Shown: piece after piece, positions 1-64,000 of the stretch
How positions within the stretch are numbered: the first letter of the stretch is position 1
How the letters are laid out: each line of letters starts with the position of its first letter
Assembly (NCBI RefSeq): GCF_000600975.2
Contig: NZ_KK088650.1
Coordinates: 186,001-250,000, forward strand
DNA length: 64,000 nucleotides
Direction: 5' to 3'
Source: Limimaricola hongkongensis DSM 17492
GTDB lineage: Bacteria; Pseudomonadota; Alphaproteobacteria; Rhodobacterales; Rhodobacteraceae
Translations under genes and position numbers: made by a program
Notes under the pieces: generated by a model
Database searches by the model: none
What the model was told of the DNA's origin: nothing
Seen by the model: only the letters and a program-made list of their open reading frames with translations

Positions 1-614
1 TGCGCATCGACGGGCAGGACGTGACCGGCCTGCCGGCCCACGCGCTGGCACGCCGCGGCATGGCGCGCACCTTCCAGAACCTGCAGGTCTTTCCGCAGAT
101 GTCCGCGCTCGACAACGTCATGACCGGCTGCCACATGCAGGAGAAATCGAACCTGCTGGCCGACCTGCTGGGCCTTGGCTCGGCACGGCGCGAGACGCAG
201 AAAAGCCGCGCCAGCGCCATGGCGGCCTTGGCGCGCGCGGGGCTGGCCGAGCTGGCGCACCGCCCGGCCTCGGAAATGTCCTATGGTCAGCTCAAGCGGC
301 TCGAGATCGCCCGCGCGCTCGTCACCGGCTGCACCATCCTGCTGCTCGACGAACCGGCGGCGGGCTGCAACGCGGTCGAGACCCGCGAGGTCGACGACCT
401 CATTCATGCCATCGCCGCCGAAGGAAAGACCGTGGTGCTGATCGAACACGACATGCGCATGGTCATGCGCATCTCGTCGCATATCGTCGTGCTCGACCAG
501 GGCCGCAAGATCGCCGAAGGCGGCCCCGAAGAGATCCGCCAGAACCCCCACGTCATCGCCGCCTATCTCGGCGCCCATGGCGCCGCCGAAGCCGAGGCCG
601 CCGCCCATGCATGA
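1..614 (+). CDS. livG: Branched-chain amino acid ABC transporter ATP-binding protein LivG (5' partial)
   Basis: This is the C-terminal part of a cytoplasmic ABC ATPase that energises uptake of branched-chain amino acids or related amides. The gene begins upstream of the window; the first complete codon is at base 3, so the Walker A region is missing. Visible are the Q-loop segment RTFQNLQVFP, the ABC signature as MSYGQLKRLEIARAL, Walker B as LLLDEPAAG and the H-loop EHDM. The long insert between Q-loop and signature is typical of LivG rather than LivF. The end overlaps livF by 8 bases, so the two are translationally coupled. The permease and binding-protein genes would lie upstream. The exact substrate cannot be told from the ATPase. 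Confidence 0.9.
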   Translation, partial: RIDGQDVTGLPAHALARRGMARTFQNLQVFPQMSALDNVMTGCHMQEKSNLLADLLGLGSARRETQKSRASAMAALARAGLAELAHRPASEMSYGQLKRLEIARALVTGCTILLLDEPAAGCNAVETREVDDLIHAIAAEGKTVVLIEHDMRMVMRISSHIVVLDQGRKIAEGGPEEIRQNPHVIAAYLGAHGAAEAEAAAHA

Positions 615-1317
615 TCCGCTATTGTCCATCGAGGGCCTGCGCACCGCCTATGGCCCGATCGAGGTGCTGCACGGGGTCGACCTCATCGTCAACGAGGGCG
701 AGATCGTCTCGCTCGTCGGCGCCAACGGCGCGGGCAAGACCACGCTGATGCGCTGCATCTCGGGCGTGCAGCCGGTGAAGGCGGGCGCGATCCGGCTCGC
801 GGGCGAGGATCTCACCCGGCGCCCCGATCACGCGCGCGCGGGCTTGGGCATCGCGCATTCGCCCGAGGGGCGGCAGATCTTCGGCGATCTGAGCGTGGCC
901 GAGAACCTGCGGCTCGGCGGCTATCACCGGACCGACGATCTCGGCGCGGATCTGGAGGAGGTCTATGGCCTTTTCCCGATCCTGCGCGACAAGGCGGCGC
1001 TGCCCGCGGGCGGGCTCTCGGGCGGGCAGCAGCAGATGCTCGCCATCGGCCGCGCCATCATGGGGCGGCCCAAGCTCATGCTGCTCGACGAGCCGTCGAT
1101 GGGCCTCGCGCCGGTGCTGGTGGACCAGGTTCTTGCGGTCGTGAAATCGCTGCGCGATCGCGGCGTCACGCTGCTGATGGTCGAGCAGAACGCCTATGCC
1201 GCGCTGTCGATCGCCGATCGCGGCTATGTCATGGAGCAGGGCGAGATCACGCTCTCGGGCGCAGCGTCGGAGCTGATCGCCGATCCGCGCATCCGAGAGG
1301 CCTATCTCGGGGCCTGA
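607..1317 (+). CDS. livF: Branched-chain amino acid ABC transporter ATP-binding protein LivF
   Basis: The second ATPase of the Liv/HAAT-type importer, about 236 aa and close to the usual length. Walker A is GANGAGKTTLM, the signature is LSGGQQQMLAIGRAIM, Walker B is LMLLDEPSMGLAP and the H-loop area is MVEQNAY, the glutamine form typical of LivF. The start chosen is ATG 607 (MHDPLLSIEGL). An in-frame earlier start at 577 would add a proline-rich tail copied from the end of livG and is not needed. It forms the LivG/LivF pair on the inner face of the membrane. No terminator is evident before the next gene. Confidence 0.93.
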   Translation: MHDPLLSIEGLRTAYGPIEVLHGVDLIVNEGEIVSLVGANGAGKTTLMRCISGVQPVKAGAIRLAGEDLTRRPDHARAGLGIAHSPEGRQIFGDLSVAENLRLGGYHRTDDLGADLEEVYGLFPILRDKAALPAGGLSGGQQQMLAIGRAIMGRPKLMLLDEPSMGLAPVLVDQVLAVVKSLRDRGVTLLMVEQNAYAALSIADRGYVMEQGEITLSGAASELIADPRIREAYLGA

Positions 1318-1389
1318 CGGGCGGGGCTTGTTTCGCCTGGAAATTGCGAGGAAGGTCGCCCCGACAGATCTGGCGGGGGACCTTCGAGC

Positions 1390-2283
1390 ATGACGATTTT
1401 CACCGGCCTCTCGGCCTTTCCGATCACCCCGGCGGACGAGGCTGGCCGCATCGACACCTATGTGCTCTCGCGCCTGCTGGACCGGCTCTGCGTGGCCGGG
1501 GTCGATTCCATCGGCCTTCTGGGCAGCACCGGCAGCTATGCCTATCTGTCGCAGGCGGAACGCGGGCGCGCGGTTGCCGCCGCCGTGGAGGCCGTGGCGG
1601 GGCGGGTGCCGCTGATCGCGGGCGTCGGCACGCTGCGCACCGATGACGCCGTCGCGCTGGCGCGGGACGCAAAGCGGAAAGGGGCCGACGGGCTGCTTCT
1701 GGCGCCCATCTCCTATACGCCGCTGACCGAGGGCGAGGTGTTCGAGCATTTTCGCGCCGTCGCCGCCGCGACCGATCTGCCGCTGTGCATCTACAACAAC
1801 CCCGGCACCACGCATTTCACCTTTTCCCTGCCGCTGCTGCGGCGGCTCGCCGATCTGCCCGGCATCAGAGCCGTGAAGATGCCGCTGCCGGGCGAGGGCG
1901 GTCTGACAGAGGATCTGGCCCGCCTGCGCGGCGCGCTGCCAGAGGGTTTCTCGATCGGCTACAGCGGTGACTGGGGCTGCGCCAAGGCGCTGCTTGCGGG
2001 CGCGGATGCGTGGTTCAGCGTCCTGGGCGGGATGCTGCCCGAAACGGCGCTGAAGCTCACCCGCGCGGCGCAGGACGGGCAGAGCGCCGAAACCGCGCGG
2101 ATCGACGCGGCGCTTGGCCCGCTTTGGGCGTTGTTCAGGGAATTCGGCAGCCTGCGGGTGGTCCATGCGGCGGCCAATCTCATGGGGCTGACGCAGGCGC
2201 AGCCGCCCCGCCCGATCCTGCCGCTTCAAGGGCGCGATCTCGACCGCGTCGCGGCGGCGCTCGATCCTCTCGGCCTCCGCTGA
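1390..2283 (+). CDS. Dihydrodipicolinate synthase (DapA) family aldolase/lyase
   Basis: A 297-aa class I aldolase of the DapA/NanA family, cytosolic TIM barrel. The family forms a Schiff base between a lysine and a 2-oxo acid. Visible are the catalytic Tyr135 in YNNPGT and the Schiff-base Lys163 in RAVKMPLPG. The usual GTTGE loop reads GSTGSYAYLS (about residues 45-54), so this is not a canonical lysine-pathway DapA and the substrate is open. ATG 1390 is preceded by a GGGGGA ribosome-binding site. It lies 72 bases after livF in the same direction and may be co-transcribed. If so, it could act on a compound imported by that transporter; this is inference only. Confidence 0.82.
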   Translation: MTIFTGLSAFPITPADEAGRIDTYVLSRLLDRLCVAGVDSIGLLGSTGSYAYLSQAERGRAVAAAVEAVAGRVPLIAGVGTLRTDDAVALARDAKRKGADGLLLAPISYTPLTEGEVFEHFRAVAAATDLPLCIYNNPGTTHFTFSLPLLRRLADLPGIRAVKMPLPGEGGLTEDLARLRGALPEGFSIGYSGDWGCAKALLAGADAWFSVLGGMLPETALKLTRAAQDGQSAETARIDAALGPLWALFREFGSLRVVHAAANLMGLTQAQPPRPILPLQGRDLDRVAAALDPLGLR

Positions 2284-2286
2284 ACG

Positions 2287-2312
2287 AAAAACGCCGCCCC
2301 GAAGGGCGGCGT
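2287..2312 (-). terminator. Rho-independent terminator of the dpp operon
   Basis: A nine-base-pair stem (2291-2299 with 2304-2312) closes a CGAA loop. The A-run at 2287-2291 gives a T-run when read on the minus strand, so it terminates the leftward transporter operon. It lies between two convergent genes and may stop both transcripts. Confidence 0.8.
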
Positions 2313-2342
2313 CCGGCGACAGGCGCAAAGCCTCCGCCGGTT

Positions 2343-3365
2343 TCAGCTTTCGGGCGCATCCGCCGAAGGTACGCCGTCGCCCTCGGGAAAGAAGCAGGCC
2401 GATTTCTGCACGGCCCCGTCGAGCAGGGGGCGCGTCTTGCGGCACTTGTCTTGCGCCTTCCAGCAGCGCGGCGCGAAGGCGCAGCCCTGCGGCACCGCCA
2501 GCGGCGAGGGCAGCTCGCCCTCGAGCTTGATCCGCTCCTTGGCGGCCTCGGGGTCGGCGCGCGGCGTCGCCGAGAGAAGCGCCTTGGTGTAGGGGTGCTG
2601 CGGGTTGTCGAAGATCATGTCCTTCGGGCCCGTCTCGACCGCCCGGCCCAGATACATCACCTTCACCTCGTCGGCGACGTGGCGCACCACCGACAGATCG
2701 TGGCTGATGAAAAGATAGGCCAGCTGCATCTTTTCCTGCAGGTCGATCAGCAGGTTCAGCACCGAGGACTGGATCGACACGTCGAGCGCCGAGACCGGCT
2801 CGTCGAGCACCAGCACCTCGGGCTCCAGCATCAGCGCCCGGCCGATGGCGATGCGCTGGCGCTGCCCGCCCGAGAACATGTGCGGGTAGCGGTCGAAATG
2901 CTCGGGCCGCAGACCCACGAGGCGCAGCATCTCGCGTGCCTTTTCCTCGCGCTCGGACGCCGGCATCTGGGGGCGGTTGATGAGCAGCGGCTCCATCAGG
3001 ATCTGGCCGATCCGCTGGCGCGGGTTGAGCGAGCCGTAGGGGTCCTGGAACACGATCTGCACCTTGGAGCGCAGCCCCTTCCACGCATCCGGCGTGGCAT
3101 TGGTGCCCGAGATCGACAGATCGCCGCGGGTCGGCTCCTCGATCAGCGTCACGACGCGGGCGAGGGTGGATTTGCCGCAGCCCGATTCACCCACCACCGC
3201 CAGCGTGCGGCCCGGCGTCAGCTCGAAATCGAGATCCGACAGCGCGCGCACGGTGCGGGGCTTGGAGAACAGCCCGCCGCCCACCTCGTAGTGGCGGGTG
3301 AGGCCGCGGGCGGTGACGACGGGGCCGGTCTTGGCGGTCGGGGCGTCTGTGGTCACGGCACTCAC
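2343..3365 (-). CDS. dppF: Dipeptide/oligopeptide ABC transporter ATP-binding protein (DppF/OppF type)
   Basis: A 340-aa ABC ATPase. Walker A is GESGCGKSTLARV, the signature FSGGQRQRIAIGRALM, Walker B VLVLDEPVSALDVS. The C-terminal oligopeptide/dipeptide extension carries a CAFAPRCWKAQDKC cysteine cluster as in the OppF/DppF family. The start is GTG at 3365, overlapping the dppD stop (GTGA), so it is coupled to dppD. It is the last gene of a five-gene minus-strand importer operon. Family members import peptides but also nickel, glutathione or sugars, so the gene name marks the position in the operon and not the substrate. Confidence 0.9.
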   Translation of the reverse strand: MSAVTTDAPTAKTGPVVTARGLTRHYEVGGGLFSKPRTVRALSDLDFELTPGRTLAVVGESGCGKSTLARVVTLIEEPTRGDLSISGTNATPDAWKGLRSKVQIVFQDPYGSLNPRQRIGQILMEPLLINRPQMPASEREEKAREMLRLVGLRPEHFDRYPHMFSGGQRQRIAIGRALMLEPEVLVLDEPVSALDVSIQSSVLNLLIDLQEKMQLAYLFISHDLSVVRHVADEVKVMYLGRAVETGPKDMIFDNPQHPYTKALLSATPRADPEAAKERIKLEGELPSPLAVPQGCAFAPRCWKAQDKCRKTRPLLDGAVQKSACFFPEGDGVPSADAPES

Positions 3366-4339
3366 GAGGCGAGCCTTTCATCGGTGTTGAGCGGGTAGTG
3401 GCAGCGCGCGAGCCCGAGATCGGCCCCGCGCGGCGTGGGCGGCACTTCGCGGCAGTGATCATCCGCGAACTGGCAGCGCGGCGAGAACAGGCACCCCTTG
3501 GGCCGGTCGAACTGGCCGGGCACCACGCCGGGAATGGTCGGCAGCCGCTTGTCGGTGGCCCGCTCGGGCAGGGCCGCCAGAAGCGCCGAGGTATAGGGGT
3601 GGTGCGGCGCGCGGAACAGCGGGCGCACCGGCTGTTCCTCCACCTTCTGGCCCGCGTAATGCACCGAGACCCGCTGCGCCGTCTCGGCCACCACGCCCAT
3701 GTCGTGGGTGATCAGCACCAGTCCCATGCCGGTCTCGTCGCGCAAGCGGACCAGCAGGTCGAGGATCTGCGCCTGGATCGTCACGTCGAGCGCGGTGGTC
3801 GGCTCGTCGGCGATCAAAAGCTTGGGGTTGCAGGAGATCGCCATGGCGATCATCACCCGCTGGTTCATGCCGCCCGACATCTGGTGCGGAAAGGCTTTCA
3901 GCCGCTGCTCGGGATCGGGGATGCCGACCAGCTCGAACAGCTCCACGGCGCGGGCCTGCGCCGCGCGGCGGTCCATGCCGAGATGGATGCGCAGCGCCTC
4001 GCGGATCTGGAAGCCCACGGTGAAGCAGGGGTTGAGCGAGGACATCGGCTCCTGGAAGATCATCGCCAGATCCTTGCCGACGATCTTGCGGCGGGCGCGG
4101 GCCGACATCTTCGACAGGTCGTGCCCGTCGAAGACCATCTCGTCCGCCGTCACCTTGGCGGTCCAGGGCAAAAGCCCCATCAGCGCCAGCATCGACACCG
4201 ATTTGCCCGATCCGCTTTCGCCGACGATGGCGAGCACGTCGCCCTTGTCCACGTCGAGATCGACCTGGTCGACGGCGCGGAAGCGGCCGCCGGTGGTCGC
4301 GAATTCGACGCTGAGGTTGCGCAGTCTCAGAAGGCTCAT
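3362..4339 (-). CDS. dppD: Dipeptide/oligopeptide ABC transporter ATP-binding protein (DppD/OppD type)
   Basis: A 325-aa ABC ATPase partner of the preceding entry. Walker A is GESGSGKSVSMLALMG, the signature MSGGMNQRVMIAMAIS, Walker B LLIADEPTTALDVTIQ. The C-terminal extension has cysteines in GCLFSPRCQFADDHC. It overlaps dppF by four bases and begins four bases after dppC. With dppF it forms the ATPase heterodimer on the cytoplasmic side of the DppBC permease. Confidence 0.91.
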   Translation of the reverse strand: MSLLRLRNLSVEFATTGGRFRAVDQVDLDVDKGDVLAIVGESGSGKSVSMLALMGLLPWTAKVTADEMVFDGHDLSKMSARARRKIVGKDLAMIFQEPMSSLNPCFTVGFQIREALRIHLGMDRRAAQARAVELFELVGIPDPEQRLKAFPHQMSGGMNQRVMIAMAISCNPKLLIADEPTTALDVTIQAQILDLLVRLRDETGMGLVLITHDMGVVAETAQRVSVHYAGQKVEEQPVRPLFRAPHHPYTSALLAALPERATDKRLPTIPGVVPGQFDRPKGCLFSPRCQFADDHCREVPPTPRGADLGLARCHYPLNTDERLAS

Positions 4340-4343
4340 GAGA

Positions 4344-5251
4344 TCAGCTCCGCTTCAGTTTCGGGTCGAGCGCGTCGCGCAGGCCGTCGCCCATCAGGTT
4401 GATGGCCAGAACGGTGATCAGGATCGCGAGGCCGGGCAGGGTGACGACCCACCACGCGCGCAGGATGAATTCGCGCGCCTCGGCCAGCATGGTGCCCCAT
4501 TCGGGGGTCGGCGGCTGCGCGCCCATGCCCAGAAAGCCCAGGGCGGCGGCGTCGAGGATCGCGGTCGAAAACGACAGCGCCGCCTGCACGATGATCGGCG
4601 CGAGGCAGTTGGGCAGCACGGTGACGAACATCAGCCGCCACAGCCCGGCGCCCGCGACGCGGGCCGAGGTGACGTAATCCTTGCCCATCTCGCCGATGAC
4701 GCTGGCGCGGGTGAGGCGCACGTAATGCGGCTGCAGCACGATCGCGATGGCGATCATCGCGTTGGTCAGCGACGGGCCGAGGATCGCCACCAGCACCAGC
4801 GCCAAGAGCAGCGACGGGAAGGCGAGGATGATGTCCATCAGCCGCATGATCAGCGCGTCGAGCCATTTCGGCGAAAAGCCCGCCAGAAGGCCCAGAAGGA
4901 TGCCGCCGGAGGCGGCGACCACCACCACGACGATGCCGACGAAGAACGAATAGCGCGCGCCGTTCAGAAGCCGCGACAGCATGTCCCGACCCAGAGGGTC
5001 GGTGCCCAGCGGAAAGGTCCAGCTGCCGCCCTCCTGCCAGACGGGGGGCAGAAGGGTGAACTCGCGGAACTGCTGGGTCGGGTCGTGCGGCGCGATCCAC
5101 GGCGCGGTGGCGGCGATGATCACGAAGACGACGAAGACGTAAAAACCGAACACGGCGCCGCGGTTCTCGCGGAAATAGAACCAGAACTCGGCGAGGCGAC
5201 CGGGGCGCTTCTCGACCTGGGTTTCCACCTCTTTGGAAAGTGCGTGGTCCA

Positions 5252-5252
<1 letters not shown>
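4344..5252 (-). CDS. dppC: Dipeptide/oligopeptide ABC transporter permease (DppC type)
   Basis: A 302-aa inner-membrane permease with about six membrane segments; the first is around residues 30-55 (FGFYVFVVFVIIAATAPW). The N-terminal OppC_N segment and the phrase PLGTDPLGRDMLSRLL are typical of DppC. The EAA cytoplasmic loop that contacts the ATPases is ASVIGEMGKDYVTSARVAG. Its start overlaps the dppB stop by one base (TGATG). Confidence 0.91.
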
Positions 5253-6259
<1,007 letters not shown>

Positions 6260-6572
6260 CTAGCGGCCCGCCTTGCTTTGGCCCGGGCGCGCGGAGGCGG
6301 CGGGGCCGGTGAATGGGAGGATGACCATGCCGGTACGGGTCTCCTGTTGCTTGGCAATCGGGGTCTCGGACGGCGGCGGCCCCGTTCGGGCCGGCCCATG
6401 AAGCGCGGCGCATATCACGCGTATCAAGGATCTGTCGAGTTTTCGTGATCCCTGACGCGGGGTCTGTTTCAGACTGCGCCCGGGCTGACGCCTCGGTCAA
6501 GCGGCGCGGGCCGGATACGCGAAGGGTCCGGGGCCTTCACGGCCCCGGACCCTGTTGTCGATCCCGCGCGGA
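6260..6572 (-). other. Intergenic stretch between dppA and dppB with a 12-bp perfect hairpin
   Basis: The 313 bases hold no gene that I can support. At 6524-6535 and 6541-6552 there is a perfect 12-bp GC-rich stem with a five-base loop, 21 bases beyond the binding-protein stop and without a T-run. Such a hairpin could be an attenuator or a 3'-end stabiliser that leaves the binding-protein mRNA more abundant than the permease mRNA. The remaining 260 bases show no clear motif. Confidence 0.65.
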
Positions 6573-8156
6573 TTACTCGGCGATCGAGACGTTGTCGAAG
6601 ATGTGGCCGCCCAGCGGGTGGACGACATAGCCTTCGACCTCGGAGCGCATCGGCATGGCGACGACCGAATGGGCGATGGTGGCCCAGGGCGCCTGCTCCT
6701 TGAAGACCTGCTGCGCCTGCTCGTAGAGCGCGGTGCGCTCCTCTTGCGAGCTCTTGGTCTTGGCGTCCTGGATCAGCGCCTCGAACTCCTCGTTGCACCA
6801 CTGCGCGCGGTTGGAGCCGCCGACACCGTCACAGCCCAGCAGCACGGCGAGGAAGTTGTCCGGGTCGCCGTTGTCGCCGGTCCAGCCCAGAAGCACCGCG
6901 CCGTCGCGATCCTCGTCCTTGGAGCGGTCGAGATACTCGCCCCACTCGTAGGAGACGATCTCCACGTCGACGCCGATCTCGGACATGTCTTCCTGGATCA
7001 GCTCGGCCATGCGCCGCGCGTTGGGGTTGTAGGGGCGCTGCACCGGCATCGCCCAGATCTTCATCGACAGGTCCGAAACGCCGGCCTCTTCGAGCATCGC
7101 CTTGGCGGCCTCGGGATCGTAGGCGTCATCCTCGACCGCGTCGTTGTAGGACCACATGGTCGGCGGGATCGGGTTCTTGGCGACCTCGCCCGAGCCCTGA
7201 AACACCACGTCGAGGATCGCCTGCTTGTCGATCGCCATGTTGAGCGCCTTGCGGACCTCGGGCTGGTCGAACGGCGCCTGCTTGGTGTTGTAGGCGAGGT
7301 AGCCGACGTTCAGGCCTTCCTGCTCCATCACCTCGATATCCGCGTTTTCCTTCATCGCGGAAATGTCGGCGGGGTTCGGGTAGGGCATGACGTGGCATTC
7401 GCCCGCCTGCAGCTTCTGGTAGCGCACGGAGGCATCCGGCGTGATCGCGAAGATCAGGTTCTCGACCTTGGCGGGCTCGCCCCAGTAGTCGTCGAAGCGC
7501 TCGAAGCGGATCACCGCGTCCTTCTGGTAGGCCACGAACTCGAACGGGCCGGTGCCGATCGGCTGCTGGTTCAGCATCTCGGGGCTGTCGGCCACGGCGT
7601 CGGCGTATTCGGCCGAGAGGATCGAGGCGAAATCCATCGCGAGGTTGGCGATGAAGGGCGCCTCGGGGCGGGTCAGCTTGAACTTGACGGTGTAGTCGTC
7701 GACCTTCTCGATGCTCTCGATCAGGTCGGGCATCGACATGCCCTGGTAATATTCCCAGGTGCCGCCCGAGGCCATGTGGAACGGGTGGTCCTCGTTGCCC
7801 TGGCGCTCGAAGGTGAACAGCACGTCATCGGCGTTGAAGTCGCGCGACGGCGTGAACCGGTCGTTCGAGTGGAACGGCACGCCCTGGCGCAGCGTGAAGG
7901 TGATCTCGGTGCCGTCCTCGGAGACCTCCCAGCTCTCGGCGAGGCCGGGAACCACCTCGGTGGTGCCGGTCTTGAACTCCACGAGCTGGTTGTAGACCGT
8001 GTGCGACGAGGCGTCGAAGGTGGTGCCGGAGGTGTAGAGCGCCGGGTCGAAGCCCTCGGGGCTGCCTTCCGAGCAATAGACGAGGTTCTGCGCCTGGGCG
8101 GCGCCCGCGAGCGCGAGGGTGGCGGCGCCGGCGGCGAGCCATGTCTTCATCTTCAT
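6573..8156 (-). CDS. dppA: ABC transporter substrate-binding protein, SBP_bac_5 (DppA) family
   Basis: A 527-aa periplasmic binding protein of the peptide/nickel family. The N-terminus MKMKTWLAAGAATLALAGA followed by AQAQ is a Sec signal peptide, cleaved near residue 22. The mature start NLVYCSEGSPEGFDPAL matches DppA-type proteins, and FTLRQGVPFHSNDRF is the conserved family segment. ATG 8156 follows GGGAGA on the minus strand. It is the first gene of the operon and sets the substrate, which could be dipeptides or heme/delta-aminolevulinate as for some DppA proteins. The upstream 225 bases should hold the promoter, but I see no sharp motif. Confidence 0.9.
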   Translation of the reverse strand: MKMKTWLAAGAATLALAGAAQAQNLVYCSEGSPEGFDPALYTSGTTFDASSHTVYNQLVEFKTGTTEVVPGLAESWEVSEDGTEITFTLRQGVPFHSNDRFTPSRDFNADDVLFTFERQGNEDHPFHMASGGTWEYYQGMSMPDLIESIEKVDDYTVKFKLTRPEAPFIANLAMDFASILSAEYADAVADSPEMLNQQPIGTGPFEFVAYQKDAVIRFERFDDYWGEPAKVENLIFAITPDASVRYQKLQAGECHVMPYPNPADISAMKENADIEVMEQEGLNVGYLAYNTKQAPFDQPEVRKALNMAIDKQAILDVVFQGSGEVAKNPIPPTMWSYNDAVEDDAYDPEAAKAMLEEAGVSDLSMKIWAMPVQRPYNPNARRMAELIQEDMSEIGVDVEIVSYEWGEYLDRSKDEDRDGAVLLGWTGDNGDPDNFLAVLLGCDGVGGSNRAQWCNEEFEALIQDAKTKSSQEERTALYEQAQQVFKEQAPWATIAHSVVAMPMRSEVEGYVVHPLGGHIFDNVSIAE

Positions 8157-8381
8157 GTCGTTCTCCCTGTCAGCCCGGCCATTTCCGGCGCGCGAGGCGC
8201 CGATCGGCCGATGCGTTGTGACGGCAGGTTGTCCCAGCCGGGCGCGTCAGGCAAGACCCTGTGTCCCTCTGACCCTGCGGAAACGGGACGGATCGCCCGC
8301 ATTCGGGGGCATCGCCTTCCTTGCTTGCGGCGGCTGTCGCGCCCGGTCATGGTGCGCGGCGCATATCCCCGGACCCGCATC

Positions 8382-8541
8382 ATGGTATTCCCGTTCCGCC
8401 CCTCCGCCCGGCGTTCCGCGCCCGCCGCCCCCGTTGCGCGCGGGACGGGCGGGCGCGCCGAACCGCTGCTCGGCGCGGCGCTGATCGCGCTGACGGTTCT
8501 CGTGACGCTCGATGACTGGGCCCCGGGCCAGCGGGGCGGGG
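8382..8541 (+). pseudogene. Probable frameshifted 5' part of the following membrane-protein gene
   Basis: From ATG 8382 a reading frame with strongly GC-biased third positions encodes MVFPFRPSARRS and then a hydrophobic stretch EPLLGAALIALTVLVTL, ending DDWAPGQRGG. The following gene is in the next frame and opens with RAAALMVPPVVLLLALRL. Removing one G from the run at 8533-8541 would join them into a natural two-helix start. I therefore read this as the true N-terminus displaced by a one-base indel, either a real mutation or a sequencing error in a G-rich run. A separate short peptide is less likely. Confidence 0.5.
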
Positions 8542-9822
8542 CGGGCCGCGGCGCTGATGGTGCCGCCGGTGGTGCTGCTGCTGGCGCTCAGGCTTCGGGG
8601 GCGGCGGCTCGGCTTCGTCTGGGTGGCGCTGGCGGTGACGGCGGCGCTCTGGGCGCAGGGCGGCGACTGGGGCGCCAGGGTGATGGCGGGCCTGGGCGCG
8701 GCGGCCTTCATCGGCGCCTTCTTCTCGGCGCTCGCCACGCTGCGCGCCGCCGCCGAGACGTCGCCCGCGATCCGCGCCTGCGGGCAATATCTCGCGGCGC
8801 AGCCGCCGGGGCGGCGCTATCTCGCGCTGACCACCGGGGCGCAGGCCTTTTCGGTGCTGCTCAATTACGGCTCCATCGCGCTTCTGGGCAGCCTTTCGGT
8901 CGCCAGCTCCGAGCGCGAGAGCGATCCCGAGATCCGCTTTCACCGCACCCGCCGGATGCTGCTCGCGATCCAGCGCGGCTTCGTCTCGGTGCTGCCATGG
9001 TCGCCGCTGTCGTTTTCCGTGGCGATCACCGGCGCGCTGCTGCCGGGCGCGCCCTATCGCGACACGGTCGGCCCGGCGCTGGTGACGGGGCTGATCGTCG
9101 CCGGGACCGGCTGGGCGATGGACCAGATCTTCAAGCCGAGGCTCAGCCGTCCGCCACGGCGCCACAAGCCCGAGGGCGGGCCGTCGGCGCTGTTGCCGCT
9201 GGCGCTGCTGCTGGCGCTGCTGGGCGGGCCGGTCTGGCTGCTGCATGTGGCGTTCGGGGTGCGGGTCGTCGGCGTAGTGCTCCTGGTGGTGCCGCTCCTG
9301 GCGCTGGGCTGGGTGATCTTGCAGGAGGGCGCGGGCGGTGCCGTGCGGCGGGCCGGGCGTTTCGCCGCGCAGGAGGTGCCGCGCTACCGCCCCGAGCTGA
9401 CGCTCCTGATGATGGCGGGCTATATCGGCACCGCCGGGGCCGGGCTGCTGGCGCCGCACATGGCCGGTGTCGCGCCGGTGATCGCGGCGCTGCCCGGCCC
9501 GCTGATCCTCGGGCTTCTGGTGTGGTTCATCCCGGTCACAGGCCAGCTCGGCATGAACCCGATCCTGGGCGTGACGCTGCTGTTTCCGCTCCTGCCGCCG
9601 CCCGAGGCGATGGGGGTGAGCCCGGTTGCGCTGTTCATCGCCATCACCGCCGGCTGGGCGCTGTCGGGCATCACCTCGCCCTTCACCGCGACGACGCTGC
9701 TGACGGGCAATTTCGCGAACAAGAGCGCGCTGCATGTCGGGCTGAAGTGGAACGGAGCCTATGCCGCCGTGACCGGCACGCTGCTGACGCTCTGGGCGGT
9801 GGGTTTCGGGCTGTGGGCGTGA
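8512..9822 (+). CDS. Multi-pass membrane protein of unknown function, N-terminus possibly displaced
   Basis: As it stands the ORF gives 436 aa with about ten hydrophobic segments, so an inner-membrane protein. The C-terminal part has GQLGMNPILGVTLLFPLLPP and WALSGITSPFTATTLLTGNF, which look like substrate-channel hairpins of ion/organic-acid carriers, but I cannot name a family. ATG 8512 has no good ribosome-binding site and a stop lies just upstream in frame at 8503. The hydrophobic N-terminus in the adjacent frame suggests the true start is 8382. It precedes nadA by 71 bases in the same direction, with no proof of a shared role. Confidence 0.7.
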   Translation: MTGPRASGAGRAAALMVPPVVLLLALRLRGRRLGFVWVALAVTAALWAQGGDWGARVMAGLGAAAFIGAFFSALATLRAAAETSPAIRACGQYLAAQPPGRRYLALTTGAQAFSVLLNYGSIALLGSLSVASSERESDPEIRFHRTRRMLLAIQRGFVSVLPWSPLSFSVAITGALLPGAPYRDTVGPALVTGLIVAGTGWAMDQIFKPRLSRPPRRHKPEGGPSALLPLALLLALLGGPVWLLHVAFGVRVVGVVLLVVPLLALGWVILQEGAGGAVRRAGRFAAQEVPRYRPELTLLMMAGYIGTAGAGLLAPHMAGVAPVIAALPGPLILGLLVWFIPVTGQLGMNPILGVTLLFPLLPPPEAMGVSPVALFIAITAGWALSGITSPFTATTLLTGNFANKSALHVGLKWNGAYAAVTGTLLTLWAVGFGLWA

Positions 9823-9893
9823 CGCGCGATCTGGAACTTTGCCCGGCGCCGCTGTATGAGGCAGCTCCAACCGGCTGACGCGAGGTGAAGCAC

Positions 9894-10946
9894 ATGTTCG
9901 AGACACGCATCATGCGCGAGGAACTCGCGCGGCATTACGACCTCGCGCCATCGGTCGAGGCCGCCGAGCGGCAGGCCGATCTTTTCGCGCGCATGGACAA
10001 GGTGCTCAGCCCGGTCGACTGGGCCATGCACGCCCCCTATGTGGAGGCGATCAACAAGCTCAAGCGCGAGCGGGGCGCGGTGATCCTCGCCCACAACTAC
10101 ATGACGCCCGAGATCTATCACGGCGTGGCCGACGTGGTGGGCGACAGCCTGCAGCTCGCGATCGAGGCGACCCGCGTCGAGGCGCCGGTGATCGTGCAAT
10201 GCGGCGTGCATTTCATGGCCGAGACCTCGAAGATCCTGAACCCCGCGAAAACCGTGCTGATGCCCGACATGGAGGCGGGTTGCTCGCTGGCCGAAAGCAT
10301 CACGGCAGAGGGCATCGCCGAGATGCGCGCGAAATATCCCGGCGCGCCGGTGGTGAGCTACGTCAACACCACGGCAGAGGTGAAGGCGGCGTCGGACATC
10401 TGCTGCACCTCGTCCAACGCGCTGCAGATCATCGAGGCGCTCGACGCCGAGACGATCATCATGACCCCCGACCAGCATCTCGCGCGCAACGTCGCCAAGG
10501 CGTCCTCGAAGCGCATCGTCTGGTGGGAGGGCAGCTGCATCGTGCACGAGCAGTACACGGCGGAGGAAATGCGCGCCTATCGCGAGGCCGACCCCGAGGT
10601 GAAGATCATCGCCCACCCCGAGTGTACCACCGAGGTCACGGCGGAAGCGGATTTCACCGGCTCGACCAGCGGCATCATCGACTGGATCGACCGCGAGCGC
10701 CCGAAGAAGGCGCTTCTGGTCACCGAATGCTCGATGGCCTCGAACATCACCGACGCCTTCCCGGACGTGACCTTCCAGAAGCCGTGCAACATGTGCCCCT
10801 ACATGAAGATGATCAGCCTCGAGAAGGTGCTGTGGTCGCTGCATACCATGTCGCCCGAGGTCGTGGTGCCCGAGGAGGTCGCGATCCCGGCCCGCCGCGC
10901 GGTGGAGCGGATGATCGAATTGTCGCGCAGCCTGGCGAAGGCCTGA
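9894..10946 (+). CDS. nadA: Quinolinate synthase NadA
   Basis: A 350-aa [4Fe-4S] enzyme condensing iminoaspartate with dihydroxyacetone phosphate to quinolinate, the second step of de novo NAD synthesis. Visible are VILAHNYMTPEI, the ligand Cys in DMEAGCSLAES, HPECTTEV and the last ligand in KPCNMCPYMKM, with the TGSTSGII segment. ATG 9894 is chosen over GTG 9885 because GAGG at 9882-9885 sits eight bases before it and overlaps the GTG. It heads the nadA-nadB-nadC operon. Confidence 0.96.
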   Translation: MFETRIMREELARHYDLAPSVEAAERQADLFARMDKVLSPVDWAMHAPYVEAINKLKRERGAVILAHNYMTPEIYHGVADVVGDSLQLAIEATRVEAPVIVQCGVHFMAETSKILNPAKTVLMPDMEAGCSLAESITAEGIAEMRAKYPGAPVVSYVNTTAEVKAASDICCTSSNALQIIEALDAETIIMTPDQHLARNVAKASSKRIVWWEGSCIVHEQYTAEEMRAYREADPEVKIIAHPECTTEVTAEADFTGSTSGIIDWIDRERPKKALLVTECSMASNITDAFPDVTFQKPCNMCPYMKMISLEKVLWSLHTMSPEVVVPEEVAIPARRAVERMIELSRSLAKA

Positions 10947-10954
10947 GCTTGGCG

Positions 10955-12517
10955 ATGACCCGCCTGCGCACCGAGCGCATCGTCATCATCGGTGCCGGTC
11001 TTGGCGCGATCTCGGCGGCGCTGGCGCTGGCGCCGCGCCCGGTGCTGATGATCGCGCCCGAGCCGCCGGGGCAGGGGGCAAGCTCGGCCTGGGCGCAGGG
11101 CGGCGTCGCCGCCGCCATGGCCGCGACCGACAGCGCCGCGGCCCATGCCGCCGACACGGTGGCGGCGGGGGCGGGCACGGTGGACGCGGCCATCGCCGAC
11201 ATGGTCACCCGCGCCGCGCGCGAACACATCGCCGAGCTGACCGATCTCGGCACGCCGTTCGACCGCGACGCGCAGGGCGGCTACGTGCTGTCGCGCGAGG
11301 CGGCGCACAGCGCCGCCCGCGTCGTGCGGGTCAAGGGCGACCAGGCGGGCCGCCAGATCATGGACGCGCTGATCGCCGCCCTGGCGCGCACGCCGTCGGT
11401 GCAGGTGCTGCCCGGCGCGCTGCTCACCGGGATCGAGGCGCGGGATGGCCGTGCCACCGGCGTGGTGATCGAGGCGGCGGGCGGCTCGGCCCCGGTCACC
11501 ATCGAGGCGCCCGCCGTGCTGCTGGCGGGCGGCGGATCGGGCGGGCTGTGGCTGCACACCACCAATCCGCCCCGCATCCGCGGACAGGTGATCGGCGCGG
11601 CGGCCCGCGCCGGCGCGGTGATCGCCGACGCCGAATTCGTGCAGTTCCACCCCACCGCCATCGCCAGCGGCGAAGACCCGCTGCCGCTTGCCACCGAGGC
11701 GCTGCGCGGGGAGGGGGCGTGGCTCGTCAACGATAACGGCGACCGCTTCATGACGGCGATTCACCCCGACGCCGAGCTGGCCCCGCGCGACATCGTCGCC
11801 CGCGCCGTATTCGCCGAGCGGCAGGCCGGGCGCCACCCGGCGCTCGACACCCGCGCGGCCTTGGGTGCCAGCGTGGTGGAGCGGTTCCCGGCGGTGGCCG
11901 AGGCCTGCGCGCGCGCGGGCATCGACCCCGTGCAGGGCACCATCCCCGTTGCCGCGGCGGCGCATTACCACATGGGCGGGATCGAGACGGATGCGCGCGG
12001 ACGCAGCAGCCTCGAAGGTCTCTGGGCCTGCGGCGAAGCGGCCTCGACCGGGCTGCATGGCGCCAACCGTCTTGCGTCGAACGGGCTTCTGGAGGCGCTT
12101 GTCTTCGCGCGGCGCTGCGCCGGGGACATCCTTGCCGAAACGCCCGCCCCGGCGCATTGCCCGGAGGTGGAGATCGCCTTTGCCCCCGGCGGCCACGCCC
12201 CCGCGCCCGAGGCCGTGGCCCGGCTGCGCCGCCTGATGACCGACCATGTCGCGGTGCTGCGCGATCGTGCCGGGCTGCGCCGGGCGCTGGCGGGGATCGC
12301 CACGCTGGAGGCCGAGGAGCCCGCGCCGGTCTTTCACGCCATGACCGCGACCGCCACGCTGATCGCCGCGAGCGCGCTTTCGCGCACCGAAAGCCGGGGC
12401 GGCCATTGCCGCACCGATCACCCCGAACCCGATCCCGCGCAGGCGCGCCGCAGCCGCCTGACGCTCGACGACGCCCTGAGCATCCGCGCGACCTGCGCGG
12501 CCACGGAGACCGCATGA
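10955..12517 (+). CDS. nadB: L-aspartate oxidase NadB
   Basis: A 520-aa FAD enzyme oxidising L-aspartate to iminoaspartate, the substrate for NadA. The dinucleotide fold is IVIIGAGLGAISAALAL. The succinate-dehydrogenase/fumarate-reductase family features are SSAWAQGGVAAAM, HSAARVVRVKGDQAGRQIM, EFVQFHPTAI and GLHGANRLASNGLLEALVF. ATG 10955 begins eight bases after the nadA stop; TTG 10949 is an alternative. NadB and NadA normally hand the unstable iminoaspartate over directly, so the tight operon makes sense. Confidence 0.95.
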   Translation: MTRLRTERIVIIGAGLGAISAALALAPRPVLMIAPEPPGQGASSAWAQGGVAAAMAATDSAAAHAADTVAAGAGTVDAAIADMVTRAAREHIAELTDLGTPFDRDAQGGYVLSREAAHSAARVVRVKGDQAGRQIMDALIAALARTPSVQVLPGALLTGIEARDGRATGVVIEAAGGSAPVTIEAPAVLLAGGGSGGLWLHTTNPPRIRGQVIGAAARAGAVIADAEFVQFHPTAIASGEDPLPLATEALRGEGAWLVNDNGDRFMTAIHPDAELAPRDIVARAVFAERQAGRHPALDTRAALGASVVERFPAVAEACARAGIDPVQGTIPVAAAAHYHMGGIETDARGRSSLEGLWACGEAASTGLHGANRLASNGLLEALVFARRCAGDILAETPAPAHCPEVEIAFAPGGHAPAPEAVARLRRLMTDHVAVLRDRAGLRRALAGIATLEAEEPAPVFHAMTATATLIAASALSRTESRGGHCRTDHPEPDPAQARRSRLTLDDALSIRATCAATETA

Positions 12518-13356
12518 CCCAGATCCCCGACCTGCTGTTCGAACCGATGCTGCGCCACGCGCTGCACGAGGATCTCGGCGTTTACGGCGACGTCACCACC
12601 CGCGCCGTGATCCCCGCCGGCACGACCTATGCCGCGCGGATCAACGCGCGCGAGGCGGGCGTGGTCTCGGGGCTTCAGATCGCCGCCATCGCGTTCCGTC
12701 TCGTCGATCCGGCGCTGAAGATCACGCCCCGTGTCTCCGACGGCCAGCCCTGCACCCCCGGCGACACGCTGATGGAGATCGAAGGCGCGGCGGCGTCGAT
12801 CCTCTCGGCCGAGCGGGTCGCGCTCAACTTCGCGGGACGGCTTTCGGGCATCGCCACGCTGACCGCGAGCTTCGTGGCCGAGACGCGCGGCACAAAGACC
12901 CGCGTCACCTGCACCCGCAAGACCACGCCCGGCCTGCGCGCCGCCGAGAAGCTCGCGGTGCTGCATGGCGGCGGGTTCAACCACCGCTACGGGCTGTCGG
13001 ACGCGATCCTGATCAAGGACAACCACATCGCCGCGGCGGGCGGCATCCGCGCCGCGCTGGCGGCGGCGAGTGCCTCGGCCTCGCACATGCTGAAGATCGA
13101 GATCGAGGTCGACACGCTCGACCAGCTTTCCGAGGTGCTAGAGGTCGGCGGCGCGGATGTCGTGCTGCTCGACAACATGTCGACGCCCGATCTCGCCCGC
13201 GCGGTCGAAATGGTCGCGGGCCGTCTGGTCACCGAGGCCTCGGGCAACATGAAGCGCGAGCGGGTGGCCGAGGTCTGCGCCACCGGGGTCGACTACGTGT
13301 CGTCGGGCGCGCTGACCCATTCGGCGCGCACCCTCGATCTCGGTCTCGATTTCTAG
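12514..13356 (+). CDS. nadC: Nicotinate-nucleotide diphosphorylase (carboxylating) NadC
   Basis: A 280-aa quinolinate phosphoribosyltransferase converting quinolinate and PRPP to nicotinate mononucleotide. Features are HEDLGVYGDVTTRA, the RTRK-type segment TRVTCTRKTTPGLRAAEK, HGGGFNHRYGLSDAILIKDNH and IEIEVDTLDQ. The start overlaps the nadB stop (ATGA). Its stop shares a CTAG with the stop of opgC on the other strand, so the two convergent genes overlap by four bases with no terminator between them. Confidence 0.96.
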   Translation: MTQIPDLLFEPMLRHALHEDLGVYGDVTTRAVIPAGTTYAARINAREAGVVSGLQIAAIAFRLVDPALKITPRVSDGQPCTPGDTLMEIEGAAASILSAERVALNFAGRLSGIATLTASFVAETRGTKTRVTCTRKTTPGLRAAEKLAVLHGGGFNHRYGLSDAILIKDNHIAAAGGIRAALAAASASASHMLKIEIEVDTLDQLSEVLEVGGADVVLLDNMSTPDLARAVEMVAGRLVTEASGNMKRERVAEVCATGVDYVSSGALTHSARTLDLGLDF

Positions 13357-14555
13357 GCGGCGCGCGCCAGCCCCGCGGGCGGTGTCGGGGCCGGGACGGC
13401 GCGGGCCGCGCCGCCGCGGTCGGCGGGCCAGTGCTGCCGCGCCGCCGCGAAGGCGAGCTGCAACGCCAGCCCCGCGCCGAGCATCATGGTGTCGAGCGCG
13501 AAATTCTCGCCGGTCCCGGTCTTGATCCCCTGGATCAGGTAGATCGAGATCGAGCCCAGCGCGAAGACCGGCAGCGCCTGCCGCCCCAGCAGCGCGAAAG
13601 GCGCCGCCGCGCGCGACGCGCAGGCGTCCCGCACCGCGCTCCACGATGCCAGGACGTAGAACAGCGCCAGCAGGTGCAACAGGCGCGGCAGGTTCAGATA
13701 GGGCTTGTTGAAGCTGGTCATGAAGCCCGGCACGCCGTTCTGGTTGGCCATCCACAAAAGATGGTTGCCGGTCTTGCCGATCACCGGAACGGTCATCCAG
13801 GCCAGCGACAAGAGCAGGAACGCCACCGCCAGCGCCATGATCCAGCGCCGGGCCGGAACGAGACGGCGGCCTTGCTTGGCGGCGATCCCGGTGACGAGGC
13901 CGAGCACGAACAAAAGCTGCCATGCGGGTGGGCTGAACTGCCATCCCCCGGTGGGATAATTGGGCAGGGTCAGCCGGAAATACGTCGCCGCCAGCCACAG
14001 CGCGACAGAGGCCGCGAGCGTCCAGAGCGGGCGGCGCACCGCGCACCAGATCACCAGCGGCGCCGCCATCAGCAGCACGAAGTAAAGCGGCAGGATATTG
14101 GCATAGCCGATCTGGAAGCCCAGCGTCGGCACGCCGATCAGGAACCCCAGAGGGTCGCGGAACAACAACCCGATGCCGTGCTTCCACAGCATCGCGGGCA
14201 TGTCGGCGAACACCGCCAGCGCCGCCGCGATCGCCAGCGCCCCGAAGGTGACCAGAAGATGCACGAGGTAAAGCGTCCAGGCCCGGCGCCAGATCTTCGC
14301 CACGCCCTGCCAGGGCCAGCGCACCCGGAAGCCCGAGGAATAGGCGAGACCGGCCGAGATCCCGGCCATCAGCACGAAGCCCTCGGCGGCGTCGGAAAAG
14401 CCGAAATTGCGGCTGGTCCAGTCTTCCCAGAAATTGCCCGGCACGTGGTTGATGAAGATCATCACCAGCGCGATGCCGCGCAGCACGTCGAGCCGCGGAT
14501 CGCGAAGCTTGGGCTGGCCGCGCGCCACGGGGATCGAGACGGGGGCGTCAGACAT
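13353..14555 (-). CDS. opgC: Periplasmic glucan succinyl/acyl modification membrane protein OpgC
   Basis: A 400-aa polytopic inner-membrane protein of the OpgC family with about ten hydrophobic segments. It opens with RLDVLRGIALVMIFINHVPG, the family hallmark. OpgC adds succinyl groups to osmoregulated periplasmic glucans, giving them negative charge. ATG 14555 is chosen because the frame beyond it is Arg/Pro-rich shadow of opgH, which it overlaps by eight bases. It is the last gene of the opgG-opgI-opgH-opgC operon, the order I recall for Rhodobacter sphaeroides. Confidence 0.92.
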   Translation of the reverse strand: MSDAPVSIPVARGQPKLRDPRLDVLRGIALVMIFINHVPGNFWEDWTSRNFGFSDAAEGFVLMAGISAGLAYSSGFRVRWPWQGVAKIWRRAWTLYLVHLLVTFGALAIAAALAVFADMPAMLWKHGIGLLFRDPLGFLIGVPTLGFQIGYANILPLYFVLLMAAPLVIWCAVRRPLWTLAASVALWLAATYFRLTLPNYPTGGWQFSPPAWQLLFVLGLVTGIAAKQGRRLVPARRWIMALAVAFLLLSLAWMTVPVIGKTGNHLLWMANQNGVPGFMTSFNKPYLNLPRLLHLLALFYVLASWSAVRDACASRAAAPFALLGRQALPVFALGSISIYLIQGIKTGTGENFALDTMMLGAGLALQLAFAAARQHWPADRGGAARAVPAPTPPAGLARAA

Positions 14556-16332
14556 GTTGCGGCTCCTGCGCGGGCGCGGCGGTCGCGGGGGTCTCATCGG
14601 TGCCGGGGGCGGGGCCGCGGCTCCAATCGGCCATGATCGCGTCCTGCCGGGCGAGAATCGGGTCCGGGCGGGTTTCCGACGGCACGGCAAAAAGCGCGCG
14701 CGAGGGCAGCGAGGTGGCCCAGATCACCAGCGGCGCCGCGATCATCGGGCCCGCCACCGGGATCAGCCAGCCCACCAGCTCGGGCGACAGCCGCCACGTG
14801 ATCGCCAGCCCGGCCAGCCCGACGACCGAGATCCAGCGGCTCGCTTGCCAGCTTTCGATCAGGCCGAGCCGCCCTTCGCCGCGCGCCGAGGCCGGCCAGC
14901 CGCCATCGCGGCCCGACAGCACCTGAAGCACCGATCTGGTCTGGAACATCAGGAAGATCGGCGCGGTGACGCTCGACAGGGCGATCTCGGCCAGGGTCGA
15001 GCCCATCAGCCGCGCCGCCCCGCCAAAGCCCGCCGCCCGGCCCGAGCGGATCGCCTGCACGGCGATCATCAGCTTGGGCAGGATCAGAAGGCCGAGCACG
15101 CCGATGATCAGCCCGGCGGTGCGGGTGGTCTCGTTCGGCGGCAGCACCGGAAAGGACCAGCCGTCGAGCGGAAAGTAATCGGGTTCGACCCGCAGCGCCG
15201 GGGCGAGGATCGTGGTGGCGAGAAAGCCCAGCCAGAACAGCGAGGAGACATAGGCGAGGATGCCTTGCACGAACACGAAACGGCTCCATGGGCGCAGCCC
15301 CGGAGCGGCCAGAAGCCGCGCGTGCTGCAGGTTGCCCTGGCACCAGCGCCGGTCGCGTTTGGCATGGGCGAGGATGTTCTCGGGGCCTTCCTCGAAGGAG
15401 CCCGAAAGATCCTCGTCGAGCCGCACGATCCAGCCCGCGCGCGCCAGAAGCGCCGCCTCGACATAGTCGTGGCTCAGGATATGGCCGCCGAAGGGCGGCG
15501 GCCCGGCAAGATCGGGCAGCGCGCAGCTTTCGGCGAAGGCGCGCACCCGCACCATGGCGTTGTGGCCCCAAAAGGGGCCCGTCTCGCCCTGAAGCCGGGC
15601 GACGCCGCGCGCGAAAATCGGCGAATGCAGCGCCGCCGAGAATTGCATCGCGCGGCCGAAGACCGAACTCGCGCGGATCACGCCGGGCAGGCTTTGCAGC
15701 AGGCCGAGCCGCGGTTCGGCCTCCATGCGGCGCGCCATCTCGATGATGGTGTCGGGCGCCATCAGGCTGTCGGCATCGAGGATCAGCGCGAATTCATAGG
15801 CCGCGCCGGAGGTTTTCAGGAAATCCTCGATATTGCCCGCCTTGCGGCCCGCATTCGAGCTGCGGCGGCGATAGAAGATGCGGCCTTCGGCGTCGCGGCT
15901 GCGCAGCAGCTCGAGATACCACGCCGCCTCGCGCGCGGCCCCGTGCGCCGAGCGGGTGTCGGACAGGATCGCGATGTCGAACAGCCCGGCCTGCGGCGTG
16001 TCGGCCAGCGCGGCGTCCATCGCGGCGATGCGGGCGAAGGTGGCCTGCGGGTCCTCTTCATGCACCGGCACGAGGATCGCGCAGCGCCCGCGCGGCGTGG
16101 CGCGGCGCGGCTGCGGGGCGGGGGCGGGCCAAAGCCCCAGCGCCGCCTGCGCCGCGCCCCATGCGAGCCAGAAGGTCGCCATCAGGATCAGCAGCGCGCG
16201 CGTCAATTCGACCCACAGCCCGCCGGTCTGGCGCTGGGCGAAGAACAACGCGAACGCGCCCGCGGCCAGCGCCAGGCTTGCCCCCAGCGCCACCATGCGG
16301 GCCCGGGTCACCGGGCCGATCGAGCGGGTCAT
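14548..16332 (-). CDS. opgH: Osmoregulated periplasmic glucan glucosyltransferase OpgH (MdoH)
   Basis: A 594-aa inner-membrane glycosyltransferase family 2 enzyme that makes the beta-glucan backbone from UDP-glucose and passes it across the membrane. Two N-terminal membrane segments precede the catalytic domain, with CAILVPVHEEDP, ILSDTRSA, FYRRRSSNAGRKAGNIEDF, LILDADSLM, FWGHNAMVRV, HDYVEAALL and KRDRRWCQGNLQH, then several C-terminal membrane helices. It is shorter than the roughly 850-aa E. coli protein because the long N-terminal cytoplasmic region is absent. A small separate ORF lies at that place, one base upstream. Confidence 0.94.
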   Translation of the reverse strand: MTRSIGPVTRARMVALGASLALAAGAFALFFAQRQTGGLWVELTRALLILMATFWLAWGAAQAALGLWPAPAPQPRRATPRGRCAILVPVHEEDPQATFARIAAMDAALADTPQAGLFDIAILSDTRSAHGAAREAAWYLELLRSRDAEGRIFYRRRSSNAGRKAGNIEDFLKTSGAAYEFALILDADSLMAPDTIIEMARRMEAEPRLGLLQSLPGVIRASSVFGRAMQFSAALHSPIFARGVARLQGETGPFWGHNAMVRVRAFAESCALPDLAGPPPFGGHILSHDYVEAALLARAGWIVRLDEDLSGSFEEGPENILAHAKRDRRWCQGNLQHARLLAAPGLRPWSRFVFVQGILAYVSSLFWLGFLATTILAPALRVEPDYFPLDGWSFPVLPPNETTRTAGLIIGVLGLLILPKLMIAVQAIRSGRAAGFGGAARLMGSTLAEIALSSVTAPIFLMFQTRSVLQVLSGRDGGWPASARGEGRLGLIESWQASRWISVVGLAGLAITWRLSPELVGWLIPVAGPMIAAPLVIWATSLPSRALFAVPSETRPDPILARQDAIMADWSRGPAPGTDETPATAAPAQEPQHV

Positions 16333-16333
16333 C

Positions 16334-16510
16334 TCAGGCGTCCAGCCGTGGCGTCAGCAGCGCCCGCAGGCGGGCCAAAAATGCCGGGGCGAGATCGCGT
16401 TCGAGCTGCTGGCGCGGCATCGCGAGCGGCGCATCGGGCAGCGCGCCGCGGCGGGCGGCCTCGGCCTGCGGGGCCGGGGCGTCGGGGCGGTGGGTGGTCT
16501 GGTCGAGCAT
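16334..16510 (-). CDS. opgI: Small protein between opgG and opgH, probable OpgI
   Basis: A 58-aa ORF. Its ATG overlaps the opgG stop (TGATG) and its TGA is one base before the opgH ATG, so it is embedded in a coupled chain. The peptide has an acidic/Pro-rich start and ends MPRQQLERDLAPAFLARLRA, which resembles the N-terminal cytoplasmic segment found in long OpgH proteins. In Rhodobacter sphaeroides, as I recall, a gene opgI sits exactly here and is needed for glucan backbone synthesis; I match by position and size only. The alternative is an opgH N-terminus cut off by a frameshift. Confidence 0.62.
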   Translation of the reverse strand: MLDQTTHRPDAPAPQAEAARRGALPDAPLAMPRQQLERDLAPAFLARLRALLTPRLDA

Positions 16511-18117
16511 CAGGCGTTGATCCACTGGTAGAGCCAGGTTTCCGAAAGCTTGCGGCCGAACCCGGCCACATGCGCGCTCAATTCGACCGTGGCCCCTTCG
16601 GGCGCGGCGACGTCGAGCACCGCGCGCCACTGGCCGCTGGCCTCGATCCGCTCCAGCGTCTGCGACAGGATCTCGCCGCCTTGGGCCTGTGCCCGCAGCG
16701 CGATCTGCGCATCCGCCGTCAGCCGGTCGAGCGCGCCGCCTTCGAGATCGATCACGAACTTGCGGGTGCCGGCCTCGCTTTCGACGCCGGACACGCCGCC
16801 GGCACCGGCGCGCGTTTGGGCCACATAGGCAATCTCGGCGTCGGGGCCAGGGGGCAGGTCGCCCCAGCGCATCCGGTAGGCGAATTCACGCTCGTCACCG
16901 GCGGCGATCTTCGCTTCGGGCACCCAGAAGGCGACGATGTTGTCATTGGCCTCGAGCTCGGTCGGGATCTCCACCAGCCGCACCGCGCCGCGGCCCCAGT
17001 CGCCGATCGGCTCGATTCTCAAGGAAGGCCGCCGGTCATAGCGCGCGCCGCTGTCTTGGTAGGAGGCAAAGGCGCGGTCGCGCTGGTGCAGCCCGAAGCC
17101 GCGCGGGCTTTGCTCGCCGAAATAGGAGCTGGCGAGCCGCGGCGGGTTGCTGAGCGGACGCCACAGCACGTCGCCGTCGCGCCGTTCGATCCTGAGCCCG
17201 TCGCTGTCATGCACGGCGGGGCGGTAATCGTCGAAATCGGCGCGGTTGGTCTCGGAGAACAGGTACATGGAGGTCAGCGGCGCGATGCCGAGCTGTTCGG
17301 GCGCACGGCGGAAGAACAGCCGCGCCGTCACCTCGATCTCGGTCTCGGCGCCGGGCCGGACCACGAGCCTGTAGGCGCCGGTCAGCGTCTCGCTTTCGAG
17401 CGCGGCATAGATCGTCACGGTTTCGGCGCCCGGCTCCAGCCAGAACCGGGTGAAGCGGGGGAATTCCTCGGCGTTCGAGGTGGCGGTGTCGATGGCCACG
17501 CCGCGCGCGCTCAGCCCGTAGCGGCTGTCGCGGCCCAGCGCCCGGAAATAGCTCGCGCCGAGAAAGGCGACCAGCTCGTCCTCGCGGTCGGGCCGGTTCA
17601 GCGGCGCGTTGAGCCGGAAGCCCGCGACGCCGGGCAGCTCGGCCACGTCGCGGGCCTTCTCTGCCAGGCGGCCGTGATACTCGAAATCCTGCGTGCCGAA
17701 TTCCATCGGGTGCGCCATGCCGTCCTGCAGGTGGTAAAGCTGCACCGGCTCCTCGAACAGCCAGCCCATGTGAAAGGCATGAAGCTTGAACGGCGTCTTG
17801 GCCTCGCGCCAGCGGGCGCGTTCGGGTTTGAAGCCGATCAGGCGATAGTCGTCATAGCCCAGCGGGCCAAGCGGCAGGGCCGGCTTCTCGACCGGGGCGG
17901 GGTCGCGCGCGGCGCGCGCGCGCATCTGCGCGGTCAGCATGTCGAAATCGAACGGCGTCGGCGCGTCCGTCCCGGCCGGCGGGATCACCCGCGGCGCCTC
18001 ACCCTGGGCGCGCAGCGGGGCGCCGCCGAGACCGGCGAGCAGCGTGGCGGAGGCCCCGATGGCGCGCAGCAGGGAACGTCGGTCGAAACGGGGAGGCGAA
18101 GTCGAAAAATCGGGCAT
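16510..18117 (-). CDS. opgG: Periplasmic glucan biosynthesis protein OpgG (MdoG)
   Basis: A 535-aa periplasmic protein needed to build and branch osmoregulated periplasmic glucans. The N-terminus has a twin-arginine-type signal, DRRSLLRAIGASATLLAG, cleaved after LRAQ. The body shows FDFDMLTAQMRARA, FHMGWLFEEPVQLY, FGLHQRDRAFASYQD and RPSLRIEPIGDWGRGAVRL, all typical OpgG. ATG 18117 is used; ATG 18135 is equally open in frame. It is the first gene of opgGIHC. Such operons respond to low osmolarity in relatives, but no regulatory site is recognisable in the 135 bases upstream. Confidence 0.93.
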   Translation of the reverse strand: MPDFSTSPPRFDRRSLLRAIGASATLLAGLGGAPLRAQGEAPRVIPPAGTDAPTPFDFDMLTAQMRARAARDPAPVEKPALPLGPLGYDDYRLIGFKPERARWREAKTPFKLHAFHMGWLFEEPVQLYHLQDGMAHPMEFGTQDFEYHGRLAEKARDVAELPGVAGFRLNAPLNRPDREDELVAFLGASYFRALGRDSRYGLSARGVAIDTATSNAEEFPRFTRFWLEPGAETVTIYAALESETLTGAYRLVVRPGAETEIEVTARLFFRRAPEQLGIAPLTSMYLFSETNRADFDDYRPAVHDSDGLRIERRDGDVLWRPLSNPPRLASSYFGEQSPRGFGLHQRDRAFASYQDSGARYDRRPSLRIEPIGDWGRGAVRLVEIPTELEANDNIVAFWVPEAKIAAGDEREFAYRMRWGDLPPGPDAEIAYVAQTRAGAGGVSGVESEAGTRKFVIDLEGGALDRLTADAQIALRAQAQGGEILSQTLERIEASGQWRAVLDVAAPEGATVELSAHVAGFGRKLSETWLYQWINA

Positions 18118-18252
18118 GGCTGGTCTTTTAGGCATGGGGGGTGGCGGGGAAAGCTCCCCGCGCTTTGCGTCTTCCCATGATCCAGACGGGCGCCTGTTGC
18201 AATGCGTGAGTGCCGCGGTCGGCCATGCACCGCCACTTCGGGCGGCAGGTGA

Positions 18253-20022
18253 TCAAGCGGGCAGCGGCAAATGGATCTCGTGCCGCATTCCGGGCAGGCT
18301 GCGGCTGTCGATGCGGGCGCTGATCTGCGCGCAGAGCCCGGCCACCAGCCGCGTGCCAAGGCCCGACCCCGCAGTCGAAACGGCGGATCGCTCGGGGCCG
18401 CGCCCGTCATCCTCGACCACCACCAGCACGCCGCCATCCGCGGTGCGCGACAGCCGCAGCGCGATCCGGCCGCCGCCCTGCGGAAAGGCGTATTTGATGG
18501 CATTGGTGACCAGCTCGTTGACCACGATCCCCAGCGGCACGGCCCGGTCGAGGTCGAGCTCGACCGCCGCGGCGTCGCAGTCGAGCGCGATGCCGGTGCC
18601 CTCGAGCACCGAGCGGCGCAGCTTGGCCGCGAGATCCCTCAGATAGGCCCCGAAATCGACCCGGCCCGGCCCCTCGTCGAAATCGAGCTGGGCATGCAGC
18701 GCGCTGACCGCCTCGATCCGCTCGATCGCCGCGGCAAAGGCCTTGGGGCCCGGATCGCGCCCGGCTTCGAGCCGCAGCATCGATAGGATCAGGTGCAGGT
18801 TGTTCTTCATGCGGTGGTTCAGCTCGGCCAGAAGCGTCTGGCGATGCGCCAGCGCCGCCTCGCGTTCGGCCTCGATCCGCTTGGCCTCCGTGATGTCGGT
18901 GATCGCGCCGATCAGGCGCCGGCTGCCATCGGCCAGCCGCACCATCCGGCCACGCGTGCTGACCCAGCGCAGGGCGCCGCCGCCGGGCGACAGCCGGTAG
19001 GTGCGCGACGCCTCGCCGCCCTCGGGGCAGCCGCCCAGAAGATCGCGCAGCGCCGCGCGGTCGTCGGCGTGCACCTGCCCGAGATAGGTCTCGACCGGCC
19101 GCGGCGCGGAGGCGGCGGGCAGGCCGAACATCTCCTGCGTGCGGGCCGAGGCAGTGACGAGACCGGTTTCGGGGTCGAACTCCCAGGTGCCGATGGCGGC
19201 GATCTCGAGGCTCATGCCAAGCATCATCGCCGCGCGTTCGCGCGCCGCCTCGCGGTCGCGCTGCGCGGTGATGTCGAGCATGACCCCGTCCCAGACCAGC
19301 GCCCCGTCGGCGCGCGGATGCGGGCGCGCAACCGAGCGGATCCAGCGGTCGGGGCCGTCGGGCCGCCGGAACCGCGCCTCGCAGTCGAGCCGTTCCATCG
19401 ATGCCGCGGCCTCGGCATAGCGGGCGGCCATGGCGGGGCGATCCTCGGGATGGATCAGCGCATCCGGGCTTTCGGGGGGGACAAAGGCGTCCGGGGCGCC
19501 GCGAAACAGCGGGTACTCGCTGCGCCCGTCGGGGTGGACGACGCGCCGGAAGATGTAGCCGGGCAGGTTCTCGGTCACGCTGCGCAGCCGCGCCTCGCTT
19601 TCGGCCAGCGCCGCCTCGGCCTCGCGCCGCGCGGTGATGTCGACGCAGCTGCCGATGAAACCGGTCAGCCGCCCCTCGGGATCGAAGCGCGGCGCCCCGG
19701 AATCGAGCATCCAGCGCCATGCCCCGTCATGCCGCAACAGCCGGTATTCCACCTGGAAGGCGCGGCCCTCGGACAGCGCGTCGGCGTAATCGCCCAGCCC
19801 GTCGAGATCCTCGGGATGGATGCCGCGCAGCCAGCCGCCGCCGATCTCCTGCGACAGGTCGCGGCCCCGGAAGGCGAGCCAGGCGCGGTTGAAATAGCTG
19901 CCCTCGTAATCGGCATCCGACAGCCACATCGGAAGGGGCGACTGGTCCAGCGCCGCGAGAAAGGCCGCGTCCTCGGGCTGCGGGGCGCAATGGCGGAGAT
20001 CTTCTGCGCTGCTCGTATCCAT
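18253..20022 (-). CDS. PAS-domain sensor histidine kinase, HisKA_2/HWE type
   Basis: A 589-aa soluble sensor kinase with no membrane segment. Three PAS-type domains lie at about residues 25-130, 145-255 and 272-380, each ending in a PAC-like DIT phrase. The HisKA_2 dimerisation helix has the phospho-acceptor His403 in AELNHRMKNNLHLIL, and the ATPase N-box is IVVNELVTNAIKYAFP. HWE/HisKA_2 kinases in alphaproteobacteria often feed the general stress response or take light or redox input. No response regulator is adjacent, so it is an orphan here. ATG 20022 is preferred; GTG 20034 is possible. Confidence 0.88.
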   Translation of the reverse strand: MDTSSAEDLRHCAPQPEDAAFLAALDQSPLPMWLSDADYEGSYFNRAWLAFRGRDLSQEIGGGWLRGIHPEDLDGLGDYADALSEGRAFQVEYRLLRHDGAWRWMLDSGAPRFDPEGRLTGFIGSCVDITARREAEAALAESEARLRSVTENLPGYIFRRVVHPDGRSEYPLFRGAPDAFVPPESPDALIHPEDRPAMAARYAEAAASMERLDCEARFRRPDGPDRWIRSVARPHPRADGALVWDGVMLDITAQRDREAARERAAMMLGMSLEIAAIGTWEFDPETGLVTASARTQEMFGLPAASAPRPVETYLGQVHADDRAALRDLLGGCPEGGEASRTYRLSPGGGALRWVSTRGRMVRLADGSRRLIGAITDITEAKRIEAEREAALAHRQTLLAELNHRMKNNLHLILSMLRLEAGRDPGPKAFAAAIERIEAVSALHAQLDFDEGPGRVDFGAYLRDLAAKLRRSVLEGTGIALDCDAAAVELDLDRAVPLGIVVNELVTNAIKYAFPQGGGRIALRLSRTADGGVLVVVEDDGRGPERSAVSTAGSGLGTRLVAGLCAQISARIDSRSLPGMRHEIHLPLPA

Positions 20023-20250
20023 CCAAACGCCCACTGCCCGATCCCATACTTTGGTATAGCCTCATCCCTGCGTTGCAGCCAAGCTTTGTCATGCCCGGCA
20101 TGGAACCGGCGGGTTCCCGCCATCCCCGCCCCGGCCCCGGCGGGATATCGCCCAATCGCGAAGGTCGTTTTCGAACCTGCAGGCGCCGCCGATGGCATTG
20201 ACCGGGGCGGGCGCGCCGGGCTCGGCTGGACCGGGATGCAGGAGGGCTTC

Positions 20251-21435
20251 ATGGGACCGCACGCCGCCGCTTTCGATCGCGCCGAATACGACCGCCGCCT
20301 TGCCGCGACCCGCGCCGCGATGGCGCGGGCCGGGATCGACATTCTCTTCGTCACCGACCCGTCGAACCAGAACTGGCTCACCGGCTATGACGGCTGGTCC
20401 TTCTACGTGCATCAGGGCGTGATCCTGCCGCTCGACGGCGATCCCTGCTGGTGGGGCCGGATGCAGGACACCGCCGGGGCGCAGCGCACCGTCTGGATGC
20501 CCGAGGCCTGCATCCTGGGCTATGACGACCGCTACGTGCAGTCGGCCACCCGCCACCCGATGCAGGATCTCGCCGCGCGGCTGATCGGCATGGGGCAGGG
20601 CCGCGCGCGGATCGGCGTGGAGATGGACAATTACTATTACTCGGCCAAGGCCCATGCCGTGCTCGGGACGGCGCTGCCCGACGCGGCGCTGGTGGATGCC
20701 ACCGCGCTGGTGAACTGGCAGCGGCTGGTGAAATCGCCGCCCGAGATCGCGACGATGCGCCGCGCGGCCCGGATCTCCGAGCGCATCGCGCGGCTCGCGA
20801 TCGAGCTGGCCGAACCGGGATTGCCCAAGAACGAGCTGGTGGGCGAGGTGATGCGCGCCGCCGTGCGCGGCGTCGGTGACGATTGGGGCGATTACGCCGC
20901 CATCGTGCCGCTCATGCCCTCGGGCGCGGATGCGAGCGCGCCGCACCTGACGTGGAACGGCGAAGCGATGCGGCGCGGCGAGGCGACCTTCTTCGAATTG
21001 TCGGGCTGCGTGCGCCGATATCACGCGCCGTTGTGCCGCACCGTGCATCTGGGAACGCCGCCCGACGAGATGGCCCGCGCCTCGGACGCGCTGTGCGAGG
21101 GGCTGGAGGCCGGGCTTGCCGCGGCGCGGCCCGGCAACACCACGCAGGACATCGCCGCCGCGCTGCACGCGCCGCTCCGGCGGATCGGCATCCACCGGCC
21201 CAATCGCTGCGGCTACCCGGTCGGGCTGAGCTATCCGCCGGATTGGGGCGAGCGCACGGCGAGCCTGCGCAAGGGCGACCTGACGGTGCTGGAGCCGGGC
21301 ATGACGTTCCATTTCATGCCGGGGCTGTGGATGGAGAGCTGGGGGCTGGAGACCACCGAGACGATCCTGATCCGCGAGGACGGCCCGGCGGAGACGCTGT
21401 GCGATCTCGACCGCACGCTGTTCGTGAAGCCATGA
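20251..21435 (+). CDS. M24 (creatinase/prolidase fold) hydrolase, ectoine-hydrolase (DoeA)-like
   Basis: A 394-aa cytosolic protein of the pita-bread fold. The N-terminal creatinase-like domain has NQNWLTGYDGWSFYVHQGV and WWGRMQDTAGAQRTVWMPE. The catalytic domain has FFELSGCVRRYHAPLCRT. The two metal-binding Asp residues of true M24 peptidases are absent there, as in creatinase and ectoine hydrolase, whose sequences I recall as similar. That suggests opening of ectoine or a similar cyclic amidine. ATG 20251 is chosen because GGAGG at 20241-20245 precedes it. It overlaps the next gene (ATGA). No ectoine transporter or EnuR regulator is nearby, so the substrate is inferred. Confidence 0.75.
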   Translation: MGPHAAAFDRAEYDRRLAATRAAMARAGIDILFVTDPSNQNWLTGYDGWSFYVHQGVILPLDGDPCWWGRMQDTAGAQRTVWMPEACILGYDDRYVQSATRHPMQDLAARLIGMGQGRARIGVEMDNYYYSAKAHAVLGTALPDAALVDATALVNWQRLVKSPPEIATMRRAARISERIARLAIELAEPGLPKNELVGEVMRAAVRGVGDDWGDYAAIVPLMPSGADASAPHLTWNGEAMRRGEATFFELSGCVRRYHAPLCRTVHLGTPPDEMARASDALCEGLEAGLAAARPGNTTQDIAAALHAPLRRIGIHRPNRCGYPVGLSYPPDWGERTASLRKGDLTVLEPGMTFHFMPGLWMESWGLETTETILIREDGPAETLCDLDRTLFVKP

Positions 21436-22571
21436 GCAGATTTGAGGAGACCGTCGCGCTGCTGGCCGAGATGATCGCGCATCCGACGGTGTCGGACCGG
21501 TCCAACCGCGATCTCGCCAAGCTTTTGGCGGCCCGGCTCGGGGAAGCGGGCGCGCGGTGCCGGTTGTTGCCCGATGCTTCGGGGGAGAAGGTCAATCTGC
21601 TGGCCTCGCTCGGCCCCGAGGCGGAGGGCGGGCTGATGCTGTCGGGCCATCTCGACGTGGTGCCCGCGGGGGCGGGCTGGTCCTCGGACCCGTTCCGGCT
21701 GCGCCGTGCCGATGGGCGGCTGTATGGTCGCGGCAGCTGCGACATGAAGGGCTTCGTCGCCGCCTGCGTGGCGATGGCGCCGCGGCTCGGGGCCTGCGGC
21801 GTGCCGGTGCATGTCGCGCTGACCCATGACGAGGAGATCGGGTGCCTCGGCGCCCGCGCGCTGGCCAGGGCGATGGCGCGCGACGGGCCGCGCCCGGCCA
21901 TGGCGATCGTGGGCGAGCCGACGCGCATGGCGGTGATCGACGGGCACAAGGGCTGCTTTGAATACACCACCCGCTTTACCGGGCGCGACGGCCATGGCTC
22001 GGCCCCCGACCGGGGGATCGATGCCGGGCTGGCGGCGGCGCGCTTCGTGCTGCGGCTCGACGCACTGGCGCAGGAGCTGAAGCGGCTGCGCCCCGAGGGC
22101 GCCTTCGATCCGCCATGGGCCACGATCAACCCCGGGCGGATCGTGGCCGGGGCCGCGCGCAACGTGATCGCGGGGCAGGCGGAGGTGGACTGGGAGATGC
22201 GGCCCGTGACCGAAGCCGAGGCGTCGCACGTGAAACGCGCGCTCGCCGCCCATGAACGGGCCGAGAGGGCGGCGCATCCGGGGCTTGGGATCGAAACCGA
22301 AACCCTTGGCGAAGTCGCGGGGCTGGAGCCGCGGACGGCCAACGCGGCGCGCGACCTGCTGACCGGGCTTTTGGGCGGGACGGCCGGACGGGTGCCCTTC
22401 GGCACCGAGGCGGGGCTCTGGCAGGGGGTGGGGATCGACACGGTGCTGTGCGGCCCCGGCGATATCGCGCAGGCGCATCGCCCCGATGAATTCGTCGAGG
22501 AGGCGCAGATCGCCGCCTGCCTCGACATGCTGGACCGGGTGGCGGCCCGGCTCGGAGCCGGGCCGGGGTGA
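21432..22571 (+). CDS. M20 family deacylase, acetylornithine deacetylase (ArgE)-like
   Basis: A 379-aa dinuclear zinc hydrolase. Metal-site segments are LSGHLDVVPAG, GRGSCDMKGF, LTHDEEIGCLGA (with the catalytic Glu), IVGEPT and AQAHRPDEFV near the C-terminus. The dimerisation domain has RDGHGSAPDRGIDA. ArgE-type enzymes remove an acetyl or similar group from the alpha-amine of ornithine-like substrates. Coupled translation with the M24 gene suggests the two act in sequence, for example on an N-acetylated diamino acid released by the first enzyme. It ends four bases from the convergent copper-chaperone gene. Confidence 0.82.
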   Translation: MSRFEETVALLAEMIAHPTVSDRSNRDLAKLLAARLGEAGARCRLLPDASGEKVNLLASLGPEAEGGLMLSGHLDVVPAGAGWSSDPFRLRRADGRLYGRGSCDMKGFVAACVAMAPRLGACGVPVHVALTHDEEIGCLGARALARAMARDGPRPAMAIVGEPTRMAVIDGHKGCFEYTTRFTGRDGHGSAPDRGIDAGLAAARFVLRLDALAQELKRLRPEGAFDPPWATINPGRIVAGAARNVIAGQAEVDWEMRPVTEAEASHVKRALAAHERAERAAHPGLGIETETLGEVAGLEPRTANAARDLLTGLLGGTAGRVPFGTEAGLWQGVGIDTVLCGPGDIAQAHRPDEFVEEAQIAACLDMLDRVAARLGAGPG

Positions 22572-22575
22572 GGGT

Positions 22576-23100
22576 CTATTCGGCGGTGTCGTGATCCATC
22601 TCGCCGTGATTCATGTCGTCATGATCCATCTCGTCGTGATCCATCCCGGCGGCGCTGGGGTCGGGGCGCGGCTCGACATTGAACTCGACCGCGATCTCGC
22701 CCGCCTTTTCGAAGACCAGCGTGGCGTCGAAGGACTCGCCGATCTCGAACGGCGCCTCCAGCCCCATGAACATCACGTGCCCGCCTTCGCCGGGGGCAAG
22801 GGTCACGGTGTCGCCCGGCGCGATCTCGATCCGCTCGAGCGGCTGCATCGTCATCATGCCGTCGGCCTCGACCGACGTGTGCAGCGCCACCTTCGGGAAA
22901 TCGGCCTCGACCGCGATCAGCGTGTCGGCGGTGTCGCCATCGTTGCGGATCTCGAAATACCCGGCGCCGGTGGTGGCGCGCGCGGCGGTCTCGATCGCGA
23001 AGGGATGCAGCACGGTCAGATCGCCGGCCTTGTAGTCATGCGCCTGCGCGGCGGTGGCGAAACCAAGGACGGCAAGAACGGCGAAAGGGCGAATGGTCAT
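22576..23100 (-). CDS. Periplasmic copper chaperone PCu(A)C family
   Basis: A 174-aa secreted protein starting MTIRPFAVLAVLGFATAAQA, a Sec signal peptide. The PCuAC domain shows the Cu(I) ligands spread over VALHTS, GMMTMQ and GGHVMFMGL. The C-terminal tail after DPSAAG has a run of His/Met/Asp (HDEMDHDDMNHGEMDH), which may bind Cu(II). Family members pass copper to the CuA and CuB centres of cytochrome oxidase. AAGGA lies about seven bases before ATG 23100. The gene stands alone, but copA/cueR lie 3 kb away. Confidence 0.88.
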   Translation of the reverse strand: MTIRPFAVLAVLGFATAAQAHDYKAGDLTVLHPFAIETAARATTGAGYFEIRNDGDTADTLIAVEADFPKVALHTSVEADGMMTMQPLERIEIAPGDTVTLAPGEGGHVMFMGLEAPFEIGESFDATLVFEKAGEIAVEFNVEPRPDPSAAGMDHDEMDHDDMNHGEMDHDTAE

Positions 23101-23290
23101 GAGATCTTCCTTGAGGCGAATGCGCCGAAGGCGCTCGGTCTGCACATAACAGCGTCGTCGCATGCGGAAAAAGCGGCCACTCGTCGCATCGCGTTCAAAT
23201 CGCGGGGTGCCGCGCATTGACCATGCGCCCTTCCTCTGCGCCTCTGGCGGCCTAATCTGATGCACGACACCGACGAAAGGGCCCGATGCC

Positions 23291-24310
23291 ATGACCCAGC
23301 CGACCGTATCGCCGCCCGCCGCGACCGCGCTTGCGCCCTTTGTCGGCGCGGTGGCGCGCGGGCCGGGGCGGGGCCGCCAGCTGTCGCGCGAGGAGGCGGC
23401 AGAGGCGCTGCGGCTGATCCTCGACGGCAGCGCGGCGCCCGAGGCGGCGGGCGCATTGCTGATGGTGATGCGCTATCGCGGCGAGGGACCGTCCGAGATC
23501 GCGGGCTTTGCCGACGCGCTGGCCAGCGGCGCGGATTGGCGCCGCGCCGCGCCCGATCTCGACTGGCCCTCCTATGCCGCCGGGCGCACCCGCGGCCTGC
23601 CGTGGTTTTTGCTCGCGGCCAAGCTGGTGGCGGGGGCGGGGCACCGCGTGGCGCTGCATGGCTGGAACGCGCATCGCGTTGAGATCCGCGACGCGCTGCC
23701 CGGTCTCGGCATCCCCGTGGCCGAGAGCGGCGCGGCGCTGGCCTCGGCGCTCGACGCGGCCTCCATCGCCTATGTGCCGCTGGAAGCATGGTCGCCCGGC
23801 GGCCACAAGCTGATCCGCCTGCGCGAGGTGTTCGGGCTGCGCTCTTGCATCAACACGGTGCTGCGCGTGGCCAACCCCTTTGGCGCGGGCGCGCAGGTGC
23901 AGGGCGTGTTCCACCCCTCCTATCGCGGGTTGCAGACCGACACCGGCGCGCTGCTGGGCCAGCGCAACCTGATGATCCTCAAGGGCGCGGGCGGCGAGTT
24001 CGAACGCAACCCGTCAAAGGAGATCGAGCTGTTCGGCCTGCTCGACGGCGCCGAGGTGGACCTGACCGCGCAGGCGCTCCGGGACGAAACCCGCCGCCTC
24101 GCCGATCCGGGCGGGCGGCCCGGCGATTTGCAGCGGCTCTGGCGCGGCGAGAGCGACGATGCCTTTGCCACGGCGCTGGTCACCGGCACCGCGGCGCTGG
24201 CGCTGCTGGCCTTGGGCGCGGCGCCGGGCCTCGCCCGGGCCGAGGCGCTGGCCGAGGCGCTGTGGCAGGCGCGCGACCGCGACGCGCTGCCCGCGGGGGC
24301 GGCGGCATGA
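23291..24310 (+). CDS. Glycosyltransferase family protein, anthranilate phosphoribosyltransferase-like (YbiB/TrpD2 type)
   Basis: A 339-aa cytosolic protein with the TrpD-like fold: an N-terminal helical domain (RQLSREEAAEALRLILDG) and an alpha/beta domain with FGLRSCINTVLRVANPFGAGAQVQGV. The glycine-rich PRPP loop of genuine TrpD is not conserved (VALHGWNAHRVEIRD), so it is probably not a tryptophan enzyme. YbiB-type proteins are reported to bind nucleic acid. It overlaps the siroheme synthase gene by four bases (ATGA), so it is likely co-expressed with it. The physiological role is unknown. Confidence 0.75.
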   Translation: MTQPTVSPPAATALAPFVGAVARGPGRGRQLSREEAAEALRLILDGSAAPEAAGALLMVMRYRGEGPSEIAGFADALASGADWRRAAPDLDWPSYAAGRTRGLPWFLLAAKLVAGAGHRVALHGWNAHRVEIRDALPGLGIPVAESGAALASALDAASIAYVPLEAWSPGGHKLIRLREVFGLRSCINTVLRVANPFGAGAQVQGVFHPSYRGLQTDTGALLGQRNLMILKGAGGEFERNPSKEIELFGLLDGAEVDLTAQALRDETRRLADPGGRPGDLQRLWRGESDDAFATALVTGTAALALLALGAAPGLARAEALAEALWQARDRDALPAGAAA

Positions 24311-25257
24311 AGGCTTTTCCGATGTTTCTCGCCACCTCCGGGCGGCGCATCGTCATCCTCGGCGGCGGCGAGCAGGCGGCGCAGAAGGCCCGGCTCGTGA
24401 TCCGCACCGATGCCGAGATCGTGGTGGCGGGCTTCGAATTCGACGACGAATTGCATGCGCTGGCCGATGAAGGCCGGGTGCGGCTGGTCGATGCGCACGA
24501 GATCCACGCCGATTTGTTCGAGGCCGCGGCGATCACCTTCGTCGCCACCGGATCGGCGGGCGCCGACGGGGCGCTGCACGCGCTCGCCAAGAGCCTGGGC
24601 GCGCCGGTGGTCAACGTGGTCGACCGGCCCGCGCTGTGCGACGCGCTGACGCCGTCGATCGTCGATCGCGATCCGGTGGTGGTGGCGATCGGCACGGAAG
24701 GCACGGCCCCCGTGCTGGGCCGCCAGATCAAGACCGCGGTGGAGACCATGCTGGAGCCGCGGCTTGGCGCGCTGGCGGCGCTGGCGGGGCGGATGCGCGG
24801 CGCGGTGGGACAAAGGCTGTCGGCCCGCGCCCGGCGCGATTTCTGGGTCTGGGTGTTTTCGGGCCCGGTGCGCCGCGCCCATGCGGCGGGCTCCGAGCGG
24901 CGCGCGGCGCAGATCCTCAAGGCGCGGCTGGAGCAGGGGCCGGGCCCGTCCGAAGGGTCGATTGCCTATGTCGGCGCGGGGCCCGGAGAGGCGGATCTAC
25001 TGAGCCTGCGCGGCGTGCGGCGGATGCAGGAGGCCGACCTGATCGTGCATGCGCCGGGGCTCGCGCCCGAGATCCTCGAACTGGCGCGGCGCGACGCGGA
25101 ACGGCAGGTCGCCGCCGACCCGGTCGCGGCGGCGCTGGCGGCGGCGCGGGAAGGCGCGCGGGTGGTGCTTCTGGTGCCGGGCGGCGCCGCCGAGCTGCCC
25201 TCCGCCTTGCGCGACGCGGACACGCTGTCGGTCGAGCACGTGCCCGGAATCGCCTGA
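24307..25257 (+). CDS. cysG: Siroheme synthase (CysG-like): precorrin-2 dehydrogenase/ferrochelatase with a truncated methyltransferase domain
   Basis: A 316-aa protein. Residues about 1-115 form the NAD-binding dehydrogenase domain (RRIVILGGGEQAAQKARL, with VNVVDRPALCDALTPSIV). Residues 115-205 are the CysG dimerisation region (GTEGTAPVLGRQIKTAVE). From about 218 a uroporphyrinogen-III methyltransferase-like segment starts (IAYVGAGPGEADLLSLRG) but lasts only about 95 residues instead of about 240, so SUMT activity is unlikely. Siroheme is the cofactor of the sulfite reductase at 39.4-41.1 kb. A full SUMT must be elsewhere in the genome. Confidence 0.85.
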   Translation: MKAFPMFLATSGRRIVILGGGEQAAQKARLVIRTDAEIVVAGFEFDDELHALADEGRVRLVDAHEIHADLFEAAAITFVATGSAGADGALHALAKSLGAPVVNVVDRPALCDALTPSIVDRDPVVVAIGTEGTAPVLGRQIKTAVETMLEPRLGALAALAGRMRGAVGQRLSARARRDFWVWVFSGPVRRAHAAGSERRAAQILKARLEQGPGPSEGSIAYVGAGPGEADLLSLRGVRRMQEADLIVHAPGLAPEILELARRDAERQVAADPVAAALAAAREGARVVLLVPGGAAELPSALRDADTLSVEHVPGIA

Positions 25258-25272
25258 CCCCGCGCGGGGTCA
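25255..25272. terminator. 18-bp perfect palindrome containing both convergent stop codons
   Basis: The 18 bases 25255-25272 are an exact inverted repeat. The first three bases are the TGA stop of the siroheme synthase gene and the last three, read on the minus strand, are the TGA of the L,D-transpeptidase gene. With no T-run on either side it may be a compact bidirectional end-of-transcript hairpin. Confidence 0.6.
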
Positions 25273-25812
25273 GACCACGGTGACGTGGCTGCCGATCGAC
25301 ACGCTGTCATACAGCGCCATCACGTCCTCGTTGCGCAGCCGGATGCAGCCATTCGACACCGAGGAGCCGATGGTCTCGGGGTTGGTGGTGCCGTGGATGC
25401 GGTAATAGGTGTCGCGCCCGTCGCGGTAGAGATAGAGCGCGCGCGCCCCCATGGGATTGTCCGGCCCGCCGGGCACGCCATCGGCGTATTTCGCATATTT
25501 GTCCGGCTCGCGCGCGATCATCGCGTCGGTCGGGCGCCATGACGGCCATTCGGCCTTGCGCTGGATCACCGCCGCGCCCTTGAATTCCAGCCCGGCCCGG
25601 CCGACGCCGACACCGTAGCGCATCGCCACGCCGGGGCGGCGGATGTGATACAGGTGGAAATCCTCGGGGATGACGTAGATGTCGCCCGGCGCAAGCCCTG
25701 GATGCACCCGCACCTCGGTCGGCAGGAGCCCGCTGCGCTGTTGCGCGGCGAGCGGGCGCGACAACGGCGTGGCCAGCGCCGCGAGAAGCAGGCTGCGACG
25801 TGTGATGCTCAT
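25270..25812 (-). CDS. L,D-transpeptidase, YkuD domain, exported
   Basis: A 180-aa periplasmic enzyme. The N-terminus SITRRSLLLAALATPL has a twin-arginine-like signal, cleaved after PLAAQ. The YkuD domain holds the catalytic motif HGTTNPETIGSSVSNGCIRL, with His140 and the nucleophile Cys156. Such enzymes make 3-3 peptidoglycan cross-links or attach proteins to peptidoglycan. It stands alone, and the copA promoter lies upstream on the other strand. Confidence 0.92.
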   Translation of the reverse strand: MSITRRSLLLAALATPLSRPLAAQQRSGLLPTEVRVHPGLAPGDIYVIPEDFHLYHIRRPGVAMRYGVGVGRAGLEFKGAAVIQRKAEWPSWRPTDAMIAREPDKYAKYADGVPGGPDNPMGARALYLYRDGRDTYYRIHGTTNPETIGSSVSNGCIRLRNEDVMALYDSVSIGSHVTVV

Positions 25813-25925
25813 GGCGATCCTCCTGTCTGTCGGTTCTGTGGCGTCCGCGCCCCCGATATGAGCGGGCGCGGGGCGGCCCGGTCAAGCGATGCCCCTTGTT
25901 ATCGGATGACAGGCGCCGGGCGGGC

Positions 25926-25956
25926 TTGACCTTCCCGTGACTGGAACCTTTATCTG
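25926..25956 (+). promoter_or_regulatory. CueR-type copper-responsive promoter of copA
   Basis: A -35 box TTGACC at 25926-25931 and a -10-like TATCTG at 25951-25956 are 19 bases apart, the long spacer used by MerR-family activators. Inside the spacer is TTCC-N7-GGAA (25932-25946) within ACCTTCCCGTGACTGGAACC, close to the E. coli copA CueR site as I recall it. A CueR gene lies directly after copA. Confidence 0.78.
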
Positions 25957-25984
25957 TCTTGCGGACCAGCCAGAGGATCGCCGG

Positions 25985-28443
<2,459 letters not shown>

Positions 28444-28447
<4 letters not shown>

Positions 28448-28830
28448 ATATCGGAGAGGCCGCGACGCGGGCCGGGCTGCCCGCCAAGACGATCCGCTAC
28501 TACGAGGAGATCGGCCTCGTGGCACCGCCGCGCGACGGCAATGGCTATCGCCGTTTCGGCGAGCGGGAGGTGCACAAGCTGGCCTTTCTCGCCCGCGCGC
28601 GGTCCTTGGGCTTTTCGATCGAGGATTGCCGGGTGCTCTTGTCGCTCTACGAGGATCGCGACCGCGCCAGCGCCGAGGTGCGCCGCCTCGCGCAGCGCCA
28701 TGCCGAGGAGATCGAGGCGCGCATCGACCGGTTGCAGCAGATGCGCGCCACGCTGGGCGACCTGATCGAATCCTGCGCCGGCGACGACCGGCCCGATTGC
28801 CCGATCCTCAAGGATCTGGCGGGGAAATGA
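28444..28830 (+). CDS. cueR: Copper-responsive MerR-family regulator CueR
   Basis: A 128-aa MerR-family activator. The N-terminal winged helix is [20 protein letters not shown], with the family segment [12 protein letters not shown] coiled-coil dimerisation helix follows. The C-terminal metal loop CAGDDRPDC places Cys111 and Cys119 eight residues apart, the CueR Cu(I)-binding pattern. It is coupled to copA and probably acts on the copA promoter at 25926-25956. Confidence 0.93.
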
Positions 28831-28834
28831 CGGC

Positions 28835-30331
28835 TCAGAAGTCGCGCGGGGCGTTGCCGTCCTGCCAGGGCTTCACGAGGTTGCCGAAACGGGTGAAGCG
28901 GCCCTCGAAGCTCAGATCGACCGAGCCGATCGGGCCGTGGCGCTGCTTGCCGATGATGACCTCGGCGCGGCCATGCAGGCGCTCCATCTCGTCCTGCCAG
29001 ACGGCCATCTTGTCCATCTCGTGGTCGCCGGGCTTCTCGCGTTCCTTGTAGTATTCCTCGCGGAACACGAACATCACCACGTCGGCATCCTGCTCGATCG
29101 AGCCGGATTCGCGCAGGTCCGACAGCTGCGGCCGCTTGTCCTCGCGGCTTTCCACCTGGCGCGACAGCTGCGACAGCGCGACCACGGGAATGTCGAGCTC
29201 CTTGGCGATGGCCTTGAGGCCCTGGGAGATCTCGGAGATCTCGTTGACGCGGTTGTCGCCCTTGCCGGTGCCCTTCACCAGCTGCAGATAGTCGACGAAC
29301 AGCGCGTCGAGCCCATGCGTCCGCTTGAGCCGCCGCGCCCGCGCCGCGAGCTGGGAAATCGGCAGGGCAGGTGTGTCGTCGATATAGAGCGGGCAGCTTT
29401 CGAGCTGCTTTGCGGCATCGACGAAGCGGCGGAACTCGGCCTCGGTCATGTCGCCGCGGCGGATCTGCTCGGACGGCACCTCGGAGGCCTCCGACAGGAT
29501 ACGCGCGGCGAGCTGTTCGGCCGACATCTCCAGTGAATAGAAGCCGACGACGCCGCCATTGACCGCGCCTTCGGTGCCGTCATGCGTCATGCCGCGCTTG
29601 TAGGCCTTGGCGATGTTGAAGGCGATGTTGGTCGCCAGCGACGTCTTGCCCATCGAGGGACGCCCGGCGAGGATCAGAAGGTCCGAACGGTGCAGGCCGC
29701 CGAGCTTCTTGTCGAGATCGACGAGGCCGGTGGAGACACCGGCGAGACCGCCATCGCGTTGATAGGCGGCGTTGGCCACCTTCACCGCGTCGGTGACGGC
29801 GCGCAGGAAGGACTGGAAGCCCGACTCCGAGCTGCCCTGCTCGGCCAGCTTGTAGAGCTTCTGCTCGGCCTCGACGATCTGCTCCTTGGGCTCCGACGAC
29901 ACCTCGACCTTGGCGGCGCGGTCGGCGATGTCGCGGCCCAGACCGATCAGCTCGCGGCGAATCGCGAGGTCGTAGATCATCTGCGCGTAGTCGCGCGCGG
30001 CAAAGCCCGAGATCGCGGCGCCGGCGAGGCGCGCCAGATAGGCCGGGCCGCCGAGCTCCTTGAGCCCCTCGTCGTCTTCGAGAAAGGTCTTGAGCGTCAC
30101 CGGCGAGGCGAGCGCGTTCTTGGCGATACGCTGGGCCGCGACGTCGAAGATGCGGGCGTGAACCGGATCGTAGAAGTGATCCTTCGACACGATCATCGCG
30201 ATCCGGTCGAACACGTCGTTATTGGTCAGGATCGCGCCCAGAAGCTGCTGCTCGGCCTCGATCGAATGCGGCATCTGGTCCGGTTTCGCCTCTTCGAGCG
30301 CGCCCGGACGGAATGTCGTGATCTCGTTCAT
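28835..30331 (-). CDS. dnaB: Replicative DNA helicase DnaB
   Basis: A 498-aa hexameric helicase that unwinds the replication fork. The N-terminal DnaB_N domain starts MPHSIEAEQQLLGAIL. The RecA-like domain has Walker A as AGRPSMGKTSLA, FYSLEMSAEQLAARIL, Walker B as DALFVDYLQLV, and ELDIPVVALSQLSRQVE with REDKRPQLSDLRESGSIEQD. ATG 30331 is chosen; the frame is open further upstream but Arg-rich and not conserved in character. It ends four bases from cueR on the other strand. A DnaA-box-like 9-mer lies about 90 bases upstream. Confidence 0.95.
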   Translation of the reverse strand: MNEITTFRPGALEEAKPDQMPHSIEAEQQLLGAILTNNDVFDRIAMIVSKDHFYDPVHARIFDVAAQRIAKNALASPVTLKTFLEDDEGLKELGGPAYLARLAGAAISGFAARDYAQMIYDLAIRRELIGLGRDIADRAAKVEVSSEPKEQIVEAEQKLYKLAEQGSSESGFQSFLRAVTDAVKVANAAYQRDGGLAGVSTGLVDLDKKLGGLHRSDLLILAGRPSMGKTSLATNIAFNIAKAYKRGMTHDGTEGAVNGGVVGFYSLEMSAEQLAARILSEASEVPSEQIRRGDMTEAEFRRFVDAAKQLESCPLYIDDTPALPISQLAARARRLKRTHGLDALFVDYLQLVKGTGKGDNRVNEISEISQGLKAIAKELDIPVVALSQLSRQVESREDKRPQLSDLRESGSIEQDADVVMFVFREEYYKEREKPGDHEMDKMAVWQDEMERLHGRAEVIIGKQRHGPIGSVDLSFEGRFTRFGNLVKPWQDGNAPRDF

Positions 30332-30421
30332 CGCTGCTACCCCTTGGCCCGCGCGCCGTGCCCGCGACGCGTATCGCCGCTGATAGACAACGACGGGGCG
30401 GGGACGCAACTTGTATAAGGC

Positions 30422-30430
30422 TGTGGATAA
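30422..30430 (-). promoter_or_regulatory. Consensus DnaA box upstream of dnaB
   Basis: On the minus strand the nine bases read TTATCCACA, an exact match to the DnaA box. It lies in the 210-base dnaB-pyrE gap, 91 bases before the dnaB start and in the dnaB direction. A second partial match (CTCCACAGG) is adjacent. One box does not make an origin, but it could link dnaB expression to DnaA. Confidence 0.5.
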
Positions 30431-30541
30431 CCTGTGGAGACGCCGCGCCCTGCCATATCTTGGCGCGGTCGCGGGGTTCAGGTCAACATCTTGTTTACGT
30501 AAGGGCAGGCGGGTCGGCTATTCCAAGCCGACCGTCACCTC

Positions 30542-31219
30542 TCAGCCACGCGCCGCGGCCCATCCGGCGGGGTTGCGCAGGTAGCGCTCCACCTCGTCGA
30601 GGGTGGCCGCGTCGAAGGCCTCGCTGCTTCGCGCCTCGGCCAGGACGTCCCACCAGGTGCACAGGTGAATGAGCCCGATGCCATGTTCGGCGAGGGATTC
30701 CGTCACGCCTTCGAAGATGCCGTAATAGAAGATGACGGCGGTCCAGTCGCAGGTCGCGCCGGTGTCGCGGATCGCCTCGACGAAGCTCAGCTTGGAGCCG
30801 CCATCGGTGGTCAGATCCTCGACCAGAAGCGCGCGCTGGCCTTCGCTCATCGCGCCCTCGATCCGGGCGTTGCGGCCATAGCCTTTCGGCTTCTTGCGCA
30901 CATAGCTCATCGGCAGCGCCATGCGCTCGGCCACCATGGCGGCAAAGGGAATGCCCGCCGTCTCGCCGCCCGCAATGTTGTCGAACGCCTCGAAGCCCGC
31001 CTCGCGCATGATCTGGATGCTGAGGAAATCCATCACCGTGGCGCGGATCCGCGGGAAGGAAATGAGCTTGCGGCAATCGACATAGGTGGGCGCCTGCTTG
31101 CCGGAGGCATGGGTGAAGGGCTCGGTCGCGTTGAACTGGACCGCGCCGATCTCCAGCAGCATGCGCGCGGTCAGCCGCGCGATCTCGTCCTTCGGGGGGT
31201 AGCCGGTGGGAATCATCAT
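30542..31219 (-). CDS. pyrE: Orotate phosphoribosyltransferase PyrE
   Basis: A 225-aa type I phosphoribosyltransferase joining orotate to PRPP in pyrimidine synthesis. The PRPP-binding loop is [17 protein letters not shown], followed by [32 protein letters not shown] is the conserved orotate-binding N-terminal segment. ATG 31219 and ATG 31216 are adjacent and either may be used. It is 19 bases downstream of pyrC, forming a pyrCE pair. Confidence 0.95.
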
Positions 31220-31238
31220 TGTCTCTTTGTCGTGAGGG

Positions 31239-32291
31239 TCAGTCTTCGACGCGCCAGTGCAGCGCGAATCCGGGATCGAACACGGTCACGGGGCCGTCGC
31301 CGGTCTCGATCCGCTCGGGGTAGGTGACGGGCGCGCCCTTGACCAAGGTGATCGTGTCGTCATTGACCGGCAGCTTGTAGAAACGCGGCCCGTTGAGCGA
31401 GGCAAAGGCTTCGAGATGGTTCAGCCGACCCGCGGCCTCGAACACCTCGGCCAGGCAGGACATGGTGTTGGGCGCGGTGAAGATGCCCGCGCAGCCGCAG
31501 GGCTGCAGCTTGGCCGGATCGCTGTGCGGCGCGCTGTCGGTGCCGAGGAAGAACCGCGGATCGCCCGAGACGGCGGCCTGCACCAGCGCCACGCGGTGGC
31601 GTTCGCGCTTGGCCACCGGCAGGCAGTAGTAATGCGGCTTGATGCCGCCCGCGAGGATGTGGTTGCGGTTGATGATCAGGTGATGCGTGGTGATCGTCGC
31701 GGCGAGGTTGCGCGGGCTGTCGCGCACGTAATCCACCGCGTCGGCGGTCGTGACGTGCTCCATGACGACGCGCAGATCCGGCACCTTGCGGCGCAGCGGC
31801 TTGAGCACGCGGTCGATGAACACCGCCTCGCGGTCGAAGATGTCGACAGTGCCGTCGGTCACCTCGCCATGCACGCAAAGCGGCATGCCGATTTCGGCCA
31901 TCGTCTCCAGCACCGGGCGCACGCGGTCGAAATCGCGCACGCCGGAGGCGGAGTTGGTGGTCGCCCCCGCCGGGTAGAGCTTCACCGCGGTGGCGATGCC
32001 GTCGCGATGGGCCTGGCGCACATCCTCGGGGTCGGTGTCCTCGGTCAGGTAAAGCGTCATTAGCGGCGTGAAGCGGCTGCCTTCGGGCAGGGCGGCGCGG
32101 ATGCGGTCGCGATAGGCGGCGGCCTGCTGGGCGGTGACCACGGGCGGCACGAGGTTGGGCATGATGATGGCGCGGCCGAAATGGCGGGCGCTTTCGGGCG
32201 CCACGGCGTCGAGCATCGCGCCGTCGCGCAGATGCAGGTGCCAGTCATCGGGGCGGCGGAGGGTGATCCGGGTGGGGCGTGCGTCTTTCAT
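31239..32291 (-). CDS. pyrC: Dihydroorotase PyrC (class II)
   Basis: A 350-aa zinc amidohydrolase cyclising carbamoyl aspartate to dihydroorotate. The metal-binding HxH is in [17 protein letters not shown]. Others are [20 protein letters not shown] (carbamylated Lys), [20 protein letters not shown] and [10 protein letters not shown] with the catalytic Asp. The length is the E. coli-type class II size. It sits upstream of pyrE with a short gap. Confidence 0.96.
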
Positions 32292-32354
32292 GGGCGTTGT
32301 CCTACACCGGCCCGCCGGGCCTGACCATAGGTCACGGGCCGCCCGGCCGCCGGG

Positions 32355-33308
32355 TCAGCCGGCGCGCGACACCGGGCCCGCCGGACGGGGCCGGGCCACC
32401 GGCGGGGTCTTGAGCTTCGAGGCGAAATGCTGCGCCTCGGAGGTGGTGAGCCCGTGGCGGCACAGCCGTTCGGCGCGGCCCGGATGGCCGCTCTGTTCGA
32501 GCTGGCGCAGCAGGCCGCGCAGATACAGCGCATTGTCGCGCCGCGCCCGCCAGATCCGGGCAAAGGCCGCGCGGTCGAGCCGGTCCTCCATCGCCAGCTC
32601 CAGAAGCGGCGCGAGCGCGCCGGCCTGTTCGAGGATGGGGTCGAGCCGGCTGCCGGCATGGGCGGCGCGCAGCCGCGCGACATTGCTCCGGCGAAACAGC
32701 GCGGCATGGACCGCGTCGGCGGCGTGGTTGGGGTCGAAGATCACGGTGACGCGCTCGGCCGCCTCGGCCATGTCGGGCGCATAGCCGTAGCGGCTGTTGA
32801 AATCGAGCCGTCGCGCGGCGAGATGGCGCCGGTCCCAGCCCGCGATCTCGGGATCGAGCGTGGCGACCGGGCGCAGCGCCAGCACCCGCGCGCCGGGCGA
32901 GGCGACCGAATAGGCGGCGGCGGCATAGCCGGTTTCGTGGTGACCGAAGAACAGCACCCGCTCGAAATCCTCGAAGAAGCCCTCATCCACCAGCCGGTCG
33001 ACATAGCCCCAGACGCGCGGCGCGCGAAACCAGCCTGGCCCGTCCGAGATCAGCACCAGGACCGACCAGCCCATGCGCGTGGCCATCTCGAAGCCGCGGG
33101 GCCGGGCGCCGGGCCTGCGCCGGATCTGGTCGCGGGTCTCGAAGCTGACCATGAGCCGCGGCCCGGCATCGATGAACAGCGCCGCGTGACCGGGGCCGAG
33201 CCGTTCGTAATAGCCATGCTCCTCGCCGATCCGGTCGAGACTTGCCTGCCAGTCGTCGACGGGCAGGCCGCTCAGATCGGTTTCCAGATCAGGCAACATT
33301 TCGGTCAT
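32355..33308 (-). CDS. Conserved-looking protein of unknown function, alpha/beta-hydrolase-like but without the nucleophile
   Basis: A 317-aa soluble protein. ATG 33308 follows GGAG six bases upstream. The centre VLFFGHHETGYAAAAYSVA and VLALRPVATLDPEIAGWD look like the nucleophile elbow and next strand of an alpha/beta hydrolase (GxSxGGY-A, then a P-x-x-x-L-D-P phrase). The expected Ser is His and the first Gly of the GG pair is Thr, so hydrolase activity is doubtful. I recall Roseobacter proteins of this kind being labelled PAPS reductase, but no CC or CxxC motif of that family is present. It follows its own direction and is not clearly in an operon. Confidence 0.65.
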   Translation of the reverse strand: MTEMLPDLETDLSGLPVDDWQASLDRIGEEHGYYERLGPGHAALFIDAGPRLMVSFETRDQIRRRPGARPRGFEMATRMGWSVLVLISDGPGWFRAPRVWGYVDRLVDEGFFEDFERVLFFGHHETGYAAAAYSVASPGARVLALRPVATLDPEIAGWDRRHLAARRLDFNSRYGYAPDMAEAAERVTVIFDPNHAADAVHAALFRRSNVARLRAAHAGSRLDPILEQAGALAPLLELAMEDRLDRAAFARIWRARRDNALYLRGLLRQLEQSGHPGRAERLCRHGLTTSEAQHFASKLKTPPVARPRPAGPVSRAG

Positions 33309-33552
33309 CTGGCGCTCCAAGTCGCGAGGCCGCGATGCGCGGTCCCCTGGCTTGTTAAAATCCTGCGCGAATACGGCGGAAATTGGCAAGGGCGGTGCTC
33401 TTTTTCCGTCTGTTTTCGTGCAGCCGCAGCCGATGGCAGCGGCGTGTTATTGCATAGCATGGCCCCGCCGGGATCCATGGCGCGGCTGTCCGCGTTGCAC
33501 CGGCAATGCCTGTCCCGCCGCGAGGCGCAGGGCGGCCCGAGAGGAGAAATTC

Positions 33553-35631
33553 ATGAAACGAAGCTATCGCACCACCACGGCGCTGGCAGCCGGCCTGTCG
33601 CTGATGCTGCCGCATCTCGCCCCGATTGCCGCGGCCCAGCAATCGGGCGGGGCGCTGTATTGTCTTGATGGCGACACGCCGCCTTGCGACGACGAAGCCG
33701 TGACGCAGGGTGTGCCCCTGGCCGATCTGAAGCCCAAGGTGCTTCAGCGACTTGCCGAATCCGGCGAGATCGACGCCGAGGCCGCGGCGCAGGCCGGGCT
33801 CGATTTCGAGCTGTTGACCAGCGGCGATCGCAAGGCGATCCGCCAATCCCTGCGCGCGCTGCGCGGCGATGCGGATGATGCGGTTTCCGACCTCACCGAC
33901 GCCGTGGAAGACGCCGCCGAAGCCGCGACGTCCGAGGTTCGGGCCGGTGCGGACGAGGCGCAGGCCGCGACCGAGGCCGCCGAAGCCGAAGCTGCCGCCG
34001 CAGCCGAGGCGCAGGCTGCCGCCGAGGCGGAACAGAAAGCCGCTGCCAAGGCCGAGGAGAAGGCCGCGAAGAAGGCCGCGCGCAAAGCTGAAAAGCAGGC
34101 CGAGGTCGAAGCACAGGCCGCCGAAGAGGCGGCGCGCGAAGCCGAACTGCAGGCCGAGGCGGACGCTCAGGCCCAAGCCGAGGCAGACGCTGCCGCACAG
34201 GCGGAGCAGCAGGCCGTGGAGCAGGCCGAGGCGGAGGCCCAAGCCGAGGCAGACGCTCAGGCCGAGGCCGAAGCCGAAGCTCAGGCTGCTGCCAAAGCGG
34301 AGCAGAAGGCCGCCGACAAGGCCGCGCGCAAGGCTGAAAAGCAGGCCGAGGTCGAAGCGCAGGCCGCCGCTGCCGCCGAGGCGGAACAGCAGGCCGCCGA
34401 AACCGCCGAGGCGGATTCCGACGCCGAGGCGACCGATGAGACCGCGGCGGGCAAGCTGACCAAGGAAGAGCGCGCCGAACGCCGCGCGAAGCGCGAAGCG
34501 CGCCGGGCCGAGCGCCGGGCCGAGCGCGACGACGTCGACCCGACCGCCGATGAGCCGCAGACATCCGTGGCCGCCGCCGCGTCGGACGAATCCGCCGCCG
34601 CCGAGGTCACCGAGACCGAGATCGACGAGGAGAACTCGCGCCAGAGCGACGAGGAATTCGAGGCCGAGGTCGGTGCCGAGGCGAACGCCGAGGCCGAAGC
34701 CCAGCAGGAAGCCAGGAAGGACAAGGATGACGGGCTGTCGGATTTCCAGAAGGCCCTGATGCTCGGCATCGGCGCCGTGGCCGTCGGCTCGCTTTTGAAC
34801 AATGGCCGCGAGGTCGTGGCCAATACCGGCGACCGGGTCGTGGTCGAGGGCGATGACGGGCTCGAGATCTACCGCGACGACGACGCGCTCTTGCGCCAGC
34901 CCGGCGCCGAGATCCGCACCGAGAGCTTCGATGACGGCTCCAGCCGCACCACGCTCACCCGCGAGGACGGCACCAAGGTGGTGACGATCCGCGACGCGCA
35001 GGGCCGCGTGCTGCGCCGCAGCCGGGTCTTTGCCGACGGCACCGAGATCGAGCTGTTCGACGATCTCGCGCAGTCCGAGCCGGTCGATGTGCGCAGCCTG
35101 CGCGAAGCGGAACCGGCGCCGGTCACGCTGACCACCGCGGAGGCCGACCGCGCGGCGCTGATCGAGGCGCTGCGCGCCGAGGCGGCGGTCGATACGGGCC
35201 GCAACTACAGCCTGCGGCAGGTGCGCGAGATCGAAGCGGTGCGCGCGCTCGTGCCGGCCATCGATCTCGACACGCTGACCTTTGCCACCGGTTCGGCGGC
35301 GCTGCGCCCCGAGCAGGCCGCGACGCTGGTGGATCTGGGGCTCGCGATCGAGGACCGGCTGGCCGAGAACCCGCGCGAGGTGTTCTTGATCGAAGGGCAC
35401 ACCGATGCCGTGGGCAATGACGCCTACAACCTCGCCTTGTCGGATCGCCGTGCCGAAACCGTGGCGCTGGCGCTGACCGAAACCTTCGACATCCCGCCCG
35501 AGAACCTCGTGGTGCAGGGCTATGGCGAACGGTTCCTGAAGATCGAGGATGAGGGCGACGTGCAGGCCAACCGCCGCGCCACCGTGCGCCGGATCACGCC
35601 GCTGCTGCAGCAGGTGGCCTCGGCGCAGTAA
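33553..35631 (+). CDS. OmpA-family outer-membrane protein with a long Ala/Glu/Lys-rich coiled-coil region
   Basis: A 692-aa exported protein. The signal peptide RTTTALAAGLSLMLPHLAPI ends near AAAQQ. Residues about 120-330 are almost only Ala, Glu, Gln, Lys and Arg, with two near-copies of a 28-residue block containing KAARKAEKQAEVEAQAA, and are probably a long helix or coiled coil. Residues about 395-410 (GIGAVAVGSLL) are a weakly hydrophobic Gly-rich segment. The C-terminal OmpA domain begins near 572 (LDTLTFATGSAALRPEQ) with peptidoglycan-binding FLIEGHTDAVGNDAYNLALS and RR near the end. GAGGAGA precedes ATG 33553. It probably tethers the outer membrane to peptidoglycan across the periplasm. 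Confidence 0.88.
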   Translation: MKRSYRTTTALAAGLSLMLPHLAPIAAAQQSGGALYCLDGDTPPCDDEAVTQGVPLADLKPKVLQRLAESGEIDAEAAAQAGLDFELLTSGDRKAIRQSLRALRGDADDAVSDLTDAVEDAAEAATSEVRAGADEAQAATEAAEAEAAAAAEAQAAAEAEQKAAAKAEEKAAKKAARKAEKQAEVEAQAAEEAAREAELQAEADAQAQAEADAAAQAEQQAVEQAEAEAQAEADAQAEAEAEAQAAAKAEQKAADKAARKAEKQAEVEAQAAAAAEAEQQAAETAEADSDAEATDETAAGKLTKEERAERRAKREARRAERRAERDDVDPTADEPQTSVAAAASDESAAAEVTETEIDEENSRQSDEEFEAEVGAEANAEAEAQQEARKDKDDGLSDFQKALMLGIGAVAVGSLLNNGREVVANTGDRVVVEGDDGLEIYRDDDALLRQPGAEIRTESFDDGSSRTTLTREDGTKVVTIRDAQGRVLRRSRVFADGTEIELFDDLAQSEPVDVRSLREAEPAPVTLTTAEADRAALIEALRAEAAVDTGRNYSLRQVREIEAVRALVPAIDLDTLTFATGSAALRPEQAATLVDLGLAIEDRLAENPREVFLIEGHTDAVGNDAYNLALSDRRAETVALALTETFDIPPENLVVQGYGERFLKIEDEGDVQANRRATVRRITPLLQQVASAQ
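34036..34378 (+). repeat. Imperfect internal repeats in the OmpA-family gene
   Basis: Two blocks of about 85-90 bases, around 34036-34126 and 34289-34378, encode nearly the same residues and differ at only a few third positions; between them are shorter GCC-GAG-GC(C/T)-rich units. The similarity at DNA level suggests recent internal duplication and a length-variable region. Confidence 0.7.
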
Positions 35632-35656
35632 GGCCCCGGCCTGACATGAGAGGATG

Positions 35657-35682
35657 ACGGGCCGCCCTTCGGGGCGGCCCGT
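35657..35682 (+). terminator. Terminator hairpin after the OmpA-family gene
   Basis: An 11-bp perfect stem, ACGGGCCGCCC with its complement, closes a TTCG tetraloop (35668-35671), 25 bases after the stop. The T-run is weak (a TTT at 35688-35690), but stem and loop are very stable. From here to 35835 I see nothing else, only GC-rich sequence. Confidence 0.72.
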
Positions 35683-35835
35683 TCGCGTTTGCGGGCGACG
35701 GCGCAGCGGCGGGGGAGGCTGGCGGGCCCTGCCGTGCGCCATGCGCCGGGCGCCGGGGGCGTCGACGGGCCCGCCATCATGCGCCGGGCGCCGGTGGGGC
35801 ATGGTGGCCCTGCGCGGCTTCGGCGGGCCGGGACG

Positions 35836-35860
35836 AAAAAGGCCGCCCCGAAGGGCGGCC
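35836..35860 (-). terminator. Rho-independent terminator of infC
   Basis: An eight-bp stem (35841-35848 with 35853-35860) closes a CGAA loop; the A-run 35836-35840 gives five Ts on the minus strand. It lies 30 bases after the infC stop. Confidence 0.82.
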
Positions 35861-35889
35861 TCTGGCATCGGCGGCTTGGCACGACGCGG

Positions 35890-36435
35890 TTATTTCTGGC
35901 TCGGCCCGATCATCATGACCATCTGGCGGCCTTCCATCTTGGGCATGTTCTCGACCTTGCCGATCTCGGAGACGTCGCTGGCGACGCGCTGCAAAAGCTC
36001 GCGGCCCAGTTCCTGGTGCGCCATCTCGCGGCCGCGGAAGCGCAGCGTGACCTTCACCTTGTCGCCCGCCTCGAGAAACTTCAGGACGTTCCGCATCTTC
36101 ACGTCGTAATCATTCGTGTCGGTGTTGGGGCGGAACTTGACCTCCTTGATTTCAAAGGTCTTCTGGTTCTTGCGGGCCTCGGCCTCTTTCTTCTGGGTCT
36201 CGTATTTGAACTTGCCGAAATCCATGATCTTGCAGACCGGCGGCGCGGCGTTGGGCGAGATCTCGACGAGGTCGAGACCGGCCTCTTCGGCGAGAGCCAG
36301 GCCACGCTCGGGGCTGACGACGCCGATGTTTTCGCCGTTCTGTCCGATCAGTCGGATTTCGGCCACGCGGATACGATCGTTGACGCGGGGGCCGGTGTCG
36401 CGCGTTGGCGGCGCGTTATGAGGTCTGCGGGCTAT
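35890..36435 (-). CDS. infC: Translation initiation factor IF-3, apparent AUA start codon
   Basis: A 181-aa factor that binds the 30S subunit and checks start codons. The N-domain has [18 protein letters not shown], the lysine-rich linker [11 protein letters not shown], and the C-domain [19 protein letters not shown] and [11 protein letters not shown]. No ATG, GTG or TTG in frame gives the usual 180-aa length. ATA at 36433-36435 does, and AAGGA at 36444-36448 sits eight bases before it. Non-AUG starts (AUU, AUC) in infC are known to let IF-3 repress its own translation; AUA fits that logic. Longer in-frame starts upstream would run into the divergent gene. Confidence 0.9.
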
Positions 36436-36613
36436 GGTGCAAGTCCTTCGGTTGTTCGATTGGCTGGTCGAAAGGTAGTCGCCCCGGTAGAGCGTTTCAA
36501 GCCGCAAAACAAGGGCGGAACGCCATCCGAATGCGGCCCGCGACATGGCTTCTGCTGCCGCGCGTGCTATGACATCGGGCAAAGCTTCAGGAATTTCAGC
36601 AAGGATGAGCACA

Positions 36614-37186
36614 ATGATGAAGATACTCGGTATCGTCGCCGCCGCGGTGCTCGCGGTGATCGTGGTGACCACGCTTTGGGGGGGCGACGAGACGGAGCTG
36701 TCGACCGGCGACGACGACATCGGCCAGCTGGCCGAAACGCCCACCGCCGATATCGGCGACGAGGGCGAGGGCGAGATCAACCCCGATCCGGTCGAGGACA
36801 TGGGCGAGGAGCCGGTGCCGGCGATCGACCAGCCCACCACCGAGGCGCTGACCGACGAAGTCGAGGAAGAGACCGTGCCCGCCCCCGAAGGCAATGAGCC
36901 GACGATCCTCATGGACGATGTCAACCGCGCCGAGGAGGTCGAGGAGGCCGCCGAGGACGCCGCGGGAACCGAGGCCGCGGGCACCAATGAGGGGCTCGCC
37001 ATTCTCGAAGAGGCGCTGCGCCCCGAAAGCTTCGATTACGAGGCCGTGCAGCAGGCGATCTCCGACAGCGCGCTCGAGCAGGACCGCAAGGACCAGCTGG
37101 CCACGGCGCTGGAGCGGGCCCGCCGCTATCCCGCGATCCGCGATTCGCTTCTGGAGGACATTCGCGTCGAGCTGGGCGTCGAGTGA
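36614..37186 (+). CDS. Acidic membrane-anchored protein of unknown function
   Basis: A 190-aa protein with one N-terminal membrane segment ([19 protein letters not shown]) acting as signal anchor. About 110 residues follow that are rich in Glu, Asp, Pro and Thr and probably disordered. The C-terminal part is helical ([37 protein letters not shown]). It probably sits in the periplasm, tethered to the inner membrane. ATG 36614 is chosen because AAGGA at 36601-36605 is eight bases before it; ATG 36605 overlaps that site. It is divergent from infC. I do not recognise the family. Confidence 0.75.
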
Positions 37187-37236
37187 TCCGCCCCCCGCGC
37201 GCCGCGTCGTCCGGACGCGCGGGGCCGCAAACGAAA

Positions 37237-37268
37237 ACGCCGCGCGGATCGCTCCGCGCGGCGTTTTT
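37237..37268. terminator. Bidirectional rho-independent terminator
   Basis: A 12-bp stem (37237-37248 with 37253-37264) closes a TCGC loop. It is flanked by AAAA at 37234-37237 and TTTTT at 37264-37268, so it can stop the rightward acidic-protein transcript and the leftward fpr transcript. Confidence 0.88.
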
Positions 37269-37288
37269 GTTCGGCGCTGACGGGCGGA

Positions 37289-38119
37289 TCAGCCGACGAA
37301 GGCCTTTTCGATCACGAACTCGGCCGGGTCGGAATTGGCGCCCTCGCGCAGCCCAGCCTGCTCCAGCAGCGCCTTGATGTCGAGGTTGAAGGCGAGGCTG
37401 CCGCAGACCATGGCGCGGTCGGTGGCCGGGTCGAGCGGCGGCAGGCCGAGATCGGAGAACAGCTCGCCATTCTCGATCAGATGCGTGATGCGGCCCATCT
37501 TCGGGCTCTCTTCGCGGGTGGTGGTCGGGTAGTAGACCAGCTTGTCGAGGTTTTCCTCGCCGATCAGCTCGCGCAGCATCTCGTCGGATTTGACGCTCTC
37601 GACCAGTTCGCGGCCATAGGTCAGCTCTGCCACGTCGCGGCAGGTATGGGTGACGATCACCTGCTCGAACTTCTCGAAGGTTTCCGGGTCGCGCAAGAGC
37701 GAGGCGAAGGGCGCGAAGCCGGTGCCGGTCGAGAACAGCCACAGCCGTTTGCCGGGCACCAGCGCGTCATGCACCAGCGTGCCGACGGGCTTGGGCCGCA
37801 GGATGATGTGGTCGCCTTCCTGGATGTGCTGAAGCCGGGAGGTGAGCGGGCCGTCGGCGACCTTGATCGAGTAGAACTCCAGCTCCTCGTCCCAGTTCGG
37901 CGAGGCGATGGAATAGGCGCGCATCAGCGGCTTGCCGTTGTCGCCCATCAGGCCGATCATCACGAATTCGCCCGAGCGGAAGCGCAGGCTCGCGGGGCGG
38001 GTCACGCGGAACGAGAACAGGCTGTCGGTGTAGTGACGCACGGCGGTGACGACCTGCGCGTCGGGGGATTTGGCCACGTGGGTGGCGTTGGTCTGGGTCA
38101 CGGGGCTTTGCTCGGTCAT
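37289..38119 (-). CDS. fpr: Ferredoxin--NADP(+) reductase
   Basis: A 276-aa FAD enzyme. The flavin-binding phrase is RAYSIASPNWDEELEFYSI, with the NADP-binding segment LFSTGTGFAPFASLLRD and AMVCGSLAFNLDIK. It moves electrons between NADPH and ferredoxin or flavodoxin. It is last in the sulfite-reduction operon, so it is likely to supply reduced ferredoxin to the CysI reductase, which lacks a CysJ partner here. Confidence 0.94.
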   Translation of the reverse strand: MTEQSPVTQTNATHVAKSPDAQVVTAVRHYTDSLFSFRVTRPASLRFRSGEFVMIGLMGDNGKPLMRAYSIASPNWDEELEFYSIKVADGPLTSRLQHIQEGDHIILRPKPVGTLVHDALVPGKRLWLFSTGTGFAPFASLLRDPETFEKFEQVIVTHTCRDVAELTYGRELVESVKSDEMLRELIGEENLDKLVYYPTTTREESPKMGRITHLIENGELFSDLGLPPLDPATDRAMVCGSLAFNLDIKALLEQAGLREGANSDPAEFVIEKAFVG

Positions 38120-38170
38120 TACTCTCTCGCTCGGCTCAATAGGGTATGGGGCGCGAAAAGGACAGGCGGC

Positions 38171-38578
38171 TCAGCCGCGCAGCCGCGCCTGGTAGTTGTG
38201 CGATTGCCAGTCGGCGCGGGCCAGCCACTGCTCTTCGGCCTGGCGCGCGGCCAGGTCGTCGGAGATCTCGACCTCGTCGAACCCCGACCGGCGGGCCATG
38301 GCGTATTGATCCGCGATCACGTGGCCGGCCGCGCGCAGCCGCCCCGTGAAGCCCAGGGAGCGCAGGTCGCGCGCATGGGTGAACCCGCGCCCGTCGGAAA
38401 AGGCGGGGAAGGTCACGCGGATCGCCGCGATTTCGCCCAGACGGCCCACCAGCTCGCGCGGGTCGTCGGCGGGGGCGATCTCGACGGCGGTGTCGGTGTC
38501 GCCGAACTCGGCCAGCGGCACGAAGCCGCCTTCGAAATCATCGGGGCCAAAGCCCTTGTCGGTCACGATCACGGTCAT
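38171..38578 (-). CDS. DUF934 family protein
   Basis: A 135-aa protein with the DUF934 features FPAFSDGRGFTHARDLRSLGF and ARRSGFDEVEI. It is typically encoded next to assimilatory sulfite or nitrite reductases in proteobacteria. The biochemical role is not known; a helper role in sulfite reduction is the usual guess from context. It lies between cysH and fpr. Confidence 0.87.
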   Translation of the reverse strand: MTVIVTDKGFGPDDFEGGFVPLAEFGDTDTAVEIAPADDPRELVGRLGEIAAIRVTFPAFSDGRGFTHARDLRSLGFTGRLRAAGHVIADQYAMARRSGFDEVEISDDLAARQAEEQWLARADWQSHNYQARLRG

Positions 38579-38604
38579 CTCGTCCTCTCGGGGCCGCGCC
38601 CCTG

Positions 38605-38633
38605 TTCATCACTCCGAAAAATACGCAGGTCCG
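38605..38633 (-). repeat. Degenerate copy of the dispersed intergenic repeat, after cysH
   Basis: Read on the minus strand it starts GGACCTGCGTATTTTTCGGA and continues with a weak match to the remaining consensus. It starts 11 bases after the cysH stop, inside the cys operon, and may affect read-through into DUF934. Confidence 0.55.
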
Positions 38634-38644
38634 GCGTGTCGGTT

Positions 38645-39388
38645 TCAGGCCTCGGCGGGTTTGCCGCGCACCATCTTTCCGTTCACGAAATGGATGCCGC
38701 ATTCTTCCTTGTCGCTGTCGCGCCAGCGTCCGGCGCGGGGGTCTTCGCCGGGCGCGACCTTGCTGGTGCAGGGCGCGCAGCCGATCGAGGGGTAGCCCTG
38801 CGCCACCAGCGGGTGCCGCGGCAGGCGGTTCTCGGCGATATAGTCCTGCAGGTCGGTGCTGGTCCAGTGGGCCAGCGGGTTGATCTTGACCCGCAGGTCG
38901 TCCTCGTTCTCGAAGAAATCGAGGGCGGCGCGGGTCTTGCCCTGGTAGCGCTTGCGCCCGGTGATCCAGCTGTCGAAGCCCGACAGCGCGCGTTGCAGCG
39001 GCTCGGTCTTGCGGATCGCGCAGCACAGGTCGGTGTTCGATTTGTGCAGCACGCCGTCGGGGTCGTGCTCGGCCAGCGCCTCGGGCCGGGCGCGGATGGT
39101 GCGCACGTCCTTGAGGTTCAGCCGCTCGGCAAGCTCCATCTGGTAGGTCAGGGTTTCGGCGAACAGCATCTCGGTGTCGATGAACAGCACCGGGGTGGTG
39201 CGGTCGATCACCGAGACGAGGTGCAACAGCACCACCGATTCCGCGCCGAAGGAGCTGACCATGGCGATCCGGCCGAGCGCGTGCTCGGCCAGCGCCTTTT
39301 CGAGAATGGCGGTCGCGCCGTGGTGGCGGTAGCGGGCGTTCAGGTCACGGACGGTCTCGTCGATGCGGTGCGGTGTGTCATGCAGCAT
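38645..39388 (-). CDS. cysH: Assimilatory adenylylsulfate (APS) reductase CysH
   Basis: A 247-aa PAPS/APS reductase reducing activated sulfate to sulfite with thioredoxin. The nucleotide loop is MVSSFGAESVVLLHLV. The cysteine pairs DLCCAIRKTEPL and IGCAPCTSKVAP form a 4Fe-4S site, the mark of APS-specific enzymes, and the C-terminal ECGIHF carries the catalytic Cys. ATG 39388 overlaps the cysI stop by 11 bases. The frame beyond it is shadow of cysI. Confidence 0.93.
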   Translation of the reverse strand: MLHDTPHRIDETVRDLNARYRHHGATAILEKALAEHALGRIAMVSSFGAESVVLLHLVSVIDRTTPVLFIDTEMLFAETLTYQMELAERLNLKDVRTIRARPEALAEHDPDGVLHKSNTDLCCAIRKTEPLQRALSGFDSWITGRKRYQGKTRAALDFFENEDDLRVKINPLAHWTSTDLQDYIAENRLPRHPLVAQGYPSIGCAPCTSKVAPGEDPRAGRWRDSDKEECGIHFVNGKMVRGKPAEA

Positions 39389-41060
39389 CGGCCCGCTCCG
39401 GTTTCGCCGCCTGCTCGGGGTAGAGCACGGATTTGAACGGCGCGGGCCCGAGGCGGCGATAGGCGTCGAGGAAGGTCTCCTCGGGGCCTGCGCGCAGGTC
39501 GAGATAGCCCAGCACCAGCCGCTCGATCGCGGGCACGATCTCGTCCGCCGAGAAGCCGGGACCGGCGCGCTCGCCGATGCTCGCCGTCTCGTCGCCCGAG
39601 CCACCCAGCGTCACCTGGTAGTTCTCGACGCCGGCGCGATCGAGCCCGAGGATGCCGATATGGCCGACATGGTGATGGCCGCAGGCGTTGATGCAGCCCG
39701 AGATCTTGATCTTGAGCGGGCCGACATCGTGTTCGAGCTTCAGCTCCTCGAAGCGCAGCGCGATCTGCTGCGCGACCGGGATCGAGCGGGCCGTCGCCAG
39801 CGCGCAGTAATCCATGCCGGGGCAGGCGATGATGTCCGAGACCAGCCCGATATTGGCCGCCGCGAGATCGTGCTTGCGCAGGGCGGCATGCAGCGCCGGC
39901 AGGTCGTCCTTGTGGACATGCGGCAGGATCACGTTCTGCTCGTGGCTGATGCGCAGCTCGTCATGGCCATAGGCTTCGGCCAGATCGGCCAGCACCCGCA
40001 TCTGTTCGGCGGTGGCGTCGCCCGGCGTCTGGCCCGGCTTCTTGAGCGACACGCTGACGATGGCATAGCCTTGGGCGCGGTGCGCGGTGAGGTTGGTGTC
40101 GGCCCAGCTGCGGAACAGCGGGTCGGCGGCATAGGCCGCGTCATAGGCGTCGGTCGGGGCCGCGCGGAAGGCGGGCGGGGCGAACTGGGCGCGGATCTCT
40201 TCGAACAGCTTCACGTCCACGCCCGAGAAGGCGGGCTTGGTGCGGGTGAACTGTTCGTTCACCGCCGCTCGGAAACCGTCGAGACCGTTTTCGAACACGG
40301 TGATCTTGAGCCGCGCCTTGTACTTGTTGTCGCGCCGGCCCAGCAGGTTGTAGGCGGCGACGATGGCCTCGCAATAGGGCAGCAGGTCTTCCTGGCTGAC
40401 GAAGTCCTCGATCACCTTGCCGATCATCGGGGTCCGGCCGAGGCCGCCGCCGACCAGAACCTTGTAGCCGATCTCGCCCGCGGCGTTCTCGACGATCTGG
40501 ATGCCGATGTCATGCGCCTGGATCACCGCGCGGTCGGCGCTGGCGCCGGTCACGGCGATCTTGAACTTGCGCGGCAGGAACTGGAATTCCGGGTGGTCGG
40601 TCGACCACTGGCGCAAGAGTTCGGCGACGGGGCGCGGATCGGCGATCTCGTCCTGCGCGGCCCCGGCGAAGTGGTCGGCGGTCACGTTGCGGATCGTGTT
40701 GCCCGAGGTCTGGATCGCGTGCAGCCCGACATCGGCCAGCGCCTGCAGCATGTCCGGCACGTCGCGCAGGGCGGGCCAGTTGTACTGGATGTTCTGGCGG
40801 GTGGTGAAGTGGCCGTAGCCGCGATCCCATTTCTCGGCCAGAAGCGCCAGCGTGCGCATCTGGTCCGAGCGCAGCGTGCCGTAAGGGATCGCCACGCGCA
40901 GCATGTAGGCGTGAAGCTGCAGGTACAGTCCGTTCATTAGCCGCAGCGGACGGAACTCCTCCTCGGTGAGCGAGCCGTCGATCCGGCGCTCCACCTGGCC
41001 GCGGAACTGGTTGACGCGCTCTTGCACGAAGGCGCGGTCGAAGTCGTTGTAGTGGTACAT
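39378..41060 (-). CDS. cysI: Sulfite/nitrite reductase, siroheme and 4Fe-4S containing (CysI type)
   Basis: A 560-aa single-chain reductase converting sulfite to sulfide. The siroheme/cluster cysteines are in IACPGMDYCALATARS and ISGCINACGHHHVGHIG. The N-terminal half has RGYGHFTTRQNIQYNW, the second half the matching HDELRISHEQNVILP, showing the internal duplication of the family. ATG 41060 is two bases from the DUF2849 stop. Electrons probably come from ferredoxin via the fpr product. Confidence 0.94.
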   Translation of the reverse strand: MYHYNDFDRAFVQERVNQFRGQVERRIDGSLTEEEFRPLRLMNGLYLQLHAYMLRVAIPYGTLRSDQMRTLALLAEKWDRGYGHFTTRQNIQYNWPALRDVPDMLQALADVGLHAIQTSGNTIRNVTADHFAGAAQDEIADPRPVAELLRQWSTDHPEFQFLPRKFKIAVTGASADRAVIQAHDIGIQIVENAAGEIGYKVLVGGGLGRTPMIGKVIEDFVSQEDLLPYCEAIVAAYNLLGRRDNKYKARLKITVFENGLDGFRAAVNEQFTRTKPAFSGVDVKLFEEIRAQFAPPAFRAAPTDAYDAAYAADPLFRSWADTNLTAHRAQGYAIVSVSLKKPGQTPGDATAEQMRVLADLAEAYGHDELRISHEQNVILPHVHKDDLPALHAALRKHDLAAANIGLVSDIIACPGMDYCALATARSIPVAQQIALRFEELKLEHDVGPLKIKISGCINACGHHHVGHIGILGLDRAGVENYQVTLGGSGDETASIGERAGPGFSADEIVPAIERLVLGYLDLRAGPEETFLDAYRRLGPAPFKSVLYPEQAAKPERADAA

Positions 41061-41062
41061 GT

Positions 41063-41362
41063 TCAGAGCTCCACCTGCTTGCCGTGGGCGTAGTTCGACG
41101 GACCGCGGGTGCGGAAGGTTTCGCGGAAATGCGTGGGCTCGGGGCCGTCGGCACCCGGCACGGCATCGGCGAGATAGGGGCCGACGACGATGTCGGCCTG
41201 GGCCTGTGCCGCCAAGAGCCGCAGCTCGGCATGGGCTTCCTCGTCGAGAAGCTCGGCCTCGCGCATGTCCGGGGTCCAGCGCCCGTCGGCGGTCAGCCAG
41301 ACGGCATCGCCTTCGAGAAGGCGGTTGGCGGTCACGACCTTGGGCGTGAACTTGCGGGGCAT
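41063..41362 (-). CDS. DUF2849 family protein, first gene of the sulfite-reduction operon
   Basis: A 99-aa protein beginning PRKFTPKVVTANRLLEGDAV, with DGRWTPDMREAELLDEEAH. DUF2849 proteins are found beside cysI in Rhodobacterales. Its role is unknown; in some genomes it is found near cysG. ATG 41362 is used; the longer open frame overlaps the divergent Lrp gene and is not coding. Expression probably starts in the 41363-41503 gap. Confidence 0.85.
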   Translation of the reverse strand: MPRKFTPKVVTANRLLEGDAVWLTADGRWTPDMREAELLDEEAHAELRLLAAQAQADIVVGPYLADAVPGADGPEPTHFRETFRTRGPSNYAHGKQVEL

Positions 41363-41439
41363 GGCGCGATCTCCGTCCTGTGTATTGGCCCTGATATAGG
41401 ACGAATGTCTTGCTTTTGGCCACCGGGCCGGGCAGATAA

Positions 41440-41453
41440 GGAATGTGTGTTCC
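41440..41453. promoter_or_regulatory. Short dyad in the cys-lrp divergent intergenic region
   Basis: GGAATGTGTGTTCC has inverted GGAA/TTCC ends around a six-base centre. It sits between the two divergent starts (41362 and 41504) and is a candidate Lrp-family operator. No clear -35/-10 pair can be chosen around it. Confidence 0.35.
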
Positions 41454-41503
41454 GTCATGCTCGCCTGGGCGGACATGCGTTCCAATATCGAGGAGAGCCA
41501 CGA

Positions 41504-41965
41504 ATGTCGTTCCAGCCCGACGAGATCGACCGGAAGATCCTGATCGAGTTGCAGCGCGATGCCGGGCGGTCGCTCGACGAAATCGCCAAATCGGTGGGAT
41601 CGTCCAAGACGCCGGTATGGAACCGGATCCGCAAGATGCGCGAGCGCGGCATCATCGGGCCGCAGACCGTGGTGCTCGACGCCGAGGCGCTGGGCTTCGA
41701 GGCGTGTTTCTTCGTGCTGATCCGCACATCGGCCCACGAGGCCGATTGGCAGGCCAAGTTTCTCGCCACGCTGCGCGACCGGCCCGAGGTGCAGGAGGCG
41801 CACCGGCTGGCGGGGGATATCGACTACATCCTGAAGGTACGGGTGCGCAACGCGCGCGCCTATGACGCCTTTTACCAGGCGTTGATCGCCGAGGTGCGGG
41901 TGCAGAGCGTCACGGCGCTCTTGTCGATGGAGGAGATCAAGTCGACGGTGGCCCTGCCGCTCTGA
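41504..41965 (+). CDS. Lrp/AsnC-family transcriptional regulator
   Basis: A 153-aa regulator. The helix-turn-helix is RSLDEIAKSVGSSKTPVWNR, the ligand-binding RAM domain includes VQEAHRLAGDIDYILKVRV and YQALIAEVRVQSVTALLSM. AGGAG at 41491-41495 precedes ATG 41504. It is divergent from the DUF2849-cysI-cysH operon and is the natural candidate for its control, perhaps sensing cysteine or another amino acid. That target is inferred from position. Confidence 0.88.
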   Translation: MSFQPDEIDRKILIELQRDAGRSLDEIAKSVGSSKTPVWNRIRKMRERGIIGPQTVVLDAEALGFEACFFVLIRTSAHEADWQAKFLATLRDRPEVQEAHRLAGDIDYILKVRVRNARAYDAFYQALIAEVRVQSVTALLSMEEIKSTVALPL

Positions 41966-42000
41966 AAGAGCGCACTAAGCCTGCCGCTCTGAAAGAGCGC
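41954..42000. repeat. Tandem 20-base repeat with hairpin at the lrp 3' end
   Basis: CTGCCGCTCTGAAAGAGCGC occurs at 41954-41973 and again at 41981-42000, a period of 27, and a third decayed unit follows to about 42020. Each holds a GCTCT-GAA-AGAGC hairpin, and the first copy includes the lrp stop. It may end transcription between the convergent lrp and P450 genes. Confidence 0.7.
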
Positions 42001-42040
42001 GCCAAGCCTGCCGCCCTGACGGCGCGGAAAGGCGGCGGCG

Positions 42041-43207
42041 CTAGAAGGCGCGCACCATCAGCCGCTCCAGACCGTGGAAATGGTAGAGATCGGCATAGCG
42101 CGGCGTCTCGGCGAGCGCGAGGTCCGGGCAATGGCGCATCAGCGATGACAGCGCGATCCGCATTTCCAGCCGCGCGAGCGGCGCGCCGACGCAGAAATGG
42201 ATGCCCGCGCCGAAGGCCAGATGCGCGGGACCGCCCCGGCCGGGATCGAAACGATCCGGGTCGGGATAGACGGCGGGGTCGCGATTGGCCGCGCCCAGAA
42301 GGCAGCCGATCCTGTCGCCGCGCGCGAAACGCTGGCCGAAGATCTCCAGATCCTCATAGACCCAGCGGGTGAACATGTGCAGCGGCGGGTCGATCCGCAA
42401 AAGCTCGTCGACGCAGGCCGCGTCGATTTCGCGGTGATCGTGCTCCAGCAACGTCTTCACCGCGTTGCCGAGCCCGTGCACCGTCGCCTCGTGGCCCGCG
42501 TTGAGCAGCAGGATGCAGGTCGAGACCAGCTCGTCCGTGCTCAGCCTGTCGCCCTGTTCTTCGGCGGCGATCAGCTCCGAGATCAGGTCGTCGGCGGGGT
42601 TGCGGCGCTTTTCGGCGATGTAGACGGCGAGAAAATCGCAAAAGGCCTGCGTCGCCATTTCGGCGGCGTCTTCCTTTGTCCGGCTGCGACCGGCCTGGTA
42701 CATGCCGACCATGGCGTTGGACCAGGCGAGCAGCTCGTCGACCCGGCTTTCGGGCAGCCCCATCAGCCGCGCGATGACGATCACCGGCACCAGCTTGGCA
42801 TAGCTGTCGATCAGGTCGAAGGGCCCGCGCGGAAAGCCGTCGATCAGCCGGTGGCACAGATCCTCGATCCCCGGCGCGAGCGCGTCGATGCGGCGCGAGG
42901 TGAAGGCGTGCAGCACCAGCTTGCGCAGGCGGGTATGGGCGGGCGGCTCCAGCTCCAGCATGGAATGCGCCTCGCAGGCGTAGAAGGCGGCGAGATGCTG
43001 GGGAATGTCGGGGGCGCGTCCGACCGGCGCCTGGCGGCCCATGCGCCGGTCGCGCAGGATCAGGGACACCGCCTGATGCGAGCTGGCGCAGGCCATGCCG
43101 TAATCGGCCCAGCGAAACAGCGGCCCGGCGGCGCGGGCGCGGTCGTAGAACGGGTAGGGGTCCTGGACGAAATCGGGATCGGTGGGTGATTGGGTCAATT
43201 CCTGCAT
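42041..43207 (-). CDS. Cytochrome P450 (bacterial, soluble)
   Basis: A 388-aa haem monooxygenase. The I-helix oxygen-binding motif is LLLNAGHEATVHGLG, the K-helix ExxR is DELLRIDPP, and the haem ligand Cys is in AFGAGIHFCVGAPLARLEM. The N-terminus has QDPYPFYDRARAAGPLF and no membrane anchor. It looks like the CYP107/CYP152-neighbour bacterial class I enzymes in layout, but the subfamily and substrate cannot be read. No ferredoxin is adjacent; the fpr product 4 kb away could take part. Confidence 0.93.
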   Translation of the reverse strand: MQELTQSPTDPDFVQDPYPFYDRARAAGPLFRWADYGMACASSHQAVSLILRDRRMGRQAPVGRAPDIPQHLAAFYACEAHSMLELEPPAHTRLRKLVLHAFTSRRIDALAPGIEDLCHRLIDGFPRGPFDLIDSYAKLVPVIVIARLMGLPESRVDELLAWSNAMVGMYQAGRSRTKEDAAEMATQAFCDFLAVYIAEKRRNPADDLISELIAAEEQGDRLSTDELVSTCILLLNAGHEATVHGLGNAVKTLLEHDHREIDAACVDELLRIDPPLHMFTRWVYEDLEIFGQRFARGDRIGCLLGAANRDPAVYPDPDRFDPGRGGPAHLAFGAGIHFCVGAPLARLEMRIALSSLMRHCPDLALAETPRYADLYHFHGLERLMVRAF

Positions 43208-43267
43208 GAAGATCAGCGTGGCGCGTGGCACTGGTCTTGGCAAGCGCGCAGGCGATATGATGCGCCG

Positions 43268-44980
43268 ATGAATGCTTCGCGGATCAGGCGCGCCTTGCGG
43301 GCGATCGGGTTTCTGGCGCTGGTGGCGGCGCTGGCGCTGGCGGTGCAGCATTGGGGGTTTCGCGCCGCGCTGGCCGAAATGTCGCGCCGCGGCACCGCCG
43401 ATCTGGCGCTCGCCTCCGACCGGCTCACCGGGGAGCTGCAACGCTACCGCCAGCTGGCGGTGCTGACCGCGCGCCATCCCGATCTCGCGCCGCAACCCGG
43501 CGATGACAAGGGCCGGGCCGGGGCGCTGTTGCGCCGCACCGCCGACGTGACAGGCGCGCTCGACATCGTGCTCCTTGACACGCGCGGCCGCGAGATCGCC
43601 GGGGCGGGGCGCGCGGCGCCGCGCGGCCATGCGGGCATGGCGTGGTTCGAACGGGCGATGGACGGGGCGCTGGGCGTTGCGCATCTGTCGAGCCGCCGCT
43701 ACGGGCGCCGGGTCTTTTTGTTCGCCGCCCCGATCTTTTCCGAAGCCGGGCCGGTCGCGGGCGCGGTGGTGGTGGTCACCGACATCGAGGCGATCGAGGC
43801 GGGCTGGCGCGGCGACCGCCCGGCGCTGTTCTTCACCGACCCGGCGGGCCGGGTCTTCGTGTCGAACCGCTCCGAGCTTGTCGGGCGCGCCGATCTGGGG
43901 CGGGTGTCGCGTGCGCGCGTGGCGGGCCACGAGGTCTGGCGCATGCGGGCGGGGCCCTATCTGCCCGAGCGCGGCCTGCACCTGACGCAGCCCTTGCCGG
44001 TGATCGGGCTGACCGGGGAGGCGCTGCTCGACACCGCGCCGGCGCGGCGCATCGCGCTGTTGCAGGCCGCTGCCGCCGCAGCACTCTGTCTCGCCTTCGG
44101 GGCGATGCTGTTTCTCGCCACGATCCGGCGGCGCACGCTGGCGCGCGCCAATGCGCGGCTGGAGGAGCGGGTGGCGCAACGCACCGTGGCGCTGCAGGCG
44201 GTCAATGCCAACCTGCAGCGCGAGGTGGCCGAGCGCGCCGCCGCCGAGTCAAGGCTCCGGCAGGCGCAGGCCGATCTGGTGCAGGCGGGCAAGCTGTCGG
44301 CGCTGGGCCAGATGTCGGCGGGCATCAGTCACGAGCTGAACCAGCCGCTGATGGCGATCCGCAGTTTCGCCGAGAATGCGGGCACCTTTCTGGAGCGCGG
44401 CAACGCGCAGGCGGCGGGCCGCAACCTCGAGCGCATCTCGGAGCTGGCGCGCCGCATGGGACGGATCATCCGCAACCTGCGCGCCTTTGCCCGTCAGGAA
44501 AGCGAGGCGGTGGTCGATGTCGATCTCGGCGCGGCGGTCGACGCGGCGCTGGAGATGGCCGCCGCCCGCGCCCGTCAGGCCGAGGTGGAGATCATGTGGA
44601 CCGCGCCGCGCCCGCCGGTGATCGTGCGCGGCGGCGAGGTGCGGCTTCAGCAGGTGGTGCTCAACCTCGTCGGCAACGCGATCGACGCGATGGAGGGCCG
44701 CGCAGAGAAGCGGCTGGCGCTGTCGATCACCCGCGAAGGCGGGCGGGCGCGGCTCACGGTGCGCGACAGCGGGCCGGGGATCGGCGCGCCGGACCGGATC
44801 TTCGATCCGTTCTACACCACCAAGGAGGTCGGCGCCTCGGAGGGGATGGGCCTCGGCCTGTCGATCTCCTACGGGCTGGTGCAGAGCTTTGGCGGCGCGA
44901 TACGGGGCCGCAACCACGAAGAGGGCGGGGCCGAGTTCACGGTGGAGCTCGATCTCGCGCAGGCGAGCGAGGCGGCATGA
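43268..44980 (+). CDS. dctB: C4-dicarboxylate sensor histidine kinase DctB
   Basis: A 570-aa inner-membrane kinase. Membrane helix 1 is about residues 12-28. The periplasmic double-PAS sensor spans about 30-258 and includes FERAMDGALGVAHLSSRRYG. Helix 2 is about 262-285. A coiled coil follows, then the H-box with phospho-acceptor His355 in AGISHELNQPLMAIRSFAEN, the N-box LNLVGNAIDAMEG, FDPFYTTKEVG and GLGLSISYG. It senses C4-dicarboxylates such as succinate or malate. It overlaps dctD by four bases. Confidence 0.92.
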   Translation: MNASRIRRALRAIGFLALVAALALAVQHWGFRAALAEMSRRGTADLALASDRLTGELQRYRQLAVLTARHPDLAPQPGDDKGRAGALLRRTADVTGALDIVLLDTRGREIAGAGRAAPRGHAGMAWFERAMDGALGVAHLSSRRYGRRVFLFAAPIFSEAGPVAGAVVVVTDIEAIEAGWRGDRPALFFTDPAGRVFVSNRSELVGRADLGRVSRARVAGHEVWRMRAGPYLPERGLHLTQPLPVIGLTGEALLDTAPARRIALLQAAAAAALCLAFGAMLFLATIRRRTLARANARLEERVAQRTVALQAVNANLQREVAERAAAESRLRQAQADLVQAGKLSALGQMSAGISHELNQPLMAIRSFAENAGTFLERGNAQAAGRNLERISELARRMGRIIRNLRAFARQESEAVVDVDLGAAVDAALEMAAARARQAEVEIMWTAPRPPVIVRGGEVRLQQVVLNLVGNAIDAMEGRAEKRLALSITREGGRARLTVRDSGPGIGAPDRIFDPFYTTKEVGASEGMGLGLSISYGLVQSFGGAIRGRNHEEGGAEFTVELDLAQASEAA

Positions 44981-46224
44981 CGATCAGGGTTCTGCTGGTG
45001 GATGACGACCGCGCCGTGCGCGAGGCGCTGGGACAGACGCTGGAGCTGGCGGATCTCGACCCGATCCTCGCGGGCTCCTATGTCGCGGCCAAGGATCACA
45101 TCGCGCCGGATTTCGACGGCGTCGTCGTCACCGATATCCGCATGCCCGGACGCGACGGGTTCCATCTTCTGGAGCGGGCGCGCGAGGTCGATCCCGATCT
45201 GCCGGTGATCCTGCTCACCGGCGAGGGCGACATTCCGATGGCGGTGCGGGCGATGGAGCGCGGCGCGCATGCCTTTCTCGAAAAGCCCTGCGCCCCGGCG
45301 GAGCTGGTCGCGGCGGTGAAGCGGGCGCTGGGCCTGCGCGCCGAGGTGCTGGCGGCGCGGCGCGCCCGCGCCGCCAGCGTGGCGGGGGATGCGGCGCGGC
45401 GGATGCTGGTGGGCCGCTCGGCGCAGGCCGAGGCGATGCGCGAGCGGGTGCGCGCCATCGCCCGCGCCTCGGCCGAGGCGCTGGTCTGCGGCCCGCCCGG
45501 CTCCGGCACCTCCAAGGTGGCCGAGGTGATCCATCTCATGTCGGCCTCGGCCCGCGCGCCTTTCGTCAAACGCGCGGGCGCCGGGCTCGACGAGGCGGCG
45601 CTTCGGGCGGCGTTCGAGGAGGCGGAGGGCGGCACGCTTTATCTCGACGAGATCACGGCGCTGCCGCCGGGCACGCAATACGCGCTGCTCGACCGGCTGG
45701 AGGGGGGCGGCGCGCGCCCGCGCGTGATCGGCGGCAGCACCCGCGATCCGGGCGCCGAGGCCGAGGCGGGGCGGCTCAACCCCGAACTCTACTGGCGGCT
45801 CGACCTGATGCGGGTCACGATCCCGGCGCTGCGCGAGCGGCCCGACGACATCCCGGTGCTGTTTCGCCATTACGTCGCGCAGGCCTGCGAACAGGCCAAC
45901 CTGCCAATGCCCGAGATCGGGCCCGAGCTGCTCGCCCGGCTGATGGCGCGCGACTGGCCCGGCAATGCCCGCGCGTTGACCTCGGTGGCGATGCGGGTGG
46001 CGATGGGGCTCGACCCCGGTCTCGACGCGCCGCAGCAGGATGCGGGCGCGCCGGGCCTGACCGAGCAGCTCGCCCGCGTCGAGCGGTCGCTTCTGATCGA
46101 GGCGCTGCGCCGCCATGCCGGCCACGCCACCCGGACGGCCGAGGCGCTGAAGCTGCCGCGCAAGACCTTTTACGACAAGCTGGCCCGCCACGATCTGCGC
46201 CCCGAGGATTACCGCCGCGATTGA
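44977..46224 (+). CDS. dctD: DctD-type response regulator with a degenerate AAA+ domain
   Basis: A 415-aa regulator. The receiver domain (1-120) has the DDD pocket at 9-11, phospho-Asp53 in VTDIRMPGRDG and Lys103. The AAA+ domain (145-310) is altered. Walker A reads GPPGSGTSK at 172-180 with Thr where the essential Lys should be. The whole GAFTGA loop for sigma-54 contact is missing; FVKRAGAGLDEAALRAAFEEA leads straight to Walker B EGGTLYLDE (217-225). The later ELYWRLDLMRVTIPALRERP is kept. The C-terminal Fis-type helix-turn-helix is at 381-405. It likely controls dctPQM without sigma-54 ATPase activity. Confidence 0.9.
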   Translation: MTIRVLLVDDDRAVREALGQTLELADLDPILAGSYVAAKDHIAPDFDGVVVTDIRMPGRDGFHLLERAREVDPDLPVILLTGEGDIPMAVRAMERGAHAFLEKPCAPAELVAAVKRALGLRAEVLAARRARAASVAGDAARRMLVGRSAQAEAMRERVRAIARASAEALVCGPPGSGTSKVAEVIHLMSASARAPFVKRAGAGLDEAALRAAFEEAEGGTLYLDEITALPPGTQYALLDRLEGGGARPRVIGGSTRDPGAEAEAGRLNPELYWRLDLMRVTIPALRERPDDIPVLFRHYVAQACEQANLPMPEIGPELLARLMARDWPGNARALTSVAMRVAMGLDPGLDAPQQDAGAPGLTEQLARVERSLLIEALRRHAGHATRTAEALKLPRKTFYDKLARHDLRPEDYRRD

Positions 46225-46225
46225 G

Positions 46226-46276
46226 TGTGTGGATTTCCACACATTCACCCCCTGCCGTTGTGCGGATTGTCGCGCA
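46226..46276 (+). promoter_or_regulatory. Candidate DctD operator upstream of dctP: perfect dyad plus a half site
   Basis: TGTGTGGATTTCCACACA at 46226-46243 is a perfect 8-2-8 palindrome just past the dctD stop. A second, imperfect copy begins TGTGCGGA at 46259, exactly 33 bases later, three helical turns. Tandem DctD sites upstream of transport genes are known in rhizobia. No convincing sigma-54 -24/-12 promoter is seen between here and dctP. Confidence 0.62.
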
Positions 46277-46441
46277 TCAAGGCGGGGCACCCCGCCGATC
46301 CCGTGCAAAGACCGGCTTTCAACCGCCTGTTTTTCGGTCGCTTTCCGGATCCTTTGCGGATGCGCGGTTTCCGGCTTGAGCGGCGAAGATCCCGGCTGTC
46401 TTGTCGTCACGACGCAACGACAGTCTCATGGGAGGAGACAC

Positions 46442-47446
46442 ATGAAATACCTTTCCCTCGCCGCCACCGCCGCCGCCCTGTCGATCGCCGCGCAGGCCGC
46501 GCAGGCCGACCCGATGGGCTGTGACGCGGGTGAGACCGTGGTCAAGTTCAGCCATGTCACCAACACCGACAAGCACCCCAAGGGCATCGCCGCCGAGCTT
46601 CTCAAGACCCGCGTCAACGAGGAGATGGACGGCACGATGTGCATGGAGGTCTTCCCGAACTCCACGCTTTACACCGACGAGCAGGTGATCGAGGCGATGC
46701 TGCGCGGCGACGTGCAGATGGCCGCGCCCTCGCTGTCGCTGTTCGAGAGCATCACCAAGGCCTACCGCCTGTTCGACCTGCCGTTCCTGTTCGACGACAT
46801 CGCCGCCGTCGACGCGTTCCAGGCCTCCGAGGAGGGCCTCGCGATGCTCGACAAGATGCAGCGCCGCGGCGTGCAGGGCCTGGGCTTCTGGCACAACGGC
46901 ATGAAGCAGATGTCGGCCAACACGCCGCTTCTGGAGCCGGGCGATGCCGAGGGGCTGAAGTTCCGCGTGCAGCCCTCCGACGTGCTCGTGGCGCAGATGG
47001 AGGCGCTCGGCGCCAGCCCGCAGCCGATGGCCTTTGCCGAAGTCTACGGCGCGCTGCAGACCGGCGTCGTCGACGGGCAGGAGAACACCTGGTCCAACAT
47101 CTATGGCCAGAAGTTCTTCGAGGTGCAGGACGGCATCACCGAGACCAACCACGGCGTGCTCGACTACATGGTCGTGGCGAGCGTCGACTTTCTCGACAGC
47201 CTCGACCCGGCGGTGCGCGACCAGCTCGTGACCATCACCGAGGAAGTGACCGCCGAGCGCAACGCCGCCGTCACGCAGGTCGATGCCGAGGCGCGGCAGG
47301 CGATCCTCGACGCGGGCGGCGAGATCCGCGAGCTGTCGGACGAGCAGCGCGCGGCCTGGGTCGAGACCATGAAGCCGGTCTGGGCGCAGTTCGAGGACGA
47401 GGTCGGCGCCGACATGATCGAGGCGGCCCAGAGCGCCGGCCAGTAA
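46442..47446 (+). CDS. dctP: TRAP transporter C4-dicarboxylate-binding protein DctP
   Basis: A 334-aa periplasmic binding protein. MKYLSLAATAAALSIAAQA is the Sec signal, with the mature protein from about DPMGC. Family segments are VVKFSHVTNTDKHPKGIAAE, the substrate-carboxylate Arg in GLKFRVQPSDVLVAQM, and VVDGQENTWSNIYGQKFFEV. GGAGGAG precedes ATG 46442. It delivers succinate, malate or fumarate to DctQM. A strong hairpin follows the gene. Confidence 0.94.
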   Translation: MKYLSLAATAAALSIAAQAAQADPMGCDAGETVVKFSHVTNTDKHPKGIAAELLKTRVNEEMDGTMCMEVFPNSTLYTDEQVIEAMLRGDVQMAAPSLSLFESITKAYRLFDLPFLFDDIAAVDAFQASEEGLAMLDKMQRRGVQGLGFWHNGMKQMSANTPLLEPGDAEGLKFRVQPSDVLVAQMEALGASPQPMAFAEVYGALQTGVVDGQENTWSNIYGQKFFEVQDGITETNHGVLDYMVVASVDFLDSLDPAVRDQLVTITEEVTAERNAAVTQVDAEARQAILDAGGEIRELSDEQRAAWVETMKPVWAQFEDEVGADMIEAAQSAGQ

Positions 47447-47466
47447 GCACCGGTCATGGAAAGCAG

Positions 47467-47498
47467 GGGGCCGGGCCGCCGCCGCGCGGCCCGGCCCC
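47467..47498 (+). terminator. GC-rich hairpin between dctP and dctQ
   Basis: A 13-bp perfect stem (47467-47479 with 47486-47498) closes a six-base loop and is followed by only two Ts. It probably stabilises or partly ends the dctP message so that the binding protein is made in excess of the membrane subunits. Confidence 0.68.
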
Positions 47499-47547
47499 TT
47501 GCATGTCCGGGGCCCGCAACACGCCGCAAATTGAGGGGAGAGAGGGG

Positions 47548-48240
47548 ATGAACGCCGTCCACACCACGCCCGGCAGGGGGCGCCTGGGGCGCATCGTCGA
47601 GGAGTTCGAGGAGGGCATGATCGCCTTCCTGCTCGGGGCGATGACGCTTTTGACCTGCACCAATGTCATCATGCGCTACGGCTTCAACAGCTCGATCATC
47701 TGGAGCCTCGAGACCGTGCTGATCCTGTTCGCCTGGCTGGTGCTGTTCGGCATCGCCTACGGCTTCAAGATCACCGCGCATCTGGGCGTGGACGCGGTCA
47801 TCAACCTGCTGCCCGCCCGCGGCCGGCGGGTCGTGGCGCTGATCGCCTGCGCCGCCTCGCTCGCTTACGGCGTGCTGCTTTTGAAGGGCGCGTGGGATTA
47901 CTGGGCGCCCTTTGCCGACCTGCCCAAGACCACCGGCATCTGGCTGCCCACCGGGTTCGACACGGCGGCCCGCACCACGTCCTATTTCGAGACCGACCAG
48001 ATCCCGATGTTCGACTGGCTGCGCTTTCTCGAAGGCTGGATCAACTACGACGAGCGCTATTCCAAGATGCCGCGCGTGATCCCCTACCTGATCCTGCCGA
48101 TCTCGGCCGCGCTGATCCTGTTTCGCCTGATCCAGGCCACGATCCGCATCTGGAAGGGCGAAGCCGAGAGCCTGATCGTCAGCCACGAAGCCGAGGACGC
48201 GGTGGCCGACGCCGCGCATATCAACCGGGAGATCTCCTGA
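47548..48240 (+). CDS. dctQ: TRAP transporter small permease DctQ
   Basis: A 230-aa four-helix inner-membrane protein. The first helix is IAFLLGAMTLLTCTNVIMRY, followed by LFAWLVLFGIAYGFK with the conserved HLGVDAV segment. It has a longer loop (about residues 130-175) than the usual 160-aa DctQ. ATG 47548 follows AGAGGGG. It is three bases before dctM and forms the QM membrane complex. Confidence 0.92.
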   Translation: MNAVHTTPGRGRLGRIVEEFEEGMIAFLLGAMTLLTCTNVIMRYGFNSSIIWSLETVLILFAWLVLFGIAYGFKITAHLGVDAVINLLPARGRRVVALIACAASLAYGVLLLKGAWDYWAPFADLPKTTGIWLPTGFDTAARTTSYFETDQIPMFDWLRFLEGWINYDERYSKMPRVIPYLILPISAALILFRLIQATIRIWKGEAESLIVSHEAEDAVADAAHINREIS

Positions 48241-48243
48241 CCC

Positions 48244-49671
48244 ATGGAAGTCGCAATCCTCTTCCTGATGATCGTCGGGCTGTTGCTGATCGGCGTGCCG
48301 ATCGCCATCGCGCTGGGCCTGTCCTCGATCGTCTTCCAGCTCGTGTTCTCCGAAACCTCGCTCGCCTCGATCGCGCAGTCGCTCTATCAAGCCATGGCAG
48401 GGCATCCCTCGCTCTTGGCCATTCCCTTCTTCATCCTCGCCTCCTCCTTCATGTCGACGGGCGGCGTGGCGCAGCGGATCATCCGTTTTGCCATCGCCTG
48501 CGTCGGCCATTTCAAGGGCGGGCTCGCCATCGCGGGCGTGCTGGCCTGCATGATGTTCGCCGCCCTTTCGGGCTCCTCTCCGGCCACCGTGGTCGCGATC
48601 GGCTCCATCGTCATCGCGGCGATGCGGCAGGTGGGCTATACCCGCGAATTCGCCGCGGGCGTGATCTGCAACGCCGGCACGCTGGGCATCCTGATCCCGC
48701 CCTCGATCGTGATGGTGGTCTATGCCTCGGCCACCGACGTGTCGGTGGGCCGGATGTTCCTCGCCGGTGTCATCCCCGGCATCCTCGCGGGCGTGATGCT
48801 GATGATCACCATCTACGTGATGGCGCGGATCAAGGACATGCCCGCGGGCGACTGGCTCGGCTGGGGCGAAATCTGGGCCAGCTTCCGCGAGGCCTTCTGG
48901 GGCCTGTTCCTGATCGCGATCATCATGGGCGGCATCTATGGCCATCCGTGGGTCGATTTCTCGGGCGGCTTTCCGATCGTCTGGGCGCCGGGCGCCTTCA
49001 CCCCGACCGAGGCCGCCGCCGTCGCCGCCGTCTATGCCTTTCTCGTGGCCACCTTCGTCTATCGCGACATGGGGCCGCTGGCAGCGAAGGCCGAGGGCGA
49101 CCGCCCGACGCCGCTCTACCGCGCGCCATGGGCGCTGGTGACGGGCTTCGTGCACCGCGACACGCGCAAGACGCTGTTCGAGGCCGGCAAGCTGACCATC
49201 GTGCTGATGTTCATCATCGCCAACGCGCTGATCCTCAAGCACGTGCTGACCGACGAACAGATCCCGCAGCACATCGCCGAGGCGCTCTTGGGCGCCGGTC
49301 TCGGCCCGATCACCTTCCTGATCGTGGTCAACGTGATCCTGCTGATCGGCGGCCAGTTCATGGAGCCCTCGGGGCTTCTGGTGATCGTGGCGCCGCTCGT
49401 GTTCCCGATCGCGATCGAGCTGGGGATCGACCCGATCCATCTCGGCATCATCATGGTCGTCAACATGGAGATCGGCATGATCACGCCGCCCGTCGGCCTC
49501 AACCTCTTCGTCACCTCGGGCGTGGCGGGGATGTCGGTGATGGGCGTGGTGCGCGCGGCGCTGCCGTTCCTCGCGGTGCTCGCGGTGTTCCTGTTGATCG
49601 TGACCTACGTGCCGTGGATCTCCACCGCGCTGCCCAACGCCACGATGGGGCCGGAGATCATCGTCAACTGA
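48244..49671 (+). CDS. dctM: TRAP transporter large permease DctM
   Basis: A 475-aa inner-membrane protein with about twelve helices, doing Na+-coupled C4-dicarboxylate transport. Family segments are PLLAIPFFILA-like SLLAIPFFILASSFMSTGG, AALSGSSPATVVAIGSIV, AGTLGILIPPSIVMVVYA and MITPPVGLNLFVTSGVAGM. It is about 40 aa longer than the common size because of a central loop near residues 240-290. A terminator follows 23 bases later. Confidence 0.94.
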   Translation: MEVAILFLMIVGLLLIGVPIAIALGLSSIVFQLVFSETSLASIAQSLYQAMAGHPSLLAIPFFILASSFMSTGGVAQRIIRFAIACVGHFKGGLAIAGVLACMMFAALSGSSPATVVAIGSIVIAAMRQVGYTREFAAGVICNAGTLGILIPPSIVMVVYASATDVSVGRMFLAGVIPGILAGVMLMITIYVMARIKDMPAGDWLGWGEIWASFREAFWGLFLIAIIMGGIYGHPWVDFSGGFPIVWAPGAFTPTEAAAVAAVYAFLVATFVYRDMGPLAAKAEGDRPTPLYRAPWALVTGFVHRDTRKTLFEAGKLTIVLMFIIANALILKHVLTDEQIPQHIAEALLGAGLGPITFLIVVNVILLIGGQFMEPSGLLVIVAPLVFPIAIELGIDPIHLGIIMVVNMEIGMITPPVGLNLFVTSGVAGMSVMGVVRAALPFLAVLAVFLLIVTYVPWISTALPNATMGPEIIVN

Positions 49672-49693
49672 CGTCCCGGCCACCAGGAACGCG

Positions 49694-49721
49694 AAAGGGC
49701 GCCCCGCGGGGCGCCCTTTTT
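49694..49721. terminator. Terminator after dctM, between convergent genes
   Basis: An 11-bp stem (49694-49704 with 49709-49719) closes CGCG, with a T-run 49717-49721 for the rightward dct operon. The short A-run at the other end may help to stop tpiA transcripts. Confidence 0.88.
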
Positions 49722-49740
49722 CATGTCCGGCAAAACCGTG

Positions 49741-50490
49741 TCAGACGGTGGATTCGAGCGCCGAGATGATCGGCGAGAAATCGGTGGATTTCAGGCTCGC
49801 CCCGCCGACCAGCGCGCCGTCGACATTCTCGACGGCAAAGATCTCGGCGGCGTTGTCGGGCTTGACCGAACCGCCATAGAGCAGGCGGATGCCGTTCCCG
49901 TCCTCGCCGAAGCGCTCGGCCAGCCTGGCGCGCAGCGCGCCGTGCACCTCGCCGATCTGCGCGGTCGAGGGCACCTTGCCGGTGCCGATCGCCCAGATCG
50001 GCTCGTAGGCGACGACGGTGTTGGCGGCGGTGGCGCCATCGGGCAGGGAGGCGGCGAGCTGGCCCGCCACCACGTCGAGCGTCTCGCCCGCCTCGCGCTG
50101 CGCGAGGCTTTCGCCAAGGCAGACGATCGCGGTGAGACCGGCCTTGTGCGCGGCCTCGGTCTTGGCGCGGACCATGTCGTCGGTCTCGCCGTGATCGGCG
50201 CGGCGCTCGGAATGGCCGGTGATCACGTAGCGCGCGCCCGCATCCTTGAGCATCTCGGCCGAGATGTCGCCGGTATGGGCGCCGCTTTCGGTGGCGTGGC
50301 AATCCTGCCCGCCGACGCGGATCGGCTGGCCGCCGAGCGAGAAGGCCATGCGCGAAACCAGCGTCGCGGGCGGGCAGACCACGATGTCGACGCGGGGTGC
50401 CGCCCACGCGATGCCCAGCGCCTCGATCTCCTTGAGATCGGCGTTGGTGCCGTTCATCTTCCAGTTTCCCGCGACCAGTTTGCGACCCAT
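49741..50490 (-). CDS. tpiA: Triosephosphate isomerase
   Basis: A 249-aa cytosolic glycolytic enzyme interconverting dihydroxyacetone phosphate and glyceraldehyde 3-phosphate. The substrate-binding Lys is in AGNWKMNGT, the catalytic His in ITGHSERR, the catalytic Glu in [13 protein letters not shown], and the phosphate loop in [15 protein letters not shown]. It is monocistronic as far as the sequence shows. Confidence 0.97.
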
Positions 50491-50609
50491 GTGCCGTCCT
50501 TTCCTGTGTGAAGAGTTGCGCCTGTGTAGACCAATTGCCGTTTGGGCAAAAGCCGAGGGGCCGGCCCCTCGCGGAACCGGCCCCCTCGAATGCCATGCGG
50601 CGGGCGGTC

Positions 50610-50990
50610 TCAGCCGATCCCGCGCTCCGCGGCCAGCTCGTTCACATCCTTGAACTTGATCGATTCGCCGCAGCCGCAGGCGTCCTCGACATTCGGGTTG
50701 CGGAACTTGAAGCCGCTTTCGAGCAGCGAGGTTTCATAGTCGATCTCGGTGCCGAACAGGAACATCTGCGCCATCGGCGCGATCATCACCCGCGCGCCGT
50801 CCTGCTCGACCGTCTCGTCATTGGGATCGGCGGCATCGACGTAATCCATGGTGTATTCCATGCCCGCGCAGCCGCCTTTCTTGAGACCGATGCGCAGCCC
50901 CGCATGGCCGCCCTTTTCCATCAGCCGGGCGATCTGCTTCGCGGCGGCGGGGGAAATGCTGACGGCCTGCTTGCCGGGAATCGAGAACAT
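50610..50990 (-). CDS. HesB/IscA/SufA family iron-sulfur assembly protein
   Basis: A 126-aa A-type carrier for Fe-S clusters. The three conserved cysteines are in [12 protein letters not shown] and [13 protein letters not shown] short N-terminal extension [10 protein letters not shown] precedes the fold. It receives clusters from the SUF or ISC scaffold and passes them on. No suf genes adjoin it, but a SufT-like gene lies 2 kb away. The exact member (ErpA, IscA or SufA) cannot be told apart here. Confidence 0.9.
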
Positions 50991-51053
50991 GCGTGCCTCC
51001 TGTTTGGGCTCGCCTTCTACATAAGGGCAGGGGGCGCGCGTCTCAAGCCGGGC

Positions 51054-52715
51054 TCAGGCGCTCTCTGCCGGGGTGGCCTGCGGGAACATCGAACGTCCCT
51101 GGCCTTCCAGCTCGGCCATCCGCTCCAGCAGCTTTTCGCGCATCGCGCAGGAGGTGGTCCACGAGCCGTTGGCATCGGCGCAGGCGGTGCAGAAGGTGAC
51201 GGTCTTGCCGAACACGTCATGCCCGGTGGTCAGCACCATGTGGCTGTCGCGCTCGCCCAGGCCCTCGATCTCGCCTGAATCGACGAACTCGTAGAAGGCG
51301 ATGCGCAGCGCCTCGACATCGGCGTCATGCGCCAGCCGGATCTCGACCTTGCGGATGATCGAGGGCTCGCGCATGGTCCAGTTCTCGAACGGTTCGGCCA
51401 CGAATTCCGACACCGGCACCACGATCCGCGCGCCGGTCCAGCTTCGAAGCTGGACATAGGTGAAGTTGATCCGCTCCACGTTGCACCAGTAATCGCGGTA
51501 AAGCACCGTGTCGCCGATCTTGGCCGAGCGGTTCATCGCGATCTGCAGGCTCGACAGGATGTTGCCGAGGATGTGCCGCGCGGCAAAGCCCAACAGCAGC
51601 GTCAGCGCCCCCGCCGAGGCGAGGAAGGAAATGCCGAGCGCGCCGGTCAGGTTGGCCTCGGCCAGAACGATGCCGCCGCCGATCAGCGTGATCAGCACGA
51701 TCAGGATGCGCCGCCCGGCGGCGAGACGGGTGGCGAGGTTGCGGCGGTTTTCCATGCTGGCGTCGAACAGCTGGTCGTCGTCGAAGGGCACGATGCGGTT
51801 GAGCACCGCGTCGACGCCGTTCAGCACGAAGATCACGGCGGCTGCGGTGAACCCCACCGCGATCAGCGGCGTCAGCACCGTGTCGATCCGGCCCGAGAAG
51901 ACGAAGATGGCATCGGTGATCAGCATCACCGCCCCGGTCATCACCGCGAGGATGATCGGCATGCGGGTGGCGCGCAGGATATCGGTGAGCGAGCGCGAGC
52001 GCACCAGATGCGCGACCGCCGCCTGCGCCTGCCCGGTGAGCCAGCCGGCGAGACCGGCCAGCGCGAACATGATCGGCAGCCCGGCCAGTTCCCACCACAT
52101 CAGCCCCCAGGCCACCTCGGCGCGCCAGCTGCCGGGAAGCTCTTCCTCGAGCCAGCTTGGCCCGTAGAGCGCGTGCATTTCCGGGATGTTGGCCACGGTC
52201 TGCCGCGAAAACACCCAGACCGGGTCGCCATCGGCTGGCTTGAGCCGGTTCAGGCGGATCGCCACGGGCCGGCCCGGAAGATCGACGAGATCGATCAGGA
52301 TCGAACGCTGTGCCTGGCCCGCCACCGGGTTGTCGCTGCTGCCGCGCGCCTCGAGCGAGTCCGGGCGTTCGAGAAGCTCGGACCAGTTGATCACCGCCTT
52401 GCGGTCGAGCACCTGAACGAGATCCGCGGCAAGGCGGGGGCCGCGTTTTTCCTGCTCCTCGGGCGGAATGTCCGACAGGTCGAGCAGATGCGCCGCCGCC
52501 GCGCGCTCTCCCGCCGCCATGAGATCGAGCAGCGCCTCCATGGAGGATTGCGGCGTGGCGCGATCGAGACCGTCCGGCGGAGCGCCGAGCCCCTCGTTCA
52601 GGGTTTCGATCTCGAAATAGCCCGATCCGTCCTGCGCTGCGGCACCGCAGGCCGTGACGAGCCAGATCAGGGCGACGGCGATCAGGCGCCACGGGGCAAT
52701 CGGCGTGTTCAACAT
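51054..52715 (-). CDS. Mechanosensitive ion channel (MscS) family protein with an N-terminal periplasmic domain
   Basis: A 553-aa inner-membrane protein. The N-terminus RLIAVALIWLVTACGAAAQ is a signal peptide with a possible lipobox VTAC. About 160 periplasmic residues follow, then several helices. The pore helix and MscS beta domain are in GALTLLLGFAARHILGNILS, FKIGDTV-like AKIGDTVLYRDYWCNVERIN, and IVVPVSEFVAEPFENWT. It should relieve turgor on hypo-osmotic shock, matching the glucan operon in theme. ATG 52715 is chosen over 52760, which lacks a signal at its start. Confidence 0.87.
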   Translation of the reverse strand: MLNTPIAPWRLIAVALIWLVTACGAAAQDGSGYFEIETLNEGLGAPPDGLDRATPQSSMEALLDLMAAGERAAAAHLLDLSDIPPEEQEKRGPRLAADLVQVLDRKAVINWSELLERPDSLEARGSSDNPVAGQAQRSILIDLVDLPGRPVAIRLNRLKPADGDPVWVFSRQTVANIPEMHALYGPSWLEEELPGSWRAEVAWGLMWWELAGLPIMFALAGLAGWLTGQAQAAVAHLVRSRSLTDILRATRMPIILAVMTGAVMLITDAIFVFSGRIDTVLTPLIAVGFTAAAVIFVLNGVDAVLNRIVPFDDDQLFDASMENRRNLATRLAAGRRILIVLITLIGGGIVLAEANLTGALGISFLASAGALTLLLGFAARHILGNILSSLQIAMNRSAKIGDTVLYRDYWCNVERINFTYVQLRSWTGARIVVPVSEFVAEPFENWTMREPSIIRKVEIRLAHDADVEALRIAFYEFVDSGEIEGLGERDSHMVLTTGHDVFGKTVTFCTACADANGSWTTSCAMREKLLERMAELEGQGRSMFPQATPAESA

Positions 52716-52805
52716 GCGAAGGCAACAGGCCGGGGCGGTCGGGGTTCCCTGACATCGCATGCGATGTGCGGGCCCGTACCGCGCCGCACGCCTGTCACGG
52801 TCACG

Positions 52806-52828
52806 AAAAAGGGCGCCCGAAGGCGCCC
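52806..52828 (-). terminator. Rho-independent terminator of the SufT-like gene
   Basis: A seven-bp stem GGGCGCC (52811-52817) pairs with 52822-52828 around a CGAA loop. The A-run 52806-52810 reads as T on the minus strand, 30 bases past the stop. Confidence 0.82.
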
Positions 52829-52858
52829 CATGTCAGTCCGTTGCAAACGTCGCCGCGC

Positions 52859-53215
52859 TTACATGAAGCCCAGTTCGAGCCGCGCCTCGTCGGACATCAT
52901 CTCCATGCCCCATTGCGGCTCCCAGACCAGCGCGACGTCGACCTGCTTGACGCCTGGCACGGCACCCACCGCGTCGGCGACCCAGCCCGGCATTTCGCCG
53001 GCGACGGGGCACCCCGGCGCGGTCAGCGACATCTTGATGTCGACCGCGCTCTCCTCGTCGATATGGATCGTGTAGATCAGGCCGAGATCATAGATGTTCA
53101 CCGGGATCTCGGGATCGTAGACCGAGCGGCAGGCCTCGACGATCTGGTCGTAGAGCGCGTGGTCGGTCGTGGAGGGCGCGATCAGCGGCGTGCCTTCGAG
53201 TTGGGTGTCGGGCAT
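52859..53215 (-). CDS. SufT/PaaD-like (DUF59, MIP18 family) iron-sulfur assembly protein
   Basis: A 118-aa protein with ACRSVYDPEIPVNIYDLGLIY, the DUF59 hallmark, and KMSLTAPGCPVAGEMPGWV with the conserved Cys. It ends VWEPQWGMEMMSDEARLEL, as in SufT proteins next to suf operons. It helps mature Fe-S proteins. ATG 53215 is chosen because the longer open frame contains intergenic repeat sequence. Confidence 0.9.
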   Translation of the reverse strand: MPDTQLEGTPLIAPSTTDHALYDQIVEACRSVYDPEIPVNIYDLGLIYTIHIDEESAVDIKMSLTAPGCPVAGEMPGWVADAVGAVPGVKQVDVALVWEPQWGMEMMSDEARLELGFM

Positions 53216-53345
53216 GGGCTGTCCTTGGGCTGGAGCGGGGCGCGCTTTGGCGGCGCCGATACCTGAGCGATCATATAGGAAAAGAGGGGCACGGGGTAAA
53301 GGGCGGCGCGGCGGGACGGGATGTCGCGCATGGTGGCTGGTGGCG

Positions 53346-53456
53346 GGATCTGCGTATTTGGGGAATGGTGAAAGGGGATCGCGCCCCCCGGATGCGCGGC
53401 GCATGGATCATGGGCGCGCCGTGTTCCATTTCACCATTCTCCAAATACGCAAATCC
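53346..53456. repeat. Inverted pair of the dispersed intergenic repeat, after arsC
   Basis: Copy one is 53346-53378 in plus sense, copy two 53424-53456 in minus sense. Each is about 33 bases and has the core GCGTATTTGG(G/A)GAATGGTG. The arms can pair around a 45-base GC-rich centre. The pair begins 40 bases after the arsC stop. The rest of the 281-base sufT-arsC gap shows nothing else. Confidence 0.8.
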
Positions 53457-53496
53457 GCCCGTTGCGGCCGGAGCCGCCGCCCGGGCCCCGAAGCGC

Positions 53497-53919
53497 TCAG
53501 CCGACGCGGCGCCCGTCGGCGTCGATCACCGGCGTCCCGTCTTCCTTGAAAAGCGGGCCGGGCGGCAGCGCGTCGAGCAGGTCGAGCACGGTTTCGGACG
53601 GGCGGCACAGCCGCACCCCCTTGGGGCTCGCGACGATGGGCCGGTTCACCAGCACCGGATGCGCGACCATGGCGTCGAGCAGCGCGTCGTCGCCGACGCT
53701 CTCGTCCAGCAGCCCAAGCTCGGCCGCGGGCGACTTCGAGGTCCTGAGCGCCGCCCGCGGGCTGAGACCGGCGGCGGCGAACAGGGCGAGAAGCTGCGGT
53801 TTCGTCCAGCCGGTGTCGAGATATTCGATCACGACCGGCTCCGTGCCCGAGGCGCGGATCAGGTCGAGCACGTTGCGCGAGGTGCCGCAATCGGGGTTGT
53901 GATGGATGACGATGCTCAT
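53497..53919 (-). CDS. arsC: Arsenate reductase ArsC (glutaredoxin-coupled type)
   Basis: A 140-aa cytosolic reductase of arsenate to arsenite. The catalytic Cys11 is in IHHNPDCGTSRNVL, the family form. Other segments are PVVIEYLDTGWTK and RPIVASPKGVRLCRPSETVL, with the Arg residues that bind oxyanion. It overlaps aqpS by four bases and is the third gene of arsR-aqpS-arsC. Confidence 0.94.
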   Translation of the reverse strand: MSIVIHHNPDCGTSRNVLDLIRASGTEPVVIEYLDTGWTKPQLLALFAAAGLSPRAALRTSKSPAAELGLLDESVGDDALLDAMVAHPVLVNRPIVASPKGVRLCRPSETVLDLLDALPPGPLFKEDGTPVIDADGRRVG

Positions 53920-54590
53920 GCGGAGGTCTCCTGTCGGGCGTTCGGGGCAAAGAGCCAGCCCGCCACCGCCACGCCGATCATCGCGCCCGCCAGCTGCGCC
54001 ACGACGAAGCCGGGCAGGTCGAAGGGCCGGATGCCGGAAAAGGTGTCGGTGAAGCTGCGCGCGATGGCGACGGCGGGGTTGGCAAAGCTGGTCGAGGCGG
54101 TGAACCAGTAGGCGGCGGTGATGTAGAGCCCCACCAGCCACGGCACCGCGGCGGGCGCCTGCCGGACCCCGGCAAGGATGGTGAAGACGAGGCCGAAGGT
54201 CGCCACGATTTCCGCAAGCCATTGCGGCCCGCCGGTGCGGATCCTGGTCGCGGTCTGCAATACCGGCAGGTCGAACATCCCGTGCGCCAGCAGCGCCCCC
54301 GCGATGCCGCCCGCCACCTGCGCGAGGATATAGGGCGCGACCTCGCTCCACGGCGCCTGTCGGCGCACCGCGAAGGCCAGCGTCACGGCGGGGTTGAAAT
54401 GCGCGCCCGAGATCGGCCCGAGACAGGTGATCAGCACCACGAGGATCGCCCCGGTGGGCAGCGTGTTGCCCAAGAGCGCCAGCGCCACGTCGTCGGTCAG
54501 GCTTTCGGCCATGATCCCCGAGCCGACCACCGCGCAGACCAGCAGGCCGGTGCCCAGCGCTTCGGCGAACAGACGGCGCGCGAGGCTCAT
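53916..54590 (-). CDS. aqpS: Aquaglyceroporin-family channel, probable arsenite exporter AqpS
   Basis: A 224-aa MIP channel with six helices and two half-helices carrying NPA boxes in [16 protein letters not shown] and [15 protein letters not shown], the latter with the selectivity Arg. In Sinorhizobium meliloti an aquaporin between arsR and arsC lets arsenite out down its gradient in place of an ArsB pump; the order here is the same. ATG 54590 overlaps the arsR stop (ATGA). Confidence 0.9.
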
Positions 54591-54904
54591 GCTTCCGCTC
54601 CGGGGCGGCACAGCTCGGGCTGGCCGCCGCAGCAATCCTCGACGAGGAAATCCACCAGCGCGCCGACGCACTCCATCCGCGCGAAATAGCGGATGGAGCG
54701 GCCTTCGCGGCGGCTGTCGACCAGCCCGGCGCCGTGCAGCACCGACAGGTTGGCCGACATGGTGTTCTGCCGCGCGCCAAGCGCCTCGGCGATCTCGCCC
54801 GCGGCAAGCCCCGAAGGCCCCGCCTTGACCAGAAGCCGGAAGGCATCGAGCCGCGAAGGCTGGGCGAGGGCGGCGAGGGCCGTGATGGCGTCTGTCTGTT
54901 CCAT
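54587..54904 (-). CDS. arsR: ArsR-family arsenic-responsive repressor
   Basis: A 105-aa winged-helix repressor. Segments are [20 protein letters not shown], the recognition helix [19 protein letters not shown] and [11 protein letters not shown]. The As(III) ligands seem to be the C-terminal vicinal Cys pair in [11 protein letters not shown] instead of the ELCVCDL site of plasmid ArsR. It is first in arsR-aqpS-arsC, and release from DNA on arsenite binding would induce the operon. Confidence 0.93.
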
Positions 54905-54915
54905 GAATCTGGAAT

Positions 54916-54928
54916 TATCGATATGATA
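54916..54928. promoter_or_regulatory. AT-rich palindromic segment upstream of arsR
   Basis: TATCGATA at 54916-54923 is a perfect palindrome in an AT-rich stretch continuing ATATGATA, 12 bases before the arsR start and 58 before tgt. AT-rich dyads at this place are typical ArsR operators. Length and spacing are not decisive. Confidence 0.4.
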
Positions 54929-54985
54929 GGCCCCCGTCAAGCCATGCCGATTGCGCGGCGCCGCGTTGGGCGCTATCGCCGGACC

Positions 54986-56110
54986 ATGAGCTTTTCCTTT
55001 TCCCTGAACGCCACCGATGGCGCCGCCCGCACCGGGGTCATCTCGACCCCGCGCGGCGAGATCCGCACCCCCGCCTTCATGCCGGTCGGCACCGCCGCCA
55101 CCGTCAAGGCGATGATGCCCGACAGCGTGCGCCAGACCGGCGCCGACATCCTTCTGGGCAACACCTATCATCTGATGCTGCGCCCGACGGCCGAACGGAT
55201 CGACCGGCTCGGGGGGCTGCACAGGTTCATGAACTGGGATCGGCCGATCCTCACGGATTCGGGTGGATTCCAGGTGATGAGCCTGGCGTCCCTGCGCAAG
55301 CTCACCGAGCGCGGCGTCACCTTCAAGAGCCATATCGACGGCTCCAAGCACGAGATCACGCCCGAACGCTCGATGGAGATCCAGAAGCTTCTGGGCTCCG
55401 ACATCGTCATGGCCTTCGACGAATGCCCGGCGCTTCCGGCGGATCGCGAGCGGATCGCGGAGTCGATGCGGTTGTCGATGCGCTGGGCGCAGCGCAGCCG
55501 CGACGCCTTTGGCGACCGGCCCGGCCACGCGCTGTTCGGCATCCAGCAGGGCGGTCTGGAGCCGGATCTGCGCGAGGAGAGCGCCGAGAAGCTGCGCGAG
55601 ATCGGCTTTGAGGGCTACGCCGTGGGCGGGCTCGCGGTGGGCGAGGGGCAGGAGGCGATGTTCGGCTGTCTCGATTACGCGCCCGGCCAACTGCCCGAAG
55701 ACAAGCCGCGCTATCTCATGGGGGTGGGCAAGCCCGACGACATCGTCGGCGCCGTCAAGCGCGGCATCGACATGATGGATTGCGTGCTGCCGTCGCGATC
55801 GGGGCGGACGGGGCAGGCCTGGACCCGGCGCGGGCAGGTCAATTTGCGCAATGCCCGCCATGCCGACGATCCGCGTCCCCTGGATGAAGACTGCACCTGC
55901 CCGGCCTGCCGCAACTACAGCCGCGCCTATCTGCACCATGTCGTGCGCAGCCAAGAGATGATCGCGGGCATGCTGCTGACATGGCACAATCTGCATTACT
56001 ACCAGGAGCTGATGGGCGGGATGCGCGATGCCATCGCGGATCACGATTTCGAAGGCTTCGAGGCGCGGTTTCACGCCCGGCGCGCCGAGGGGGATATCGA
56101 GCGGCTCTAG
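54986..56110 (+). CDS. tgt: tRNA-guanine transglycosylase
   Basis: A 374-aa enzyme that swaps guanine-34 for preQ1 in GUN-anticodon tRNAs, which include the tRNA-Asp(GTC) encoded 8 kb away. Catalytic segments are [12 protein letters not shown] and [15 protein letters not shown], the second Asp in [13 protein letters not shown], and the zinc site in [19 protein letters not shown] 54986 gives the normal length. It is divergent from arsR. Confidence 0.95.
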
Positions 56111-56120
56111 GGCAGGGACG

Positions 56121-56153
56121 GGATTTGCGTATTTTTTGAATGGTGAAAGGGGA
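56121..56153 (+). repeat. Copy of the dispersed intergenic repeat, after tgt
   Basis: A 33-base copy starting GGATTTGCGTATTTTTTGAA and ending TGGTGAAAGGGGA, 10 bases after the tgt stop and in its direction. It has a T6 run and could act in transcript ending. Confidence 0.78.
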
Positions 56154-56285
56154 TGCCGGCGGGCCATCGTCGCCGGTTCCTCCGCCTGTGGTGCGCGGAC
56201 GCACAGCAATCCGCGCGAAGCCTCCGTCTTGCGGCGCTGCAGCGACGGCATAGCTCGGGTCCAACCTTTTCACGAGGATCCGAGA

Positions 56286-57383
56286 ATGACCGACAAGCTG
56301 TTCACCCCCGGCACGCTGGGCGACGTCGAGCTGAAGAACCGCGTCCTGATGGCGCCGCTGACCCGCAACCGCGCCAGCCGCGAGGGCGACGCGCCCTACG
56401 ACATCCATGTCGAATATTACCGCCAGCGCGCGGGCGCGGGGCTCATCATCACCGAGGCCACGCAGATCACCCCCGAGGGCAAGGGCTATATCCAGACCCC
56501 CGGCATCTACAGCCGCGAACAGATCGACGGTTGGAAGCGGGTCGTGGACGCCGTGCATGGCGAGGGCGGCAAGATCGCCCTGCAGCTGTGGCATGTGGGC
56601 CGGATCAGCCATGTCTCGCTGCAGGAAAACGGCCAGAAACCGGTCGCGCCCTCGGCGATCAAGGCCGAGGCGCAGACCGTGACCGAAGAGGGCTTCGTCG
56701 ACGTGTCCGAACCGCGCGCTCTGGAGACCGGCGAAATGCCGCGGCTCGTGGAGGATTACCGCCGCGCGGCGCAGAACGCGCGCGAGGCGGGCTTCGACAT
56801 GGTCGAGATCCACGCCGCCAACGGCTATTTGCTCGACCAGTTCATCCGCGACGGCGCCAACAAGCGCGACGACGCCTATGGCGGCAGCCCCGAGAACCGC
56901 GCGCGGCTGATCCTCGAGGTGGTCGACGCGGTGGTCGAGGTCTATGGCGCCGGGCGCACCGGCATCCGCCTGTCGCCGCTGATCGAGGTGGCCGGGCTGA
57001 GCGACAGCGACCCGATGTCGGTCTATGGCTATCTCATCCCCGAGCTGAGCCGGCGCGGCATCGCCTATGTCCACATGGTGGAGCCGGGCACGCAGGGCGA
57101 TCTCGACCAGGATCTCGGGCACAAGACCGCGCAGCTGCGCGAGCTGTTCGACGGCGCCTACATCGCCAATGCCGGCTATGGGCGCGACAGCGCGATCCGC
57201 GTCACGAACAGCGGGCAGGCCGATTTCGTGGCCTTCGGGCGGCCCTATATCGCCAACCCCGATCTGGCGCGGAGGCTGGAGATCGACGCCGAGCTGAACG
57301 AGGGCGACCAGTCGACCTATTACGGCGGCGGCGTCGAGGGCTATCTCGATTATCCGACGCTCGAACAGCAAAAAGCCGCCTGA
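56286..57383 (+). CDS. Old Yellow Enzyme family alkene reductase (NemA/xenobiotic reductase type)
   Basis: A 365-aa FMN enzyme using NAD(P)H to reduce activated C=C bonds or nitro esters. Segments are NRVLMAPLTRNRASREG, LQLWHVGRISH (with the His near the active site), VEIHAANGYLLDQFIRDG, GGSPENRARLILEVV and FVAFGRPYIANPDLA. It has GAGGA seven bases before ATG 56286. These enzymes help in electrophile or nitro-compound stress. The physiological substrate is open. Confidence 0.93.
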   Translation: MTDKLFTPGTLGDVELKNRVLMAPLTRNRASREGDAPYDIHVEYYRQRAGAGLIITEATQITPEGKGYIQTPGIYSREQIDGWKRVVDAVHGEGGKIALQLWHVGRISHVSLQENGQKPVAPSAIKAEAQTVTEEGFVDVSEPRALETGEMPRLVEDYRRAAQNAREAGFDMVEIHAANGYLLDQFIRDGANKRDDAYGGSPENRARLILEVVDAVVEVYGAGRTGIRLSPLIEVAGLSDSDPMSVYGYLIPELSRRGIAYVHMVEPGTQGDLDQDLGHKTAQLRELFDGAYIANAGYGRDSAIRVTNSGQADFVAFGRPYIANPDLARRLEIDAELNEGDQSTYYGGGVEGYLDYPTLEQQKAA

Positions 57384-57466
57384 CCGATCACCGGGCGGGC
57401 GGGGCATCGCGCCTTGCCCGCCCCCGCTCCGCCGGGCACATTGCCGCGAGAGCCGCGCGACACGCG

Positions 57467-57494
57467 CTTGAACTGGCCGGTCGGTTCACCCAAG
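57467..57494 (+). promoter_or_regulatory. Possible heat-shock (sigma-32) promoter of lon
   Basis: CTTGAA at 57467-57472 matches the sigma-32 -35 box. CACCCAAG follows after a 14-base spacer at about 57487-57494 and weakly resembles the -10 box. It is about 83 bases before lon, a typical sigma-32 target. The match at -10 is poor. The other 150 bases of this gap show nothing. Confidence 0.35.
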
Positions 57495-57576
57495 TAACAC
57501 CCCGGACAGGAGACGGTCACAAGGCTGCCGCACAGCGGGGTCAGACCGTCTTGCCAAGAACAAGGATACAAAGAGC

Positions 57577-59988
57577 ATGCAAGAGTCCCTCAGCCCCTCC
57601 TACCCGGTGCTGCCTCTGCGCGACATCGTGGTGTTCCCGCACATGATCGTGCCGCTCTTCGTGGGCCGCGAGAAATCGGTGCGCGCGCTGGAAGAGGTCA
57701 TGGCCGATGACAAGCAGATCCTGCTGTCGAGCCAGGTCGATCCCGGCGTCGACGAGCCGAGCTCGGAGGGCATCTACAAGGCCGGCGTGCTGGCGAACGT
57801 GCTGCAGCTTCTGAAGCTGCCCGACGGCACCGTGAAGGTGCTGGTCGAAGGCAAGACGCGGGTGCGCATCACCGAGTTCGTCGACAATGACAGCTTCTTC
57901 GAGGCCCGCGCCGAATACCTGACCGAGACGCCCGGCGACCGCGACATCGTCGCCGCGCTGGTGCAGAGCGTCGCGCAGGAATTCGAGCGCTATTCGAAGA
58001 TCCGCAAGAACATCCCCGAGGAGGCGCTTTCGGCCGTCACCGAGGCGAGCGATCCCGACAAGCTGGCCGACCTCGTCGCCGGTCATCTCGGCATCGACGT
58101 GAAGCAAAAGCAGGATCTCTTGGAGACGCTCGACATCGGCGAGCGGCTGGAGAAGGTCTATGGCCTGATGCAGGGCGAGATGTCGGTGCTGCAGGTCGAG
58201 AAGAAGATCAAGACCCGCGTCAAGAGCCAGATGGAGAAGACCCAGCGCGAATATTACCTGAATGAGCAGATGAAGGCCATTCAGAAGGAGCTGGGCGACG
58301 GCGAGGAGGGCGAAGGCGAGGTCGCCGAGCTCGAAAAGCGCATCGAGGAGACCAAGCTTTCGGACGAGGCGCGCGAAAAGGCGCAGGCCGAGCTCAAGAA
58401 GCTCAAGAACATGAGCCCGATGTCCGCCGAAGCCACGGTCGTGCGCAACTATCTCGACTGGCTGCTCTCGATCCCGTGGAACGCGCCCTCGCGCACGAAA
58501 AAGGATCTCGGCCACGCCCAGAAGGTGCTCGACGACGACCATTTCGGCCTCGAGAAGGTCAAGGAGCGGATCGTCGAATACCTCGCCGTGCAGCAGCGCT
58601 CGAAGAAGCTGAAGGGGCCGATCATGTGCCTCGTCGGCCCGCCGGGCGTCGGCAAGACCTCGCTCGGCAAATCGGTCGCGAAATCGACGGGGCGCGAGTT
58701 CATCCGCATCAGCCTTGGCGGCGTGCGGGACGAGTCCGAGATCCGCGGTCACCGCCGGACCTATATCGGCTCCATGCCGGGCAAGATCATCCAGGCGCTG
58801 AAGAAGGCCAAGACCTCGAACCCGCTGATCCTGCTCGACGAGATCGACAAGATGGGGCAGGACTTCCGCGGCGATCCGGCGAGCGCGATGCTCGAGGTGC
58901 TCGATCCCGAGCAGAACGGCACCTTCGTCGATCATTACCTCGAGGTCGAATACGACCTGTCGAACGTGATGTTCCTGACCACGGCGAACTCCTACAACAT
59001 GCCGGGGCCGCTTCTGGACCGGATGGAGATCATCAGCCTCGCGGGCTACACCGAGGAAGAAAAGCGCGAGATCGCGCGCCAGCACCTGCTGCCCAAGGTT
59101 CTCAAGAACCACGGGCTGAAGGACAAGGAGTTCGCGATCGACGACGCGGCGCTCACCGAGATGGTGCGCACCTATACCCGCGAAGCCGGCGTGCGGAACC
59201 TCGAGCGCGAGCTGTCGAAGATCGCCCGCAAGGCGGTGACCAAGATCGTCCGCAAGGAGGTTACCTCGGTCGAGGTGACGCCTGCGAATCTCGACGACTT
59301 TCTCGGCGTGAAGCAGTTCCGCTACGGGCTGGCCGAGAAGGAGGACCAGGTCGGCGTCGTCACGGGTCTGGCCTGGACATCGGTGGGCGGCGACCTGCTG
59401 CACATCGAGGCGCTCAAGCTGCCGGGCAAGGGCCGGATGAAGACCACCGGCAAGCTCGGCGACGTGATGAAGGAATCGATCGACGCGGCGTCGAGCTACG
59501 TGCGCTCGATCAGCCCGCAGATCGGGGTGAAACCGCCGCGCTTCGACCGGATGGACATCCACGTCCACGTCCCGGACGGGGCGACCCCGAAGGACGGGCC
59601 CTCGGCCGGTCTCGCCATGGTGACCTCGATCGTGTCGGTGCTGACCGGGATTCCGATCCGCAAGGACATCGCCATGACCGGCGAGGTGAGCTTGCGCGGC
59701 AACGCCATGCCGATCGGCGGTCTGAAGGAAAAGCTGCTCGCCGCGCTTCGGGGCGGCATCAAGACGGTGCTGATCCCGGAGGAGAACGAGAAGGATCTCG
59801 CCGAGATCCCCGACGTGGTGAAGCAGGGGCTGGAGATCATCCCCGTGACCCACGTGTCCGAGGTGCTCAAGCACGCGCTGGTGCGCCAGCCCGAGCCGAT
59901 CGAGTGGGACGAGGAGGCCGAAGAGGCCGCCGCCGCCGCCCGTGCGCTCGAAGGCCGCGATGGCACCGGCAGCACGGCCCATCACTGA
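57577..59988 (+). CDS. lon: ATP-dependent protease Lon
   Basis: An 803-aa soluble hexameric AAA+ protease that degrades misfolded and some regulatory proteins. The N-terminal LAN domain starts [19 protein letters not shown]. Walker A is [13 protein letters not shown], Walker B is [10 protein letters not shown], and the protease domain has the catalytic Ser in [12 protein letters not shown] and Lys in [17 protein letters not shown] lies shortly before ATG 57577. It is monocistronic with its own terminator. Confidence 0.97.
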
Positions 59989-60010
59989 GCCGCCGCCATG
60001 ATGCGACGGG

Positions 60011-60036
60011 AAAGGGCGCCCCTCGGGGCGCCCTTT
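60011..60036 (+). terminator. Rho-independent terminator of lon
   Basis: An 11-bp stem (60011-60021 with 60026-60036) begins 22 bases after the lon stop. It closes CTCG, contains the TTTT at 60034-60037 and is followed by TTTTT at 60040-60044. Confidence 0.88.
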
Positions 60037-60107
60037 TCGTTTTTCGCCAGATTGCCGCAGGGGAGGTCTTGCGCCCTGCGCCGCGGGGCGCTAAACGACG
60101 CGCCAAC

Positions 60108-60182
60108 GGGTGATTAGCTCAGTGGTAGAGCGCTTCGTTCACATCGAAGATGTCAGGGGTTCAAATCCCTTATCACCCACCA
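60108..60182 (+). tRNA. tRNA-Val, anticodon CAC
   Basis: A 75-base cloverleaf. Acceptor GGGTGAT pairs with ATCACCC, the anticodon stem CTTCG/CGAAG holds loop TTCACAT (anticodon CAC, reading GUG), the T arm has GGTTCAAATC, and CCA is encoded. Confidence 0.95.
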
Positions 60183-60190
60183 TGATACGG

Positions 60191-60217
60191 AAGGCGCGCC
60201 CATCGGGCGCGCCTTTT
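60191..60217. terminator. Terminator between tRNA-Val and the convergent nucleosidase gene
   Basis: An 11-bp stem (60191-60201 with 60205-60215) closes an ATC loop and runs into TTTT. It ends the tRNA transcript and lies just past the convergent nucleosidase stop. Confidence 0.85.
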
Positions 60218-60222
60218 GCGTT

Positions 60223-61110
60223 TCACCCCTGCGGCACCCGCGCCAGCACCGCGCGCATCAGCCGCGCCGAATTGGTCGCCGCCACCGACAGGAAGGCCGC
60301 GATCTCGTTTTCGCCGTCGCCGCCGCCCGCGAGGTCTGACAGCGACCGAAACGCGATGAAGGGCACGGCGTTGGCATAGGCCACCTGCGCGACGCTGGCG
60401 CTCTCCATGTCGAGCACGCGGGCCTCGAACATCTCGAAGGCGTGGTCACGAAAGCCGGCATTGTCCATGAAGACCGGCCCCGAGACGCCATTGCCGCCGA
60501 TCACCACCTGCGGCGCGGTCTCGCCGACCTGTTCGAGCACGACGCCCTGGGCCGCCGCCTGCGCAATCTCCATCAGCGCCGGGTCGCTGTCGAACCAGAA
60601 CCGGCTTTCGGGCGCATGGCCGCCCGGCGGTACCACGTCGACGCCGCGCGTGTGGATCATGCCGTAATTGGCCACCGGCGCGCCCATCCAGCCGGGCAGC
60701 GCGTAGCCCTGCGCCGTCTCGCGGGCAAACGCCCCTTCGAGGTAATGCGCCCAGCGTTCGGCTACCACCACGTCGCCGATGCCGAGGCTCGGGTCGACGC
60801 CGCCGGCGATGCCGGAAAACAGGATCGCGGTGACGTTGAAATGATCGAGCGCGGCTTGCGTCGTCATCGCGGCGTTGACCATCGAGATGCCCGACAGGAA
60901 CAGCACCACCTCGCGCCCTTCGAGCCGCCCGGTCAGGTAGGTCGCAGGCCCGATGCGCCGAGTTTCGGGCGCCTCCAGCGCGGCTTCGAGAAGCGCGATC
61001 TCGGGCGCAAAGGCCGAGATCACCGCGATTCGCGGCAGGCGGTCGGGCGGCGCCGAGGTCAGGGGCTGCGCCTGCGCGATGGCGTCTGCGCCGAGGGGGA
61101 ACTGGGTCAT
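60223..61110 (-). CDS. 5'-methylthioadenosine/S-adenosylhomocysteine nucleosidase-like protein
   Basis: A 295-aa PNP/UDP-family protein, longer than the 230-aa Pfs enzyme because of an N-terminal extension and a mid insert. Segments are RIAVISAFAPEIALLEAALE, LFSGIAGGVDPSLGIGDVVV, VLDMESASVAQVAY with the ribose-binding Met-Glu, and FIAFRSLSDLAGG with the catalytic Asp. It should cleave the glycosidic bond of MTA, SAH or related nucleosides. The insert leaves the precise substrate open. Confidence 0.85.
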   Translation of the reverse strand: MTQFPLGADAIAQAQPLTSAPPDRLPRIAVISAFAPEIALLEAALEAPETRRIGPATYLTGRLEGREVVLFLSGISMVNAAMTTQAALDHFNVTAILFSGIAGGVDPSLGIGDVVVAERWAHYLEGAFARETAQGYALPGWMGAPVANYGMIHTRGVDVVPPGGHAPESRFWFDSDPALMEIAQAAAQGVVLEQVGETAPQVVIGGNGVSGPVFMDNAGFRDHAFEMFEARVLDMESASVAQVAYANAVPFIAFRSLSDLAGGGDGENEIAAFLSVAATNSARLMRAVLARVPQG

Positions 61111-61192
61111 GCGAACTCCGCGATGCTGGTCGGTCGGCCCAGCTACGGCGCGCGGGCGGCGCGCGTCCAGCCCCCGCGCACGCCGCGGCCCG

Positions 61193-61441
61193 TCAGAAAA
61201 GCCGCCCGCCCGGTCCCGCCAGCCGCTTGCAGGGATCGGCGTCGGGCTCCAGCCCGATGTCGCGCGCGAGGTGCCGGTTCAAACGCAGCTCGCGCAGCCG
61301 CAGCACCTGCTGGGCGTGACGCATCGATTGCAGCTCGTCGCACAGCGCGGCGTCATGCGGGTCACGGGCGCGGCCACGGGGCGCGAACACCCCGGCAAGG
61401 CGGCGCAGTGGGTGGAACGGGCGGGGCAGGGTCATCGTCAT
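61193..61441 (-). CDS. Small DUF1127-like protein, probable SoxR target
   Basis: An 82-aa basic protein. The C-terminal part HAQQVLRLRELRLNRHLARDIGLEP has the DUF1127 (YjiS-like) core, in which a helix ends in DIGL. CCTCCGAGGAG supplies a good ribosome-binding site eight bases before ATG 61441. It is divergent from soxR, and the SoxR box has its -35 element facing this gene. Some DUF1127 peptides are linked to stress and small-RNA control in alphaproteobacteria; function here is unknown. Confidence 0.72.
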   Translation of the reverse strand: MTMTLPRPFHPLRRLAGVFAPRGRARDPHDAALCDELQSMRHAQQVLRLRELRLNRHLARDIGLEPDADPCKRLAGPGGRLF

Positions 61442-61493
61442 GGTCTTGGCTCCTCGGAGGCTTGCGATTCCGCTTGGGAGCCCTCAACCTGCG

Positions 61494-61513
61494 ACCTCAA
61501 GTAAGGTTGAGGT
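61494..61513 (-). promoter_or_regulatory. SoxR box with -35 element facing the DUF1127 gene
   Basis: ACCTCAAGTAAGGTTGAGGT has 7-base inverted ends ACCTCAA/TTGAGGT, the core of the soxS operator. On the minus strand TTGACC (61511-61516) is placed like the soxS -35 box. The -10 is weak. It lies eight bases before the soxR ATG, so bound SoxR could also repress soxR. Confidence 0.8.
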
Positions 61514-61521
61514 CAAGCGTC

Positions 61522-61989
61522 ATGCCGAGAAAACCCGTCCCCTCCGATCTCAGCGTCGGGCAGATGGCCGCGCGCGCCGGGGTGCCGGTTTCGACGCTGC
61601 ATTACTACGAGGCCGAGGGGCTGATCCGCAGCTGGCGCACGGAGGCCAATCACCGCCGTTATGACCGGCGCGAGCTGCGCCGCGTGGCGATCGTCAAGGT
61701 GGCGCAATCGGTGGGCGTGCCTTTGTCCGAGGTGCGGGCGGTGCTCGACCGCCTGCCGCGCGACCGCGCCGTGTCGGCGCGCGACTGGGCCGAGGCCGCG
61801 GCGCCGTGGCGCGCGCTGCTCGACGAACGGATCGCGCTGATGACCCGGCTACGCGACCAGATGGGGCATTGCATCGGCTGCGGCTGCCTGTCGCTCGATG
61901 CCTGTCCGCTTTATAACGGCGAGGATCGGCTGGGCCGCTTTGGCCCCGGCCCGCGCCGCTGGACCGGCGGCAGGGGAGAGCGCGCGTGA
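61522..61989 (+). CDS. soxR: Redox-sensitive transcriptional activator SoxR
   Basis: A 155-aa MerR-family regulator. The N-terminal winged helix has SVGQMAARAGVPVSTLHYYE and ANHRRYDRRELRRVAIVKVA. The [2Fe-2S] cysteines 117, 120, 122 and 128 are in GHCIGCGCLSLDACPLYN, the SoxR pattern. It responds to redox-cycling compounds. It overlaps the next gene (GTGA). Confidence 0.96.
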   Translation: MPRKPVPSDLSVGQMAARAGVPVSTLHYYEAEGLIRSWRTEANHRRYDRRELRRVAIVKVAQSVGVPLSEVRAVLDRLPRDRAVSARDWAEAAAPWRALLDERIALMTRLRDQMGHCIGCGCLSLDACPLYNGEDRLGRFGPGPRRWTGGRGERA

Positions 61990-62582
61990 GACTGCCCGAG
62001 ATCTACGTGTTGCGGCATGGCGAGACCGAGTGGAACCGCGCGCGGCGGATGCAAGGCGGGTTCGATTCGCAGCTGACCGAAACGGGCCGGGCGCAGGCCC
62101 GCGCCATGGGCCGGATGCTGGCCGCGCGCGGCGTCGATGCGGCGAGCCACCGATTGCTGTCTTCGCCGCAGGGCCGCGCCGTGGAGACCGCGCGCCTTGC
62201 CTTCGGCGTAGCACCCGAGCCCGATCCCCGGCTGCGCGAGATCGCCATGGGCGATTGGTCCGGGCTTGAGCGGGCCGAGATCGATGCGCGCTGGCCCGGC
62301 CCGCCGGGCGAGCATTTCATCGATTTCTACGCCCGCGCCCCGAACGGCGAGGGATTCGCCGCGCTCTGGGCGCGCTGCGCCGATCTTCTGGCCGATCTCG
62401 ACCGGCCCGCGATTCTCGTGACCCACGGCATGACCTCGCGGGTGCTGCGCACCATCGCGACGGGCGGCACGCGCGCCGATCTGGCGCGGCTGCCCGGCGG
62501 GCAGGGGGTGGTGTTTCGTTTGAAACAAGGGCGGCACGAGCGGCTCGTGGCCCCACTTGCAGCCGGGCAGGCGGGCCGCTAA
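61986..62582 (+). CDS. Histidine phosphatase (phosphoglycerate-mutase-like) family protein
   Basis: A 198-aa protein with the phosphorylated His in YVLRHGETEWN, SSPQGRAVETARL, and the second His in ILVTHGMTSRVL. The start is GTG 61986, overlapping the soxR stop. Substrates in this family range from sugar phosphates to alpha-ribazole phosphate; none can be assigned. It may be redox-linked through the soxR transcript. Confidence 0.88.
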   Translation: MRLPEIYVLRHGETEWNRARRMQGGFDSQLTETGRAQARAMGRMLAARGVDAASHRLLSSPQGRAVETARLAFGVAPEPDPRLREIAMGDWSGLERAEIDARWPGPPGEHFIDFYARAPNGEGFAALWARCADLLADLDRPAILVTHGMTSRVLRTIATGGTRADLARLPGGQGVVFRLKQGRHERLVAPLAAGQAGR

Positions 62583-62594
62583 ACGGAACCGCGC

Positions 62595-62670
<76 letters not shown>

Positions 62671-62880
62671 TCCCTTTCAGCTCCTTCTGCCAAGCCGCCG
62701 GGGTCGCGACGCGATTGCGGCGCTGCTTTCGTGGCGTCTTCCCCCTGTCCGGGGTCTTGCCCCGAGGTCAGGGCAAACAATCTCGCAAAGGGGGCGATTT
62801 TGCACGGATCGGCGCTTGACGCCCCCCGCCACTGTGCCTAGAACCCGCCTCACGTTCGGTGCTACCGGACGACGAGATGC

Positions 62881-62957
62881 GCGGTTGTAGCTCAGTTGGT
62901 TAGAGTACCGGCCTGTCACGCCGGGGGTCGCGGGTTCGAGCCCCGTCAACCGCGCCA
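62881..62957 (+). tRNA. tRNA-Asp, anticodon GTC (copy 1)
   Basis: A 77-base cloverleaf with acceptor GCGGTTG/CAACCGC, anticodon stem CCGGC/GCCGG and loop CTGTCAC (GTC), and encoded CCA. It is the same as copy 2 over its whole length. As a GUN tRNA it is a Tgt substrate. Confidence 0.95.
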
Positions 62958-62991
62958 TTCTCGTTCGTTCCAGATGCTCCGGGCCTTGTGC

Positions 62992-63068
62992 GCGGTTGTA
63001 GCTCAGTTGGTTAGAGTACCGGCCTGTCACGCCGGGGGTCGCGGGTTCGAGCCCCGTCAACCGCGCCA
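62992..63068 (+). tRNA. tRNA-Asp, anticodon GTC (copy 2)
   Basis: Identical to copy 1, 34 bases downstream of it in the same direction, so probably one transcript processed into two tRNAs. A terminator follows 12 bases later. Confidence 0.95.
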
Positions 63069-63080
63069 CTAGACGCCATC

Positions 63081-63113
63081 ACGGCCCCGCCGCTCATTCG
63101 AGCGCGGGGCCGT
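63081..63113 (+). terminator. Terminator of the tRNA-Asp pair
   Basis: A stem of 10 plus 4 bp (63081-63090 and 63092-63095 with 63100-63113), with one bulged C, closes an ATTC loop. A TTT follows at 63119-63121. Confidence 0.78.
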
Positions 63114-63165
63114 ATGCGTTTCGACGCCATTCGCGATCTCATGCGGCGCGCGGGCCGATGCCGTT

Positions 63166-63238
63166 GGATCCGCGTATTTTCGGAATGGTGAAACGAGAGC
63201 GCGCGCGCATCCTTCACCATTCTCCAAATACGCATGGC
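63166..63238. repeat. Second inverted pair of the dispersed intergenic repeat
   Basis: Copy one is 63166-63198 in plus sense, copy two 63209-63238 in minus sense, with a 10-base GC-rich loop. The shared core is GCGTATTT-NNN-GAATGGTGAA. It starts 42 bases after the M20 peptidase stop on the minus strand. Confidence 0.8.
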
Positions 63239-63280
63239 GACCGGCGGGCCGCCTTGCGCGCCGGTTCCGTCCCCTCGCGC

Positions 63281-64000
63281 TCAGCCCCGCTCGGCCAGTA
63301 CCGCGAGGATTCGCGCCCAGGAGCGGATGCCCTTGTGAAAGCTGCGCAGGTCGTATTTCTCGTTCGGGCTGTGGATCAGGTCGTCGTCATTGGCAAAGCC
63401 GACCAGCATCGAATCCATGCCCAGCTCGGTCTTGAAATACCCCGCGATCGGGATGGAGCCGCCCGCGCCGACAAAGGCCGCCGGGTTGGGCCACTCGGCG
63501 CTGAGCGCCTGCCGCGCCGTCTCGAAGGCCGGGTCGTCGGTCGCCATGACGCTGGCCGGCGCGGCGCCATGGCCATAAAAGTCGACCGTGCAATCGGGCG
63601 GCAGCATCGATTGCACATGGGCGCGGAACGCCGCGCGGATCTTCTGCGGATCCTGCTGCCCCACGAGGCGAAAGCTGATCTTGGCGCTGGCCTGGCTTGG
63701 CAGCACGGTCTTGAAGCCCGCCCCCGCATAGCCGCCCGCGATGCCGTTCACCTCGCAGGTCGGGCGCGCCCAGATCATCTCGAGCGCGGTGCGGTCGGCT
63801 TCGCCCGCCGGGTGGCTCAGCCCGACACCGCCGAGAAAGGCGCCCTCGTCGAAGCCCAGGCCCTCCCACTGGGCGCGCAGCTCGGGCGTGATCTCGGGCA
63901 CGCCGTCGTAAAAGCCGGGCAGGGTGACGCGGCCATGATCGTCGTGCAGCGCCGCGATGATCCGCGCCAGCACCCGGATCGGGTTGACCGCCGGGCCGCC
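63281..64000 (-). CDS. M20 family dipeptidase/peptidase (C-terminal part; 5' end outside the window)
   Basis: The last 239 residues of a zinc-dependent M20 hydrolase of the long dipeptidase type. The dimerisation domain is intact (NGIAGGYAGAGFKTVLPSQA and AKISFRLVGQQDPQKI) and is followed by FVGAGGSIPIAGYFK and ANDDDLIHSPNEKYDLRSF, which holds the C-terminal metal-ligand His. The N-terminal metal-binding part lies beyond base 64000. It probably hydrolyses dipeptides or acylated amino acids in the cytosol. Confidence 0.87.
   Translation of the reverse strand, partial: GGPAVNPIRVLARIIAALHDDHGRVTLPGFYDGVPEITPELRAQWEGLGFDEGAFLGGVGLSHPAGEADRTALEMIWARPTCEVNGIAGGYAGAGFKTVLPSQASAKISFRLVGQQDPQKIRAAFRAHVQSMLPPDCTVDFYGHGAAPASVMATDDPAFETARQALSAEWPNPAAFVGAGGSIPIAGYFKTELGMDSMLVGFANDDDLIHSPNEKYDLRSFHKGIRSWARILAVLAERG

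Follow-up and report, generated by a model that had tools for sequence, protein, structure and literature searches.

How NtrC-family regulators activate the sigma-70 form of RNA polymerase, and whether they need ATP to do so, is unsettled: in the parts of PMC10274813 used here, Rhodobacter capsulatus NtrC, Caulobacter NtrC and VpsR of Vibrio cholerae are reported to differ. R. capsulatus NtrC lacks the GAFTGA motif, works on sigma-70 promoters and needs ATP binding; Caulobacter NtrC is also GAFTGA-less, and its K178A and D235A mutants fail; VpsR lacks GAFTGA, regulates sigma-70 promoters and is said to be ATP-independent and not to require phosphorylation. HupR of R. capsulatus, with a defective GAFTGA, and TyrR are both named sigma-70-dependent in a section of PMC3162934.

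We analysed a 64,000-nucleotide stretch of Limimaricola hongkongensis DSM 17492 (the window) encoding a DctD-type response regulator that lacks both GAFTGA and the Walker A lysine. GAFTGA-less sigma-70 regulators are already known; the clade-wide missing lysine and the rebuilt P-loop are new, and we found no description of this lysine-less DctD clade in the open-licence literature.

The dctBD–dctPQM locus

The window carries the gene order dctB-dctD-dctPQM, with 4 bases shared between the end of dctB and the start of dctD (Table 1). A dctB match lies directly 5' of dctD in nearly all tabulated loci. The DctD receiver, AAA+ core (PF00158/PF14532, the Sigma54_activat fold), lid and Fis-type helix-turn-helix all score above Pfam cut-offs, and its fold matches NtrX, NtrC1 and FlrC (Foldseek, VIA).

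Table 1 Features of the locus, in window positions.
Feature	Position	Strand	Basis
dctB-like sensor histidine kinase	43268..44980	+	Pfam HisKA and HATPase_c over cut-off, dCache below
dctD-type response regulator without Walker A Lys and GAFTGA	44977..46224	+	ORF (ATG at 44977, stop ending at 46224, 415 aa), Pfam, alignment
Altered P-loop, residues 172-180 GPPGSGTSK, T178 for Lys	45490..45516	+	alignment
Residue 206/207 junction, L1 loop with GAFTGA missing	45592..45597	+	alignment
Walker B kept, residues 220-225 TLYLDE	45634..45651	+	alignment
Fis-type helix-turn-helix, residues 365-404	46069..46188	+	PF02954
Palindrome 1 TGTGTGGATTTCCACACA, proposed DctD site	46226..46243	.	conservation; strict pattern matches nowhere else in the genome
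Palindrome 2 TGTGCGGATTGTCGCGCA, imperfect, 33 bp 3' of palindrome 1	46259..46276	.	conservation
IHF-like box YAANNNNYTG, here CAACCGCCTG	46320..46329	.	aligned regions
Putative -35 TTGAGC	46376..46381	+	aligned TTG in 117/124 regions
Putative weak -10 TCTTGT, clade consensus TTTACT, 17-bp spacer	46399..46404	+	aligned regions
dctP, TRAP solute-binding protein, proposed target	46442..47446	+	sequence matches
dctQ, small TRAP permease	47548..48240	+	sequence match
dctM, large TRAP permease	48244..49671	+	sequence match

Motif loss and retention across the clade

An earlier note on this DNA, made from the letters alone, had read the P-loop lysine as replaced by threonine, the GAFTGA segment as deleted and the receiver, Walker B and Fis-like helix-turn-helix as kept, and these readings hold. 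In the alignment, residue 178 is T where GAFTGA-bearing relatives have K, and 19 columns including GAFTGA are missing between residues 206 and 207. A frameshift or alignment artefact at the P-loop was rejected, the rows compared sharing an ungapped 15-residue stretch.

The note had also asked whether the two losses are clade-wide, and they are. Our survey covered 199 Rhodobacteraceae genomes, 89 with a clade orthologue and 110 others. One stop was flagged in 5 of the 89 matches; only the orthologue in G008 (L099) is truncated by it and was left out, the other four being 407–409 aa long. All 88 scorable orthologues lack the Walker A lysine and GAFTGA, and a search of them for any GAFTGA-like string found none; since the loss is shared by all 88, it is not the decay of one strain. 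A 90th copy, a contig-edge fragment in G072 (L109) that is counted as non-clade in our other tallies, has a P-loop of the clade type and likewise no lysine. A named set of 80 loci, which partly repeats species of the survey, gave 76 that were scored (L182 is frameshift-split and L208–L210 are weaker), and 75 of these lack the lysine; the sole K-bearing locus, L204, belongs to a sister lineage. No clade member scored in either set carries GAFTGA.

Other catalytic residues have gone with it. Position 178 is I in 46 orthologues, T in 25, V in 10, L in 3, N in 2 and S and M in 1 each, and never K (0/88). We presume the positions of the switch asparagine and arginine fingers from alignment together with general knowledge of the family. 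The switch position, 200, is N in 0/88 (A46, S18, P18, others), and the first arginine finger, position 268, is R in 0/88 (N37, S19, H12, others); these two losses were absent from the earlier note. The second arginine finger (position 274) is R in 71 and K in 14. Motif names follow the relevant part of PMC7175178.

The rest of the protein is conserved. The phospho-site D53 and receiver K103 are invariant (88/88 each), the P-loop glycines persist (G172 in 87, G175 in 88 and G177 in 86 of 88), as do the Walker B D (84) and E (75) and the sensor II arginine (87), and K180 and E183 are each fixed in 87 of 88. The lysine has been replaced inside an otherwise retained P-loop rather than lost by plain erosion. 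Such retention might mean that the domain remains able to bind a nucleotide, ATP or other, perhaps with help from K180, with binding but no hydrolysis setting the active oligomer, much as R. capsulatus NtrC is said, in the cited part of PMC10274813, to need ATP binding and not hydrolysis. We consider this unlikely: the phosphate-contacting lysine position is K in none of the 88, none retains the switch asparagine or the first arginine finger, and K180, being two residues inside the helix spanning residues 178–187, should by helix geometry face away from the phosphate site. The rebuilt P-loop (GxPGxGx[S/P]KxAE-like) could instead form a new ligand or partner site that replaces ATP as the oligomerization trigger, making DctD an enhancer activator that forms loops and drives the housekeeping polymerase without ATP; we give this version still less credence.

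The same conservation bears on whether DctD is a decaying relic without function in this strain. A same-genus genome (G098) has neither a close DctD match nor a strict palindrome site, and the L. cinnabarinus LL-001 copy is frameshift-split in its draft assembly, as a relic would allow. The window copy, however, is intact, and over 88 genomes conservation extends to the receiver, the DNA-binding helix and the residues newly fixed in the P-loop, with matching operators conserved alongside them; we regard a relic as extremely improbable.

In a quick-method tree, in which NtrC, NtrX, L119 and PgtA form long branches, the lysine-less clade is monophyletic (SH-aLRT 99) within a larger group without GAFTGA (SH-aLRT 97). 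Because the sister lineages lack GAFTGA and mostly keep the lysine, GAFTGA was probably lost before it. On this tree, GAFTGA and the sigma-54 promoter would have gone first; one large clade would later have shed the lysine together with the first arginine finger and the switch asparagine.

Sigma factors and the dctD–dctP intergenic region

Searches of the source genome, which is 92.85% complete, with the sigma-54 profiles PF04552 and PF04963 (Sigma54_DBD and CBD) gave no match. Across the clade, a Sigma54_DBD match over cut-off is absent from 70 of 89 genomes, and an RpoN-type match is retained in 19, one of them doubtful. PF00158 found 9 matches in 7 genes of the source genome; four are NtrC-family proteins, and the remaining three we take to be two Clp-type ATPases and one MoxR-type. 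A canonical DctD elsewhere in the strain, which the note had named as counting against its reading, was looked for and rejected: all four NtrC-family proteins lack GAFTGA, including a second DctD-like protein (C6:127043-128368), and the three besides DctD keep the lysine.

We compared 165 clade loci (89 from the survey and 76 named, species partly shared). A dctP gene lies downstream in 154, and none was present in the examined stretch for 11. Leaving out 21 loci with more than 450 bases between dctD and dctP gave 133, and excluding L098 and L196, which fall under the 52% identity line, gave 131 loci with 124 distinct regions. An 18-bp palindrome occurs in all 124, and a second copy follows 31–34 bp further on in 118. 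The significance of the palindrome is circular, as the matrix was trained on the same regions and compared with mononucleotide shuffles; genome-wide counts are a fairer test, although the pattern derives from the same set. The strict pattern occurs in 83 of the 89 clade genomes versus 11 of the 110 others, and one of these 11, G072, is really the fragmentary clade member.

After the palindromes come the IHF-like box and then a sigma-70-type core, TTG-N20-TTTACT. TTG occupies the -35 in 117 of the 124 regions, and T the last -10 position in 83%; together with the 17-bp spacer and weak -10, these motifs suggest activation of sigma-70 polymerase. The dctP -10 is poor, and the transcription start is conjectural. 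Downstream of the second palindrome we also sought a sigma-54 site, GG-N10-GC with up to 2 mismatches; it occurs in 0/124 clade regions, with about 5 expected in shuffles. By contrast, the GAFTGA-bearing L106 has two similar palindromes and a sigma-54 site with 1 mismatch before dctP. Aligned with L106, the IHF-like box overlaps the sigma-54 -24 element of that promoter and may therefore be a sigma-54 relic rather than an IHF site. An extended -10 at this box was also considered and rejected, since A stands in 61% where such an element would have its conserved last T.

NtrC-family proteins that have departed from sigma-54, TyrR among them, can repress, and DctD might be mainly a repressor of dctPQM, or a silencer relieved by phosphorylation. 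The palindromes, however, mostly sit some 98 bp before the putative -35 and do not cover the promoter, and the weak -10 resembles those of activated promoters. In the part of PMC10041152 used here, moreover, the mutant-fitness values of Ruegeria pomeroyi SPO2630 (a TRAP regulatory gene, whose orthology is an assumption) and dctD-2 are negative, like those of TRAP transporter genes; the lysine is present, however, in the protein that we equate with dctD-2. We judge repression very unlikely.

A proposed rebuilt activator and its relation to known regulators

The explanation we favour as probable is that this DctD was rebuilt to activate dctPQM under the control of phosphorylation, working with the housekeeping sigma-70 polymerase and without hydrolysing ATP. 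DctB would sense dicarboxylates and phosphorylate Asp53; phospho-DctD would oligomerize through an AAA+ domain presumed to be catalytically dead and bind the two conserved palindromes, which lie a short way before dctP at a spacing of 32–33 bp, roughly three turns of the helix. Aided perhaps by a bend at the IHF-like box, it would then contact sigma-70 polymerase at TTGAGN-N17-TTTACT, with its poor -10, and switch dctPQM on. Several points stand against this. Walker B and the sensor II arginine, which would be needless for a pure scaffold, are kept, and an RpoN-type match persists in some clade genomes; the -10 is poor, the IHF-like box may be a relic, and the site counts cover the loci with intergenic stretches of up to 450 bases. 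The earlier suggestion of a non-ATPase DNA-binding switch is partly supported. It gains from the joint clade-wide catalytic losses, the conservation of the rest and the lack of a sigma-54 match or a good dctP sigma-54 promoter, but loss of ATPase activity and use of sigma-70 are deduced from sequence, and the lysine is replaced within a retained P-loop.

The clade offers a natural experiment, in which proteins retaining both GAFTGA and the lysine, the lysine alone or neither of them can be set side by side on a single type of conserved operator, some of the genomes having rpoN and others not. Their comparison could reveal which part of the AAA+ domain is required once the sigma factor changes. 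Automatic labels call for caution, as a GAFTGA-less relative on the R. pomeroyi megaplasmid is annotated as sigma-54 dependent. The proposed target, a dicarboxylate TRAP transporter, makes the switch relevant to carbon uptake by these bacteria.

Among described regulators, R. capsulatus and Caulobacter NtrC are likewise NtrC-family response regulators without GAFTGA, and the note's statement that the former works with the housekeeping polymerase and still binds ATP is backed by the cited part of PMC10274813. DctD differs from R. capsulatus NtrC in lacking the lysine, which that type keeps, as well as the switch asparagine and first arginine finger. Because Caulobacter NtrC fails with K178A, the natural absence of the lysine points to a different mechanism in DctD. 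The source strain's own NtrC lacks the GAFTGA stretch, like DctD, and keeps the lysine, unlike it. HupR, whose central domain is not known to have ATPase activity, is active unphosphorylated. Upstream of hupSL there are a distal site for it and, near -87, an IHF site; HupR controls hydrogenase, whereas the proposed target of DctD is dctPQM.

Support for the earlier suggestion is also limited by the existence of relatives said to work without ATP (VpsR; PMC10274813, in the part cited) or likewise lacking the lysine (PgtA-like proteins). VpsR resembles DctD in fold (7v2b_D, 341 residues, Z 24.8, rmsd 7.3, 21% identity) and differs in that phosphorylation is dispensable there; c-di-GMP binding is named in the title of that structure. 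PgtA (NCBIfam NF047793) is the best-scoring NCBIfam model for DctD (residues 4–413), but the score of 278 bits falls short of the model's cut-off, 650, which places DctD outside it; an E. coli control genome scored over the cut-off. In the PgtA-like L127 and L128, which adjoin an ORF that we interpret as a histidine kinase, GAFTGA is likewise missing and Arg stands in place of the Walker A lysine. They are themselves under the cut-off and so no stand-in for true PgtA, and blastn of L127 against E. coli genomes gave no match. Their Walker B is altered too, unlike that of DctD, and they form a separate long branch, so that their lysine loss looks independent.

The canonical DctD of Sinorhizobium meliloti (1qkk) has a receiver 45% identical to that of the window DctD. 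The canonical proteins of Rhizobium leguminosarum (L129) and a Rhodobacteraceae genome (L106) share with it a similar DNA-recognition helix and a dctB-like neighbour; they differ from it in having GAFTGA and the Walker A lysine, and L106 also in having a sigma-54 promoter.

Loss of the ATPase residues across the clade

The dctD product carries GPPGSGTSK as its P-loop, Thr standing where the lysine would be, and when it is aligned with its homologues a gap of 19 columns takes out GAFTGA; the earlier note was correct in reading it as lacking both. The domains and related genes are listed in the table. The predicted structure (AlphaFold, 85-sequence alignment) has a mean pLDDT of 94.7, and the nearest solved folds are NtrC1, NtrC4, NtrX, FlrC, VpsR and FleQ.

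Coordinates of dctD, its domains and the other NtrC-family genes of the strain
Feature	Position	Strand	Remarks
dctD ORF	ATG at 44977, stop ends 46224	+	overlaps dctB stop
Receiver	residues 5-115 of dctD protein		Pfam, over curated cut-off
Sigma54_activ_2	residues 145-285 of dctD protein		Pfam, over curated cut-off
Lid	residues 286-342 of dctD protein		Pfam, over curated cut-off
Fis HTH	residues 365-404 of dctD protein		Pfam, over curated cut-off
Second DctBD-like pair, regulator L124	G000:C6:127043-128368		upstream of rne-like ORF; GETGTGKT kept, GAFTGA gone
NtrX and NtrC (L001, L003)	G000:C6:284679-285770 and C6:288501-289517		Walker A lysine kept, GAFTGA gone

We searched 199 Rhodobacteraceae genomes (minimum completeness 90), and 89 contained a dctD match of at least 52% identity over the protein. 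Loci were fetched for these 89 orthologues and for 21 weaker homologues (L103, L104-L123); 88 orthologues were scored, L099 being left out for a premature stop. Position 178, that of the Walker A lysine, is I in 46, T in 25, V in 10, L in 3, N in 2, S in 1 and M in 1, never K, and no scored orthologue contains a GAFTGA-like string. The double loss raised by the earlier note is thus clade-wide (88/88). The P-loop glycines are nevertheless retained in 87, 88 and 86 of the 88, and K180 and E183 are each fixed in 87, positions at which the relatives L106, L103 and L108 have V or L and R, respectively. The P-loop region is thus under selection, with altered chemistry. The switch asparagine and the first arginine finger are found in 0/88 orthologues; the second finger is R in 71 and K in 14, Walker B keeps D in 84 and E in 75, and sensor II keeps R in 87. 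The phospho-receiver and the DNA-reading helix are conserved, and ATPase residues are lost.

Among 76 scorable loci from GTDB genomes, with titles including Ruegeria, Roseovarius, Sulfitobacter, Phaeobacter, Celeribacter, Shimia and Yoonia, 75 lack the lysine; the one that has it (L204) falls with the K-keeping sisters in the tree. A contig-edge fragment counted as non-clade, L109, is likewise K-less. The closest GTDB copy is from Limimaricola cinnabarinus LL-001 (91% in the best piece); there, a frameshift that may be a draft error splits the gene (L182:4001-5244) directly before the P-loop.

Order of loss and sigma-54

A quick maximum-likelihood tree covering 119 proteins places the 88 orthologues in a single group (SH-aLRT 99), nested in a group of 97 proteins without GAFTGA (SH-aLRT 97). 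Walker A reads GKE or GKD in the sisters L103, L104 and L204, GKR or GKK in L105, L107, L111, L117 and L208, and GRR in L119; L106, outside the GAFTGA-less group, has both GETGTGKE and GAFTGA. Given this nesting and the K-keeping, GAFTGA-less sisters, the simplest order would be loss of GAFTGA first and of the lysine afterwards, once. In two PgtA-like proteins from other families of the same phylum (L127 and L128), GAFTGA is likewise missing and Arg replaces Lys; as they sit on a separate long branch, the double loss has probably occurred at least twice. Their Walker B is altered as well, and PgtA may have been mistaken for a sigma-54 activator. Six further DctD relatives (L110, L112-L116) carry GAFPGA, with Pro at position 4, and four of the six come from genomes where no Sigma54_DBD match passed the cut-off.

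Neither Sigma54_DBD nor Sigma54_CBD matched in the genome of the strain (G000), nor did Sigma54_DBD in the same-genus G098; because G000 is 92.85% complete, absence of sigma-54 is likely rather than proven. The three other NtrC-family proteins of G000, read as NtrX, NtrC and a second DctD-like protein, are all without GAFTGA, so the strain offered no canonical DctD of the kind that the earlier note had set against its own reading. Each of them retains its Walker A lysine; lysine loss is thus not a mere consequence of sigma-54 loss. Sigma54_DBD matched over the cut-off in 19/89 clade genomes versus 44/110 others, one of the 19 (G069; 41 residues, 23 bits) being doubtful; these matches speak against a strict link between loss of sigma-54 and loss of the lysine.

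Paired palindromes and the putative promoter at dctP

The usual gene order is dctB-dctD-dctP-dctQ-dctM, and dctP lies downstream in 154 of 165 clade loci within the stretch examined. All 124 distinct dctD-dctP regions scored (each at most 450 bases) contain a palindrome resembling TGTGCGGAWWTCCGCACA; a second match exceeds the threshold in 119 and lies at 31-34 bp in 118, some being weak. The distance from the dctD stop to the palindrome varies from 0 to 149 bases, whereas that from the second palindrome (site 2) to the dctP start is 160-210 bases in 117/124 regions, as expected of a regulatory unit. The strict, exact pattern occurs in 83/89 clade genomes versus 11/110 others, and a reversed control pattern in 9/199. 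Its single occurrence in G000, at dctP, suggests that the regulon may be one operon; weaker sites would escape the strict pattern. In a GAFTGA-less sister group (L105/L208, L107, L111, L117 and L119), the palindrome lies upstream of dctB, with dctPQM divergent at that place in L208. The dctP leader on the R. pomeroyi megaplasmid (L211:21303-21428) contains a related core, TGCGGAAATCCGCA.

Downstream, mostly 41-43 bases past site 2, there is a YAANNNNYTG box with an A/T tract, which we take to be IHF-like from the IHF consensus; exact boxes fall within +30..+60 in 69/124 regions (shuffles: mean 4.3, maximum 8). TTG occupies the aligned -35 place in 117/124 regions, 97-100 bases past site 2 in 88 of them, and the putative -10 hexamer, taken ungapped from TTG with a 17-bp spacer, is T64 T55 T48 A33 C46 T83 (per cent). 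Unaligned TTGA[CG] or CTTG[AT] occurs at +85..+115 in 73/124 regions versus a shuffle maximum of 20. There is no good sigma-54 promoter: GG-N10-GC within two mismatches downstream of site 2 was found in 0/124 clade regions, where shuffles expect about 5/124. The GAFTGA-bearing L106 has such a site (one mismatch) 51 bases past its second palindrome, and L103 and L104, which keep Lys without GAFTGA, already have TTG; in these few lineages, promoter class thus tracks GAFTGA, not lysine.

Proposed mechanism and known systems

In the mechanism that we propose, DctB would phosphorylate D53, two DctD dimers would bind the paired sites and, with DNA bending, DctD would contact sigma-70 polymerase at a distance of about 143 bases from the start, ATP not being used in activation. 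The predicted start and the distances depend on a guessed promoter. We conclude that dctD encodes an NtrC-family regulator that has departed from sigma-54, a real and conserved variant, and that has very probably also departed from ATP hydrolysis.

PMC10274813 describes R. capsulatus NtrC as lacking GAFTGA and needing ATP binding but not hydrolysis, Caulobacter NtrC K178A and D235A strains as not growing in the defined medium, and VpsR as not needing ATP; the earlier note also had R. capsulatus NtrC lacking GAFTGA yet still binding ATP. TyrR, DhaR and HupR are named as sigma-70-dependent paralogues, and Jannaschia sp. CCS1 as lacking sigma-54, in PMC3162934. Fitness values in R. pomeroyi are negative for TRAP transporter genes, SPO2630 and dctD-2 in PMC10041152. 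The megaplasmid protein that we take for dctD-2 keeps Lys and has lost GAFTGA.

This kind of regulator is already known; what is new in this instructive variant is the degree of loss, its clade-wide fixation and the rebuilt P-loop. In its distal site, IHF-like box near -87 and sigma-70 promoter, the proposed dctP layout resembles that of HupR at hupSL, where a distal site and an IHF site near -87 likewise accompany a sigma-70 promoter.
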